Below are positions 1 through 42,795 of a stretch of DNA of 42,795 bases, piece after piece (positions within the stretch are counted from its first letter, which is position 1; the number at the start of each line of letters is the position of its first letter). The position numbers were made by a program, and so were the translations under genes. The notes under the pieces were generated by a model. That model did not search any database. It was given only the letters and a program-made list of their open reading frames with translations, and was not told the DNA's origin. The stretch is taken from IMG/VR virus record IMGVR_UViG_3300009161_000086, positions 1-42,795 of that record, one strand, 5' to 3'. The DNA is from a virus.

Positions 1-92
1 AGCCTGCTGTCACCAAGCCTGCTCCCAAGTCAACAAAGACTAAGGCACAGATTGAAGCTGAACTGTCCAATTTGGAAGACGCTCCGTTCTAA
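1..92 (+). CDS. C-terminal end of an SSB-like or other acidic-tail protein (5' truncated)
   Basis: The window opens inside a reading frame whose last residues read PAVTKPAPKSTKTKAQ, then IEAELSNLEDAPF, then TAA. A Pro/Ala/Lys linker followed by a short acidic tip ending in Pro-Phe is the layout of bacterial single-stranded DNA-binding protein tails, whose D-D-I-P-F tip docks partner proteins. Only about 29 codons are visible, so the OB fold cannot be checked. If it is an SSB, the phage carries it in addition to the T4-type gp32 at 20759. The tip could also be a chance ending of another early protein. Confidence 0.35.
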   Translation, partial: PAVTKPAPKSTKTKAQIEAELSNLEDAPF

Positions 93-162
93 ACCGGACC
101 CCCGCAGTGTGCGTAGGGGCAATATCAATAAGACCCCTCCGATAACTTAATTAGGAGTTGAT

Positions 163-378
163 ATGAAAAACGTGATTGAAGCCTTTGGTGTGTTCGTTGG
201 CCTGATTGCTGGCCTCGTGTTCCTATCCTTCCTACTGTCTTGGCCAGTAATGATGCTGTGGAATGGCTGCTTGGTAGGTGCTGTAGACGGTGTTAAAGAG
301 ATTGGCTGGCTACAGGCTTGGGGACTACAGTTCCTAGCCAACCTGCTGTTCAAAACCACTGTGACTAAGAAGGACTGA
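163..378 (+). CDS. Small two-pass membrane protein
   Basis: 71 residues. Two hydrophobic segments, about residues 8-35 and 48-63, are separated by a short polar loop, and the tail is basic (TTVTKKD). It probably sits in the host inner membrane. The start is supported by TTAGGAG about 6 nt upstream of the ATG. It lies between the partial first gene and the gene at 380, which starts 1 nt after its stop, so the two are probably translated from one mRNA. No family can be named. Confidence 0.7.
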   Translation: MKNVIEAFGVFVGLIAGLVFLSFLLSWPVMMLWNGCLVGAVDGVKEIGWLQAWGLQFLANLLFKTTVTKKD

Positions 379-379
379 T

Positions 380-598
380 ATGAGTAGACTGGATTTCATT
401 GGACGTCCCTGGACTGCCTTCGATGCCAAGAACAAGGACCATCGCAAGTGGTTTGCAGAGTTTCAGATGCAGGGCACATGGGGACGATGCCCTGTTAGGT
501 TCATAGTGAGTGATGATCATGGCGATTTGGTTACAATGATCCAACGCCGATTGATCCAGCACTACGTAGATAAAGAATTTGGTAAAATTAGTTCTTGA
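380..598 (+). CDS. Small early protein of unknown function
   Basis: 72 residues, soluble and mixed in charge, with several Trp residues (RPWTAF, RKWFAEF, GTWGR). AAGGA ends 6 nt before the ATG. The start lies 1 nt after the preceding stop codon, so it is the second gene of a two-gene unit. No signal peptide, membrane segment or recognisable motif is seen. Similar small proteins occur in early regions of environmental myoviruses, but I cannot assign a function. Confidence 0.65.
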   Translation: MSRLDFIGRPWTAFDAKNKDHRKWFAEFQMQGTWGRCPVRFIVSDDHGDLVTMIQRRLIQHYVDKEFGKISS

Positions 599-622
599 TC
601 TTTAGCAACTGTTCCTGTATAC

Positions 623-650
623 TTGTATTAACTGTTTAGAACAGTATAAC
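623..650 (+). promoter_or_regulatory. Early promoter overlapped by a palindromic operator
   Basis: TTGTAT (623-628), a 16-nt spacer and TATAAC (645-650) form a sigma70-like promoter for the HTH gene at 665. The perfect inverted repeat ACTGTT-TAG-AACAGT occupies 631-645, which is the spacer. That is where a dimeric repressor would block RNA polymerase. Autoregulation by the downstream HTH protein is inference. This promoter is clearly weaker in consensus than the eight promoters downstream. Confidence 0.5.
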
Positions 651-664
651 AAAGGAATAGAAAA

Positions 665-934
665 ATGAAGACTTTTACAACAAACTCAAAGACATACAAG
701 TTGTTTACCGCATTGAAGACTGGTGAAACCGTGACTGCAAGTCAAGCTGCAAAGCGTTTTGGTATCAAGAACCTCAGCGCAGAAGCAAGCCGCCTGCGTC
801 AAGCAGGTTATGCAGTTTATGCTAACCAACGAGTTGCTGGTAACCACGTTGAAGTTACTGAGTACCGTTTGGGCAATCCCAGCCGTGCTATTGTGGCTGC
901 AGGCTACAAGGCCATGGCACTGGGCTTGGCTTAA
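665..934 (+). CDS. Small helix-turn-helix DNA-binding protein
   Basis: 89 residues. Residues about 12-70 fit a winged-helix fold: a first helix (TYKLFTALKTGE), a helix-turn-helix (VTASQAAKRFGIKN then LSAEASRLRQAGY) and a beta wing (VYANQRVAG to VTEYRLG). AAAGGA precedes the ATG. Its own promoter contains a 15-bp palindrome in the spacer, which suggests autoregulation or regulation of the early region. The gene is followed at once by a structured RNA segment and an intrinsic terminator. It could also act on host promoters; the target is unknown. Confidence 0.6.
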   Translation: MKTFTTNSKTYKLFTALKTGETVTASQAAKRFGIKNLSAEASRLRQAGYAVYANQRVAGNHVEVTEYRLGNPSRAIVAAGYKAMALGLA

Positions 935-938
935 AAGA

Positions 939-1069
939 ATTTGGGGGTAGTGTCCCAAATAGACTCAACCTTGCTCCGTTGAGTCGATGTTAGTGCTAGG
1001 CAACTAGCCAGTGGGGGGTAGTGTCCCTGCTGTGGGAAGGCTTGCTCGGGAGAGTGGGCCTTTCTTTTT
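939..1069 (+). ncRNA. Structured RNA segment of five consecutive hairpins (candidate ncRNA or structured 3' UTR)
   Basis: Five hairpins follow one another. H1 has a 7-bp stem, 939-945/954-960, with loop GGTAGTGT. H2 has a perfect 8-bp stem, GACTCAAC at 962-969 with GTTGAGTC at 978-985, and loop CTTGCTCC. H3 is GCTAG-GCAA-CTAGC at 995-1008, with a GNRA tetraloop. H4 is an 8-bp stem with two wobbles, 1009-1016/1025-1032, again with loop GGTAGTGT. H5 is an intrinsic terminator. H1 and H4 have different stems but the same loop. TGCTCC and TAGTGT are complementary to GGAGCA and ACACTA in the early-gene leaders. It is probably transcribed from the promoter at 623. A regulatory role is inference. 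Confidence 0.55.
1037..1069 (+). terminator. Intrinsic terminator
   Basis: An 11-bp stem (AAGGCTTGCTC at 1037-1047 with GAGTGGGCCTT at 1052-1062, three G-T wobbles) has loop GGGA and is followed by TCTTTTT. It ends transcription from the HTH gene just before the promoter at 1081. Confidence 0.8.
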
Positions 1070-1080
1070 GACTGAAAGAC

Positions 1081-1109
1081 TTGACAAACTTCCCAAACGG
1101 TGCTATAAT
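1081..1109 (+). promoter_or_regulatory. Early promoter P1 (sigma70 consensus)
   Basis: TTGACA (1081-1086), 17-nt spacer, TATAAT (1104-1109), then ACACACATAG. It drives the gene at 1144. It is the first of eight near-identical promoters. Confidence 0.9.
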
Positions 1110-1143
1110 ACACACATAGACAGCAACACACTAGGAGCACAAA

Positions 1144-1353
1144 ATGAAAGTTTATTCACTGTTGGGGTTCAACGACTACGAAGGTTCAGACTTGGTAGGT
1201 GTGTTTGGATCCGTAGAGGATGTGATCAAATGTGTAGAGTCCAACGACAAGTGGTACTACGATGACATGGGATACGTGGAGTCCGATCTGGGCGTGAAGG
1301 TTGAAGACGTGCTGGGATCGGTAGAGTACGTGGAGTTCAAACGCTACTGCTAA
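1144..1353 (+). CDS. Small acidic early protein of unknown function
   Basis: 69 residues, rich in Val, Asp, Glu and aromatic residues. Two similar stretches, FGSVEDVIKCVES and LGSVEYVEFKRYC, suggest an alpha/beta mini-fold. The leader ACACACTAGGAGCAC gives a strong ribosome binding site 4 nt before the ATG. It has its own consensus promoter (P1), and the next promoter follows within 30 nt of its stop. No family is recognised. Confidence 0.7.
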   Translation: MKVYSLLGFNDYEGSDLVGVFGSVEDVIKCVESNDKWYYDDMGYVESDLGVKVEDVLGSVEYVEFKRYC

Positions 1354-1380
1354 AGACACTACAGCGCACAGGGTCTTTGG

Positions 1381-1409
1381 TTGACACTGTGCCCTGAACG
1401 TGTTATAAT
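1381..1409 (+). promoter_or_regulatory. Early promoter P2 (sigma70 consensus)
   Basis: TTGACA (1381-1386), 17-nt spacer, TATAAT (1404-1409), then ACACACATAC. It precedes the leader of the gene at 1438. The region around -35 contains the inverted pair GCACA/TGTGC. Confidence 0.9.
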
Positions 1410-1437
1410 ACACACATACACTAACAAGGAGCAGACG

Positions 1438-1650
1438 ATGTTTACACTAGCTGACGTAAAGACTGTTTATAGCGGCCGGCCCGGCTGCATGTGCGGATGC
1501 CGAGGCAAATACACTACGCCTGAGCAAAGCGCTCGCAGTGTCAAAATCCTGTTTAACAAGGTAATGAATAACCCCAAGCATAAAATAGAAGACGGTATCG
1601 CATTCGTAGAGACTGATACACGCAATCTCGTTGTTTACTTTGTGGAGTGA
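1438..1650 (+). CDS. Small Cys-rich early protein, putative metal site
   Basis: 70 residues. The N-terminal part carries the compact motif PGCMCGCRGKY, whose three Cys residues within five could bind a metal. A basic helix (SARSVKILFNKVMNNPKHK) and a short beta-rich end (DTRNLVVYFVE) follow. The start is ATG 1438 with AAGGAGC upstream; an in-frame TTG at 1381 is the -35 box of P2 and cannot be the start. Proteins with this GCxCGC-GKY signature recur in phage early regions, but the role is unknown. The gene at 1653 starts 2 nt after the stop. Confidence 0.7.
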   Translation: MFTLADVKTVYSGRPGCMCGCRGKYTTPEQSARSVKILFNKVMNNPKHKIEDGIAFVETDTRNLVVYFVE

Positions 1651-1652
1651 AT

Positions 1653-1889
1653 ATGATTACTGCTGATAAACTGGCCCTCCTGACCAATGTGCCTACTGCC
1701 ATGCTTAAACAAACTTTGGGCAAAACGGGAGATGAATATAATATCACAGGCAGCAAGTTCCTGGGACTGACCAATGGCGGAGAGTTCTGCTATCATGTGG
1801 TTCATCAGGTCAAGGGCGGCGCTGACAGTGCCAAAATCTTCCTGCGCTATGACCCTGCAGCGGACCAGGTTACTGGAACGATTGTTTGA
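1653..1889 (+). CDS. Small early protein of unknown function
   Basis: 78 residues beginning MITADKLALL. The first half is helical and the second half is beta-rich and polar (NGGEFCYHVVHQVKGG, AKIFLRYDPAADQ). GGAG of the preceding gene's end serves as ribosome binding site 5 nt before the ATG, so it is coupled to the gene at 1438. Promoter P3 overlaps its last codons. No motif is recognised. Confidence 0.65.
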   Translation: MITADKLALLTNVPTAMLKQTLGKTGDEYNITGSKFLGLTNGGEFCYHVVHQVKGGADSAKIFLRYDPAADQVTGTIV

Positions 1890-1914
1890 CAGTTTGGTAA
1901 AACCAAGTTATAAT
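1886..1914 (+). promoter_or_regulatory. Early promoter P3 (sigma70 consensus)
   Basis: TTGACA (1886-1891), 17-nt spacer, TATAAT (1909-1914), then ATACACATCG. The -35 box overlaps the stop codon of the preceding gene. Confidence 0.88.
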
Positions 1915-1940
1915 ATACACATCGCAACAAGGAGCATGAT

Positions 1941-2030
1941 ATGAAACAGGTGTTTAACGATTTGGTAGAGAGTGGCGCAATCGTTTGGGTTGCGATCTCT
2001 GTGAGTCTATTTGTAATCGCCTTGGTCTAA
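1941..2030 (+). CDS. 29-residue single-pass membrane microprotein
   Basis: The frame reads MKQVFNDLVESGA, then a hydrophobic helix IVWVAISVSLFVIALV, then stop. AAGGAGC lies about 8 nt upstream of the ATG and the consensus promoter P3 lies just before it, which supports a real microprotein. The topology would be N-in with the helix in the inner membrane. A similar 31-residue membrane microprotein at 2317 also begins MKQ. Function unknown; small phage membrane peptides can affect host envelope processes, but nothing here shows which. Confidence 0.55.
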   Translation: MKQVFNDLVESGAIVWVAISVSLFVIALV

Positions 2031-2037
2031 AGAGCCG

Positions 2038-2289
2038 ATGATGCAACAGACATACCTCTACTTCACACCGGAATTTATCAAGGAAGTCCTGCAGATGCAC
2101 GATGTTCACTGCATCTTTGAACTGGATGCACCCGATCACATCTTTGACAGGCTCATGGCCGCTGAGTTCTACACAACACAAGATGTCCGTGGACGCGAGG
2201 TCGAGTTCAAACAATGCTACACACTCAGCGAGATCTACTGCCCACATGAAGGCATTGACCGTCGTAGCCAATACGGAATGGTTGACTGA
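2038..2289 (+). CDS. Small early protein of unknown function
   Basis: 83 residues (MMQQTYLYFTPEF...), mixed alpha/beta, acidic. It contains FELDAPDHIFDRLMAAEFY and a C-terminal segment with two Cys residues. It starts 7 nt after the membrane microprotein's stop with only a weak ribosome site (AGAG), so it is probably translationally coupled. The second ATG at 2041 is equally possible. Promoter P4 overlaps its 3' end. No family is recognised. Confidence 0.6.
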   Translation: MMQQTYLYFTPEFIKEVLQMHDVHCIFELDAPDHIFDRLMAAEFYTTQDVRGREVEFKQCYTLSEIYCPHEGIDRRSQYGMVD

Positions 2290-2310
2290 ACCCCAGAACC
2301 CTGCTATAAT
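2282..2310 (+). promoter_or_regulatory. Early promoter P4, probably giving a leaderless mRNA
   Basis: TTGACT (2282-2287), 17-nt spacer, TATAAT (2305-2310), then ACACAC and at once the ATG at 2317. Transcription normally begins about 7 nt after the -10 box, that is at or next to the A of this ATG. No ribosome binding site exists for the 2317 gene. Confidence 0.82.
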
Positions 2311-2316
2311 ACACAC

Positions 2317-2412
2317 ATGAAACAAGCACTTACAGAACTGTTCCAAGCCACCGTGATAGCCCTGCTGATCGGTGGACCTTTCATCATCTACTTGTATCAA
2401 ATGAAACCCTAA
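2317..2412 (+). CDS. 31-residue single-pass membrane microprotein
   Basis: The frame reads MKQALTELFQ, then the hydrophobic run ATVIALLIGGPFIIYLY, then QMKP and stop. It begins 6 nt after the -10 box of P4, with no space for a Shine-Dalgarno sequence, so it is probably translated from a leaderless mRNA. Its stop (TAA) overlaps the AAGGAGC ribosome site of the gene at 2423. It resembles the 1941 microprotein in size, MKQ start and single helix; the two may be diverged copies. Function unknown. Confidence 0.5.
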   Translation: MKQALTELFQATVIALLIGGPFIIYLYQMKP

Positions 2413-2422
2413 GGAGCCCAGC

Positions 2423-2668
2423 ATGACAGTTGAATTCACCCTGGAAAAACTTACCCCGCGTCAAATGGTCCTGGCAGACATCATCTGGGCCTTTGAAGAC
2501 TTCGCAGATGTTCAGAAGTTCATCCGGACTCTGCCCACGCCGTCCTTGCGCGATGAAGCCTACAGCCTCGTGGAACTGATGAAGATGGCTGCAATTGAAC
2601 AATGCTACGATGGCATCGCAGAACCTTTTGATGCTAAGAAACTGCTTGACAAGATCTCAAAACGATAG
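2423..2668 (+). CDS. Small helical early protein of unknown function
   Basis: 81 residues, mostly helical: TLEKLTPRQMVLADIIW, then DVQKFIRTLPTPSLRDEA, then SLVELMKMAAIEQCYDG. The pattern resembles small conserved proteins of environmental myoviruses, but no function is known to me. A strong site, AAGGAGC, overlaps the stop of the preceding microprotein, so the two are coupled under P4. P5 lies inside its last codons. Confidence 0.65.
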   Translation: MTVEFTLEKLTPRQMVLADIIWAFEDFADVQKFIRTLPTPSLRDEAYSLVELMKMAAIEQCYDGIAEPFDAKKLLDKISKR

Positions 2669-2674
2669 TATAAT
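2646..2674 (+). promoter_or_regulatory. Early promoter P5 (sigma70 consensus)
   Basis: TTGACA (2646-2651), 17-nt spacer, TATAAT (2669-2674), then ACACACTTAA. The -35 box is coding sequence of the preceding gene; the -10 box starts 1 nt after its stop. Confidence 0.88.
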
Positions 2675-2700
2675 ACACACTTAAACAACAAAGGAACACA

Positions 2701-2853
2701 ATGAAACAAGTTCAAAGCAAGTCCAGCACTGGCGGCACCATCACAGAGTTCTTCGTAAACGATGTCCGCGTTCGGGTCACACACTCAGCGGGCCGAGCAT
2801 ACACTGGCAAGATCGCCCAGCAAGAAGCCAAACAAAAACCCGCCAAACGGTAA
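2701..2853 (+). CDS. 50-residue basic early protein
   Basis: MKQVQSKSSTGGTITEF, then FVNDVRVRVTHSAGRAYTG, then a Lys/Gln-rich tail ending KQKPAKR. It is strongly basic, with a small beta-rich core and a flexible charged tail, as in nucleic-acid-binding small proteins; that role is a guess. AAAGGA precedes the ATG and P5 lies 27 nt upstream. The stop is 9 nt before the -35 box of P6. Confidence 0.6.
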   Translation: MKQVQSKSSTGGTITEFFVNDVRVRVTHSAGRAYTGKIAQQEAKQKPAKR

Positions 2854-2862
2854 GGACTTTGG

Positions 2863-2891
2863 TTGACACCTAACCCAAACGGTGTTATAAT
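2863..2891 (+). promoter_or_regulatory. Early promoter P6 (sigma70 consensus)
   Basis: TTGACA (2863-2868), 17-nt spacer, TATAAT (2886-2891). The spacer end CCCAAACGGTG is shared with P1, and CCAAACGGTAA occurs just upstream at 2843-2853. It drives the AAA+ ATPase gene. Confidence 0.9.
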
Positions 2892-2922
2892 ACATGCTTA
2901 CACACACTAAGGAGCACACACT

Positions 2923-3768
2923 ATGCCAAGAGGATTTCGCAATGATGGACAGCCCCGCCAAAAACGTAACGGCAGCGGCCCAGTAACAATTACTAAACAT
3001 AACCCCTCAATGCCAGAGGTTGTGGTGCAAAGTCGTTGGACAATTAATCAACGCTTTGGCTTTGTCACTGATATGGTGCGTATGGTGGCACAGGGCGATC
3101 AAGCCTCTGTGATCATTTGCGGCCCCGGTGGACTGGGCAAGAGCCATACTGTTACACAGAGCCTGCGTGAACAAGGCCTCAAAGACATTAGCCTCTTGAA
3201 CGAGTTTGACATTGGCGAACACGTGGACACTGAAGCTTGCTTCCGAGTGATCAAAGGCTACAGTACTGCAAAGGGCCTGTACAGAGCACTGTACGAGAAC
3301 AGAGCGGGCGTGATTGTGTTTGACGACTGCGACTCAGTGCTGAAGGACCCAGTGAGCTTGAGCTTGCTCAAAGCCGCATTGGACAGTTACTCCAAACGAG
3401 TGATCAGCTGGAGAGCAGACTTGAAGGACGAAGACTTGCCAACGACATTTGAGTTCAACGGGAGGGTGGTGTTTATCTCCAACATGGCCTCTACGCAAAT
3501 GGATCAAGCAATTATCACACGAAGCTTGTCAGTGGACTTGACTATGACACGGCAACAAAAGGTGGAACGTATGCGTCACTTGTTGACCCAACGAGACTTC
3601 CTGCCCGAGCATAGCCAACAACACAAACAAGACGCTATGCAATTGATCGACAGCTTGCAGGATCAAGTTAAAGAGATGAGCCTCCGTACACTGATCCAAT
3701 GCACTAAGATCCGCAAGAGCAATGCGGGCAACTGGCGCGAACTTGCAGAGTACGCAATAGCTGGCTGA
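2923..3768 (+). CDS. AAA+ family P-loop ATPase
   Basis: 281 residues. Walker A GPGGLGKS is at residues 67-74, Walker B VIVFDDCD at about 130-137, and a sensor-like ISNMAS follows near residue 188. The arginines in RSLSVDLTM may form the trans site. The N-terminal 30 residues are basic and disordered. The architecture fits a ring-forming ATPase that remodels a protein or nucleic-acid partner; similar ATPases occur in T4-like phages, but the substrate is not known. It is the only large gene of the early block and has its own promoter P6 and the leader CACACTAAGGAGCAC. No nuclease or helicase domain is fused. Confidence 0.8.
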   Translation: MPRGFRNDGQPRQKRNGSGPVTITKHNPSMPEVVVQSRWTINQRFGFVTDMVRMVAQGDQASVIICGPGGLGKSHTVTQSLREQGLKDISLLNEFDIGEHVDTEACFRVIKGYSTAKGLYRALYENRAGVIVFDDCDSVLKDPVSLSLLKAALDSYSKRVISWRADLKDEDLPTTFEFNGRVVFISNMASTQMDQAIITRSLSVDLTMTRQQKVERMRHLLTQRDFLPEHSQQHKQDAMQLIDSLQDQVKEMSLRTLIQCTKIRKSNAGNWRELAEYAIAG

Positions 3769-3780
3769 AGAAGCCATACA

Positions 3781-3812
3781 CTGTACAGGGTCATTGATTG
3801 ACTCCTGTACAG
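3781..3812 (+). repeat. Pair of CTGTACAG palindromes flanking the -35 box of P7
   Basis: The 8-bp palindrome CTGTACAG occurs at 3781-3788 and 3805-3812, 24 bp apart. One copy lies upstream of the -35 box and the other lies in the spacer. This is a plausible operator pair; the binding protein is unknown. Confidence 0.4.
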
Positions 3813-3826
3813 AGTGATGCTATAAT
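3798..3826 (+). promoter_or_regulatory. Early promoter P7 (sigma70 consensus)
   Basis: TTGACT (3798-3803), 17-nt spacer, TATAAT (3821-3826), then CAACACTTAC. It precedes the gene at 3853. Confidence 0.88.
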
Positions 3827-3852
3827 CAACACTTACACACACTGGAGCACAT

Positions 3853-4053
3853 ATGCTTAATCCCATCCCCAAGTCGGACTTCTTCGTAACTGAAAGCATC
3901 CGGAATGTGTTTGAACGCATTGAATCCTTTAGCAACAAGAAGGAAAAGGCTCAAGCATATCAAATTGCGATGACAATGATGAACGCTTGCCACAAGGCAG
4001 TAGCAGAAGAAATACTGTACAATGAAGTCAAAAAAGACTTGACAGAAGCGTAA
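3853..4053 (+). CDS. Small helical early protein of unknown function
   Basis: 66 residues, nearly all predicted helix: ESIRNVFERIESFSNKK, then EKAQAYQIAMTMMNACHKA, then VAEEILYNEVKKDL. The leader CACACTGGAGCAC gives a ribosome site 4-5 nt before the ATG. Its last codons contain the -35 box of P8. A helical hairpin that binds a host protein is possible, but nothing in the sequence identifies a partner. Confidence 0.65.
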   Translation: MLNPIPKSDFFVTESIRNVFERIESFSNKKEKAQAYQIAMTMMNACHKAVAEEILYNEVKKDLTEA

Positions 4054-4067
4054 AACGAAGTTATAAT
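4039..4067 (+). promoter_or_regulatory. Early promoter P8 (sigma70 consensus)
   Basis: TTGACA (4039-4044), 17-nt spacer, TATAAT (4062-4067), then ACTTACTTAC. It is the last promoter of the early array and drives the gene at 4098. Confidence 0.88.
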
Positions 4068-4097
4068 ACTTACTTACACAACACACTGGAGCACTAA

Positions 4098-4430
4098 ATG
4101 ATTGCACTCGACACACTGGCTAGCGTACTGGACACTGCACAGGCCCAGGCACGTAAGGCCACTGAAGACTTCCTTGCTAAACACGGCGACAGAGACGCTT
4201 GTGGCTTTGCTTGGGTTAACGTATACGATGTACGTAGTAACAGCAAGGTTGGCAAGGTGCTGGCACTGGCAGGCTTTAAGAAGGCATACGGCGGCGGACT
4301 CCAACTGTGGAACCCCAGCGGCAACTGGACACAATGTATTACTGCTAAGGAAGTAGGCGCACAGGCCTACGCTGATGTGCTACGTGCCGCTGGCATTGAG
4401 AAGGCCTACGCTGGCTCGCGTATGGACTAA
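4098..4430 (+). CDS. Conserved phage early protein of unknown function
   Basis: 110 residues. A helical start (LDTLASVLDTAQAQARKA) leads into a distinctive core: GDRDACGFAWVNVYDVRSN, SKVGKVLALAGFKKAYGGG, LQLWNPSGN, and the end AYAGSRMD. I recognise this core from hypothetical proteins of many unrelated phages and plasmids, but it has no assigned function. The leader ACACTGGAGCAC sets the start. The gene is followed directly by the second structured RNA segment and a strong terminator, which closes the early region. Confidence 0.75.
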   Translation: MIALDTLASVLDTAQAQARKATEDFLAKHGDRDACGFAWVNVYDVRSNSKVGKVLALAGFKKAYGGGLQLWNPSGNWTQCITAKEVGAQAYADVLRAAGIEKAYAGSRMD

Positions 4431-4434
4431 CTGT

Positions 4435-4551
4435 TTGCTCCGGGCAGGGGCGAGGGGGTAGTGTCCCTTAGAAGAATCCCTGCCCCTCTTATACTTGGTT
4501 GGTAGTTGTTTATAGTCCCACTCTTAGTCTTAAGGGTTGGGACTTTTTTTT
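4435..4551 (+). ncRNA. Second structured RNA segment sharing motifs with 939-1069
   Basis: TTGCTCC (4435-4441) is immediately followed by a perfect 8-bp stem, GGGCAGGG (4442-4449) with CCCTGCCC (4478-4485). Inside lies a smaller hairpin, 4452-4456/4465-4469, whose loop is again GGTAGTGT (4457-4464). The segment ends in the terminator at 4514-4551. The order TGCTCC then TAGTGT is that of the reverse complement of the early leader (ACACTA then GGAGCA). It is probably the 3' part of the P8 transcript. It may be a processed small RNA; that is inference. Confidence 0.5.
4514..4551 (+). terminator. Strong intrinsic terminator closing the early region
   Basis: AGTCCCA (4514-4520) pairs with TGGGACT (4538-4544), followed by a run of eight T. 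Confidence 0.88.
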
Positions 4552-4851
4552 GACTGGTGGTGGCCGGGTGGGGTGGGTCGTAGTAAAAACGAAAACACTT
4601 TACACTAACAACTTGCAAGCAAGCCAAAAGTTCTTTAAAATTCTAAAGTTCTATAAAATTTCCAAAAATAACCTTTGTAAAAAACCCGAGTTATAGTAGA
4701 AACCGGTAGATCTAGATCTCCAGGTTGTTTTTATATTTTGACGCAGGTTTTGGGCTACTATATAGAATCGGTCTATAAAACTCTGGTGTATTCTAAAGAT
4801 GCCCACTCAAAAATTTTACGCGCCAATTTTTACACCGTGTATATAGTCTTT
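4552..4851. other. Intergenic region without a recognisable gene
   Basis: About 300 bp between the rightward early block and the leftward genes. It changes from a GT-rich start to very AT-rich sequence. It contains the 12-bp palindrome AGATCTAGATCT (4708-4719) and a possible + strand promoter, TTGACG-N17-TATAGA (4738-4766), with no gene downstream on that strand. No tRNA fold or ORF is convincing. A switch region, origin or antisense transcript start are possibilities only. Confidence 0.4.
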
Positions 4852-5145
4852 CTAGCGTGGGCTACCAAACTTCAGTAAGTACAGCAGATATTTCTTCTCA
4901 TTGACTATATAGTATTCATCTGTAATCATACCATCAGTAGTCAACTCGAGACACACTCCCCATTCTTCTTTCAGCCATTGTTCAAAGCTTCTATCAATAT
5001 CCAGTTGATCATGTGCTGTACTAGCCCGTTTCAACCGTTGCCAATATTGATCACGTTGTTTACGTAAGTTTTCTATTTCAATGGACCATTGTTTAGTCAG
5101 TGTTTCCATATCGTGTGCAGTAATGGTATCAGTGTCTTTGATCAT
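4852..5145 (-). CDS. Coiled-coil-like small protein of unknown function
   Basis: 97 residues. Residues about 8-55 are a charged helix (METLTKQWSIEIENLRKQR, RDQYWQRLKRAST) and the C-terminal 40 residues are beta-like and end YLLYLLKFGSPR. No good ribosome site is seen; TATA lies directly before the ATG. It is the last gene of the leftward unit before the early region. I do not recognise the family. Confidence 0.55.
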   Translation of the reverse strand: MIKDTDTITAHDMETLTKQWSIEIENLRKQRDQYWQRLKRASTAHDQLDIDRSFEQWLKEEWGVCLELTTDGMITDEYYIVNEKKYLLYLLKFGSPR

Positions 5146-5259
5146 TATAGTGTACTGTCATTGTGGCCAGTGTTGTGTGTGTGTGTAATGGGAGTGTGGG
5201 AGGTTGTTGTGTGGCCATAGTTATATATGTAGATAATCATTTTAAAAATTTATCTTACA

Positions 5260-5288
5260 ACGCTTTCTGCGCTTCGCGCTCAAGGCGT
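5260..5288 (-). terminator. Hairpin after the nucleotidase gene, weak terminator
   Basis: Outer stem ACGCTTT with AAGGCGT (one wobble), inner stem GCGC-TTC-GCGC, starting 2 bp beyond the stop codon of the 5290 gene. The leftward strand has no immediate U run after it; the nearest T-rich stretch lies about 10 nt further on. It could act as a 3'-end stabiliser instead. Confidence 0.4.
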
Positions 5289-5289
5289 G

Positions 5290-5820
5290 TTAGGCTCTGT
5301 CCTTGATCAAAGTATCAAGCAAGTGATCCAGTTCATCCAGTGCCTGTTGATAGTTCTGTGTTACGTGTATACCAATACCGCCCTTTGCTCGCCACGCCGT
5401 CATATTACTTTGTCTATCGTCCACCAGTATGTCCATGGGTTTACAGTGATGTTGTTTATCTTCGCTGTATGGGCCAAAGTGTACACGGGTACCTGGGAAG
5501 TGTGCCCGCATCCAATCTATTTTATCTTGGAACACTTCGGGAAAGTCGTTATCTTTGGGTATGGCCGTAAGCATACGCAAGTTGTAGCCCAGTTCAGTTT
5601 CAAAGCGGCCTGCCAGGGTCATAAGTTCTCTAGCCCGGGGCATCAGTGGTAGTGCTCTAAAAAAGTTGGGATAGTTCAGTATCCTGCGCCATTTATCGTC
5701 GGGATATCGACTATTAATTATGGCCTGATTCAGTTCTTCCTGCGTCAAGTTCATAAGAGTTTTAGCGTGGGTATCAAAGTCTGCAACCACACCGTCCATG
5801 TCAATATATATAGTATTCAT
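5290..5820 (-). CDS. HAD-family 5'(3')-deoxyribonucleotidase
   Basis: 176 residues from the ATG at 5820. Motif I IYIDMDGVVADFD holds the nucleophilic and acid/base aspartates. The late HAD motif is CKPMDILVDDRQSN, with the Lys and paired Asp residues. The helical cap in between fits the family that dephosphorylates deoxynucleoside monophosphates. In a phage it would balance dNTP pools or recycle nucleotides. A longer reading from 5856 adds 12 residues, but starting at 5820 puts motif I at the N-terminus as usual and leaves ATATAATA 5 nt before the ATG. GmhB-like heptose phosphatases are also HAD proteins, but the GmhB signature is absent. Confidence 0.75.
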   Translation of the reverse strand: MNTIYIDMDGVVADFDTHAKTLMNLTQEELNQAIINSRYPDDKWRRILNYPNFFRALPLMPRARELMTLAGRFETELGYNLRMLTAIPKDNDFPEVFQDKIDWMRAHFPGTRVHFGPYSEDKQHHCKPMDILVDDRQSNMTAWRAKGGIGIHVTQNYQQALDELDHLLDTLIKDRA

Positions 5821-5827
5821 TACACTA

Positions 5828-6529
5828 TTATATACTAAGAGTGTGGTTATGAGCAATATCTAATAGTTGTTGTAGTTTACCAATTGAGTCATCGTTGCGT
5901 AGACTTTTGAATACCAAATTGGGTGTGGAGAATTCGCCGCGAGCAGTTTTCAATCCCAATTTACGATAGTGTCGTAATTGAAGCATTGTTTGCTTGAGTG
6001 CCTGCGTGTTTTTGGTGTCAACTGCGTGATCGATAACGGTATGCCAATGGTCAACAAGTTGTTTAACCTGTTCTTCATCGTAGTCAACAATTTCAGGAGG
6101 TTGGGGTTTCTTAACCCACGCTTTATCAAGTATACTATAGCATCCACCAGTAACGGCAGGAAGATCCAAATCTTCCACGTATAGTTCTACCGGGATCTTA
6201 TGTATATCAATGTCACGTGTTTTTCTGTATAGTAATCGTTTAGTATCCAGTAGTTCGTGTATTTCTCTATGGCATTTAGCTTGACTGAGGTCAGCAATGA
6301 TATGTAAATCTATATCGCTGTGACTGGTATATGTATAATTGGCATTGCCCCCAGTAATAACAATATCCCTAACGTCTAGTTCAATGTCTATAAATTCAAG
6401 GAAGTCTTGTGCAATACGTAGTAGTGCGCCTTGAACTGGGCCCTGCAAGATTCCTCGCGCCTCCCAAATTTTGGGGTTAAGGACTTTATGTTGTCCAATG
6501 GGTGATTTAAAAAGCTCCAGCAAGTTCAT
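5828..6529 (-). CDS. Polymerase-beta-superfamily nucleotidyltransferase
   Basis: 233 residues. The nucleotidyltransferase motif is at 58-78: VITGGNANYTYTSHSDIDLHI, with GG at 60-61 and metal-binding D72 and D74. A third acidic strand, PVELYV (E115), completes the catalytic triad. A helical C-terminal half (about 145-230) may bind substrate. Related stand-alone nucleotidyltransferases are common in T4-like environmental phages, but the substrate (RNA end, protein or small nucleotide) is unknown. A T4-type late promoter TATAAATA lies 6 nt before the ATG. The gene is divergent from the AlgH gene with only 31 bp between start codons. Confidence 0.75.
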   Translation of the reverse strand: MNLLELFKSPIGQHKVLNPKIWEARGILQGPVQGALLRIAQDFLEFIDIELDVRDIVITGGNANYTYTSHSDIDLHIIADLSQAKCHREIHELLDTKRLLYRKTRDIDIHKIPVELYVEDLDLPAVTGGCYSILDKAWVKKPQPPEIVDYDEEQVKQLVDHWHTVIDHAVDTKNTQALKQTMLQLRHYRKLGLKTARGEFSTPNLVFKSLRNDDSIGKLQQLLDIAHNHTLSI

Positions 6530-6535
6530 ATTGGA

Positions 6536-6554
6536 TATTTATATCTATTAAATA
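6536..6554. promoter_or_regulatory. Back-to-back late promoters
   Basis: TATAAATA on the minus strand (6536-6543) and ATTAAATA on the plus strand (6547-6554) are separated by 3 bp. Each lies exactly 6 nt before its ATG (6529 leftward, 6561 rightward). Confidence 0.7.
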
Positions 6555-6560
6555 CAAGAT

Positions 6561-7142
6561 ATGAGTATCTCGCAATTTAAAAACTTTTATCCTGGGCATT
6601 TGTTAGTTGCCAATCCCGCCAACCCCCGTGATGAATTGGCAAAGAGTGTAATATTTTTAGCCTCTCACAATCCTCACATGGCCATAGGTATACAGTTGAA
6701 TAACAGTTTATCTCACATGACTCTAAGGGAAGTTGCTGACAACACTGGACTTGACACCAGTAATCCATCCAGTAGATTAGAAGTGCCGTTATATTATGGC
6801 GGAGTTCATGGTGTACACCGTGTGCAAATAGTACACACTCCTGAATGGCGGGGTCTTAGTACAGTTGCTCTAAACAAAGATCTAAGTTTAACCAGTGATC
6901 TCAGTGTGCTCAATGCATTAAGTATTGGTCGTGGTCCCAAAAGGTTCAGGGCATGTGCGGGACATTGGAATTGGGAAGATGGTGATTTAGATCGTCAATT
7001 GGATAATAGTCACGATGAAGAAACTCATCGTTGGGAAATATCACCAGCCAACATTGAAACTGCATTGGATTTGGACGGTAATGATCAATGGCGTCATTGT
7101 TTAATCTCCGCTGCCCAATATACCACTATGCAATGGTTTTAA
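6561..7142 (+). CDS. AlgH/YqgE (UPF0301) family protein
   Basis: 193 residues. The family pattern is clear: PGHLLVANPANPRDELAKSV, FLASHNPHMAIGIQLNNSL, a glycine turn YYGGVHGVHRVQIVHTPEW, SDLSVLNALSIGRGPKRFRA, and AGHWNWEDGDLDRQL. Bacterial YqgE reads PGHFLIAMP, then G-x-x-N-K-P, then GGP, then HTP, then GYASWEKGQLE, so the order of blocks matches. Bacterial members affect transcription and alginate or exopolysaccharide control by unknown means. A T4-type late box lies 6 nt upstream, so it is expected late. It shares a 4-bp overlap of stop codons with gp41. It is not a standard T4 gene and was probably acquired from a host. Confidence 0.85.
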   Translation: MSISQFKNFYPGHLLVANPANPRDELAKSVIFLASHNPHMAIGIQLNNSLSHMTLREVADNTGLDTSNPSSRLEVPLYYGGVHGVHRVQIVHTPEWRGLSTVALNKDLSLTSDLSVLNALSIGRGPKRFRACAGHWNWEDGDLDRQLDNSHDEETHRWEISPANIETALDLDGNDQWRHCLISAAQYTTMQWF

Positions 7143-8617
7143 TCCTTTTCAGGATTCAAACTGTCCAGCATACTTCTAATCTTTGGTGCTTGGCTTGCAT
7201 TTTTAATTTGTGGTTTGGTAAAGTCAAAGCCGTCCTTGGCCATGGGTTTGGCCCATTTGTCCACAGTACTGGTACTGACCACGCTGGTGCGTTTCAATCC
7301 ATCCATAACACTGGATGAGTTTGGATTACTGCGATGTTGATTACTGCTGCCCGAACTTTCTTCTTCTTCACCCAAGTCACTGATACGTAGGGTATCCAAG
7401 TTAAATTCCAAATCAACCTTTTGTCCAACACCGCTGCTGCTGCGTGTTTTCATGAATTGGATTTGATAACGTCCACGTTCCTTCATTGCACGACTTGTAA
7501 AGATACCAATCACGTTATCCGCTGTCATGATCTTGGATAGTCCACCACTAATATGGCTGTGATCAAATTCAATTTCTTCAACAGCACTGCGATTCAACTG
7601 ACTGGCAGTAACTGTAATACATTGAGTTTCCATTGCCAAGTTACGCAGTTCTTCTGACACATATTTGTCTTTAACAAACAAATCACTGGGACTGACCTTC
7701 ACTGACAAAGGCATCATTAAATCCAAGTAATCTATCAATAAAACGTCTGGTTTCACGCCTGTTTTGACCTGATATTCCTTTAAATAGGCTCGAATATCGT
7801 TGCAATTTTTACCACTGGGCATATACTTAACTTGCAGATTTCCGCTGCGTTTTTGTAGCATTTTGACCTTTAGCTCAACGTCATCAATGTTTCGAAAAAT
7901 CTCACGAGTGCCAATGCCAGTAGTCATACTATCCAACCTCATGGTTACCAAACCTTCACTCAATTCAAAAGTCAAGTACACCACATTCAATCCCATCAGC
8001 GCCCAGTTGATTCCTAGATTGGCAAGGAACAAGCTCTTGCCGCCGCCTGATGCTGCACAGAAGATATTGAGTTCGCCTCGATTAAATCCGCCATATAGTT
8101 TCTTATCAACGCCCGGCCAGCCTGTACTAACTTGTCCGTTATTGCTTTTAAGTTTTTCCAAACGTGCTCTAGGGTCAGCAAAGTAGTCAGTGCCCATATC
8201 TTTATTAAGACTAATTTGGATAGCGTCCTTAATCAGTTTTTCAACTGGACCGTAGTCACCTGCTTCCAGTAGATCAGCACTGGAAACAATAGCACGTTCC
8301 AGGCCTTTGTGCCGACTAAAGTTTTCAAACTCGTTCATCAGCCATTCATAGTTTTCCTTGGGTATCTGTATTGCTTCAAACTCGCTACGTGTAGACACAT
8401 TGACAATATTCGTTTCGGGCATTACCTTATATTCGTCAACGTATTTGTTAATAAATTCCGCGGCAGTTTGTAAGCGTTGATCAAAGTTTAACGGGTCAAA
8501 GATATTTTGACAGCGTATAAAAGTTTCAGCATCGCTCAGGAACATTTCTAGGTACAACTTTTGCATAGCAAAGTCATAGTTGGGTTTTGGTGTATCTTTT
8601 TTATTCTTGATTGACAT
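7139..8617 (-). CDS. 41: Replicative DNA helicase, DnaB/gp41 type
   Basis: 492 residues, matching T4 gp41 in size. It has a helical N-terminal domain (1-150), the linker region STGWPGVDKKLYGGFNRGEL, Walker A AASGGGKS (188-195), Walker B VLLIDYLDLM near 297, a DnaB-type TASQLNRSA and a C-terminal arginine-finger region (KTRSSSGVGQKVDLEF). The acidic, Ser/Asn-rich tail is expected to be flexible. It unwinds the lagging-strand template at the fork as a hexamer and works with the primase directly upstream. Its ATG lies inside the primase 3' end (17-nt overlap), so translation is coupled. Confidence 0.93.
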   Translation of the reverse strand: MSIKNKKDTPKPNYDFAMQKLYLEMFLSDAETFIRCQNIFDPLNFDQRLQTAAEFINKYVDEYKVMPETNIVNVSTRSEFEAIQIPKENYEWLMNEFENFSRHKGLERAIVSSADLLEAGDYGPVEKLIKDAIQISLNKDMGTDYFADPRARLEKLKSNNGQVSTGWPGVDKKLYGGFNRGELNIFCAASGGGKSLFLANLGINWALMGLNVVYLTFELSEGLVTMRLDSMTTGIGTREIFRNIDDVELKVKMLQKRSGNLQVKYMPSGKNCNDIRAYLKEYQVKTGVKPDVLLIDYLDLMMPLSVKVSPSDLFVKDKYVSEELRNLAMETQCITVTASQLNRSAVEEIEFDHSHISGGLSKIMTADNVIGIFTSRAMKERGRYQIQFMKTRSSSGVGQKVDLEFNLDTLRISDLGEEEESSGSSNQHRSNPNSSSVMDGLKRTSVVSTSTVDKWAKPMAKDGFDFTKPQIKNASQAPKIRSMLDSLNPEKD

Positions 8618-9602
8618 TCAGTAATTTCTTTTCTAGTAGATGTAAATTTATCTCGCCCTGCACCTTGTAATGCAATATTGTAGTTAAGGTATACAGCCTG
8701 CCGTATCGTTTTACTGCATCAGCCACATCCTTAACATCATCTTCCCAAGGTGGTAAGCTGGCACTCCAGCCATTCTTTATTGCAGCTCTGACCAGTTTGG
8801 CACCAGGACGATCTTTGTCTGGTACAACTATAACTTCGCGACCCAATGTGTTAAGCCGCATGATTTGGGTATCGTTAGGATCATTATGCATAACGGCACA
8901 GCCTTCGATGGCAACAGCATCAAACTGACCTTCTACAACGATAACGTATTTACGGTCATTTGTCTGTGCGTCTAAATTAAACACATATCCAGGTTGTGCG
9001 TCTGTTAAGTATTTTGGTTTGCCTTCTTTGATCTTACGACCAGTATAGCCCACAATTTTTCCATTGTGATAAAATGGCAATATAGCTCTATCCCTGTAGC
9101 CATTAGCCGCACTCCAATGCCAGTTGTACCAATCCCATCCCATCTTTCGTTCGTCCACTAAGTAGGAAATCACATCAAGTAGTTCGGGATCTTGACAGCC
9201 TTCAGCTATCCAAGTATTGATAGGTAAGCAATCATCTGGTAGAGGTTTTTCTACCAGTGTAAAGTTTAATGGGGTTTTAAGCACCGGTTGATCATCTTTG
9301 ACCTTAAGTGCTATCAGATTAAGTTTTCCAATATCACTATCGCTCATTCCAACCCATTTGAATAGATTTTTGGAATTCTTGCTTAGTAGTTTACCCGGAC
9401 TCCAGCCAGCTTTGAAGTTGCAATTAAAGCAATGATATTGAAAGCCACCGTCTGGATTAACCAGTATGCCACCGCGTTTTCTAGTATCTCTACTGCTGCC
9501 ATTTTGGTGACAGCAGACTGCATCAAAGCTGGTCCACCCGCTTGGGGTAGTTTTTCGTTTTGACGGCAGCAATGCTAACAGGGAATCTTGGATTTCGTTC
9601 AC
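8601..9602 (-). CDS. 61: DNA primase, T4 gp61 type
   Basis: 333 residues. The N-terminal zinc-binding domain has AVCCHQ (Cys30, Cys31, His32) and YHCFNCNF (Cys58, Cys61). TOPRIM begins near residue 210 with VVEGQFDAVA, followed by an acidic region (VVPDKDRPG). It makes RNA primers for the lagging strand together with gp41. The start is GTG at 9602: no ATG in frame gives a better fit, and TTGACA-N17-TAAACT upstream puts the -10 box 6 nt before this GTG. The C-terminal PPWEDD stretch resembles the gp32 tail at 20850-20900; see the rejected items. Confidence 0.92.
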   Translation of the reverse strand: MNEIQDSLLALLPSKRKTTPSGWTSFDAVCCHQNGSSRDTRKRGGILVNPDGGFQYHCFNCNFKAGWSPGKLLSKNSKNLFKWVGMSDSDIGKLNLIALKVKDDQPVLKTPLNFTLVEKPLPDDCLPINTWIAEGCQDPELLDVISYLVDERKMGWDWYNWHWSAANGYRDRAILPFYHNGKIVGYTGRKIKEGKPKYLTDAQPGYVFNLDAQTNDRKYVIVVEGQFDAVAIEGCAVMHNDPNDTQIMRLNTLGREVIVVPDKDRPGAKLVRAAIKNGWSASLPPWEDDVKDVADAVKRYGRLYTLTTILHYKVQGEINLHLLEKKLLNVNQE

Positions 9603-9608
9603 ACATTA

Positions 9609-9637
9609 AGTTTAACATCTATAAAGGACTTTGTCAA
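9609..9637 (-). promoter_or_regulatory. Candidate sigma70 promoter for primase-helicase operon
   Basis: On the minus strand TTGACA (9637-9632), a 17-nt spacer, then TAAACT (9614-9609). The GTG start of gp61 lies 6 nt after the -10 box, giving a possible leaderless mRNA. Confidence 0.5.
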
Positions 9638-10454
9638 GACTACCATAGTATTCTGGGTGATCGTTACTGTTGTCAACAGGATTAGTAGCAGGAATAAAAT
9701 AAACTCGAACGTAACTGAATACACCATTAAAATTAACATAATCAATTCCATTAAATCCATCATAAGTTAAAGTTTGGATAGTTGAGTAGTAACCTGTATT
9801 GTCAGGTTGATTGTTAAGTGTGCCTTGGATCTGTACAGTTCCCTTGAAGTCAGTCATATAGATAGCCATTGTATGCAATGCTGCATTACTATTATATTCT
9901 GGGTAAGCATACACATTACCGCTAGTATGATCGTATTTGTTAATTCCAGAATTAAATCTACGAATGAATGCTGTAATTTCTTGACTGGGTTGTAAGACAG
10001 GGTTTATATCTTCAGCAAGTTCTAGCGTGCCATTAATGCCGTAATAGGTATTTGAATAAGCTGGCAAATAAGTTCCGTCAGTGTTATCTTTGTGAGTAAT
10101 GGAAAAAGTATAAGTGCTTACGTTCAAGTCGATAGTATCGCTTTCAGTAAAGGTTAATTCAGCAAGTCCACGCAAGGCAAAAGATGTACCGTTGTCAAGT
10201 ACGGTTAATTCTTTCTGCAATAGTTGTCTTTGTTCAAGTGCATCAAACATTGTAAAAACAAACGTTGACGTATTACTGATAGGTATACGTTTTTGATCGC
10301 TGTTCTTAAATTGAACTTGGATTTTATTTTTGACACCCTTTTGAATCTTAAGGTCTCGTTGGTACATAACTTGATTAACTCCCCGCACGGTTGGATCCAA
10401 ATCTAATATAACTTGGTATATATTTGGATATAAATAGACTGGTATACTTAGCAT
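9612..10454 (-). CDS. Putative virion structural protein, beta-rich
   Basis: 280 residues, almost all beta-type sequence rich in Thr, Asn, Tyr and Ser. The N-terminal 115 residues (SIPVYLYPNIYQVILDLD, IQKGVKNKIQVQFKN, TLDNG-like LTVLDNGTSFALRG) recall the N-terminal domain of phage baseplate or receptor-binding fibre proteins, which anchors to the tail. The second half (NVYAYPEYNSNAALHTMAIY, GTVQIQGTLNN) resembles a jelly-roll. It has a T4-type late promoter AATAAATA 4 nt before the ATG, consistent with a virion role. It ends just before the primase promoter. No precise T4 counterpart is recognised. Confidence 0.55.
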   Translation of the reverse strand: MLSIPVYLYPNIYQVILDLDPTVRGVNQVMYQRDLKIQKGVKNKIQVQFKNSDQKRIPISNTSTFVFTMFDALEQRQLLQKELTVLDNGTSFALRGLAELTFTESDTIDLNVSTYTFSITHKDNTDGTYLPAYSNTYYGINGTLELAEDINPVLQPSQEITAFIRRFNSGINKYDHTSGNVYAYPEYNSNAALHTMAIYMTDFKGTVQIQGTLNNQPDNTGYYSTIQTLTYDGFNGIDYVNFNGVFSYVRVYFIPATNPVDNSNDHPEYYGSLDKVLYRC

Positions 10455-10458
10455 ATGG

Positions 10459-10466
10459 TATTTATT
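10459..10466 (-). promoter_or_regulatory. T4-type late promoter
   Basis: AATAAATA on the minus strand, followed by CCAT and the ATG at 10454. Confidence 0.6.
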
Positions 10467-10474
10467 GAATTATA

Positions 10475-10858
10475 ATGACATCACAACCAACTTTCCAAGA
10501 ACTTCATCCTTTTATATCGTGTGTTAAATCAAATAACATTGAATATGTGGGTATAGTCATTAATTTTGACGATTACGTCACCAGTGTTTATGACATCAGC
10601 GTAATTAAAACTGATGACGAACGTCGTACATTTTTAGAAATGGGCGAAGTTTGGTGGTGGGAATCCAACCGCAAGATCCCTATCAGTATTTTTCTAAAGA
10701 AAGAAATGCAACTATTCAGGTATGCCATCAAAACTTTTAATAGCAAAGATATTGAATTAGTATTTGGTCCAATTGTAAATCTAAGTGAAATTGCTGAAAA
10801 ACGAATTAAAAGAAAATCAATTCAATTAGTTAGAGTTCCTAAAGGTACCCGTAGCTAA
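10475..10858 (+). CDS. Conserved T4-like phage protein of unknown function
   Basis: 127 residues. A beta-rich first half (YVGIVINFDDYVTSVYDISV) leads to a Trp cluster EVWWWESN and a helical, basic second half (KKEMQLFRYAIKTFN, AEKRIKRKS). No membrane segment. It starts 20 bp from the divergent virion gene and has AATTATA directly before the ATG, but no clear ribosome site. Its 3' end overlaps the convergent mini-DnaE gene by 20 bp. Function not recognised. Confidence 0.55.
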   Translation: MTSQPTFQELHPFISCVKSNNIEYVGIVINFDDYVTSVYDISVIKTDDERRTFLEMGEVWWWESNRKIPISIFLKKEMQLFRYAIKTFNSKDIELVFGPIVNLSEIAEKRIKRKSIQLVRVPKGTRS

Positions 10859-11426
10859 TTTGTTCGCAAATTAAATTCAATTGTACTACAATAACACAGG
10901 CGTAGGAAATGGAATGACTCTTTTTAAAGAAGTAGGTTTCGTCAGTCTTAACCCATATTTCATCTTTAATCGCATCGAAACCCTGATCCTTGCATATTGG
11001 GATGAGATGTTTCTTCCCAGGGCGGATCAAAGCCAATACCATGGCTAGCTCAGTGATGCTAGTGGGATTAAGTGAAGCAACTAACGTATGATATCCGTTA
11101 ATATGAAACAGTTGATCGCATAGTTCTTTCTGGCCCAATAAATCCCATAGTGGTTCAGTATTCAACAATTGCAGTAAGTGTTCTTCGTTTTGAACACCTT
11201 GATAAGCACTGACATTCAAAAAGTCTAATTTAAAATATCCCCTCATCTCAGCTTCTTTATAATCAATACTGGCCAATCCAGTAATAGGATTAACTGGGAT
11301 AGAAGTACAGTATACCCCAGTGTTGTGTTTTTTAAAAGTATCATTATCTTTGATAGATGCGGGAATATGTTTGATAATATCAAGCACTTGTTTTCTATCA
11401 GCAAAGTCTAAATCAATATCCGGCAT
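10839..11426 (-). CDS. Miniature DnaE-like (C-family polymerase core) protein
   Basis: 195 residues from the ATG at 11426. Collinear blocks match bacterial PolIII alpha. MPDIDLDFADRKQVLDII (1-18) corresponds to the palm motif PDFDVDF with catalytic D401 and D403. HNTGVYCTSIPV (34-45) corresponds to HAGGVVI. MRGYFKLDFLNV (61-72) corresponds to AGLVKFDFLGL, with D68 at the D555 position. ITELAMVLALIRPG (124-137) corresponds to MIALVALFRPG. FFKKSHSISYACV (166-178) corresponds to FNKSHSAAYALV. All three catalytic aspartates are present, but hundreds of residues of DnaE (PHP, thumb, OB) are absent. It overlaps the end of the HldA gene by 14 nt. A short enzyme, an inactive partner or a decaying remnant are all possible. 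Confidence 0.6.
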   Translation of the reverse strand: MPDIDLDFADRKQVLDIIKHIPASIKDNDTFKKHNTGVYCTSIPVNPITGLASIDYKEAEMRGYFKLDFLNVSAYQGVQNEEHLLQLLNTEPLWDLLGQKELCDQLFHINGYHTLVASLNPTSITELAMVLALIRPGKKHLIPICKDQGFDAIKDEIWVKTDETYFFKKSHSISYACVIVVQLNLICEQISYGYL

Positions 11427-12213
11427 GTCTAATCTCGTCGTATGTGGGTGCGTAGTTTCCGCGGTGCTGTACTGTGATACTTGCTGCGGTGTTAGCAAAC
11501 ATTATAGCAATTTTTATGTTTTTTGTCAATAGGTATTGATAAGTCAGCGCTGCCAAAAAAGTATCGCCAGCGCCGCAAACATCTGAAACTTCAACTTGCA
11601 TAGTTTTGTATGTCTTATCTTCATTACCAAGTTGTTTGAGCATTGATCCTCGTTCACCCAGTGTAACAATTAAATTTTTAGGAATACTAAATCTATTATT
11701 GTATTCCAATTCATTAATTTTTACATATACATTATCTGCACTGAATCTAGACAAGTCTTGTTTTTTAGTATCAATAAACACAGGACATTTTGCCAAATTA
11801 ATAATATTTTCAATATGTTCATAAGTTAGAAAACCTTTATTGTAATCTGATATTACAACGGCATCATAACTGCTAATAGGACTAAGGTGTGTGCGGCCAC
11901 TCCAATGCACAATATCTGGTTCATCATCTACTCTTAGCAGATGTTGTCCTGATCGTTTATCAATATATCTTGTCTTTTTAATGACAGCATCGTTAGTAAT
12001 AAAATCAGCATCAATGCCCAATTGTTTAAGATTATCATGTACATTAGCTGCCATGCCAGGCACAGTTGTAGTGTTACTGACTTTGATAATAGGTACAGGT
12101 GCCTCTGGACTCAGTCTATCCACTGTGCCTATTTTGTATTCATCAATACAACTATCACCGATTAGCAATACGTTCAATGATTGCAGTGCTTGAGTATTCT
12201 TTAATTCTGTCAT
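11413..12213 (-). CDS. hldA: D-glycero-beta-D-manno-heptose-7-phosphate kinase (HldA, HldE N-terminal domain)
   Basis: 266 residues, PfkB/ribokinase fold. Diagnostic blocks: VLLIGDSCIDEYKIG, RLSPEAPVPIIKV (typical of HldE kinases), PGMAANVHDNLKQLG, VISDYNKGFLT, and the catalytic CGAGDTFLAAL with the base Asp. It phosphorylates heptose-7-phosphate at C1 in ADP-heptose synthesis. It is shorter than the roughly 315-residue bacterial domain, lacking about 25 residues between the GAANV-type motif and the RYIDKRSGQ segment. PGGAANV is changed to PGMAANV. Its start overlaps the adenylyltransferase by 59 nt. The split into separate HldA and HldC matches betaproteobacteria rather than the fused enterobacterial HldE. 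Confidence 0.88.
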   Translation of the reverse strand: MTELKNTQALQSLNVLLIGDSCIDEYKIGTVDRLSPEAPVPIIKVSNTTTVPGMAANVHDNLKQLGIDADFITNDAVIKKTRYIDKRSGQHLLRVDDEPDIVHWSGRTHLSPISSYDAVVISDYNKGFLTYEHIENIINLAKCPVFIDTKKQDLSRFSADNVYVKINELEYNNRFSIPKNLIVTLGERGSMLKQLGNEDKTYKTMQVEVSDVCGAGDTFLAALTYQYLLTKNIKIAIMFANTAASITVQHRGNYAPTYDEIRHAGY

Positions 12214-12553
12214 ACCAAAATATTTCCTTAATGTATTGTTCTGCTACCAAGCTCTTACCTCGCCAGTCACTGCCCTTGACCATAATGTCTGGTTTGTAAA
12301 GTTTGATAAGTCTAATAAGATCATCCTGACTATCAAACAATTCTACTATATCAACTGCTTTGAGATTCTGTAGCATTATCCTACGAAAGTTTTCGTCGTT
12401 AACTGGACGACTATCGCCTTTAAGTTCTTTAACTCTACGATCAGTGTCTATGCATACAACAAGATAATCTCCTAAACTTCGTGCAGTGTTTAGCATTGCA
12501 ATATGACCTGGATGCAGGATATCAAATGTTCCGTTAACAATTACAGTAGTCAT
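12155..12553 (-). CDS. hldC: D-glycero-beta-D-manno-heptose 1-phosphate adenylyltransferase (HldC)
   Basis: 132 residues. It is a nucleotidyltransferase of the cytidylyltransferase-like fold: VNGTFDILHPGHIAMLNTAR holds the HxGH signature, KGDSRPVNDENFRRIMLQNL and LYKPDIMVKGSDW follow, and YSSTAIIERI is the Ser-Thr motif. It transfers AMP to heptose-1-phosphate. All key blocks of the HldE C-terminal domain are present, so activity is likely. It starts in an ATGA overlap with the epimerase stop and runs 59 nt into the kinase gene, so the three are one operon. Confidence 0.9.
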   Translation of the reverse strand: MTTVIVNGTFDILHPGHIAMLNTARSLGDYLVVCIDTDRRVKELKGDSRPVNDENFRRIMLQNLKAVDIVELFDSQDDLIRLIKLYKPDIMVKGSDWRGKSLVAEQYIKEIFWYDRIKEYSSTAIIERIANR

Positions 12554-13320
12554 GGATAATGCCTTCTTAACTTGGTCACATCAGCACAGGTATATTTTTG
12601 ATACTGAGATTTAACATTGTCTGGCATTGGAATATATTCAACTCTAGCCCTATACCGTTCTGCAATAGCACGGGCCACTGATTCAAATGATGTAGCATGA
12701 CCAGTTCCCACATTCCAAATGCCACTTTCTTCAACATGAAAGAATTTTTCGTGAACATCTACAACTGTATCAACGTGGACAAAGTCTCTTAGATAATTTT
12801 CAGATCCTTCAAATAGTTTGATAACTCCAGTTTCTTTTGCCTGCTTTTCAAACTTGTGATGGGGACTAGCTTGATCGCCTTTGTGATCTTCATAAGGGCC
12901 ATATACATTAAAGTATCTAAATCCCTGCACCCGTATACTTGTAAAGTTCTGCGAGTCCACATGCCTATCAAACAAATATTTGCTCCAAGCATATGGACTC
13001 ATGGGGTGTAGTGGTGAAATTTCATTAAAGTCACTTGTCAATCCATACACACTGGCACTGCTGGCATATTGTAGATTCACACCATGTTCCAAACAAGCCA
13101 ACAGTATTAGGCAGCTAAAATCATGATTTTGTTTCATTACTTTTTCTACATCAGTTTCAGTAGTGCTACTGATAGCCCCAAGATGTATAACCCAGTCTAA
13201 TCCATTAAAGTCTGGTACAGGATCTCCCCATTCATATACTGACAATTCGTGATCAGCTCGTAAGGCATTGACCATATTCTGGCCAATAAATCCTTTATAA
13301 CCTGTAATTAAAATTTTCAT
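12550..13320 (-). CDS. hldD: ADP-L-glycero-D-manno-heptose 6-epimerase (HldD), shortened
   Basis: 256 residues, extended SDR fold. The NAD motif is ITGYKGFIGQN (N-terminus). The family-specific HLGAISSTTETD corresponds to GACSSTTEWD of E. coli HldD. The catalytic Tyr and Lys are in SPYAWSKYLFD, followed by FRYFNVYGPYEDHKG and LFEGSENYLRDFVHV. It epimerises ADP-D-heptose to ADP-L-heptose. It ends about 50 residues earlier than bacterial HldD (around 310), just after the TCADVTKLR segment, so the C-terminal helix is lost. Overlapping stop and start codons link it to the cupin gene before and HldC after. Confidence 0.9.
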   Translation of the reverse strand: MKILITGYKGFIGQNMVNALRADHELSVYEWGDPVPDFNGLDWVIHLGAISSTTETDVEKVMKQNHDFSCLILLACLEHGVNLQYASSASVYGLTSDFNEISPLHPMSPYAWSKYLFDRHVDSQNFTSIRVQGFRYFNVYGPYEDHKGDQASPHHKFEKQAKETGVIKLFEGSENYLRDFVHVDTVVDVHEKFFHVEESGIWNVGTGHATSFESVARAIAERYRARVEYIPMPDNVKSQYQKYTCADVTKLRRHYP

Positions 13321-13673
13321 TTTTGGCTATCTCCTGGCATAACTCGATAATTATCTTCCACACTATCTGGAGTAGATACTTCAATAATTGTACCTTCTTC
13401 TAGACAAGTGATTCGATGCGGGACCAACGGATCGTTATGATGTATGCCACCCACACCAATAATTTTTTTATGTATTTCGGCATTGCGGGTATCAATAACT
13501 TCAATTTCAAATTTGCCACTTAGAACATACCAAGTTTCTTCTTTTTCACGATGGAAGTGCATACTGAATTTTGCACCTTCATTAAAGTTTAAAAACTTAC
13601 TACAGTATTTGTCATTAGTGACCCAAATCAATTCTGATCCCCAACCTTTTTCTACATTGCCTTTTAATCTCAT
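13317..13673 (-). CDS. Cupin-fold sugar-modifying or regulatory protein
   Basis: 118 residues from ATG 13673, chosen because GAAGGAATT sits 7 nt upstream; an in-frame TTG at 13721 has no such site. The single cupin domain has motif 1 GAKFSMHFHREKEETWYVLSG (two His, one Glu) and motif 2 near DPLVPHRITC. The KGWGSELIWV start resembles the cupin part of mannose-6-phosphate isomerase/guanylyltransferase enzymes. As first gene of the heptose cassette (ATGA overlap with HldD), it may act on the same sugar, for example as an isomerase or epimerase. That is inference. Confidence 0.7.
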   Translation of the reverse strand: MRLKGNVEKGWGSELIWVTNDKYCSKFLNFNEGAKFSMHFHREKEETWYVLSGKFEIEVIDTRNAEIHKKIIGVGGIHHNDPLVPHRITCLEEGTIIEVSTPDSVEDNYRVMPGDSQK

Positions 13674-13701
13674 ATTATCAATTCCTTCGCTAATTTTACA
13701 T

Positions 13702-13965
13702 TTATTTTTGATAGTTGTCAACTTCTAGCCAAGTATGGTCTCCCATATATTTTACCGCAGCTATATATTCATAACTTTCAGGAGCACTAGAAGACCACCC
13801 GTCAGGTCCGTTATGCACCAACAAAGTTTTAGATTTAATCTAAAACTTTACAGCGCCAGCTTCTGTAGGATACTCGGATATATTCCTATTAAAAAAAGGA
13901 ATTAGTGAACCAGTTGATGTAGAATCGTAACTTATCCTTCCCTTTGCAGAATTTGGCTGGGTCAC
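13702..13965 (-). pseudogene. Broken gene, possibly DUF2452-like, with an internal deletion
   Basis: Two open fragments lie in one gene slot. The first starts at GTG 13965 (GTGA overlap with the upstream stop) and reads 41 residues: VTQPNSAKGRISYDSTSTG, then SLIPFFNRNIS, then EYPTEAGAVKF, then TAG at 13840-13842. The second, 13702 to about 13836, reads KTLLVHNGPDGW, SSSAPESYEYIAAVKYMGD, HTWLEVDNYQK and stop. The start (EYPTEAGAVKF) and the end (EYIAAVKYMGDHTWLEV) look like the two ends of a DUF2452-type phage protein whose middle, roughly 60-70 residues, is missing. A perfect palindrome sits exactly at the junction. Confidence 0.5.
13823..13849. repeat. Perfect 13-bp inverted repeat with a 1-nt centre
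   Basis: AAAGTTTTAGATT (13823-13835), one T, then AATCTAAAACTTT (13837-13849). It supplies the TAG stop of the first fragment. The 13-bp arm could be the original coding sequence copied in inverted order. Confidence 0.85.
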
Positions 13966-14345
13966 ATTTCCCCACTTTGCGCTAATTTCAACATTAGGCT
14001 ATATTGTTCGTATGCTTTCTTCACTGCTGGGTATTTGTCCCGCAAATACCGTTCGTGTTCTTTTTGTTCCATCAAAGTTTCAAACATTCTATAATGTCCT
14101 TGTTTGGCCATATGATTGAATACTTCAGATTCAAAATCTGCAATACGTTCTAATTCACTTTCTGCTATTTCTACAGTATACAAGGGTTCGCTGTCACATA
14201 CAACATGTTCATAAACTCTATTAAAATCCATTGGGTCTTTGAAATAATTTATGTTAACTTTGTGATATCGGCTTGCTCGTTTGTTTGTATCAAGCACTCT
14301 TATACGGTGATGTTCACAAAACTCTTTTAAATTTTCGTGTTTCAT
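13962..14345 (-). CDS. Conserved T4-like hypothetical protein, helical
   Basis: 127 residues. The N-terminal half (ENLKEFCEHHRIRVLDTN, KVNINYFKDPMDFNRVYEHV) is alpha/beta; the C-terminal half is one long charged helical region (ESELERIADFESEVFNHMA, LMEQKEHERYLRDKYPAVK). Its ATG overlaps the stop of the zinc-finger gene (ATGA), placing it in the same operon. I do not recognise a T4 gene number. The role may be regulatory or replicative given the neighbours. Confidence 0.6.
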   Translation of the reverse strand: MKHENLKEFCEHHRIRVLDTNKRASRYHKVNINYFKDPMDFNRVYEHVVCDSEPLYTVEIAESELERIADFESEVFNHMAKQGHYRMFETLMEQKEHERYLRDKYPAVKKAYEQYSLMLKLAQSGEM

Positions 14346-15037
14346 TTTAATCCAACTTCTTCACATATTTCTTTTACCAGTAACACATCGGCTGGTAATT
14401 CTTTAAAGCGTTTTAACCAATAGGGTACATCAAATCCTGGAGCAATCAAGTTTAATTGATCGTCGCTCATATTCTTAACCATTGCTTTACCGTCATTACA
14501 GTTCAGTATAACCCAACAACTAATTTTACCATTTACAATATCGTTAACTGCTCGGTTCAAACTTACATATAAAAAGTAATGATTAAACTCTGCTTTGTTA
14601 TTATCTCCCCATTCCATCATGGTTTGTAGTGTACGTTGTACGGCTGCTTCAACTGGTTCAGTTTTTATAATTTCATAAAGATATTTTGTGTAAAGCTCAT
14701 CCCTACACCAATGATCTAATTTAGCCCCACTCTTAATAACATAGTCAATAAACTTATCAGGATATAGCGGATTAGCATTATTAATAAATCCACCAAACTT
14801 TACAAACGCATTATAATAACTGCTGTCAGCAAAGTCGTCATATGACTTGGGCTTTTTGGCATTTTGTGTCAATTGCCAAAAACGGTTATAGGCCATAAAG
14901 CCGGCCTGCACACGTTTTTCAGTTTGTTGTAACGCTCTACGTTTCCGCTCACACATATGCGCCACAAGAGTTTTCTCCTGCATGAAACTTTTGTTACAAT
15001 GAACACAGGTATAGGGTTGGCTCACTAATGCTATCAC
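14342..15037 (-). CDS. C2H2 zinc-finger protein, conserved in T4-like phages
   Basis: 231 residues. The N-terminus is a zinc finger: YTCVHCNKSFMQEKTLVAHMC, with Cys-x2-Cys and a His/Cys pair, followed by a basic stretch ERKRRALQQTEKR. The rest is helical with several Trp and Tyr residues and no catalytic motif that I can name. A protein of this layout occurs near replication genes in marine T4-like phages. It probably binds nucleic acid or a partner protein. ATGA overlaps on both sides tie it to the operon. The exact role is unknown. Confidence 0.65.
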   Translation of the reverse strand: MIALVSQPYTCVHCNKSFMQEKTLVAHMCERKRRALQQTEKRVQAGFMAYNRFWQLTQNAKKPKSYDDFADSSYYNAFVKFGGFINNANPLYPDKFIDYVIKSGAKLDHWCRDELYTKYLYEIIKTEPVEAAVQRTLQTMMEWGDNNKAEFNHYFLYVSLNRAVNDIVNGKISCWVILNCNDGKAMVKNMSDDQLNLIAPGFDVPYWLKRFKELPADVLLVKEICEEVGLK

Positions 15038-15522
15038 TCGTATTCTTTTCGTTGTTTTTTATCAAAGCCCATACCGTCAAACAGTTCTCGACGATCTTCC
15101 GCAGTCATTAACTTGGCCAATAATTTAATTTCGTCGTCCTTCATTGTGGGATTCAATTCTTCTATTAGTTTTTCAAATTTATCAAGATTGCCTTTAAGCA
15201 TTGGCATAAAGGTATGATTAATTTCAATACCAGCGCCCACGCCGGCCATCAATTTCCACAATAGTCCTTCGTGATTTTTACTCAATGACCAATGATGTTT
15301 ATTCACACGTTCATTGGTTTCCACTATGTACCATTCTTTAATATCTCTATCGTGATGTGGATTAGCCAAGAATCTCATCAATACATATGGGCTAAATTCT
15401 TTAAGTTCAGCGGCAGTTAGTGTATCATAAAAGTCGTAGTTTTTATGATCCACTGCTTTCAATACTCTTCCCAAATCCAATGCCCTAGGCTTTTTGGGTT
15501 TACTTGTTTTTGCGGTTGCCAT
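15034..15522 (-). CDS. Possible clamp-loader small subunit, gp62-like
   Basis: 162 residues. The N-terminus is basic (AKTSKPKKPRALDLGR). The core FSPYVLMRFLANPHHDRDI, then VETNERVNKHHWSL, then LLWKLMAGVG follows the F-x-P-F-x-x-N-R-x-L-S pattern with a downstream basic helix seen in gp62 of marine T4-like phages. T4 gp62 bridges the gp44 ATPase ring to load the gp45 clamp. Neither gp44 nor gp45 is in this window, so context does not prove it. It overlaps its upstream neighbour by 23 nt. Confidence 0.45.
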   Translation of the reverse strand: MATAKTSKPKKPRALDLGRVLKAVDHKNYDFYDTLTAAELKEFSPYVLMRFLANPHHDRDIKEWYIVETNERVNKHHWSLSKNHEGLLWKLMAGVGAGIEINHTFMPMLKGNLDKFEKLIEELNPTMKDDEIKLLAKLMTAEDRRELFDGMGFDKKQRKEYE

Positions 15523-15760
15523 ATCTTCTTTCGTAGTGATCTGTTAGGTAGTATGTTACTTTAACACGTTCTATAGCTTCTTGTAAAGTGGGATTTGTTT
15601 CGGCAGCACGTCTTATATTTCCCCAGAGTTGATCTTCCATAATTTGATCATGAAGAGACTTTTTCTTTTCACTTTCAGAATACAGGGTACGAGTAGTTTC
15701 ACCTTCTTCCCTGGCATAAACTGTTTCTCCCCCGTCTGGACTTTCAAATATTGTGGCCAT
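15500..15760 (-). CDS. Small conserved T4-like protein of unknown function
   Basis: 86 residues. MATIFESPDGGETVYAREEG is followed by a helical segment LHDQIMEDQLWGNIRRAAE, then TNPTLQEAIERVKVTYYLT and a basic end. I recognise this pattern from marine T4-like phages, where it is a hypothetical protein in the same kind of location. The start follows the stop of the 15761 gene without any gap. No enzyme motif is present. Confidence 0.7.
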   Translation of the reverse strand: MATIFESPDGGETVYAREEGETTRTLYSESEKKKSLHDQIMEDQLWGNIRRAAETNPTLQEAIERVKVTYYLTDHYERRYGNRKNK

Positions 15761-16264
15761 TTACCAGCACCTTGTATAATCCACCAATTCACTTTGACGG
15801 CTTACTTCTTTGACAAAATATGCACAGGTAGGTTTAGATCCTGCTGTTAATGGTGTACATAATAGTTGACCTGGTCTCATTTTGGGAAAGTACCATTTAA
15901 CATCTTGATAAACATCGATAATATCAATTTCTAAAAACTCTGGTCTAAAACTACTGCGAGGGTTAAAGCAAAACGTTTTAAATCCTCTGTCATTCAAACT
16001 TGTTAACTGTAACACTTCCATATCAGGACCTTCAGGATCGCCAACAATTGTACACCAATCTAACGGCATAGTGAGTTCATGCGGACCAATTTTTAATACC
16101 ACTGCTGGTCCGGTAAAACTTTCTAAAAAGATCAACGGTATAAAAAAGTGATCTGGGTTTGAGCTATCACTGTTATCTAGCACAGCAAATCGTAGGTCTT
16201 CATCAATTTCATCTGGTAGATTATTTAGAAAAAACGTGGTATCTTCGAGGGTAAGTATCTGCAA
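15761..16264 (-). CDS. Conserved T4-like protein of unknown function, beta-rich
   Basis: 167 residues. It has the pattern FFIPLIFLESFTGPAVVL, then MPLDWCTIVGDPEGPDMEV, LTSLNDRGFKTFCFNP, DVKWYFPKMRPGQLL and CAYFVKEVSRQSELVD. These blocks are familiar from T4-like cyanophage hypothetical proteins. The start is TTG at 16264, with AAGGAAA 9 nt upstream; no ATG in frame precedes it. TTGCTT-N18-TATAAT on the minus strand (about 16281-16310) may be its promoter. The role is unknown; conservation suggests an essential one. Confidence 0.65.
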   Translation of the reverse strand: MQILTLEDTTFFLNNLPDEIDEDLRFAVLDNSDSSNPDHFFIPLIFLESFTGPAVVLKIGPHELTMPLDWCTIVGDPEGPDMEVLQLTSLNDRGFKTFCFNPRSSFRPEFLEIDIIDVYQDVKWYFPKMRPGQLLCTPLTAGSKPTCAYFVKEVSRQSELVDYTRCW

Positions 16265-16323
16265 AATAATTTTCCTTATTATATTATATTATAGCACACT
16301 ATTGTAGGCAAAAGCAAACATCA

Positions 16324-17781
16324 TTAATATTTTACTTTTTGAATAGTGAAAGGATATTTTGCATCCTTGTAGAACCGTTTGCGTTCAGTTAAATGTCGTT
16401 TGGCATATTTGCTTGCAGCAGTCAAGTCCCAGATCTGTACGAAGTCTTTATCGTCCGCTTTTCGAATACCTCGCCCAATTGATTGTATAACGCGGACAAA
16501 GCTCTTTCCGGGCTCAAGAAGAACCAGATTAAAAATACGGGGGATATTAATACCCACAGCGGCCACACCGTAAGTCGCCACAATAATCTTGTTAGTACTT
16601 GTTTTAATTTCATCATACTCTGCTTTTCTATCTTTGGTTTTTACTTCACCTGATACAAATACTGCTTCGGGGTTTTTCGCAACCAATGCCTTACCTGAAT
16701 CAATTCTATTAACCAATACAAGAGTATTACCAGTATTGGATATTTCTTTAATCTTATCACTGATGAAATTCATTCTTGCATCATCAGTGACCAAATACTT
16801 TAACTCTTCTGCATAACTTCCAAACTCTTTCCATTCAGCAGTTTGGATAATATTTACGTGGCAGTTGCTAAGTACTCCGGCTTCTTGAAGTGTATGTGCA
16901 TAAATGTGATTAACAACTTCGCCTAAACTTGCTTTGATACTTTGAAATTCATGATCCGCCTTGGGAACAGTACCAGTCAGTCCCCAACGTATTGGAGCAT
17001 TGGATAAGTTTCTTGTCAGTAGATTTTTTAATACTTCTGCTTTGGCCATGTGAACTTCGTCCACCATAACACATTGAACGCCATCCAACAATTCAGCCAA
17101 TGTTAGTAGTTCCTTATCACTAATATCTTTAGATCTCTTTTCTAAGATATTAAGACTTTGCCAAGTACAAATGGTATGTGTCTTATTAAGATCTTTTCTG
17201 TCTCCATAGTATACACCAACATCTAATTTACAATTAACAAAGTCTTCTTCAGTTTGTTCAACTAGACTTTTGTTAGGAACAATAGTTACTGTGCGCCCAT
17301 ATTTTTCACAAATCTTTGCTAGAGTTGCAGTAGTAATTGTCTTACCAAATCCAGTAGCAATTTCTTGAATACATTGTGGGTGCTTCAAAAAAGTATTAAC
17401 CACTTCAACTTGATCTTCTCGCAGTCTTATAGGTTCACCAGCAAACCGATGGCCTTCTGGCCAAGTTTGATCTCCCCAAAAGTCTTCAAACACTTCTGGA
17501 AAGTCCAAGGTTATTGGCCTACGCAAGTCTTCCAATTCAATATAAAAATTACGACTTTCCAAATATTCCAAAACTTGCGGCAGCATACTTAGGTATGTAG
17601 TTCCACCCAGTCCAAAGAAACTAATTGTGCCATCCCATCGACCCAACTTATAAGCAGGGCGATACCTAGCAGTTGGATCTTCGTATTTGAATTTCTTTAC
17701 CAGCGCTTTACGAGAGTCAAGATCTAGATTTTCTATCTTGATGTTGACCTCATCCTTAATAACAATTTTACAGCTGGCCAA
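16324..17781 (-). CDS. uvsW: UvsW-type DNA/RNA-DNA helicase (SF2)
   Basis: 485 residues, close to T4 UvsW. The N-terminal domain (1-110, ending in the substrate-binding KLGRWDGTISFFG) is followed by motif I ATGFGKT (142-148), TWQSLNI, DEAH-variant VDEVHMAK, GLTGTVP, and C-terminal motifs including VATYGVAAVGINIP and QSIGRGIRK (motif VI). UvsW unwinds branched DNA and R-loops, switches off origin-dependent initiation and rescues forks. Its start overlaps the end of the HARP-like gene by 14 nt, so the two are translated together. Confidence 0.93.
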   Translation of the reverse strand: MASCKIVIKDEVNIKIENLDLDSRKALVKKFKYEDPTARYRPAYKLGRWDGTISFFGLGGTTYLSMLPQVLEYLESRNFYIELEDLRRPITLDFPEVFEDFWGDQTWPEGHRFAGEPIRLREDQVEVVNTFLKHPQCIQEIATGFGKTITTATLAKICEKYGRTVTIVPNKSLVEQTEEDFVNCKLDVGVYYGDRKDLNKTHTICTWQSLNILEKRSKDISDKELLTLAELLDGVQCVMVDEVHMAKAEVLKNLLTRNLSNAPIRWGLTGTVPKADHEFQSIKASLGEVVNHIYAHTLQEAGVLSNCHVNIIQTAEWKEFGSYAEELKYLVTDDARMNFISDKIKEISNTGNTLVLVNRIDSGKALVAKNPEAVFVSGEVKTKDRKAEYDEIKTSTNKIIVATYGVAAVGINIPRIFNLVLLEPGKSFVRVIQSIGRGIRKADDKDFVQIWDLTAASKYAKRHLTERKRFYKDAKYPFTIQKVKY

Positions 17782-18949
17782 AATTAAATCCTCTATTAGT
17801 TTTCTTTAGATCAAAATATATTTGATGTGGGTGATTTTTAACATACTCTTTGATAGTATAATGAGCGTTATCAAAGCCCAAATTAATTATACTATTAAAT
17901 CTAATTCCAGATTTAATTAACGGTTTAGGCAATTTGCCACTGATAAACACCACAGATGTTTCTTCACAAATCGGCCCATTTAAGTCCTGATTTTTAACAA
18001 AATCATTAAAATTTCTACCGGTTTCTGTGGGTAATCTGAATAAAACCGACATGTTTTTATTCGACACTCCTATACCCTGTAAAAGGTCCAAAGCATGTGT
18101 CATTTTTTCTAATTCCATACCGCCAGGCACAATAATTAAACTAGGTCCCAAATTCTTCAAGACTGTTTCTAAACAAGCAAGGTCTGAAGGAGTATTAGAT
18201 AATTCAGTAATGGCTCCAGGATTTGATTTTAAAAATTGTACAGTAACGTCATCAATTGTTCCATTATTCAGATAATGATCTATATTATCGTCCCACAATA
18301 TCACACCAAATTTTCTTGCCTGTAGTACAGCACCTAATAAATCAGTAGCGGTAATCTTTGGCATATTTTTAGGTGAATTTACAATAGCATATTGATTGTT
18401 ATCACTGACTAATATGGGTGCATAATTTTCAATGTTTTGTAAAATCTCTTCACTGTCCCTAACATATTTTTTAAAATCTTCGTCAAATTCAAATTCATTA
18501 GGATTACATAAGTTTGTTATAAACTGAATATTAGATTCATTTAAGGTAAACATCCAACTGGTGTTTTCTTTATCCCAAACAATATTACCTGAGCGAGCTG
18601 ATTGGTTGCTTTTGTATTTTCGAATTTCTGCAACAAAGTTTTCGTCAAAAGGAAACTTAACTTCAATAACGCTATTATCAATAATTTTAATAGAACGAGT
18701 AGTCACAGTTTTTCTAATTTTATATCGATATGTTGGATTCTCAAGAAACGTATTGATATTATTTTTCAAATGTAAAGATATTTGATCAGAATACCGACCA
18801 AGGATTTTCACAGCCAATACACTTTGTTTTTCAGTAAACCCAGTTCCCATCATTATTTGATTGCCAAAACTATCAATGATCTTTTGATCAAATCGGTTCA
18901 ATTTAACTGGGCTAAACATTAGGGAGTCAATGATATCTTCAATGTACAT
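17768..18949 (-). CDS. HARP-like domain protein upstream of UvsW
   Basis: 393 residues. The N-terminus MYIEDIIDSLMFSPVKLNRF is followed by FTEKQSVLAVKILGRYSDQI. At about 90-150, IEVKFPFDENFVAEIRKYK and GNIVWDKENTSWMFTLN fit the HARP pattern: V-K-F-P-x-x, then W-D-x-x-x-x-x-W-x-F, known from SMARCAL1 annealing helicases. The second half (200-393) has alternating strands and helices like a RecA fold (SLIIVPGGMELEKMTHAL, SVVFISGKLPKPL) but no Walker A motif. It is probably an inactive helicase-like partner of UvsW, which follows in the same operon. A TATAAT lies 6 nt before the ATG. Confidence 0.6.
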   Translation of the reverse strand: MYIEDIIDSLMFSPVKLNRFDQKIIDSFGNQIMMGTGFTEKQSVLAVKILGRYSDQISLHLKNNINTFLENPTYRYKIRKTVTTRSIKIIDNSVIEVKFPFDENFVAEIRKYKSNQSARSGNIVWDKENTSWMFTLNESNIQFITNLCNPNEFEFDEDFKKYVRDSEEILQNIENYAPILVSDNNQYAIVNSPKNMPKITATDLLGAVLQARKFGVILWDDNIDHYLNNGTIDDVTVQFLKSNPGAITELSNTPSDLACLETVLKNLGPSLIIVPGGMELEKMTHALDLLQGIGVSNKNMSVLFRLPTETGRNFNDFVKNQDLNGPICEETSVVFISGKLPKPLIKSGIRFNSIINLGFDNAHYTIKEYVKNHPHQIYFDLKKTNRGFNFGQL

Positions 18950-18979
18950 AATAATATTATACAGTATATTGTGTAAATG

Positions 18980-19435
18980 TCATAGAGAAATATCTTCTAA
19001 TCCTGCCGCCCGAAGTTTAATGATGTTACTTAACTGCCATTGTTTGATGTCGAGGCCTTTAATAATGCCTAACCATTGATTGCGTAACATGGCAAATTCG
19101 TTGATGACTTTTTCCATATCAACAACATCTGCTTCGCCTTCAACATATTTGTTTACTTCGTTAGCACTTAATGCGCGGGCATAAGTTTCTAAGTATTTTC
19201 TAAAAGTTTTGGATTTAATACGACGTAATTCAATATTGAGATATTCAAGAATAGCTTCAATCTCCTGAAGTTGATTAAATCGTTGTTCCACAATACCAGG
19301 CAGGGCCGCTGAAGCCTTTTCCACGCTGCCGTGGATCTTGACTTCAGAACGGGCCTGACCAATTTCGTTATAAAAATGATCTAAACAATTTGGGAGGTGT
19401 GCTATGTCTTTACTGACCTTAGCATACCAAGACAT
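18980..19435 (-). CDS. uvsY: UvsY recombination mediator
   Basis: 151 residues, helical, slightly longer than T4 UvsY (137). A basic middle (LNIELRRIKSKTFRKYLE) precedes the conserved C-terminal end QWQLSNIIKLRAAGLEDISL, which matches the end of UvsY in marine T4-like phages. UvsY loads UvsX on gp32-coated ssDNA. The neighbours support the call: UvsX and gp32 are upstream in the same operon and UvsW is downstream. GAGGAC precedes the ATG. Confidence 0.82.
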   Translation of the reverse strand: MSWYAKVSKDIAHLPNCLDHFYNEIGQARSEVKIHGSVEKASAALPGIVEQRFNQLQEIEAILEYLNIELRRIKSKTFRKYLETYARALSANEVNKYVEGEADVVDMEKVINEFAMLRNQWLGIIKGLDIKQWQLSNIIKLRAAGLEDISL

Positions 19436-19438
19436 AGA

Positions 19439-19684
19439 TTAGTCCTCTTCTTCGTAAGAGTCCCAGTCGTTCTCATCAATGTCTTCCTCAGCATCTTCGT
19501 CAACGACCAATGAAATGGCCTCATCCAAAGCTGAATCATAACCGACAAGTGCATTTAGAACCGAAGTTTCTACATCTCTTCCTAGCAAGAAATCTACAAA
19601 ATGATTTGCTGCAATGTCTTTATTTTTATCAGAAATATATTCTTTAAAGACGTCCCAAATTTCAATGATTAAATCTTCTTCCAT
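19439..19684 (-). CDS. Small acidic protein between uvsX and uvsY
   Basis: 81 residues from ATG 19684, with GAGGAAG upstream inside the end of uvsX. The N-terminal helix EEDLIIEIWDVFKEYISDK is followed by HFVDFLLGRDVE and a very acidic tail ending DENDWDSYEEED. An acidic C-terminus like that of gp32 could bind recombination proteins or mimic DNA. It starts 1 nt after the uvsX stop. The location between uvsX and uvsY suggests a role in the same complex; this is inference. Confidence 0.7.
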   Translation of the reverse strand: MEEDLIIEIWDVFKEYISDKNKDIAANHFVDFLLGRDVETSVLNALVGYDSALDEAISLVVDEDAEEDIDENDWDSYEEED

Positions 19685-19685
19685 T

Positions 19686-20744
19686 TTATTCTTCCTCAAT
19701 TTCTACAGTTGTAAGTTCGCTAACTACTGCATCAGTCCATTCAGACATAATTGTAGTTAGTCCATCTTTATCATTACGTTCCCAAGCCTTACGGAATTGT
19801 TTGATAATTTCTCCGTCTTTAGTTGTGTAGACAAGACTGTTACCTTCTTTCTTCAACACACCTTTGCCTTCAAACATATCAACTAATCCACTAAATGGAC
19901 TCATACCTGTTGAGTATGGGATTTCAACTTGAACACTTTCGAACGGCTTAGAATAACGAGTTTTCATAATCTTACAAGCTGAACGGATACCGTTAACTGT
20001 TGTAGTCTTATTACCATCTGCGTCAGTTTTAAGTTTCAATTTACGCATAGCAACAACAATAGAACTAGCATAGATAAAACCTTGGCCGCCACTAATCTTG
20101 TCATCTGGATCAAACATATCCTGACTTGCATACGTGTGATTAGTACATACTAATCCAACATTCCATGAGCCGAACATATTTACGCAATTGCGAACAAGAC
20201 TGGTAAGTGCCTTGGGTTTGCGTCCCATGTCACCCTTCATCTCACCTGCTTCAAACTGATTAACATCAGTTGGTGTTAACAACATTCCCAAACTATCAAC
20301 AACAAACAGAATCTTTGGGCGAGTGTCTTCAGGCATCGCTTTGTATTCTTTCATGAATTCACTAATAGTTTTTGCTACGTCGTCAATCATAGCCATGTTA
20401 AGTTTTAGCAACTTTTCATCGCTTGTATCAACGCCGAGGTCTAACAACCATTTTTCATCAAGGGCATTTTCGCTATCAACTAGGATAACATAAATGCCTT
20501 GTTCTTGTGCGTGTCGAATAATATTGCCTGAGCAAATATAACTCTTACCAGCACCACTTTCGCCTGCAAATACTGTAACTTTACCTAAAGGGACTCCCTT
20601 AAAGAAGTCCCCCGAGATAAGATAGTTTAGAGCATAGTTGCCGGTCGAGATCCAATCAGTTGGATCATTAAAACCAATTCCTAGTCCATCAATACTCTTA
20701 GTGATAGATTTGCGGAATTTCGAGATATCGAAACTCTTTGCCAT
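19686..20744 (-). CDS. uvsX: UvsX, RecA-like strand-exchange protein
   Basis: 352 residues. Walker A FAGESGAGKSY (60-69), Walker B ILFVVDSLGMLL near 148, a glycine-rich DNA-binding loop region and DKISGGQGFIYASS. It forms filaments on ssDNA and drives strand invasion, which also initiates replication late in T4 infection. TAGGAGAT lies about 6 nt before the ATG. The gene lies 14 nt downstream of gp32 and is followed by the acidic protein and UvsY, the classic recombination group in one operon. Confidence 0.95.
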   Translation of the reverse strand: MAKSFDISKFRKSITKSIDGLGIGFNDPTDWISTGNYALNYLISGDFFKGVPLGKVTVFAGESGAGKSYICSGNIIRHAQEQGIYVILVDSENALDEKWLLDLGVDTSDEKLLKLNMAMIDDVAKTISEFMKEYKAMPEDTRPKILFVVDSLGMLLTPTDVNQFEAGEMKGDMGRKPKALTSLVRNCVNMFGSWNVGLVCTNHTYASQDMFDPDDKISGGQGFIYASSIVVAMRKLKLKTDADGNKTTTVNGIRSACKIMKTRYSKPFESVQVEIPYSTGMSPFSGLVDMFEGKGVLKKEGNSLVYTTKDGEIIKQFRKAWERNDKDGLTTIMSEWTDAVVSELTTVEIEEE

Positions 20745-20758
20745 AATCTATCTCCTAA

Positions 20759-21793
20759 TTAAGATTGTTGACGGTTGCGAATCATCGCAATGATATCGGC
20801 TGCACGACTACCTGCGCCACCTGCTGCTGGCTCAGACTTAGCTGGCGCAGAGAAAGATGTTTCAGCTGCCGCAACATCATCTTCCCAAGGAGGAGTAGCA
20901 TCCGCCGCATCTTCCGCAACAGGAGCAGGTGCTGGACGAGCTGCTGGTGTTGGTGCGGGACGAGCTGCTGCTTGTGTTGGAGGCAAACTGCTAGTAGTTG
21001 TGTAGTTACTACGCAGTCCATCTGGACGATAGTAAGCACCCCAACGTTCCATGTCAAATGCGTCACCGTCAACTGACGACTCAAACATTTCCTTCATTAC
21101 CTTGAGCTCAACGTCAGTTGGCTTCTTTGGCAAGAATGTCTTCAAATCAAACAAACCATGTTGCTTGATGGCCGCCAATTCAGATTCATTCAATGCACGT
21201 TCACGACGTGACCAGTTTGAAGTTGTATAGTCAGCATAGCCGCCCTTGCTGGTCTTAGCAATTTTGAAGTCCAAGCCACGCACATAGTCTGTTGGCAATT
21301 CTTCAATTTCACTATCCATCAATGCATTTTTAACAATGTTAAAAATTTGGCTGCTCATGATAAAGCGGCGGATTGGATTCTCAGGAACCTTGTCTTCTTG
21401 CATTTTGCTATCAACAACAATGCCTTGGAACAAATAGCTCTTCTTTTTCCAATACTTACGACCCATATCTTCCAAACTCTTGTCCTTGAACCATGGACGC
21501 ACTTCTGTCAAGATTGGGCAAGTTTCTCCCCACATTTCCATACAAGGAACTTGTACAGTAACAGGCTTGCTGTTAGTATCACCTTTGATACCAGCGAAGG
21601 GCAATTTGATCATTGCACGTTCGATCCAGAAAAAAGTGTTGTTGGGGTCTTGGTCAGGAAGGAATCTAACCGTTGCTGTTTGTCCTTCTGCAATGTTCCA
21701 ATGTGCGAAAATTGCGTTGTCACCGCCACCGCTGCCAGTGTTTTGTTGAGAAGAAGCTTGAAGCTTCGCGCGGATTTCTGCTAAAGTTGCCAT
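20759..21793 (-). CDS. 32: gp32-type single-stranded DNA-binding protein
   Basis: 344 residues. The N-terminal basic segment is IRAKLQASSQQ. The OB-fold core is FAHWNIAEGQTATVRFLPD, FFWIERAMIKLPFAG, and VPCMEMWGETCPI. Only two Cys residues remain in the region that binds zinc in T4 gp32 (one His, three Cys), so zinc binding is doubtful. The C-terminal 80 residues are low-complexity Ala/Pro (APTPAARPAPAPV) followed by the acidic DATPPWEDDVAAAE. It coats ssDNA and organises replication and recombination. AAGGAAA precedes the ATG; the upstream 150 bp carry hairpins and a terminator. Confidence 0.92.
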   Translation of the reverse strand: MATLAEIRAKLQASSQQNTGSGGGDNAIFAHWNIAEGQTATVRFLPDQDPNNTFFWIERAMIKLPFAGIKGDTNSKPVTVQVPCMEMWGETCPILTEVRPWFKDKSLEDMGRKYWKKKSYLFQGIVVDSKMQEDKVPENPIRRFIMSSQIFNIVKNALMDSEIEELPTDYVRGLDFKIAKTSKGGYADYTTSNWSRRERALNESELAAIKQHGLFDLKTFLPKKPTDVELKVMKEMFESSVDGDAFDMERWGAYYRPDGLRSNYTTTSSLPPTQAAARPAPTPAARPAPAPVAEDAADATPPWEDDVAAAETSFSAPAKSEPAAGGAGSRAADIIAMIRNRQQS

Positions 21794-21847
21794 AATGTTT
21801 TTCCTTAATAAATGTTAATATTATGCCTCTTCTTTAAAGCCTACTGA

Positions 21848-21888
21848 CTAAAAAGAAAAATGTGTGCATACAGTTAAGTATACACACA
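21848..21888 (-). terminator. Intrinsic terminator between late gene block and gp32
   Basis: On the minus strand an 11-bp stem with one mismatch (21888-21878 with 21871-21861, loop of 6 nt) is followed by TTTTTCTTTTT (21860-21850). A GATAAATA box (21891-21898) touches its upstream side, and two smaller hairpins, 21900-21917 and 21922-21943, lie further upstream. It separates the late 779-residue gene from gp32. Confidence 0.7.
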
Positions 21889-21941
21889 TCTATTTATCTC
21901 TGCAACCTTTATTGCAGTAGAAATTGGTATTTTTTTACCAA

Positions 21942-24281
21942 TTATTTTTTGTAATTACTCAATCTCATTACTGCTTCAAGTGCAGATTCTTCATAAACAC
22001 CAATGTCTTTCTTAAGTTGAGCCAGTCCAGCAGATGATGTGGGACTCTTGTTTTGTTCTTTTTCTAAATCTTGAGTGGTTAAGGGCGGCTTGCCCTGTTG
22101 CTTACGTAGGTATGCTGGTACTTCACTGGGTTTAGGACCAGATTCTTCAGCTGACATGATATTTGTATTAAAGTCCTTACCACTTTGACCACGATCACCA
22201 ATACCTTCTACCTTGGCTTTGACTGTGTTCAGTAATTCCTTTAACCGAGCCAAGCCGTCGTCTTCTACATTTCCGTGTTTTTCTGCACGTTGTTGGCTAA
22301 GTTTTTCCATGAATTCCAATGCTAGACTTTCTGCTTGTTCACCAACTTCTTCACCAAACATTTCAGCACATTTCTTTTTAACGTCCAAAGCAATGTTAGG
22401 TGCGCCATTAAATGCACCAAGTTCTAAATTATCTTCATTGAAACGACTTTTAACTAACTTGGCAACTTCTTTAATAACAGCTTCACGAGTTGGCATTGTC
22501 TTGTTAGGCATACCACCTTGTTCATCATTTTCATGTAGGCTATCATATGCCAACTCATGTACAAGATCGCCATGTTCGTCGTTCAGTTGATCCATTTCTT
22601 CATCACTTAGATCCGTGCCGTCAGTAAATGAAGCATAGCTAATATATGCATCACTGAAATCTGGATAATCTCTAGGATCAACTCCGTCAATTTCTAAACT
22701 ACGCATGTCAACTTCTTTGCCGTTAATAACAAGTGATTGACCTTCTGCAACTGGTTGTTCTGGTTGTTCTGGTGATTGTGGTTGTTCTGCTCCACTCATA
22801 CCCAACGCGACTGCAAGTTCTGGATAGTCTTGTTGTGCCCATACTTTGAAAACTTCCATTCCATCAGACTCTGGATCTACATTTGCGGCATCTTTAAATT
22901 TATCTTCTAAATCTTCATCTTCAAGACCTAGCTCATTAAAGAATTGCCAAGCAGTAGAACCATCTGGACCTAATTGTAAAGGTTCGCCGCCCAAAGATTC
23001 AATAGCTTGTTTTAATTGATCTATTTGGTCATCTGTAAGTTTGCCTTGTTCAGTAGCGTCTGCCCAATCTTCAAATTGCTGTTCAGGACTTACATGGTCC
23101 GCTCCAAATGATTCTTTTGGAATGCCTTTTTGTGCTAGTGCCTTTGCAGTATCTGTTCCTGTACGATTGGGATTGTTAGGCTTCTTAAATGGTGACTTTT
23201 CTTTTTTGCCGGCTTCTCTAGCAGCAGCTTCAGCATCAGTTTCCCAAGGTGCAGTTTCTTCATTTACGAATTCTTCAAGATCAATATCGTTATCTTCGCT
23301 CATAATGCTATGTAGCAGTGGGAAGAAACTTGATAATTCTTCTTGGAAACTTGTCTGTGTGAATTTTTGTTTATATTGTTCCATTGTGACTTCATCTAGA
23401 TCCATATCCATTTCAGATCCGTCACCAGTAAATTCTTCCATCCAGCATTCATATTGGTGTCTTTTACTTAACCCGTCCACCCTTGCTTTAAGTTCTTGTA
23501 GGCGGCCTACGGCTCGCTCGGTGATTCCTGTTGCGTCGTCATGCAAGGTGGCTTTATGTACTTTACGTTGAAATGCTTGTAGTTGAGCAATTTGTTCGCT
23601 CATTTTAATAATTGCCTTGCCTGCTGGATCGTGTGGAATGCCACCGTGATCTACGTGTTGTGCCATAGCGAATGCGCCAGCTGGGTGAATGAATGGATAT
23701 TTAAATCTTTCGCCGTCGCTATTTTGAATAAAAATTGCCTTGATGTTTTTACGCTGACTACGTGCGCCTGCATATGTTTCGTCCACTGCGCTTTCGTGGC
23801 GTACAATAACTTCTGTTTTGCCTTGTACAGCACGGCTAGTTTTGCTAGAACTCTTATGGTTCCAACGTGATTCGTTCATAGTTGTCATTTCTTCTTCCTT
23901 AGGTCCTTGGGTCGTAGCCAAATGTTGAAAATCATTTTTATCAAGATTTGTTTTTGCAATATCTCGTGTATCAAAACGCAGTAGTCGTCGCATAGCAAAA
24001 AATCTCATTTCTTTCAAGAAACGAAACCATTCTTTTTTGACTGGGTCATCTTGATTTTCAGTAATACCTTGACTATAGTAAACTTTTAAGTTACCCAAAT
24101 CTCCCAAGCTAATGCTAACACGGCCTAGATTATTGCCTTCAAAAACAAAGTCGAAATCAAAGAAACGTGCTTCTGCGGGATCAATAGTGACTGCTCCAGT
24201 TTCGTCACCCATTTCTAAATTAGAAAAACGGCTACGAACTTTATCAAACAAGTCTTGGGATATTATTTGGATAGGTTTCAT
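21942..24281 (-). CDS. Large conserved protein of marine-type T4-like phages, possibly virion-associated
   Basis: 779 residues. The N-terminal 125 residues are beta-rich (ARFFDFDFVFEGNNLGRVSI). A conserved core follows near 137-240: MNESRWNHKSSSKTSRAV, GKTEVIVRHESAVDE, AIFIQNSDGERFKYPF and HPAGAFAMAQHVDHGG, ending KMSEQIAQLQAF. From about 330 on it is very acidic and Gln/Pro-rich, and probably disordered, with helical patches. I recognise the core from cyanophage hypothetical proteins. The late box ACTAAATA 5 nt before the ATG suggests a virion or assembly role. It follows terminase with no spacing. Confidence 0.6.
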   Translation of the reverse strand: MKPIQIISQDLFDKVRSRFSNLEMGDETGAVTIDPAEARFFDFDFVFEGNNLGRVSISLGDLGNLKVYYSQGITENQDDPVKKEWFRFLKEMRFFAMRRLLRFDTRDIAKTNLDKNDFQHLATTQGPKEEEMTTMNESRWNHKSSSKTSRAVQGKTEVIVRHESAVDETYAGARSQRKNIKAIFIQNSDGERFKYPFIHPAGAFAMAQHVDHGGIPHDPAGKAIIKMSEQIAQLQAFQRKVHKATLHDDATGITERAVGRLQELKARVDGLSKRHQYECWMEEFTGDGSEMDMDLDEVTMEQYKQKFTQTSFQEELSSFFPLLHSIMSEDNDIDLEEFVNEETAPWETDAEAAAREAGKKEKSPFKKPNNPNRTGTDTAKALAQKGIPKESFGADHVSPEQQFEDWADATEQGKLTDDQIDQLKQAIESLGGEPLQLGPDGSTAWQFFNELGLEDEDLEDKFKDAANVDPESDGMEVFKVWAQQDYPELAVALGMSGAEQPQSPEQPEQPVAEGQSLVINGKEVDMRSLEIDGVDPRDYPDFSDAYISYASFTDGTDLSDEEMDQLNDEHGDLVHELAYDSLHENDEQGGMPNKTMPTREAVIKEVAKLVKSRFNEDNLELGAFNGAPNIALDVKKKCAEMFGEEVGEQAESLALEFMEKLSQQRAEKHGNVEDDGLARLKELLNTVKAKVEGIGDRGQSGKDFNTNIMSAEESGPKPSEVPAYLRKQQGKPPLTTQDLEKEQNKSPTSSAGLAQLKKDIGVYEESALEAVMRLSNYKK

Positions 24282-24286
24282 ATCAG

Positions 24287-24294
24287 TATTTAGT
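24287..24294 (-). promoter_or_regulatory. T4-type late promoter
   Basis: ACTAAATA on the minus strand, then CTGAT and the ATG at 24281. It overlaps the last two codons and the stop of the terminase gene. Confidence 0.6.
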
Positions 24295-25879
24295 ACGTGC
24301 TAATGTAAATGGGCATGGGAAGATCATATTCTCCCATGCCTTCTTGATCACGCATCTTTTCATAAATTGCAGGATCCCATTCTTGTAAACTCATAAGCAT
24401 ACGTATATTTAATAATGCGCTAGAAACTAAGTCATCGTGCTGACCATCTTTGGCTTTGAATGTGGTGCCTTGAGCAGTAAATGTTTTTAACTCACTAATT
24501 AGTGCTTTACTACATATTTTTATTTTTTTAGTTTCAATCAATTGTTTGAGCTTGGCGCAGCAGGAAATTTTACTATTATGAGTGGTATTAAACCCTTTAC
24601 GGAATCTACGAACATGCCCACGTTTTACTGGTTCACTCAAGAATAATCCTGGAAAAGTTTCTTCACCCAATGCATCAATTGCAACCAATGCACTTTCACC
24701 CAAGGTATTATTTTCCACACTGTAATAAATGCTTGGAGTTACGCCAGCTTTGATAAACCGTTCTTCAACAAATTTTAACATATCTCGTAGAATACGAACT
24801 TGTCCTTGGATTGGAGTTAAATTATGATGCCATTCACCAACTTGATCCAAACTGGGTATCTCAAATACTTGAATTGCTCCAAAGTCGCTGCCTGTTCCCA
24901 TGCTGGGATCTAAACTAAACAAGTAAGTACTTCTAGTATTGATACGCTTGTACCAACGAGCTTGACCCATTTTAATTTTGGGCTCTTCTCCTTGCAAACT
25001 GGCAAGACACGCACTGTTGATTAATGTTTCGTCAAAGATTAAAAACTTACATTCGTGCTCGCGATTAAATCGGTCATCGCCCAATTGTGCTCGCATTTCT
25101 GATGCCCATTTCACATCACGATCCGGATGTTGACTCCAAATAGCCATATATGGGCGATACCCATTCCTACCCAGTTCAGTAGTGTTTCCAAAGTCATCAA
25201 TTCGATTATTTGCCTCATTCCAAATAGTAGCAAATTGATCTTCGTCACTATTTGGTGTTGATGTAATGATGGCCTTACCACCAGTTGCCAGTGTGGGAGC
25301 AATTGAAGTCCAAAATTCGCTAGCAATATTAGGTGCAACATATGCAAACTCGTCGCAGTATAACAATGATATAGACATACCACGACCAGTGGTTTCTGTA
25401 GTTGTTTGTGCTACGATACGTGACCCATTTTCAAATTCAATACTTTGTTTATTATAACTGGTAACACCTGCACGGATAAAATCAGGACAAGTTTCATATG
25501 CATAACGAAGCCGTTGCATAATTTCCTGTGCACCTGTGTATTTGTGGGCACATATTAATATGGTACTATCTGGCATGAACATCGCATACCATAGTAAGTA
25601 TCCAACTGCTGTAGTAGTTTTACCCATTTGTCGTCCCAGCATATTGACGCTGTAACGATAATTGTGATAGCTATATAACAAATCATCTTGATAATCAAAA
25701 GCATCGTATTTGATTTGGCCTTTGGTAGCGTGTTGAATAAAGAAAAAATGTTTTAAGAAATATTGCGGGCCGTCAATAGGATCCATGCACCCAGCCATAT
25801 GGGCAAGATCTTCATCTGTCCAACGTTGTGTTGTGTTGGCTTTTTTTATGAGCACCCCATCGAGATTCTTTGAACCCAT
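24290..25879 (-). CDS. 17: Terminase large subunit, gp17 type
   Basis: 529 residues. ATPase: Walker A GRQMGKTT (82-89), Walker B SLLYCDEFAY, coupling motif ITSTPNS. Nuclease: first Asp in FSLDPSMGTGSDFGAI, later acidic site DGQHDDLVSSAL. It packages DNA into the prohead and cuts the concatemer. An ATTAAATA late box (25899-25906) and AAGGAAT ribosome site precede the ATG, so unlike several late genes it has a normal leader. A terminator directly upstream isolates it from the preceding gene. Confidence 0.95.
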   Translation of the reverse strand: MGSKNLDGVLIKKANTTQRWTDEDLAHMAGCMDPIDGPQYFLKHFFFIQHATKGQIKYDAFDYQDDLLYSYHNYRYSVNMLGRQMGKTTTAVGYLLWYAMFMPDSTILICAHKYTGAQEIMQRLRYAYETCPDFIRAGVTSYNKQSIEFENGSRIVAQTTTETTGRGMSISLLYCDEFAYVAPNIASEFWTSIAPTLATGGKAIITSTPNSDEDQFATIWNEANNRIDDFGNTTELGRNGYRPYMAIWSQHPDRDVKWASEMRAQLGDDRFNREHECKFLIFDETLINSACLASLQGEEPKIKMGQARWYKRINTRSTYLFSLDPSMGTGSDFGAIQVFEIPSLDQVGEWHHNLTPIQGQVRILRDMLKFVEERFIKAGVTPSIYYSVENNTLGESALVAIDALGEETFPGLFLSEPVKRGHVRRFRKGFNTTHNSKISCCAKLKQLIETKKIKICSKALISELKTFTAQGTTFKAKDGQHDDLVSSALLNIRMLMSLQEWDPAIYEKMRDQEGMGEYDLPMPIYISTY

Positions 25880-25898
25880 ATATTATTCCTTTGTTGTA

Positions 25899-25906
25899 TA
25901 TTTAAT
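25899..25906 (-). promoter_or_regulatory. T4-type late promoter for terminase
   Basis: ATTAAATA on the minus strand, about 19 nt before the ATG at 25879, with AAGGAAT between them. Confidence 0.65.
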
Positions 25907-25907
25907 G

Positions 25908-25933
25908 AAAAAAATAGCCTCCGAAGAGGCTAT
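25908..25933 (-). terminator. Intrinsic terminator with a UUCG tetraloop
   Basis: Minus strand: ATAGCCTC-TTCG-GAGGCTAT followed by TTTTTT. The stem has a C-G pair closing a UUCG loop, one of the most stable tetraloops. It ends transcription from the gene at 25959. Confidence 0.92.
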
Positions 25934-25958
25934 TGGGTGGATTACATCCTAAAGTTTA

Positions 25959-27374
25959 TTATTTTGGTAAGTTTGGACGAGGATGATCGCCTTGAGTTCC
26001 GTTAATTCTATTTTTTACTACTCTAATAGAATTTTTTGTTAGCAATCCTTTTTTAGCACGGTCACCTACTTGGGCCTTTTGACCCACTTGGTAATCTCCG
26101 TAGGGGTAGTGCAGTTTGTCTGTATCTTTGCTTCTATTAAAGGTAGAACGTTTTTCGCCTGGATCGTTTTCTGGTCTGCTGTCACGATAATAATCATGAC
26201 GATCACCTTCACCGTCATCTGGTTCCTGTGTGTACAAGTTTCCTTTGTGTTTAGGATCACGCCACTGAGCTGCCTCGTCCACTTCGTCGTCTTGCATTGC
26301 AACATACCCATGGGCGTTTTCTAAATCATACCAAGCACACATTTTTCCTTGACACATTGCCACAAGTACAGGATATGCGTCATCATTGATATTGTCTACA
26401 TTGATACCTTTCTTTTTAAGAAAGTTTACAAACATTTGCTGTGCTTTGTCAAAATCTTCTTCGTCCACGCCATTGAAGTTTTTTCTATTTCCGTTGACAA
26501 ACTGATCAATATCTTCTTCGCCGCGATCCACATGATCTGCATTTCCACCTAACGCACGAGTACCGCCTTGCATCATTGTATTCATTGTGCTTCCAGTATT
26601 ATTTTCAGCCACACCTAAAAAATCTGCTAGATTTTGTCCAATGTACTCGCTAGCATCTGCATCGTAGTTTCTAATATCGCCTTTATTGAAATGGTAATCC
26701 CATAGTGCTGATTGTAAGTCATAATCTAAATCACCACCGTTTTTAAAGTCTTGAACTTCTGTAGGATACTGTTTTAAAATGTCTTCGTATGATGATTCTG
26801 TAAGTGTGCTTTCAGTAACAAACTTTTTGTACTCAGCCATTAAATTTTCAAATGTGGCAACTGGTTGGTTTCTGTCACGTGGACGCATTTCATGATCTTT
26901 AGGAACTGAACCAGATTGTGGTTGATTCTCATGATGGTTAGGACCAAGGCCTTCTTCATCGTATGGAGGAATATCAGTTGGGTCATTGGGACTAGTATCG
27001 TACTGTCCTTCGTCTGTTGCCTCTTCATCTTCAGGATTTAACTTGTCAATGACGCTACGCATATCATCACCAGCACTAGTTCCGTGACCCATTGGAGATG
27101 GAGATGTCATAATAGTTGCAGGTGTTGCAGATCCCATATGTTCGTCACCAACTTTATGAACGCCTGCTAATTGCATAAGTGCGGCCAGCATTGATCCCAG
27201 CTGTTCGCCGTCGCCTGCTGTAATATTAATTGTAGCAGGTGTTTTTGGTTCAGAAGACATCATTCCCATTGGGCCACATTCAGCAACATCAGCAGATTCT
27301 TTAATCACTGTTTTTACATTTGGGTTTTTTGCGTCTAGTTCGGCTAAACGTTTTAGTACATCAATCATTTGCAT
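25959..27374 (-). CDS. Late-region protein of unknown function, acidic and low-complexity
   Basis: 471 residues. A helical start (MIDVLKRLAELDAKNPNVK) is followed by a Met/Gly/Thr/Pro-rich stretch (GPMGMMSSEPKTPATINIT) and a disordered acidic segment (DEEATDEGQYDTSPND). A more ordered middle has ATFENLMAEYKKFVTES and FVNFLKKKGINVDNIND, and the end is basic. Similar proteins lie between terminase subunits in marine T4-like phages; none has a known role. The position suggests a head-assembly or virion protein. The terminator follows. Confidence 0.55.
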   Translation of the reverse strand: MQMIDVLKRLAELDAKNPNVKTVIKESADVAECGPMGMMSSEPKTPATINITAGDGEQLGSMLAALMQLAGVHKVGDEHMGSATPATIMTSPSPMGHGTSAGDDMRSVIDKLNPEDEEATDEGQYDTSPNDPTDIPPYDEEGLGPNHHENQPQSGSVPKDHEMRPRDRNQPVATFENLMAEYKKFVTESTLTESSYEDILKQYPTEVQDFKNGGDLDYDLQSALWDYHFNKGDIRNYDADASEYIGQNLADFLGVAENNTGSTMNTMMQGGTRALGGNADHVDRGEEDIDQFVNGNRKNFNGVDEEDFDKAQQMFVNFLKKKGINVDNINDDAYPVLVAMCQGKMCAWYDLENAHGYVAMQDDEVDEAAQWRDPKHKGNLYTQEPDDGEGDRHDYYRDSRPENDPGEKRSTFNRSKDTDKLHYPYGDYQVGQKAQVGDRAKKGLLTKNSIRVVKNRINGTQGDHPRPNLPK

Positions 27375-27375
27375 A

Positions 27376-27975
27376 TTATTTCTTCCTTGGGTCAGCAGCC
27401 TGAGCTAGCATAGTTTTAGTATCAGCAGGAGTATCAGTGTTAAACTTGGCAACTCCCTCTGTTGGGATTTCTTCACCACGTGCTTTTCTTTGCAGTTTTA
27501 GGACATCATTCAATTCTTTTACAAAGCCACTGTTGTATTTGTCACCATAGTAATCTTCAAATTGTGGCGTGCCAGATTCTTTATAATCTGGATCATCCAA
27601 CAGTGCGCCTTCGCGCTTTTCTACTGGTTCCTGATATTGTTCGCTAGGTTCACCTGGGCGACGAACAACTAAATTTTGTTTGCTAACTTCCAACCCCTGT
27701 GTCAAGTACTCTGTAAGTTCTTGTTGGGTTGTAGGATAGTCAAGTGTAACTTCAAAAATTGTAACTTCGCAATTACGAACTTGTGGGAAATCTAATGGAA
27801 AGGATTGAACTGGGGTAGTTTTTACTTTTTTAAATCCCTCAACTTGAAATTTTTCAAGCATTGATTTCATTTTAGTTTCTTGGTCGACACTGAACACGCC
27901 AGCTACTTTAACACGGAACTCGTGTTTTTTAGTAGCAACACTTTCAGACAGATAATCTTTGAAGTTTTTAGTCAT
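27376..27975 (-). CDS. Conserved late-region protein of unknown function
   Basis: 199 residues. The first 105 residues form a probable alpha/beta domain: KKHEFRVKVAGVFSVDQET, MKSMLEKFQVEGFKKVKT, FPQVRNCEVTIFEVTLDYP. The rest is charged and flexible (REGALLDDPDYKESGTP). An AATAAATA box (27999-28006), inside the gp16 3' end, may be its late promoter about 23 nt upstream. It ends 1 nt before the following gene. I know the pattern from marine T4-like phages, without function. Confidence 0.55.
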   Translation of the reverse strand: MTKNFKDYLSESVATKKHEFRVKVAGVFSVDQETKMKSMLEKFQVEGFKKVKTTPVQSFPLDFPQVRNCEVTIFEVTLDYPTTQQELTEYLTQGLEVSKQNLVVRRPGEPSEQYQEPVEKREGALLDDPDYKESGTPQFEDYYGDKYNSGFVKELNDVLKLQRKARGEEIPTEGVAKFNTDTPADTKTMLAQAADPRKK

Positions 27976-27997
27976 AATTTAATAGTAGCCCTTGCGT

Positions 27998-28474
27998 TTA
28001 TTTATTCATATTCTTAAGTTTTTCCAAAATGCTATTACGATCTGTTAAGATATAGCCTTGGCCTTCAATTGGGTCTTCACCGCTTTTATCACCATTTTTG
28101 CGATCAATGGCCAACTTCTTAAGTTGTAAATCCACCATTTTTAACTTTTTGTCAATCTTATTGGTTTTAGCTTGAATGGCAGCATTCATCATTTGTGCTG
28201 CAACTTCAAACATACGTGTGCCATACCTAGGCTCAACATTCATGCCCAAGTCCATAAGATCATCATATGCTTGTTCAGCTTTGGTGGCCAGCGCATCTAA
28301 TTCACTATCACTAATATCTCCAAGTCCCTTTACTCTAGGTAACGCAGCAGATATTTTATCAAATTCTTCCAATTTGTCCTGAAGGTCAATCGTTGCTGTA
28401 ATTTCAGTAGTTGGGGACACTAAGGGCTCAGAGTCATTGGGCAAATTAAAAAGTTCTTCTAATTTTTTTGTCAT
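27998..28474 (-). CDS. 16: Terminase small subunit, gp16 type
   Basis: 158 residues, mainly helical. The central segment LDALATKAEQAYDDLMDLG, NVEPRYGTRMFEVAAQMM and NAAIQAKTNKIDKKLKMVD follows the coiled-coil core of gp16 small terminases. The end is a basic linker. It recognises DNA for packaging and stimulates the gp17 ATPase. It sits three genes upstream of gp17 on the same strand rather than adjacent as in T4. The call rests on the core pattern and context. Confidence 0.75.
   Translation of the reverse strand: MTKKLEELFNLPNDSEPLVSPTTEITATIDLQDKLEEFDKISAALPRVKGLGDISDSELDALATKAEQAYDDLMDLGMNVEPRYGTRMFEVAAQMMNAAIQAKTNKIDKKLKMVDLQLKKLAIDRKNGDKSGEDPIEGQGYILTDRNSILEKLKNMNK
27999..28006 (-). promoter_or_regulatory. 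Candidate T4-type late promoter
   Basis: AATAAATA on the minus strand, overlapping the stop codon of gp16 and 23 nt before the ATG at 27975. Confidence 0.45.
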
Positions 28475-28478
28475 AATA

Positions 28479-28928
28479 TTACTTATTTCTTTTCTTACCA
28501 GTATTGGAAAAAATGTCGTGTTCGTTAATTACACGAAACTTGATTCCTTGATTTCTACACCAAGTACCAGCAGCTTCCCATTTGGCCATATTCTTAATAT
28601 ACTGTGCTTGATTGTATGGATTCTTTCCCACATGTTCTACCATCATTTGATTTGCTGGTTTAATTTCAATCATTTCAATATGTTTTTTATTTGTTTTGTC
28701 AATGTACGTTACTAGAAAATCTGGAACATATACTGTTTGTTTTCCAGTTAGCGGATCACGATAGGGAATCTTAACGGGCTCGCTTGCCCACGATTCTACG
28801 GCTGGATTATTATCACAAAACATACAAAATGTAGTTTCCCAACTGCTCCTGCAATAAGGAATCTTAGACCCTACATATTTTTCAGGGTGTTTTATTTTAT
28901 ATGGCCCTTGGGCAAATTTTAAACTCAT
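28479..28928 (-). CDS. 4: Head completion nuclease-like protein, T4 gp4
   Basis: 149 residues, the same size as T4 gp4. Collinear blocks: KYVGSKIPYCRSSWETTFCM, AVESWASEPVKIPYRDPLTG, VYVPDFLVTYIDK, MIEIKPANQ, then GIKFRVINEHDIF. The Glu in the first helix, Asp in VPDF and the E-x-K in EIKP form a restriction-endonuclease-like (TnsA-type) site. gp4 is needed to finish filled heads before tail joining, perhaps by trimming the DNA end. The ATG overlaps the preceding stop (ATGA). Confidence 0.88.
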   Translation of the reverse strand: MSLKFAQGPYKIKHPEKYVGSKIPYCRSSWETTFCMFCDNNPAVESWASEPVKIPYRDPLTGKQTVYVPDFLVTYIDKTNKKHIEMIEIKPANQMMVEHVGKNPYNQAQYIKNMAKWEAAGTWCRNQGIKFRVINEHDIFSNTGKKRNK

Positions 28929-29311
28929 GCTAAAATGTTGCGCTGTATTTCTTGATAAGGAGTCATTGCAGAAGTGTATCCTAAGAAACTAGATTTAAAT
29001 CTATTGTGATTTAAAATTTGTGTGGCTAATTCACTAATTTCTAATCCATCTAATCCACTTAACCCATCTAATACCTGCATTGGATTATACCCGTCAGTTC
29101 TTGCTTGAACCATAATAATAACTGCAATAGATTTTGATGTAATAATATCAAAACCTCGACTTTCAAAGAAACCAGTCATGGCATTTAATGTGCCAGCATC
29201 TAATTCAACAGGTGCTGTGAAATAACTGTCAAATGCTTGCACAGTCCCATCAGTACTATAATTACTTGGGGGAGTGCTTGTGGGTAAGTTACTATATAAA
29301 TTGTTTGACAT
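28925..29311 (-). CDS. Conserved structural-region protein of unknown function
   Basis: 128 residues from ATG 29311 (AAGGA 8 nt upstream; an upstream in-frame start would overlap the preceding gene). Low-complexity start MSNNLYSNLPTSTPPSNY, then a helical domain FFESRGFDIITSKSIAVI, GYNPMQVLDGLSGLDGLEI, ATQILNHNRFKSSFLGY. Known to me as a hypothetical protein in marine T4-like virion regions. It sits between a tube-fold protein and gp4, so a head-tail interface role is possible. Confidence 0.6.
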   Translation of the reverse strand: MSNNLYSNLPTSTPPSNYSTDGTVQAFDSYFTAPVELDAGTLNAMTGFFESRGFDIITSKSIAVIIMVQARTDGYNPMQVLDGLSGLDGLEISELATQILNHNRFKSSFLGYTSAMTPYQEIQRNILA

Positions 29312-29327
29312 ATTATCGTCCTTGACC

Positions 29328-30497
29328 TTATGGTTGTTCAGTAACAACTGGAGTTCCATTTGTATCTGTAACTGTACCTCCACTTTCTGACCCTAAGAAA
29401 GTAGTTTCTGCGCTCGCGCCTAAGACGTCAATTTGTTGTTGAGGTATGTCACTTACAGTTGTAACTTGTGCCGCTGAAGCAAAAATTGCATTAGCTAATG
29501 AGTTAGCTAGTACATCTTTAATATTAAATCCATATACTGTCCACGCTTGTTTAGGATTATTTTGGAATTCCCTAGCAATTTTAATGCCTCGTAATGTACT
29601 ACCAAGAGCCGCCAATGATTTAGTAAGTTGACCAGTTGATGGCGGTTTAACATTACTAATGGCCGAGGCAAATGGATCGCCAGGCTGAACATTACTTCTT
29701 GATTGTTCTACTTCTGATCTAGAACTTTTTGTATTATCGTAATAGCGAAGGTCTTTAAACGCAGCAGATTCGGCACCGGTTGTAATTTGTCCTGTTTCAT
29801 AATTTACAGTTTCATAACTTAGCATCATACTGTTTTTTAATAATTTAGTACCATCTGCTTGATCTAATGTATCGTGGTCCCATCCTGTTATTAAGGGGTT
29901 AATTAAAGTTATTTTAGTATAATCGCCTTTATGTAACACATATATGTCTATGCTAGTAAAGAATGGAGTTTGTTGGGCATTTCGAAATCCATAATCAAAG
30001 TATTCGTTAACATATTTGGTATCGCCAAAGTTGTTATTTTTTGCATCTGAATTATAATAACTAAAATACAAATTCCAAAGTTTATTTGTATTGTCTGCAT
30101 TATCATCGTGGAATTCAAGTCTTACAGGCTCATAATTAATTTTAGTTTGAATATTAGTTTTTCTATTGTATTGATTTATGGTTTCAGTGGTAATTTTAAA
30201 TTTAGGTAATTGAACTGATTTAGCTAATAACCCCGTTAATAATAATATGTCTGTGTCAAAATTCTTGACAAGTCTGCTGGCTCCCATAACGGCGTTGGAA
30301 AGTATCTGGTTAGCTGCTGTACTAGTATTAAACCGTACAAAATATATAAATCCAGTCTTAGGTGCTAATGCATAATTATTTGATCTATATAATTTACTAG
30401 CGTGCTCAAAATCTAATAACCAAGGCGTACCTAAGGTTTGAGTAACATAGCCTTTGGCTGCTACTGGATTAATATTACTAAATGGGACGTATGACAT
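29328..30497 (-). CDS. Tail-tube-fold baseplate or tube-associated protein (gp54/gp48-like)
   Basis: 389 residues. Residues about 40-240 resemble the tail-tube fold: GFIYFVRFNTS, LAKSVQLPKFKITTETINQ, KINYEPVRLEFHDDNADN, and SIDIYVLHKGDYTKITLINP then PLITGWDHDTLDQADG. This matches the style of tube initiator gp54 or cap gp48, which nucleate the tube on the baseplate. The C-terminal 130 residues are Ser/Ala-rich with a helical insert. It follows gp19 after a terminator and has its own late box CATAAATA 5 nt before the ATG. Which of the two T4 genes it equals is not certain. Confidence 0.55.
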   Translation of the reverse strand: MSYVPFSNINPVAAKGYVTQTLGTPWLLDFEHASKLYRSNNYALAPKTGFIYFVRFNTSTAANQILSNAVMGASRLVKNFDTDILLLTGLLAKSVQLPKFKITTETINQYNRKTNIQTKINYEPVRLEFHDDNADNTNKLWNLYFSYYNSDAKNNNFGDTKYVNEYFDYGFRNAQQTPFFTSIDIYVLHKGDYTKITLINPLITGWDHDTLDQADGTKLLKNSMMLSYETVNYETGQITTGAESAAFKDLRYYDNTKSSRSEVEQSRSNVQPGDPFASAISNVKPPSTGQLTKSLAALGSTLRGIKIAREFQNNPKQAWTVYGFNIKDVLANSLANAIFASAAQVTTVSDIPQQQIDVLGASAETTFLGSESGGTVTDTNGTPVVTEQP

Positions 30498-30502
30498 AAT
30501 GA

Positions 30503-30510
30503 TATTTATG
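30503..30510 (-). promoter_or_regulatory. T4-type late promoter
   Basis: CATAAATA on the minus strand, followed by TCATT and the ATG at 30497. It begins 4 nt after the U run of the preceding terminator. Confidence 0.68.
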
Positions 30511-30514
30511 CCAT

Positions 30515-30541
30515 AAAAAACCCCCAGGTTAACTGGGGGTT
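30515..30541 (-). terminator. Intrinsic terminator after the tail-tube gene
   Basis: Minus strand: CCCCCAG-TTAAC-CTGGGGG with extra A-T closing pairs, followed by TTTTTT. Confidence 0.92.
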
Positions 30542-30564
30542 GGTGCTAATTGCTAGTGCGGTGA

Positions 30565-31191
30565 TTAACTTGTTGCGTTTGTACTTGATGCGCGAATTGT
30601 TGCTGGAATCAAGTTTCTACCAGTTGCATCAGTTTGAATTGCATTGTCGTAGCAAACTTCCATTTCAATTTCTAATGGATCTGCTTTTGAATAATCAACT
30701 GAGCTGTAGCCAACTGATTTTAACCAGCAGCCGTCAAGACTAAACGATTCTAATGTAACAACAGCCTCACCGTTGCCGCCGTCCAAAATTTCAATAATCA
30801 TAGAAAATTTGTAATCTTGTCCGCTTGCACCGCTAGATTGATTGTAAAAATCAAATTGTTTCTGAACTTGTTGTCCAACTACTGTAGATACAGCGTTAGT
30901 GACATCATCTCGTACTTTTAATTTGATGTTGTTCCACTTGTACTTTCCTTGTAATTTGATAGTACTGTTATAAACGTGTAACGGTACTTCGTCAAATTCA
31001 GGCTTTGGACGATCTACCATCATAACCTGTTTGGTTATTTCAGTAGGGGAGTTTGCTGCGGTGAGAGATCCAAAGTTAAACAGCGTAACGCGAAAGCGGT
31101 ATGCCAATTTTGGCATCAACATACCTTGATTCGCGGCGCTGTTGTTCACTGATAATGGAACTGAGAAATTTGATAAACTTGCAATTGGCAT
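30565..31191 (-). CDS. 19: Tail tube protein gp19
   Basis: 208 residues, slightly longer than T4 gp19. LAYRFRVTLFNFGSLTA and ITKQVMMVDRPKPEFDEVP form the first strands of the tube fold; STIKLQGKYKWNNIKLKVRD and the DGCWLKSVGYSSVDY segment complete it. The end is a polar tail. Hexamers stack to make the inner tail tube. It follows the sheath gene by 28 nt with AAGGAGC before the ATG and is closed by a terminator, so gp18 and gp19 form one late operon. Confidence 0.88.
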   Translation of the reverse strand: MPIASLSNFSVPLSVNNSAANQGMLMPKLAYRFRVTLFNFGSLTAANSPTEITKQVMMVDRPKPEFDEVPLHVYNSTIKLQGKYKWNNIKLKVRDDVTNAVSTVVGQQVQKQFDFYNQSSGASGQDYKFSMIIEILDGGNGEAVVTLESFSLDGCWLKSVGYSSVDYSKADPLEIEMEVCYDNAIQTDATGRNLIPATIRASSTNATS

Positions 31192-31219
31192 TTGTATGCT
31201 CCTTATTCTTCTTTAATTG

Positions 31220-34200
31220 TTATTGTCCAATGCTGGTAGTGCTATTTCCACTCAATTGTGAACCATAGTTACCAGAAGAAATGGCGCCAGTATTCAACAA
31301 TCTCAATGGAATGTATATGAACTCAACACTTTTAACTGGTTCAATGGCAACATCTACCCATAGTTCGTTACGATCAATTCTTGTATTTGTGTTATTTGTT
31401 TGATCACACACTACAACAAAGTCATATAACGCACGTTGAGTTACTAAACTTGATAGTAATGACTCTATGGAAGTCTTGATATCTCTTCTAGTTTGACTGT
31501 CATTTGGTTCAAACAAATATGGCTTAGCCAACACACCTAATTGTCTACGTAAATAGGTCACTAATCTAGCAACATTAATACGGTCTAACGAACTGCTATT
31601 TGCAGCACGAGTATATTGACCCATTACTGTTAGTCCAGCAGCTGGCAATGTAGCAATTGGGTTAACTTTAACACCTGCTAATACATTGCGTAGATTGTCA
31701 TGCAATGAAGTAGTCATGAATCTACCAGTTGTACTATCAACATAACCCACTGAACTTGCATTGTTAACTAGTCCACGGCGTGTTCCAGCTGGAGCAAACC
31801 AAGGATAACTTACATTATCACTGTTAATAATTGTAGTCAACATCATATGGCTTGCTGGAACAACAATATTATTACCACGGTTGTCATTGGTATAACCACT
31901 TGGGTAATATACCGCTGTGTAAGCGTCGCGGGTAACTAATCCGTCATCACCATTGTCTGTAGCTAGAGCAGCATTGCTGGCCCAGTTATTCAATGAGGTT
32001 GAATCTGCAGGCAAACGGAATGGCGCATCACCTACAACTAATGCTAGTTGACCAATGTCATTGTTGAATGAAACCATGTTAGTGATCAATTCAGTATAAC
32101 CTGGAGTTGCAATCAAGTTGAAAGACAATGTGTCAGTATCACGAATGCTTTGATTTGTACTCACTACTGCCTTCAATGCGTCAACAACTACTGCACGTTG
32201 AGCCATACGTCCAAATGCACTGCCGCTGGCGGATACCCAACGATCTGCAAAATAGTTTGTTGTTGAATCACCGTTGAGAGGGTTTGTTGCTGGATAGTTC
32301 ATGGGAATGAAGTTTGAATAATATTGTTTAACATTATTCCCACTACGACGTGTATTGAATAAACGCATACCCCTTGGATGTAATGCAGGATCTGGACAAT
32401 CTGGATCTACATACGCACTGGTCAACATAGTACTGATAGGAGTTAATGTTGCCATATTAGTTGTGCTGGTGTTGCTCCAACGTGCATCAGCAAATAACCA
32501 GCCTGTAGGACTATAATTATCAGTGACATCTTGTAGTACCCATTTTTTACCAACTGCTTTGGAACCATCGTAAACATAGATAACTTGGCCGTACATATCT
32601 GGACTTGAACTATCAATCCAAATATCGTTGTCAACTAATGCAGTGCCGTCACTTTGTTTAGTAGGCGCGGTAGCTGCAACAATTGGCCCATTAGGATCAG
32701 TGTTAGGATACATTGTTAGGTATCCAACCCAAGCAGTACCAGTTTGGTTAATCATAATGTCAACAGCAGTAATATTGCTATTAAACCATAATGTTCCATC
32801 TGCTGGCGCACTACTTGGTGCAGCCGGTGATGCTTGATAGCTTAATGGGGTCCAGTTAGTGACTAAAAATAATGTTGTTGGGGTTCCAGTTATTGATGCA
32901 CGATCGCCAATTGGAGCGTTAAACACATTACTTGCACTAGTACTAATTCCAGCGTCTGATAATATTAAACCACTGACGCTATCTGCAATTTCAAATTCGC
33001 CGCCCAAAGCATGGGTAATTGTTAATATATTTGATCCTGCATTCCAAACTGCCTGTAAGTTGCCTGCGGCATTGCTGCTGTTCAATTGAGAAGCAATTTG
33101 AGAACCAACAGCACTAGATGTTGAAGTGATTGTTAATGGCACTACTGAAGTCCAAGTACCAACTGCATTTGTTTGTCTAATATAAACTGTACCAGCAGTA
33201 GAAGTACCTGCGGACTTCACACTAAGTGTAGTAGGAGACGTGGATGTACGAGACCATAGTTTAAAATTTGCCTTAATTGCATTTGATGCAGCGCCATTTT
33301 CAAAATCATAATTAACAAAAACAGTTCCTACTGGAATATTCTTGCCGCCGCCAACAGAGTCTAAACTGTTAATAGCAGATTGTGTACTACCAAATAATGG
33401 AGCATCAACTGTTGTCCATGAACCTTTAGCTGAACTGTATGTTTTTACAGACCAATTAGCACCTTGACCAGGAGTATTTGTTTTAACCCAAACACTACTA
33501 GTAGCTGTACTTGTAGTAAATGGTGGGTACTGATAGTTAGGGCTCATATAAACAGCCTTGCCTGATTCAAAAGTATTAGTAACAGTGCTCCAGGTACTAG
33601 TTGACTTGTGCCATAGTTGGTTAGTATTTCTGCTAGTAATAACCATTGCATAGTCGCCTACTGAACCAAACGACATATTTGGAGTATAAACTCCACCAGT
33701 TAATGTGGCATTTGTAGCAGTTGTACTATCATCAATAACATTTACGGATTTAACAGTAAATGATTGTGTTGTTGTTGACCATTCGTTAACACCATATGCA
33801 TAGCTATTGGTTGTGTCAACCCAATAAGTTCCGTTTTCTGGAGTGCTGCTTGGCGCAGTTGCTGAACCGCGTAATGCTCCAAGGTCAACATCGCCACGAA
33901 CAACATATGCTCGGCTGCTGACTCCCAAAACACTATAGGCTGCTTGTAAGCCATACTCACTAATTTCACTAGCATTTACAGGATTGTTACCGCTGTCAGT
34001 TTGGAAATATGGTGTGCCAAAAGTGTCAGTTAAATCACGTTGACTTGTGATAACCCAAACAGTGCCAGCATTGGCTTTGGTGGTTCCGACTGCAATGCCA
34101 GTGCCGCTGGCATTAGCTTTGTTTTCGGAAGTTGCTACGAAAATTAGTGGGACTGTACCAGGTGCCGCTGGGGTATAGAAACTTTGATCTATAACTGATA

Positions 34201-34231
34201 CATTTACGCCTGGTGATTGTAATATTGCCAT
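31220..34231 (-). CDS. 18: Tail sheath protein gp18, enlarged
   Basis: 1003 residues against about 659 in T4. The N-terminal 120 residues (QSPGVNVSVIDQSFYTPA, LTDTFGTPYF) and the C-terminal 400 (ALHPRGMRLFNTRRSG, INVARLVTYLRRQLG, LWVDVAIEPVKSVEFIYIP) are sheath-like. Between them, about 125-570, is a Ser/Thr-rich insertion with about six copies of a module ending in aromatic-G-x-x-W, for example PENGTYWVDTTN and PADGTLWFNSN. This would decorate the sheath exterior. A late box CTAAATA (34265-34271) and TAAGGAG lie before the ATG. Confidence 0.92.
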   Translation of the reverse strand: MAILQSPGVNVSVIDQSFYTPAAPGTVPLIFVATSENKANASGTGIAVGTTKANAGTVWVITSQRDLTDTFGTPYFQTDSGNNPVNASEISEYGLQAAYSVLGVSSRAYVVRGDVDLGALRGSATAPSSTPENGTYWVDTTNSYAYGVNEWSTTTQSFTVKSVNVIDDSTTATNATLTGGVYTPNMSFGSVGDYAMVITSRNTNQLWHKSTSTWSTVTNTFESGKAVYMSPNYQYPPFTTSTATSSVWVKTNTPGQGANWSVKTYSSAKGSWTTVDAPLFGSTQSAINSLDSVGGGKNIPVGTVFVNYDFENGAASNAIKANFKLWSRTSTSPTTLSVKSAGTSTAGTVYIRQTNAVGTWTSVVPLTITSTSSAVGSQIASQLNSSNAAGNLQAVWNAGSNILTITHALGGEFEIADSVSGLILSDAGISTSASNVFNAPIGDRASITGTPTTLFLVTNWTPLSYQASPAAPSSAPADGTLWFNSNITAVDIMINQTGTAWVGYLTMYPNTDPNGPIVAATAPTKQSDGTALVDNDIWIDSSSPDMYGQVIYVYDGSKAVGKKWVLQDVTDNYSPTGWLFADARWSNTSTTNMATLTPISTMLTSAYVDPDCPDPALHPRGMRLFNTRRSGNNVKQYYSNFIPMNYPATNPLNGDSTTNYFADRWVSASGSAFGRMAQRAVVVDALKAVVSTNQSIRDTDTLSFNLIATPGYTELITNMVSFNNDIGQLALVVGDAPFRLPADSTSLNNWASNAALATDNGDDGLVTRDAYTAVYYPSGYTNDNRGNNIVVPASHMMLTTIINSDNVSYPWFAPAGTRRGLVNNASSVGYVDSTTGRFMTTSLHDNLRNVLAGVKVNPIATLPAAGLTVMGQYTRAANSSSLDRINVARLVTYLRRQLGVLAKPYLFEPNDSQTRRDIKTSIESLLSSLVTQRALYDFVVVCDQTNNTNTRIDRNELWVDVAIEPVKSVEFIYIPLRLLNTGAISSGNYGSQLSGNSTTSIGQ

Positions 34232-34264
34232 CTTTTAAAACTCCTTAATGGATTCGCTTTGTTT

Positions 34265-34271
34265 TATTTAG
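34265..34271 (-). promoter_or_regulatory. T4-type late promoter for sheath operon
   Basis: CTAAATA on the minus strand, about 33 nt before the gp18 ATG, leaving room for a TAAGGAG ribosome site. Confidence 0.6.
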
Positions 34272-34278
34272 CTTGTAA

Positions 34279-34668
34279 ATGAAAAAACATATGGTAAATA
34301 TCAAGTATCAAAAGGTATCAAAAAGGGCGGGTATGCGAAAACTATGCAAAGAGTGTAATGAGAGACCGGTGGCAATCAATTATTATAAAGCTGGACAGCC
34401 TTATTATCGATCAAAGTGCGATCACTGCTCTAAAAACCGAAAATCATCCAAACCGCTATGGGAGTTGGCTGGATATAAAAAGAAAAATGCCTGTGAAAAG
34501 TGTAATTATACTTCAAAGCATTCTGAACAATTCAACGTATTTTATGTTGACGGCAATCTACGTAATCATAGATACACTAATTTAAAGACAATATGCGCCA
34601 ACTGTCAGCGCATATTGCATAAAGAAGGTGTTAAATGGCGTCAGGGTAACTTGGTACCCGACTTATAA
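34279..34668 (+). CDS. Zinc-ribbon/HNH-like protein
   Basis: 129 residues, basic. Four Cys pairs are present: LCKECNERP, CDHCSKNRK, ACEKCNYTS and ICANCQRIL. The last region, FYVDGNLRNHRYTNLKTIC, follows the D-G-x-x-x-N-x-x-x-N-L core of HNH nucleases, but the first His is not where expected, so nuclease activity is doubtful. Similar small proteins exist in T4-like cyanophages. The internal Met at residue 5 is an alternative start. It is divergent from gp18 (47 bp) and overlaps gp1 by 38 bp at the 3' end. Confidence 0.6.
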   Translation: MKKHMVNIKYQKVSKRAGMRKLCKECNERPVAINYYKAGQPYYRSKCDHCSKNRKSSKPLWELAGYKKKNACEKCNYTSKHSEQFNVFYVDGNLRNHRYTNLKTICANCQRILHKEGVKWRQGNLVPDL

Positions 34669-35287
34669 GTGGCAATACTTGAGCATATAAATCGTCAATA
34701 CTTTGGTTGTTATCTAAAGTAAAATCAAACCTAGTACCAACCCATGCTGTCTCACTTGCGTGAATACTTAATTTACTCATACGACTTTTGGCTATTGCCC
34801 AATTCATACCGTGATCGCCTGCATTCATATCAACAGCATCTTGATACCATTCTGGCTCTGGGCCTCGGGAAACTCTAATAACTATACCACCAGCATTTTT
34901 AATTGATTTAATTTCGTTTGGAAAACGGCAGTCACTAATAACAATGTCATCTGTGCTGTTTCGAAGTTTATTTTCCAAACTAGCAATCCATATATCATCG
35001 TGAAATGCACGACGGCATACTTCAGTTCCCCAATATTGCAAGATCCAACGAGGAGTAAGATGGGGCATATTCAAACGTTCTGCCCACCACGGATCTACTT
35101 GTTCTCGCCACTCTCGAGCTTGTTTAGTGCGGCCCTCTAACATTGTTCGATCCCAACCAAACACTTGTGCCACTGCATCTTTTAATGAATTTGCAAAAGA
35201 TTCTCGTCTAAATTCGTGAAAGTTAGTAAGATAATCGGCAACTGTATCTTTGCCAGAACCAATAAAACCGCACACCCCTATAATCAT
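34631..35287 (-). CDS. 1: Deoxynucleoside monophosphate kinase, gp1 type
   Basis: 218 residues from ATG 35287, chosen because CAGGAG lies upstream and the P-loop then stands at the N-terminus as in T4 gp1. P-loop CGFIGSGKDTVADYL; LKDAVAQVFGWDRTMLEG; WILQYWGTEVCRRAFHDDIW; ISDCRFPNE is the second nucleotide-binding motif. It phosphorylates dNMPs to dNDPs for phage DNA synthesis. A longer in-frame reading to 35413 adds hydrophobic residues but overlaps the endonuclease gene and is unlikely. Confidence 0.9.
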   Translation of the reverse strand: MIIGVCGFIGSGKDTVADYLTNFHEFRRESFANSLKDAVAQVFGWDRTMLEGRTKQAREWREQVDPWWAERLNMPHLTPRWILQYWGTEVCRRAFHDDIWIASLENKLRNSTDDIVISDCRFPNEIKSIKNAGGIVIRVSRGPEPEWYQDAVDMNAGDHGMNWAIAKSRMSKLSIHASETAWVGTRFDFTLDNNQSIDDLYAQVLPLISRVPSYPDAI

Positions 35288-35333
35288 AAAAACTCCTGGA
35301 TATAGTTTATTATATAACAGAATTATTACAAGG

Positions 35334-36143
35334 TCAACGATTATTTTTAAAGAAATCTTCAAATAATTGTTCTGAAGTTTTATCGCATCGAGAACCTTTG
35401 CTAGAATTTTCACTTTTACTTAGCATTCGAAGATTTGTCCAATGCCCAATTATATATGGAGGTATGTTGTCTTTAAATCCCTGATGCTTACTATAGATGT
35501 GATCCAAATCATATTGACTTCTGTTTAATCTAGTTGGGTTAATTTGATCAAAATTATTTTGCCAACTTTCTCCTGTGAATTTTCCCACTGCTTCATAATA
35601 TAATCTTTTAGAACTTCGAAGGTGCTTTGGTGTTATTGTGCCCTTTTCGACCTTAATATCATACAATCTTTTCCTAAAATCTTTATTTTTGCTAGGGTGA
35701 TCAACTCCAAAGTTTTTCAAATAAGTTTGTTTAGTTTTTTCTTTTTGTTCAACAGTATAAGTTTCTTTGGATCTATATTTTCTACCATTATTTACAGCAG
35801 CAATATTTCCTTGTTTTCTTTTTTCATTATTTTCTGCTGAGTGTCCATTAATATAATCTCCATTTTGATGTTTTAATATTTGTTTTGCACGACGACTCGA
35901 TGTTGTAAAATATAAACATTCATTCCATTTTACAAATTCGCCTGTTATTGGACAAATTGGCCGAAAATAACAATCATTTAATATATGCCAAACACGTTGT
36001 TTAGGCTTTGCAGAATTAGGCAAAAATGAAGTTTTTTCTAAAATCTCACCCCATAAATCAAGATGTGTTTTATAAAGATACCTAGTCGCAGATTTATTAT
36101 AACTTGTATCTAAATTAATAATTTGTAATAGTATGTCTTTCAT
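35334..36143 (-). CDS. Free-standing HNH homing-type endonuclease
   Basis: 269 residues, very basic (Lys/Arg/Asn-rich). CPITGEFVKWNECLYFTTS may be a zinc knuckle. The repeats KTKQTYLKNFGVDHPSKNK and KDFRKRLYDIKVEKG resemble DNA-recognition modules of phage-encoded nucleases. The HNH core is YDLDHIYSKHQGF with GHWTNLRMLSKSENSSKGSR. It likely cuts a related phage genome that lacks the gene and so spreads itself. A GATAAATA late box lies 5 nt before its ATG. It sits between gp13 and gp1 without interrupting either. Confidence 0.8.
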   Translation of the reverse strand: MKDILLQIINLDTSYNKSATRYLYKTHLDLWGEILEKTSFLPNSAKPKQRVWHILNDCYFRPICPITGEFVKWNECLYFTTSSRRAKQILKHQNGDYINGHSAENNEKRKQGNIAAVNNGRKYRSKETYTVEQKEKTKQTYLKNFGVDHPSKNKDFRKRLYDIKVEKGTITPKHLRSSKRLYYEAVGKFTGESWQNNFDQINPTRLNRSQYDLDHIYSKHQGFKDNIPPYIIGHWTNLRMLSKSENSSKGSRCDKTSEQLFEDFFKNNR

Positions 36144-36148
36144 ACTAT

Positions 36149-36156
36149 TATTTATC
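36149..36156 (-). promoter_or_regulatory. T4-type late promoter
   Basis: GATAAATA on the minus strand, then ATAGT and the ATG of the HNH gene at 36143. Confidence 0.62.
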
Positions 36157-36179
36157 TACTATCCAGTTATCCAGGTAAA

Positions 36180-36938
36180 TTAACCTTGAATCCAAGTAAG
36201 GGGCTGACTGCCTTCTTTGTAGTTAATTAGGTCTAACTCAAGTTGATCCATTTCAACTTTGGCTTCAGCTTTTAAGGTAGCCCCATTCAAATTGCTGCCG
36301 CCTTGTGGGCTGGCAATTTGTGAAAACTTTTCACGAGCTTGGCCCAACATCATTTTGGCATTGGCCAATGCATAATCTTTCAACCATTGACCAGCATACA
36401 CATCACTGAATAAATTAAAATCTGGACGATAGTTGTACATCCAAACCAATACTTCCTCGTCTGCAAACGGACGTTGTTGTACAGATAACATTTTGGTAGT
36501 GGGATTAAACATAAAATTAATATCACTACCAAACATTTTACCCACTTGTTTCTGATATGATGCAAAGGCATAGTATGTAGCTAGGCCACCCATATTTGTA
36601 CTTGCTAACAAATATGTGTTTGAATATGCTAGATTGAACGGTTCAAATAAACTTCCGCCATTGCCGCCGCCTGTACGTGAACCTATACTACGTCTAAACA
36701 ATTGACGCACACTCATAATTTCTTTAGGCATTTGATATTCGTTAACATCTTGGGTCATTGTTAAAAATCCAAGACTTTCTTCAACGGCATTACTGCTACG
36801 TTGGCGATATTTTGCCAATGACTTATCAATCGCAAAATTATAATCACTGGGCTCAAGTTCTACATCTACCATGCTTCCGCCCAAGAAAGCCTTGATGTAT
36901 TCCACTATATAAGTTCTAGATTGAATTGATTCGTCCAT
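36180..36938 (-). CDS. 13: Neck protein gp13
   Basis: 252 residues. IKAFLGGSMVDVELEPSDY, FAIDKSLAKYRQRSSNAVEE, VRQLFRRSIGS, NMGGLATYYAFASYQKQVG, FMFNPTTKMLSVQQRP, VLVWMYNYRPDFN and LKDYALANAKMMLGQAREKF match gp13 of marine T4-like phages. gp13 forms the neck ring that closes the head and receives the tail with gp14. It is divergent from gp14, the two starts being 47 bp apart. A late box CTAAATA lies 5 nt before its ATG, with no ribosome binding site. Confidence 0.9.
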   Translation of the reverse strand: MDESIQSRTYIVEYIKAFLGGSMVDVELEPSDYNFAIDKSLAKYRQRSSNAVEESLGFLTMTQDVNEYQMPKEIMSVRQLFRRSIGSRTGGGNGGSLFEPFNLAYSNTYLLASTNMGGLATYYAFASYQKQVGKMFGSDINFMFNPTTKMLSVQQRPFADEEVLVWMYNYRPDFNLFSDVYAGQWLKDYALANAKMMLGQAREKFSQIASPQGGSNLNGATLKAEAKVEMDQLELDLINYKEGSQPLTWIQG

Positions 36939-36943
36939 ATGAA

Positions 36944-36980
36944 TATTTAGTCAATTGGGATGACTATGGTGGGCTAAATA
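36944..36980. promoter_or_regulatory. Divergent late promoters of gp13 and gp14
   Basis: CTAAATA on the minus strand (36944-36950) is 5 nt before the gp13 ATG. CTAAATA on the plus strand (36974-36980) is 5 nt before the gp14 ATG at 36986. Confidence 0.7.
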
Positions 36981-36985
36981 TAAGT

Positions 36986-38194
36986 ATGCCAAAACTTAGT
37001 TTATACCGTCCCGAGAAGGGCAAAGATTTTAAATTCATTGATCGTGCAATTAATGAAAGATTTCAGGTGGGCGGCGTGGATGTATTTGTACACAAATATT
37101 TGGGACCAGTCGATCCAGCTGAAGGTGAAGCAACTCCCACAACTCCCACCAATAGCAATACTATTGGAGAATTGGGTATTCAAGACATATTGTTTATGGA
37201 AACTAGGGATCGTAATTATGCTCCAGATGTGTATGTACTACGGGGCATTTACACCATGCAAGACTTGGACTTTAATCTAAGTCAATTTGGGTTATTTCTT
37301 CAAAATGACACTATTATGATGTATTTCCATTTGGGCACGACTGTGGATGCATTATTGCGTAAAGTTATGCCTGGAGATGTTTTTGAATTGCCTCATTTAA
37401 AAGACGAATATGCACTAGATGACAAGTTAGTTGCGTTAAAACGTTTTTATGTTGTACAAGATGTTAGTCGGCCCACATCAGGTTTTAGTCAAACTTGGTA
37501 TCCTCATTTATTAAAAGCCAAATGTGTGCCACTAGTTGACAGTCAAGAATACAAACAAATATTGGATCAAGATAGTGGCAATGGCGATAATAGTTCGCTT
37601 CGTGATCTACTATCCACTTACAATAAAAGTATTGAAATTAATGATCAAATCATTGAACAGGCAATGATAGATGCTCCAGTCAGCGGATACAATACTAGAA
37701 GTTTTTATGTTATTCCTACTAGAGAAAATGGCATGATTGATGTTGCCGACACCAGTGACATATGGAGCGATGCAAGTATTGATCAATCAATATTGGATGC
37801 CAGTGCTGTATTACACAGTCCCAATCAAACGTTGTATTTAGGTTATAATACTGGAAATGGTATCCCACCAAATGGTGCACCATTTATACAAGGAATAGAA
37901 TTTCCAAATGCGCCTGCACAAGGTGCATTTTGTTTAAGGACTGATTATATTCCCAATAACTTGTATAGATACAATGGTAAACATTGGGCACTATATTCAA
38001 CAGGTGTTCAAATGACATTGAATGAATTTGGGTATAATGACGTTGCACCTGGACAGCATTTTGCAGGACAAGATGTGCGGTTAACACAAAAAACAAGTTT
38101 TATTAACAATAACTCTACGGCCACTATACAAGGAAAGATAATTCCTGAACGTCAGGCATTGAGTAAGGCTCTAAAGCCAAAAGCAGATAATTAA
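36986..38194 (+). CDS. 14: Neck protein gp14, enlarged
   Basis: 402 residues against 256 in T4. The start is ATG 36986, 5 nt after CTAAATA; an in-frame upstream reading would run back through the promoter and gp13. VDVFVHKYLGPVDP, IQDILFMETRDRNYAPDVYV, GIYTMQDLDFNLSQFG, MPGDVFELPHLKDEYALDD and LKRFYVVQDVSRPTSGFSQ follow the gp14 core. The C-terminal third carries an extra module, APAQGAFCLRTDYIPNNLY then RYNGKHWALY, like those in gp15 and gp18. gp14 joins gp13 in the neck. Confidence 0.82.
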   Translation: MPKLSLYRPEKGKDFKFIDRAINERFQVGGVDVFVHKYLGPVDPAEGEATPTTPTNSNTIGELGIQDILFMETRDRNYAPDVYVLRGIYTMQDLDFNLSQFGLFLQNDTIMMYFHLGTTVDALLRKVMPGDVFELPHLKDEYALDDKLVALKRFYVVQDVSRPTSGFSQTWYPHLLKAKCVPLVDSQEYKQILDQDSGNGDNSSLRDLLSTYNKSIEINDQIIEQAMIDAPVSGYNTRSFYVIPTRENGMIDVADTSDIWSDASIDQSILDASAVLHSPNQTLYLGYNTGNGIPPNGAPFIQGIEFPNAPAQGAFCLRTDYIPNNLYRYNGKHWALYSTGVQMTLNEFGYNDVAPGQHFAGQDVRLTQKTSFINNNSTATIQGKIIPERQALSKALKPKADN

Positions 38195-38205
38195 AAGGTG
38201 TCAAA

Positions 38206-39561
38206 TTGGATCATTTTTATGACGGTCAAATACGGCGATATTTAACGCAGTTTATTAGAATCATGAGCAACTTTGCCTATAAAGATGGCACAGGTAAACT
38301 CGTGCAGATTCCTGTGATGTACGGTGATCCCAGCAGACAATCCGCAAGTGTTTTGAAAAAGAATACAGAAAATACTGTTCCCAGTGCGCCATTTATGGCC
38401 TGCTATATCAAACAAGTGGAATACGATCAAACTCGATTACAAGATCCAACATTTGTCAGTAAAGTACAAGTTCGTGAAAGAGTATTTGATGAAGCAACTG
38501 GCGAATATCTTACATCTCAAGGACAGGGCTACATGGTTGAACGTATCATGCCCAGTCCGTATAAATTGACATTATCTGCTGATTTGTGGACCACTAACAC
38601 TGATCAAAAACTGCAAATATTTGAACAGATTGCATATTTGTTCAATCCAAGTTTAGAATTACAGACCAGTAACAATTATTTAGACTGGACCAGTCTAACT
38701 GTACTGCAATTAAAAAGCAATACATGGACCAGTAGACAAATTCCACAAGGTACAGAACAAAATATTGACATTTTAAATTTGGTTTTTGAAACTCCAATTT
38801 GGATTACACCGCCGGCCAAAGTCAAAAGATTGGGAATCATTACTAAAATTATTGCCAATGCTTTTATAGATTCACCTGGTACTATCAATTTAGACTATAA
38901 TAATCCCAATGCAGTATATCCAACATTGGGTGATCCTATCTTTAAAACTGTTGTTACTCCGGGTAATTTTGAATTATTAGTATTGAATAATACAGCAGGC
39001 TTAATGGTAAATGATACCAGCATTGGTGAAAATCTAACAGCAGTTACCACCAATGGAATATCTTGGCACACTTTATTAGATATGTATCCTGGAGAGTTTA
39101 GGGCAGGATTGAGTCAATTACGATTAAACACACCTGCAGGTAATCAAATTGTAGCTTATATTAATCTTGATTCAACGGATGATTCAAAAATGATATTACA
39201 TTTTGATATTGACACTATCCCACAAAGCACATTATTAATTAATGCAATTATCAATCCAGAAACATTTAAGCCAATTAATCCAATTGAAGGTACAAGATAT
39301 CTAATTTTAGAACAAATACGAGCATTGCCTGCAGAAGGTCCTGCTGCTTGGAGCAATAATACTATATTTTTTGCCAATGCAAATGACATTATTGAATGGA
39401 CTGGCACTAACTGGAGCGTTATTTTTTCAGCAGCTCAAGCTTCACCCGTGACATATATAACTAATTTATATACAGGTATACAATACAAATGGGAAAACAA
39501 TGAGTGGAGTAAAAGTTTTGAAGGTATATATTCAAAAGAGTCTTGGTCATTGGTGTTATAA
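38206..39561 (+). CDS. 15: Tail sheath stabiliser and completion protein gp15, enlarged
   Basis: 451 residues against 272 in T4. The first 215 match gp15: FYDGQIRRYLTQFIRIMSNF, VQIPVMYGDPSR, MPSPYKLTLSADLWTTNTD, FEQIAYLFNPSLELQTS and FETPIWITPPAK. The start is TTG 38206 with AAAAGGTG 7 nt upstream, overlapping the gp14 stop. From 220 on there is an extra beta-rich part, including PAEGPAAWSNNTIFFANAN then EWTGTNWSVIF, similar to modules in gp14 and gp18. gp15 caps the tail and fixes it to the head. Confidence 0.85.
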   Translation: MDHFYDGQIRRYLTQFIRIMSNFAYKDGTGKLVQIPVMYGDPSRQSASVLKKNTENTVPSAPFMACYIKQVEYDQTRLQDPTFVSKVQVRERVFDEATGEYLTSQGQGYMVERIMPSPYKLTLSADLWTTNTDQKLQIFEQIAYLFNPSLELQTSNNYLDWTSLTVLQLKSNTWTSRQIPQGTEQNIDILNLVFETPIWITPPAKVKRLGIITKIIANAFIDSPGTINLDYNNPNAVYPTLGDPIFKTVVTPGNFELLVLNNTAGLMVNDTSIGENLTAVTTNGISWHTLLDMYPGEFRAGLSQLRLNTPAGNQIVAYINLDSTDDSKMILHFDIDTIPQSTLLINAIINPETFKPINPIEGTRYLILEQIRALPAEGPAAWSNNTIFFANANDIIEWTGTNWSVIFSAAQASPVTYITNLYTGIQYKWENNEWSKSFEGIYSKESWSLVL

Positions 39562-39564
39562 TTA

Positions 39565-40002
39565 ATGAACACCACGCTAAATCAAATTGTATGCAGTGGC
39601 GGTATTTTTTTGGCCAAAGATACTAAGAGATTTTTATTCCTATTACGAACTCAAGGTAAAACTGCTAACACATGGGGGTTGGTTGGTGGCAAGAAAGAAC
39701 CCACTGACACCACTGCATATCAAGCACTTGATAGAGAAATTTCTGAAGAGGTAGGAAAAACTCCTCCAATTAAAAAAATTATTCCTTTAGAATTGTTCAC
39801 TAGTAATGATCAAAATTTTCAATACAATACATATGTATTAATAGTAGACAGGGAATTTATCCCCGCGCTAAATGATGAACATAGTGGATATGCTTGGTGC
39901 AGTTTTGAAAAATGGCCTAAACCATTACATCAAGGTGTTAAGAACAGTTTCAACAATAAGGCAGTTAGGGCCAAGTTAGAATTGTTATTAGATTTGATCT
40001 AA
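39565..40002 (+). CDS. Nudix hydrolase
   Basis: 145 residues. It has a Nudix box, GGKKEPTDTTAYQALDREIS then EEVGK, with the catalytic REIxEEVG half intact. The first half differs: Asp replaces the usual Glu and one extra residue lies before RE, as GGKxEPTD versions in T4-like phages show. VCSGGIFLAKDTKRFLFLL and NTWGLVGG surround it. It hydrolyses a nucleoside diphosphate linked to another group, possibly a nucleotide sugar or a damaged dNTP; the substrate is not determined. It starts 3 nt after gp15. Confidence 0.88.
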   Translation: MNTTLNQIVCSGGIFLAKDTKRFLFLLRTQGKTANTWGLVGGKKEPTDTTAYQALDREISEEVGKTPPIKKIIPLELFTSNDQNFQYNTYVLIVDREFIPALNDEHSGYAWCSFEKWPKPLHQGVKNSFNNKAVRAKLELLLDLI

Positions 40003-40683
40003 TAACTTTTGTACAGGTATTACATTATACTTGTCAATCCTAAACATTAGTTCAAGAGGATTTATTATTCCCGAGTACATTATTTCATTGAATAGAGCTT
40101 TTGCGCCAAAAGTATCAATGCTGTAACAACTAACATCTTTCATACACACCCAATTGTCGTTATGATAATGGTATTCTCCATTATCAGATAAACTAATAAT
40201 ACTGTTCCTAGGAAAATGTGTATCAACTAACAATAAAGGATTGGAATTATTTTCTAGTAGAATTACGGGTTTTCCTGTGACAATACAATGATTCCATATT
40301 ACCATGTGATCTAAGATTCTAGTAACTTGTGCATAATCCATATTATGATTCATTAGTTTAATATGATTGGTCCAATCAAGATTTTTATATTTGCTTGGAC
40401 AGGCAATTTGAGATATTTCAGTATTTTGACGAACATTGTCATCAATATCCCAAATGTTGTTAAACAAATTAAATGAAGTAAATATCTCATTTGAAAATTT
40501 ACTTGGATCAATTCTAGATATAATATTGTCCACACCTGGACCATTAACAATACAAATTTTAGATATTGCACAGTCAAACTCATTCATCAAATTCAATCCT
40601 GTTACAGAATGCGTATTCCAAAGATTGATGCCGTGTTTGTGGTCCCATTTGGCATTTGGTGTAAATGTTGGTTTAGTTTTCAT
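39988..40683 (-). CDS. Degenerate GT25-like protein
   Basis: 231 residues. Its second half aligns by eye with the C-terminal domain of the neighbouring gene: HMVIWNHCIVTGKPVILLEN against HLALWAHCITINQPIVILEH, and LFNEIMYSGIINPLELMFR, IDKYNVIPVQ against LFAMVMTDGLINPIDSTIR, ADQFSIVQTG. The acidic ExDA site of the neighbour is replaced by ENNS, so transferase activity is doubtful. It begins 1 nt after the neighbour's stop. Probably a diverged duplicate of a glycosyltransferase domain. It overlaps the convergent Nudix gene by 15 bp. Confidence 0.6.
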   Translation of the reverse strand: MKTKPTFTPNAKWDHKHGINLWNTHSVTGLNLMNEFDCAISKICIVNGPGVDNIISRIDPSKFSNEIFTSFNLFNNIWDIDDNVRQNTEISQIACPSKYKNLDWTNHIKLMNHNMDYAQVTRILDHMVIWNHCIVTGKPVILLENNSNPLLLVDTHFPRNSIISLSDNGEYHYHNDNWVCMKDVSCYSIDTFGAKALFNEIMYSGIINPLELMFRIDKYNVIPVQKLLDQI

Positions 40684-40684
40684 G

Positions 40685-42100
40685 TTATGGTGTTACTCCA
40701 GGAATATTAAAAGTAAATTTTCTACCAAAAAAGTTTGCTCCAGGATCTGAGTTGTTAAGATCAGATATAGTACTGTATCTATCAGTGACATCAGTTTGAA
40801 CTGCATATATTCCTGTTTGTACGATACTGAATTGATCTGCTCTTATGGTTGAATCTATGGGATTAATTAGGCCGTCAGTCATAACCATTGCAAATAATCT
40901 TCGTGCTATTATGGGATCTATTGCATAGGCATGCAGTCCGTGTGGAAACAAATAATTAATATTAATGGGATATATTAGAGGTTGCTTCTTGATAGATGTA
41001 TTAAACAATGCTGGGTCGAAAGAGTTAGATTTTTCTTTATAATAGTGTTTTAATTCTTCCTTGTGGCCTAAATATTCTAAAGTATTATGCATACTCATTT
41101 GTTCAAATTTTTTCATCATTATGGCATCATGTTCCAATATCACAATGGGTTGATTTATGGTTATGCAGTGTGCCCACAAGGCCAAATGGCTTAACGCACA
41201 TGCAATTTCAGATACTCCTAGCGCAGAATCCATAATTTTAATCCATTTCATATGATCTGAATTTTTTAAATGAGTGGGTGTCTTGATAGTTTTTTTATCA
41301 GTGCCGTCATAACCAAAAAATAATTGAAATGGCATACCCACGGTATTACAAGATTCTATACATTTTTTGGTCTGTATTTGAGATGTAACATTGTTTTCCA
41401 ATGTTATAATATATGCGTGATCTACAGTAAGATCAAAATTTTGTTTGATATTTAATTTATTATCTGTAAAACAATTGATGGAATATTTAGATTCAATGAC
41501 AGAGGGTGCTGCTAGTGGTAGCACTTCTAAATTTTTTAATGGTGACTCATATACCCAAATTTTACCATTTACAACATATTTGTTGCCAAGTAATTGTTTA
41601 ACCGCGGATACTGTTCCAGGAAATTCCGTTTCATCATAATTGGCCCCTGCAATTATACCACCTGGTTTAATTTTTTTAATCCATAAAATTATATCTTCAT
41701 ATACATTTTCATAACTATAATAGCCGTCAATGAAAACAAAATCTAAACTTTGATCACTATATACTTTTACAGCACGACTACTTTCTGATGCAATGGTATT
41801 AATGTATTTTTTTACGGGTGCAATATGTTTTAAATATTCCGTAAACAATGTATTATTAACAACACTGGGATGATTCTTATGATCTGGACTGCCTTTGAAT
41901 GTATCAATGGCATCAAATTTAATAGTTTTATTAGAATTAGCTATTTCTACAGCAAGATAACTAGTACTCTTTCCTTTCCAAGTACCTATTTCAACAATAT
42001 GAGAGCCCGTTAATGGCAAGTTTGAAACTATTTGGCTGTATAAGGCTTGGTGTTCAACAGAACACCACCCCTCGACGGTATCGTGTATATGATCTATCAT
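40685..42100 (-). CDS. Methyltransferase-glycosyltransferase family 25 fusion
   Basis: 471 residues, two domains. Residues 1-195: class I SAM methyltransferase, with HIVEIGTWKGKSTSYLAVE (motif I), FDAIDTFKGS, SLDFVFIDGYYSYENVYED and KIKPGGIIAGANYDE. Residues about 225-460: GT25 (LPS glycosyltransferase) fold, with HAYIITLENNVTSQIQTKK, FFGYDGTDKK, SEIACALSHLALWAHCI and IVILEHDAIMM with the acidic metal site. It would transfer a sugar and a methyl group, probably to a glycan or virion protein. A variant late box GATAAGTA lies 5 nt before the ATG. Confidence 0.8.
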   Translation of the reverse strand: MIDHIHDTVEGWCSVEHQALYSQIVSNLPLTGSHIVEIGTWKGKSTSYLAVEIANSNKTIKFDAIDTFKGSPDHKNHPSVVNNTLFTEYLKHIAPVKKYINTIASESSRAVKVYSDQSLDFVFIDGYYSYENVYEDIILWIKKIKPGGIIAGANYDETEFPGTVSAVKQLLGNKYVVNGKIWVYESPLKNLEVLPLAAPSVIESKYSINCFTDNKLNIKQNFDLTVDHAYIITLENNVTSQIQTKKCIESCNTVGMPFQLFFGYDGTDKKTIKTPTHLKNSDHMKWIKIMDSALGVSEIACALSHLALWAHCITINQPIVILEHDAIMMKKFEQMSMHNTLEYLGHKEELKHYYKEKSNSFDPALFNTSIKKQPLIYPININYLFPHGLHAYAIDPIIARRLFAMVMTDGLINPIDSTIRADQFSIVQTGIYAVQTDVTDRYSTISDLNNSDPGANFFGRKFTFNIPGVTP

Positions 42101-42105
42101 ACAAC

Positions 42106-42113
42106 TACTTATC
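42106..42113 (-). promoter_or_regulatory. Variant late promoter
   Basis: GATAAGTA on the minus strand (one change from GATAAATA), then GTTGT and the ATG at 42100. Same 5-nt geometry as other late genes. Confidence 0.4.
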
Positions 42114-42131
42114 TACGTAGTTAATGATAGA

Positions 42132-42795
42132 TTATTTTTCAATATTTAAAATCGTTTCAATATGTTCAACTCTTGATGTTAATTCTTTGATTGCCTCAAT
42201 CAACAAAGGAGTTAACCCTTCATATCGTACAGTTAAGTAATCTTCACCAGATATGGATTCGCCAGTATATCTATCAACATCAAACGGAGCAGGCGCCACA
42301 ATTTCTGGCTGAACTTGTTGTACATCTTGAGCAAAAACTCCCACTTGGGATTCGTCTTCACTGTAGCCTGCCAGTTGATTGGCCAACGCATTCCAGTTAT
42401 ATGTGAATCCTGATAATTTCTTAACCTTAGCTATGGCTTCTACAATTTGTTTGACATTGGTTTTTAATCGTTGATCTGATGAGTATGCTGTAATGTTAAG
42501 AGTCGCATTTATACTACCCGTAACAGATAAGTTTTGATTACCAGTATACGTAAACCCACTACCTCCTTGAACGGTGGTACTTGGCGTGGCATTATAATAA
42601 GCAATTGCACCATAGTTACCACTAGTTACTGTTCCAGCTTGACCTGTTGCACCTTGGGCACCTGGGTTACCAGCTGCACCTTGGGCACCTGGTCCGCCAT
42701 TGTTACCATTGTTACCAGCTGCACCTTGAACGCCTTGTGCACCTTGGGCACCTGGTCCGCCATTGTTACCATTGTTACCAGCTGCACCTTGAACG
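42132..42795 (-). CDS. Tail fibre C-terminal part: collagen-like repeats plus S74 chaperone domain (5' truncated)
   Basis: The frame is open from the window edge to TAA at 42132, about 220 residues. It starts with G-x-y triplets (GNNGNNGGPGAQGAQGVQ), then a spacer (TSGNYGAIAYYNATPSTTV), then YSSDQRLKTNVKQI, the Ser/Lys signature of peptidase S74 intramolecular chaperones, and SGFTYNWNA, QVGVFAQDVQQVQPEIV, LTVRYEGLTPLLIEAIKEL. Such domains trimerise the fibre and cut themselves off. A TTG at 42386 is internal, not a start. It is a host-recognition fibre or a whisker; the N-terminus lies outside. Confidence 0.88.
   Translation of the reverse strand, partial: VQGAAGNNGNNGGPGAQGAQGVQGAAGNNGNNGGPGAQGAAGNPGAQGATGQAGTVTSGNYGAIAYYNATPSTTVQGGSGFTYTGNQNLSVTGSINATLNITAYSSDQRLKTNVKQIVEAIAKVKKLSGFTYNWNALANQLAGYSEDESQVGVFAQDVQQVQPEIVAPAPFDVDRYTGESISGEDYLTVRYEGLTPLLIEAIKELTSRVEHIETILNIEK
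42676..42795 (-). repeat. 57-bp direct repeat encoding collagen-like triplets
   Basis: Identical 57-bp copies at 42676-42732 and 42739-42795, period 63 bp, equal to seven G-x-y triplets. The array continues past the window edge. Exact copies suggest recent expansion or slippage. Confidence 0.9.

Follow-up and report, generated by a model that had tools for sequence, protein, structure and literature searches.

A putative modular antisense RNA family in two early 3' UTRs of uncultured T4-like phages, with loops complementary to a leader shared by many early genes

In an uncultured lake-water phage and in dozens of related viral contigs, structured elements at the same two positions of the early region carry unpaired words that are antisense to a leader recurring before many other early genes. 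We consider it likely that these elements form a modular antisense RNA family, housed in two early 3' UTRs, which represses the early leaders by pairing in trans. The structure of the elements, their conservation, their place, their complementarity to the leaders, their co-occurrence with them, and the joint change of loop and leader are direct observations; the pairing between loop and leader is well supported by sequence comparison, which strongly suggests that one RNA would switch off a set of phage genes by base-pairing.

As we envisage it, hairpins with variable stems would display unpaired words that stay constant, namely (G)GUAGUGU, UUAGUG, and (U)GCUCC; these are antisense to ACACUA followed by GGAGC, the standard leader of many other early genes. 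The RNA would be freed from the 3' UTRs, probably through termination and processing, and would make loop-to-linear contacts in trans with the leaders, covering the Shine-Dalgarno sequence and repressing the early set at the level of translation. The mRNA of the winged-helix gene, from which the first element would derive, carries another leader and is predicted to be spared. Expression of the RNA, its action in trans, its repressive effect, and its early-to-late timing are what we infer, and it is our guess that the winged-helix protein, at the level of transcription, and the RNA, at the level of translation, jointly drive the switch from early to later genes. If true, a common uncultured freshwater phage group would govern its early genes via a single antisense RNA, in effect a global early-gene repressor made of RNA, matched to a leader standardised by the phage itself, and large phage groups would harbour structured RNA families missing from every database.

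Two structured 3' UTRs and the early leaders of the window

The window, that is, the whole stretch of 42,795 bases analysed here, is a viral contig whose phage reads from its genes as T4-like and contractile-tailed, on the basis of DnaB-like helicase, terminase, tail sheath, and tail-sheath stabiliser genes; the nearest terminase to its own (24290-25879), at 54% identity, belongs to large PA5oct-like Pseudomonas phages. The + strand holds the early region (1-4551), a label inferred from position and promoters, and the genes beyond switch to the - strand. Most early genes in 1-4551 have a near-perfect sigma-70 promoter of their own and a short leader. Among 50,697 phage records searched as DNA, no match to the early region was found, and the closest relatives by ATPase gene (L001-L003) did not yield the element. 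A 45-bp cassette of promoter end and leader (window 1104-1148) is 91% identical to positions 6417-6461 of L001, a distant phage without the element, and leaders may travel between phages as such cassettes. Elsewhere in the early region, a perfect promoter (TTGACT-17-TATAAT; 2282-2320) is followed by an ATG only 6 bases beyond, so the mRNA of this gene may be leaderless and would then evade an antisense RNA.

All features of the early region described hereafter lie on the + strand. Element 1 occupies the 3' UTR of a winged-helix (HTH_39) gene (665-934; Pfam PF14090, 6e-8) and its segment folds (z = -4.3) into hairpin 1 (939-960), whose loop GGTAGTGT (946-953) is antisense to ACACTA; hairpin 2 (962-985), with an 8-bp stem and a loop CTTGCTCC (970-977) that contains TTGCTCC (971-977) and is antisense to GGAGCA; a further hairpin at 995-1008; hairpin 3 (1009-1032), again with loop GGTAGTGT (1017-1024); and an intrinsic terminator (1034-1069) whose hairpin tip CTCGGGAGAG (1045-1054) recurs in relatives. 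A linker word between two hairpins, TTAGTG (990-995), is antisense to CACTAA and provides a third antisense word that the first-pass annotation of this DNA had lacked. Element 2 lies in the 3' UTR of a gene of PHROG 22149, a family with no assigned function (4098-4430). There, TTGCTCC (4435-4441), antisense to GGAGCA(A), is unpaired in the comparative reading, and its GCTCC is invariant in 14 members of the corresponding class (class A, below); the element proper (4442-4485) has an outer stem (4442-4449/4478-4485) and an inner hairpin with loop GGTAGTGT (4457-4464), and an intrinsic terminator (4514-4551) is recognisable by fold and sequence. On its own, segment 2 folds weakly (z = -1.5), so its structure depends on comparison.

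The targets would be the leaders ACACTAGGAGCA of gene 1144 (1128-1139), ACACTAACAAGGAGCA of gene 1438 (1418-1433), ACACTAAGGAGCA of gene 2923 (2904-2916), and ACACTGGAGCA of genes 3853 (3839-3849, with a G.U at the final base of the first word) and 4098 (4083-4093), as well as the GGAGCA of gene 1941 (1931-1936), where ACACTA is absent. Gene 2701 is early, yet its leader is without the words. Each putative loop-leader pairing is short (6-8 bp). In the window, the duplex energies of the two loop words set the starts of early genes apart from those of late genes (p 0.0007), and by the same energies the winged-helix leader is not a target.

The first-pass annotation had already noted the shared loop in three hairpins with different stems, TTGCTCC both in the 8-bp hairpin and unpaired before the stem at 4442, GGAGCA as the ribosome site of six leaders, and, upstream of that site, ACACTA before 1144, 1438, and 2923 and ACACTGGAGCA before 3853 and 4098, and every one of these words and coordinates checks out in the window. 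Its interpretation survives in part. The antisense-loop core stands and is reinforced below by stem covariation, by words that occur together, and by loops and leaders that changed jointly. Kissing loops are not upheld: the leader ACACUA is predicted to be mostly unpaired (fraction 0.84; GGAGC, about half open, 0.49) and the leaders mostly linear, so the contact would be loop-to-linear. Nor is an independent small RNA: no promoter stands directly ahead of either segment and terminators lie behind them in the window, for which reason they resemble, and probably are, 3' UTRs.

Taken alone, the window is weak evidence for an antisense RNA, and the strong evidence comes from comparison. The window has exactly three copies of GGTAGTGT, a count equalled in 7 of 100 shuffles of the window, and ten of TTGCTCC; each GGTAGTGT copy is part of GGGGGTAGTGTCCC and occupies the loop of a hairpin whose outer stem differs from those of the others. 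For the comparison, leaders were located by pattern in the window and in 16 early regions of element-bearing contigs, many of them fragments, which gave 251 promoter-linked leaders (245 distinct). ACACTA is present in 134 of the 245 (55%), against an average of 43 and a highest count of 61 in 500 runs of a first-order Markov model built on these leaders; GGAGC is present in 72%. The base after ACACT is A in 132 cases, G in 16, T in 6, and C in none, which is what pairing with the loop U allows, and after GGAG the next base is C in 177 of 210 cases among early leaders versus 13 of 45 among other genes. The antisense of TTAGTG is found in 113 of the 245, and TTAGTG itself recurs in L018, L019, L107, and L178. 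Summed over the 245 leaders, the antisense match of segment 1 was equalled in 6 of 300 shuffles (about p = 0.02) and that of segment 2 in 25 of 300 (about p = 0.08); along segment 1, the strong matches in a sliding comparison coincide with its unpaired words (948, 972, 990, and 1019).

An element family that changes together with its leaders

Scanning viral contigs for GGGGGTAGTGTCCC returned at least about 65-70 places with full context among the matches listed. Two classes were distinguished: class B elements, immediately 3' of genes homologous to the winged-helix gene (665-934), and class A elements, of the segment 2 type, 3' of homologues of gene 4098-4430 in several contigs; both occur together in L055, L091, L124, and L087. 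Since these DNA scans demanded the loop sequence, loop invariance has to be judged from the protein-based fetches. In the GGUAGUGU hairpin the stem varies around a fixed loop, with a covariation of 0.483 against 0.150 when shuffled and at most 0.120 when slid, and the second, GNRA-capped hairpin of class B behaves likewise (0.589 against 0.281 shuffled and at most 0.130 slid). These values were counted on a gapless alignment; RNAalifold on raw alignments missed the main hairpin because of gap placement. Both sides of the class A outer stem change among relatives with pairing maintained, and the G-U pairs favour an RNA read from the gene strand. Hairpin order differs strongly between architectures, and segment 1 has two copies of the GGUAGUGU loop where L178 has three. 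In cellular genomes, none of 116 fetched GCTCC..GGGTAGTGTCCC matches had a stem of at least 5 bp or several leaders, and these are thus chance matches.

The element and the leader words are found together. When 30 contigs were compared, 16 picked for their element and 14 without it, at least 4 and up to 16 ACACTA..GGAGC sites lay on the element's strand in 15 of the 16, the exception being G004, one of some GUAGUGU phages in which ACACTA leaders are few (1 of 10); the 14 element-free contigs had 0-3 such sites in total, with no strand bias. Near winged-helix genes without the element, leaders have ACACTA in 2 of 104 cases (2%) and GGAGC in 18 of 104 (17%). Relatives that keep the leaders and lose the loops had been named at the outset as the pattern that would speak against the proposal, and the opposite came out, loop-free contigs being without the leader words.

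Loop and leader also change jointly in a sister lineage, whose loci were fetched by the winged-helix protein alone, with no loop required. This second class carries a CCG-AUUCGCUCC-CGG hairpin and no GUAGUGU. Across its 35 distinct loci, ACACTA is found in 24 of 224 leaders and GGAGCG in 141 of the 171 leaders with GGAGC, 82 of these being GGAGCGAA, the exact antisense of the UUCGCUCC loop; across the 46 loci of the GUAGUGU class, the corresponding figures are 257 of 484 and 53 of 331. The per-locus median of ACACTA is 4% with the UUCGCUCC loop and 52% with the GGUAGUGU loop (p 1e-10), and that of G after GGAGC is 100% and 9%, respectively (p 1.6e-12), p-values that overstate independence, as the loop class changes few times on the winged-helix protein tree: five times on the best tree and once on well-supported branches of what is, being built from a short protein, a poorly resolved phylogeny. 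The strength of the result, on the sequence comparison, is that the changed letters match the base-pairing prediction. Two loci have both loops, L031 with mixed leaders (ACACTA in 8 of 13, GGAGCG in 3 of 8) and L422 with ACACTA in 7 of 10 and no GGAGCG. The both-loop label was dropped for 6 of 8 loci, where TAGTGT belonged to the next promoter, and these are UUCGCUCC loci. A rule that matches the base preceding GCUCC to the one following GGAGC was likewise abandoned, as it fails inside the GUAGUGU class, where the base flanking GCUCC shows no covariation with the leader.

From a phage competition perspective, loop and leader words may be imagined as a "leader code" spoken in two or more dialects (GUAGUGU/ACACUA and UUCGCUCC/GGAGCGAA). 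The RNA would then be a global translational switch of the phage's own early genes and, acting in trans, would also silence those of a superinfecting phage that shares its dialect, while sparing one that uses the other, and the codes would diverge under competition; this we regard as a rather doubtful extension. The natural loop-leader swap between the two lineages would offer a ready specificity test and a simple orthogonal translation-control system.

Other readings of the conserved words

A further early promoter and leader lie shortly downstream of class B elements, an arrangement that would suit a cis safeguard, the element pairing with the next gene's leader on a read-through transcript and silencing it unless its own promoter is used. 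We hold this to be quite unlikely: a strong terminator follows element 1, the next gene is leaderless or has a leader without the words in L146, L132, L035, and L058, and many distant leaders bear the words. Moreover, no same-strand gene lies within 2 kb downstream of element 2, so that a neighbour in cis cannot be its target, which argues for action in trans. The same pairing could also have the opposite effect, the RNA shielding early mRNA 5' ends or activating these mRNAs otherwise. ACACTA lies mostly 6-12 nt past the -10 box, thus close to the extreme 5' end of the mRNA, and in Bacillus the sRNA RoxS is known to protect the 5' ends of mRNAs (PMC5419742); the second word covers the core of the Shine-Dalgarno sequence, however, which as a rule blocks initiation, and leaves activation a slim prospect.

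That ACACTA stands just past the -10 box, and that a predicted DNA-binding protein is encoded beside element 1, could likewise be accounted for if TAGTGT/ACACTA were a DNA operator, bound by the winged-helix protein both at its own locus and at the promoters of early genes. Such an operator appears very improbable to us, given that the loops of covarying hairpins hold the word, in antisense orientation throughout, that the other conserved word is an antisense copy of the Shine-Dalgarno sequence, that the winged-helix gene is far from segment 2, and that relatives of the protein co-occur with the UUCGCUCC loop where ACACTA leaders are absent. It is scarcely credible, finally, that UUGCUCC and GGGGUAG are conserved for internal structure only, through mutual pairing within the element: RNAalifold does offer this pairing, with 7 pairs in class A (three of them G.U) and 5 in class B, but it competes with the covarying GGG/CCC hairpin, has no covariation of its own (its pairs being constant in nearly all rows), fails where GCUCC has a separate hairpin (segment 1, L018, and L178), and leaves the loop UGU and, wholly, the leader words unexplained.

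Known RNA regulators and minor features of the element loci

Repression of the early leaders in trans would place the element among known kinds of regulators, and two features by which trans-acting sRNAs are recognised were found here, namely above-chance complementarity to initiation regions kept across relatives and an RNA word that changed together with its target (in few independent changes). A phage antisense RNA directed against a leader standardised among the phage's own early genes is a new form of a known kind of RNA, and a literature search found no report of this one. In phage T4, the global translational down-regulation of early genes is carried out by RegA; the proposed role and the T4-like phage are alike, but RegA is a protein. 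Sar, an antisense RNA of phage P22 and reportedly the subject of work by Ranade and Poteete in 1993 (cited in PMC12197685), pairs with a ribosome-binding site as is proposed here, but it has a single target gene and another genetic place. The c4 antisense RNA of phages P1/P7 uses short words around the ribosome-binding site, probably loop-borne, and blocks translation (PMC12197685). Antisense words around ribosome-binding sites of phage mRNAs are present here too, with ACACTA and GGAGC in many early leaders; c4, however, has one target gene (ant) and an immunity role, whereas here many small early genes share the target words, no sequence relation to c4 was found, and at the gathering score no Rfam family matched the window or ten related loci.

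Among bacterial RNAs, the alpha-r14 or "cuckoo" sRNAs, e.g., NfeR1 of Sinorhizobium meliloti, have three hairpins with highly variable stems, repeat the anti-Shine-Dalgarno word CCUCCUCCC unpaired, and silence many mRNAs at the ribosome site (PMC10746234). Several variable-stem hairpins showing the same unpaired word are also what the phage element has, although the ultraconserved CCUCCUCCC in three hairpins is not found in it and its words are GGUAGUGU and (U)GCUCC; the bacterial RNAs target metabolic and transport mRNAs, whereas the phage RNA would use two different words (GUAGUGU and GCUCC) against a phage-specific leader, from a place 3' of early genes. IsrR of Staphylococcus and the C-rich-loop sRNAs of Firmicutes direct single-stranded loops against the Shine-Dalgarno sequence of many mRNAs (PMC9410917), but they are host regulators with generic C-rich motifs and without the phage leader word.

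Several smaller features accompany the elements. In class A, a purine-rich UAG(U/A)AGCAG 3' of the GGUAGUGU hairpin is kept (L034, L042, L075, L081, and L095; window 4469-4476), and the class A alignment offers no obvious pairing partner for it. The terminator tip CTCGGGAGAG (stem CUC/GAG, GGGA tetraloop) is kept in L019, L061, L066, L079, and L096, and at its place class B also has GUGA-capped hairpins. As for the winged-helix gene, its own leader is without ACACTA and GGAGC in all of about 36 element-bearing phages, and the words are missing too in element-free relatives (one of which has ACACTA), so the exemption is ancestral. In the window (629-648) and at many loci, the AAGGAA of this leader is preceded by a small conserved hairpin of the form ACTG-loop-CAGT or GCTG-loop-CAGC; the hairpin is present both with and without the element and is a candidate autoregulatory site.
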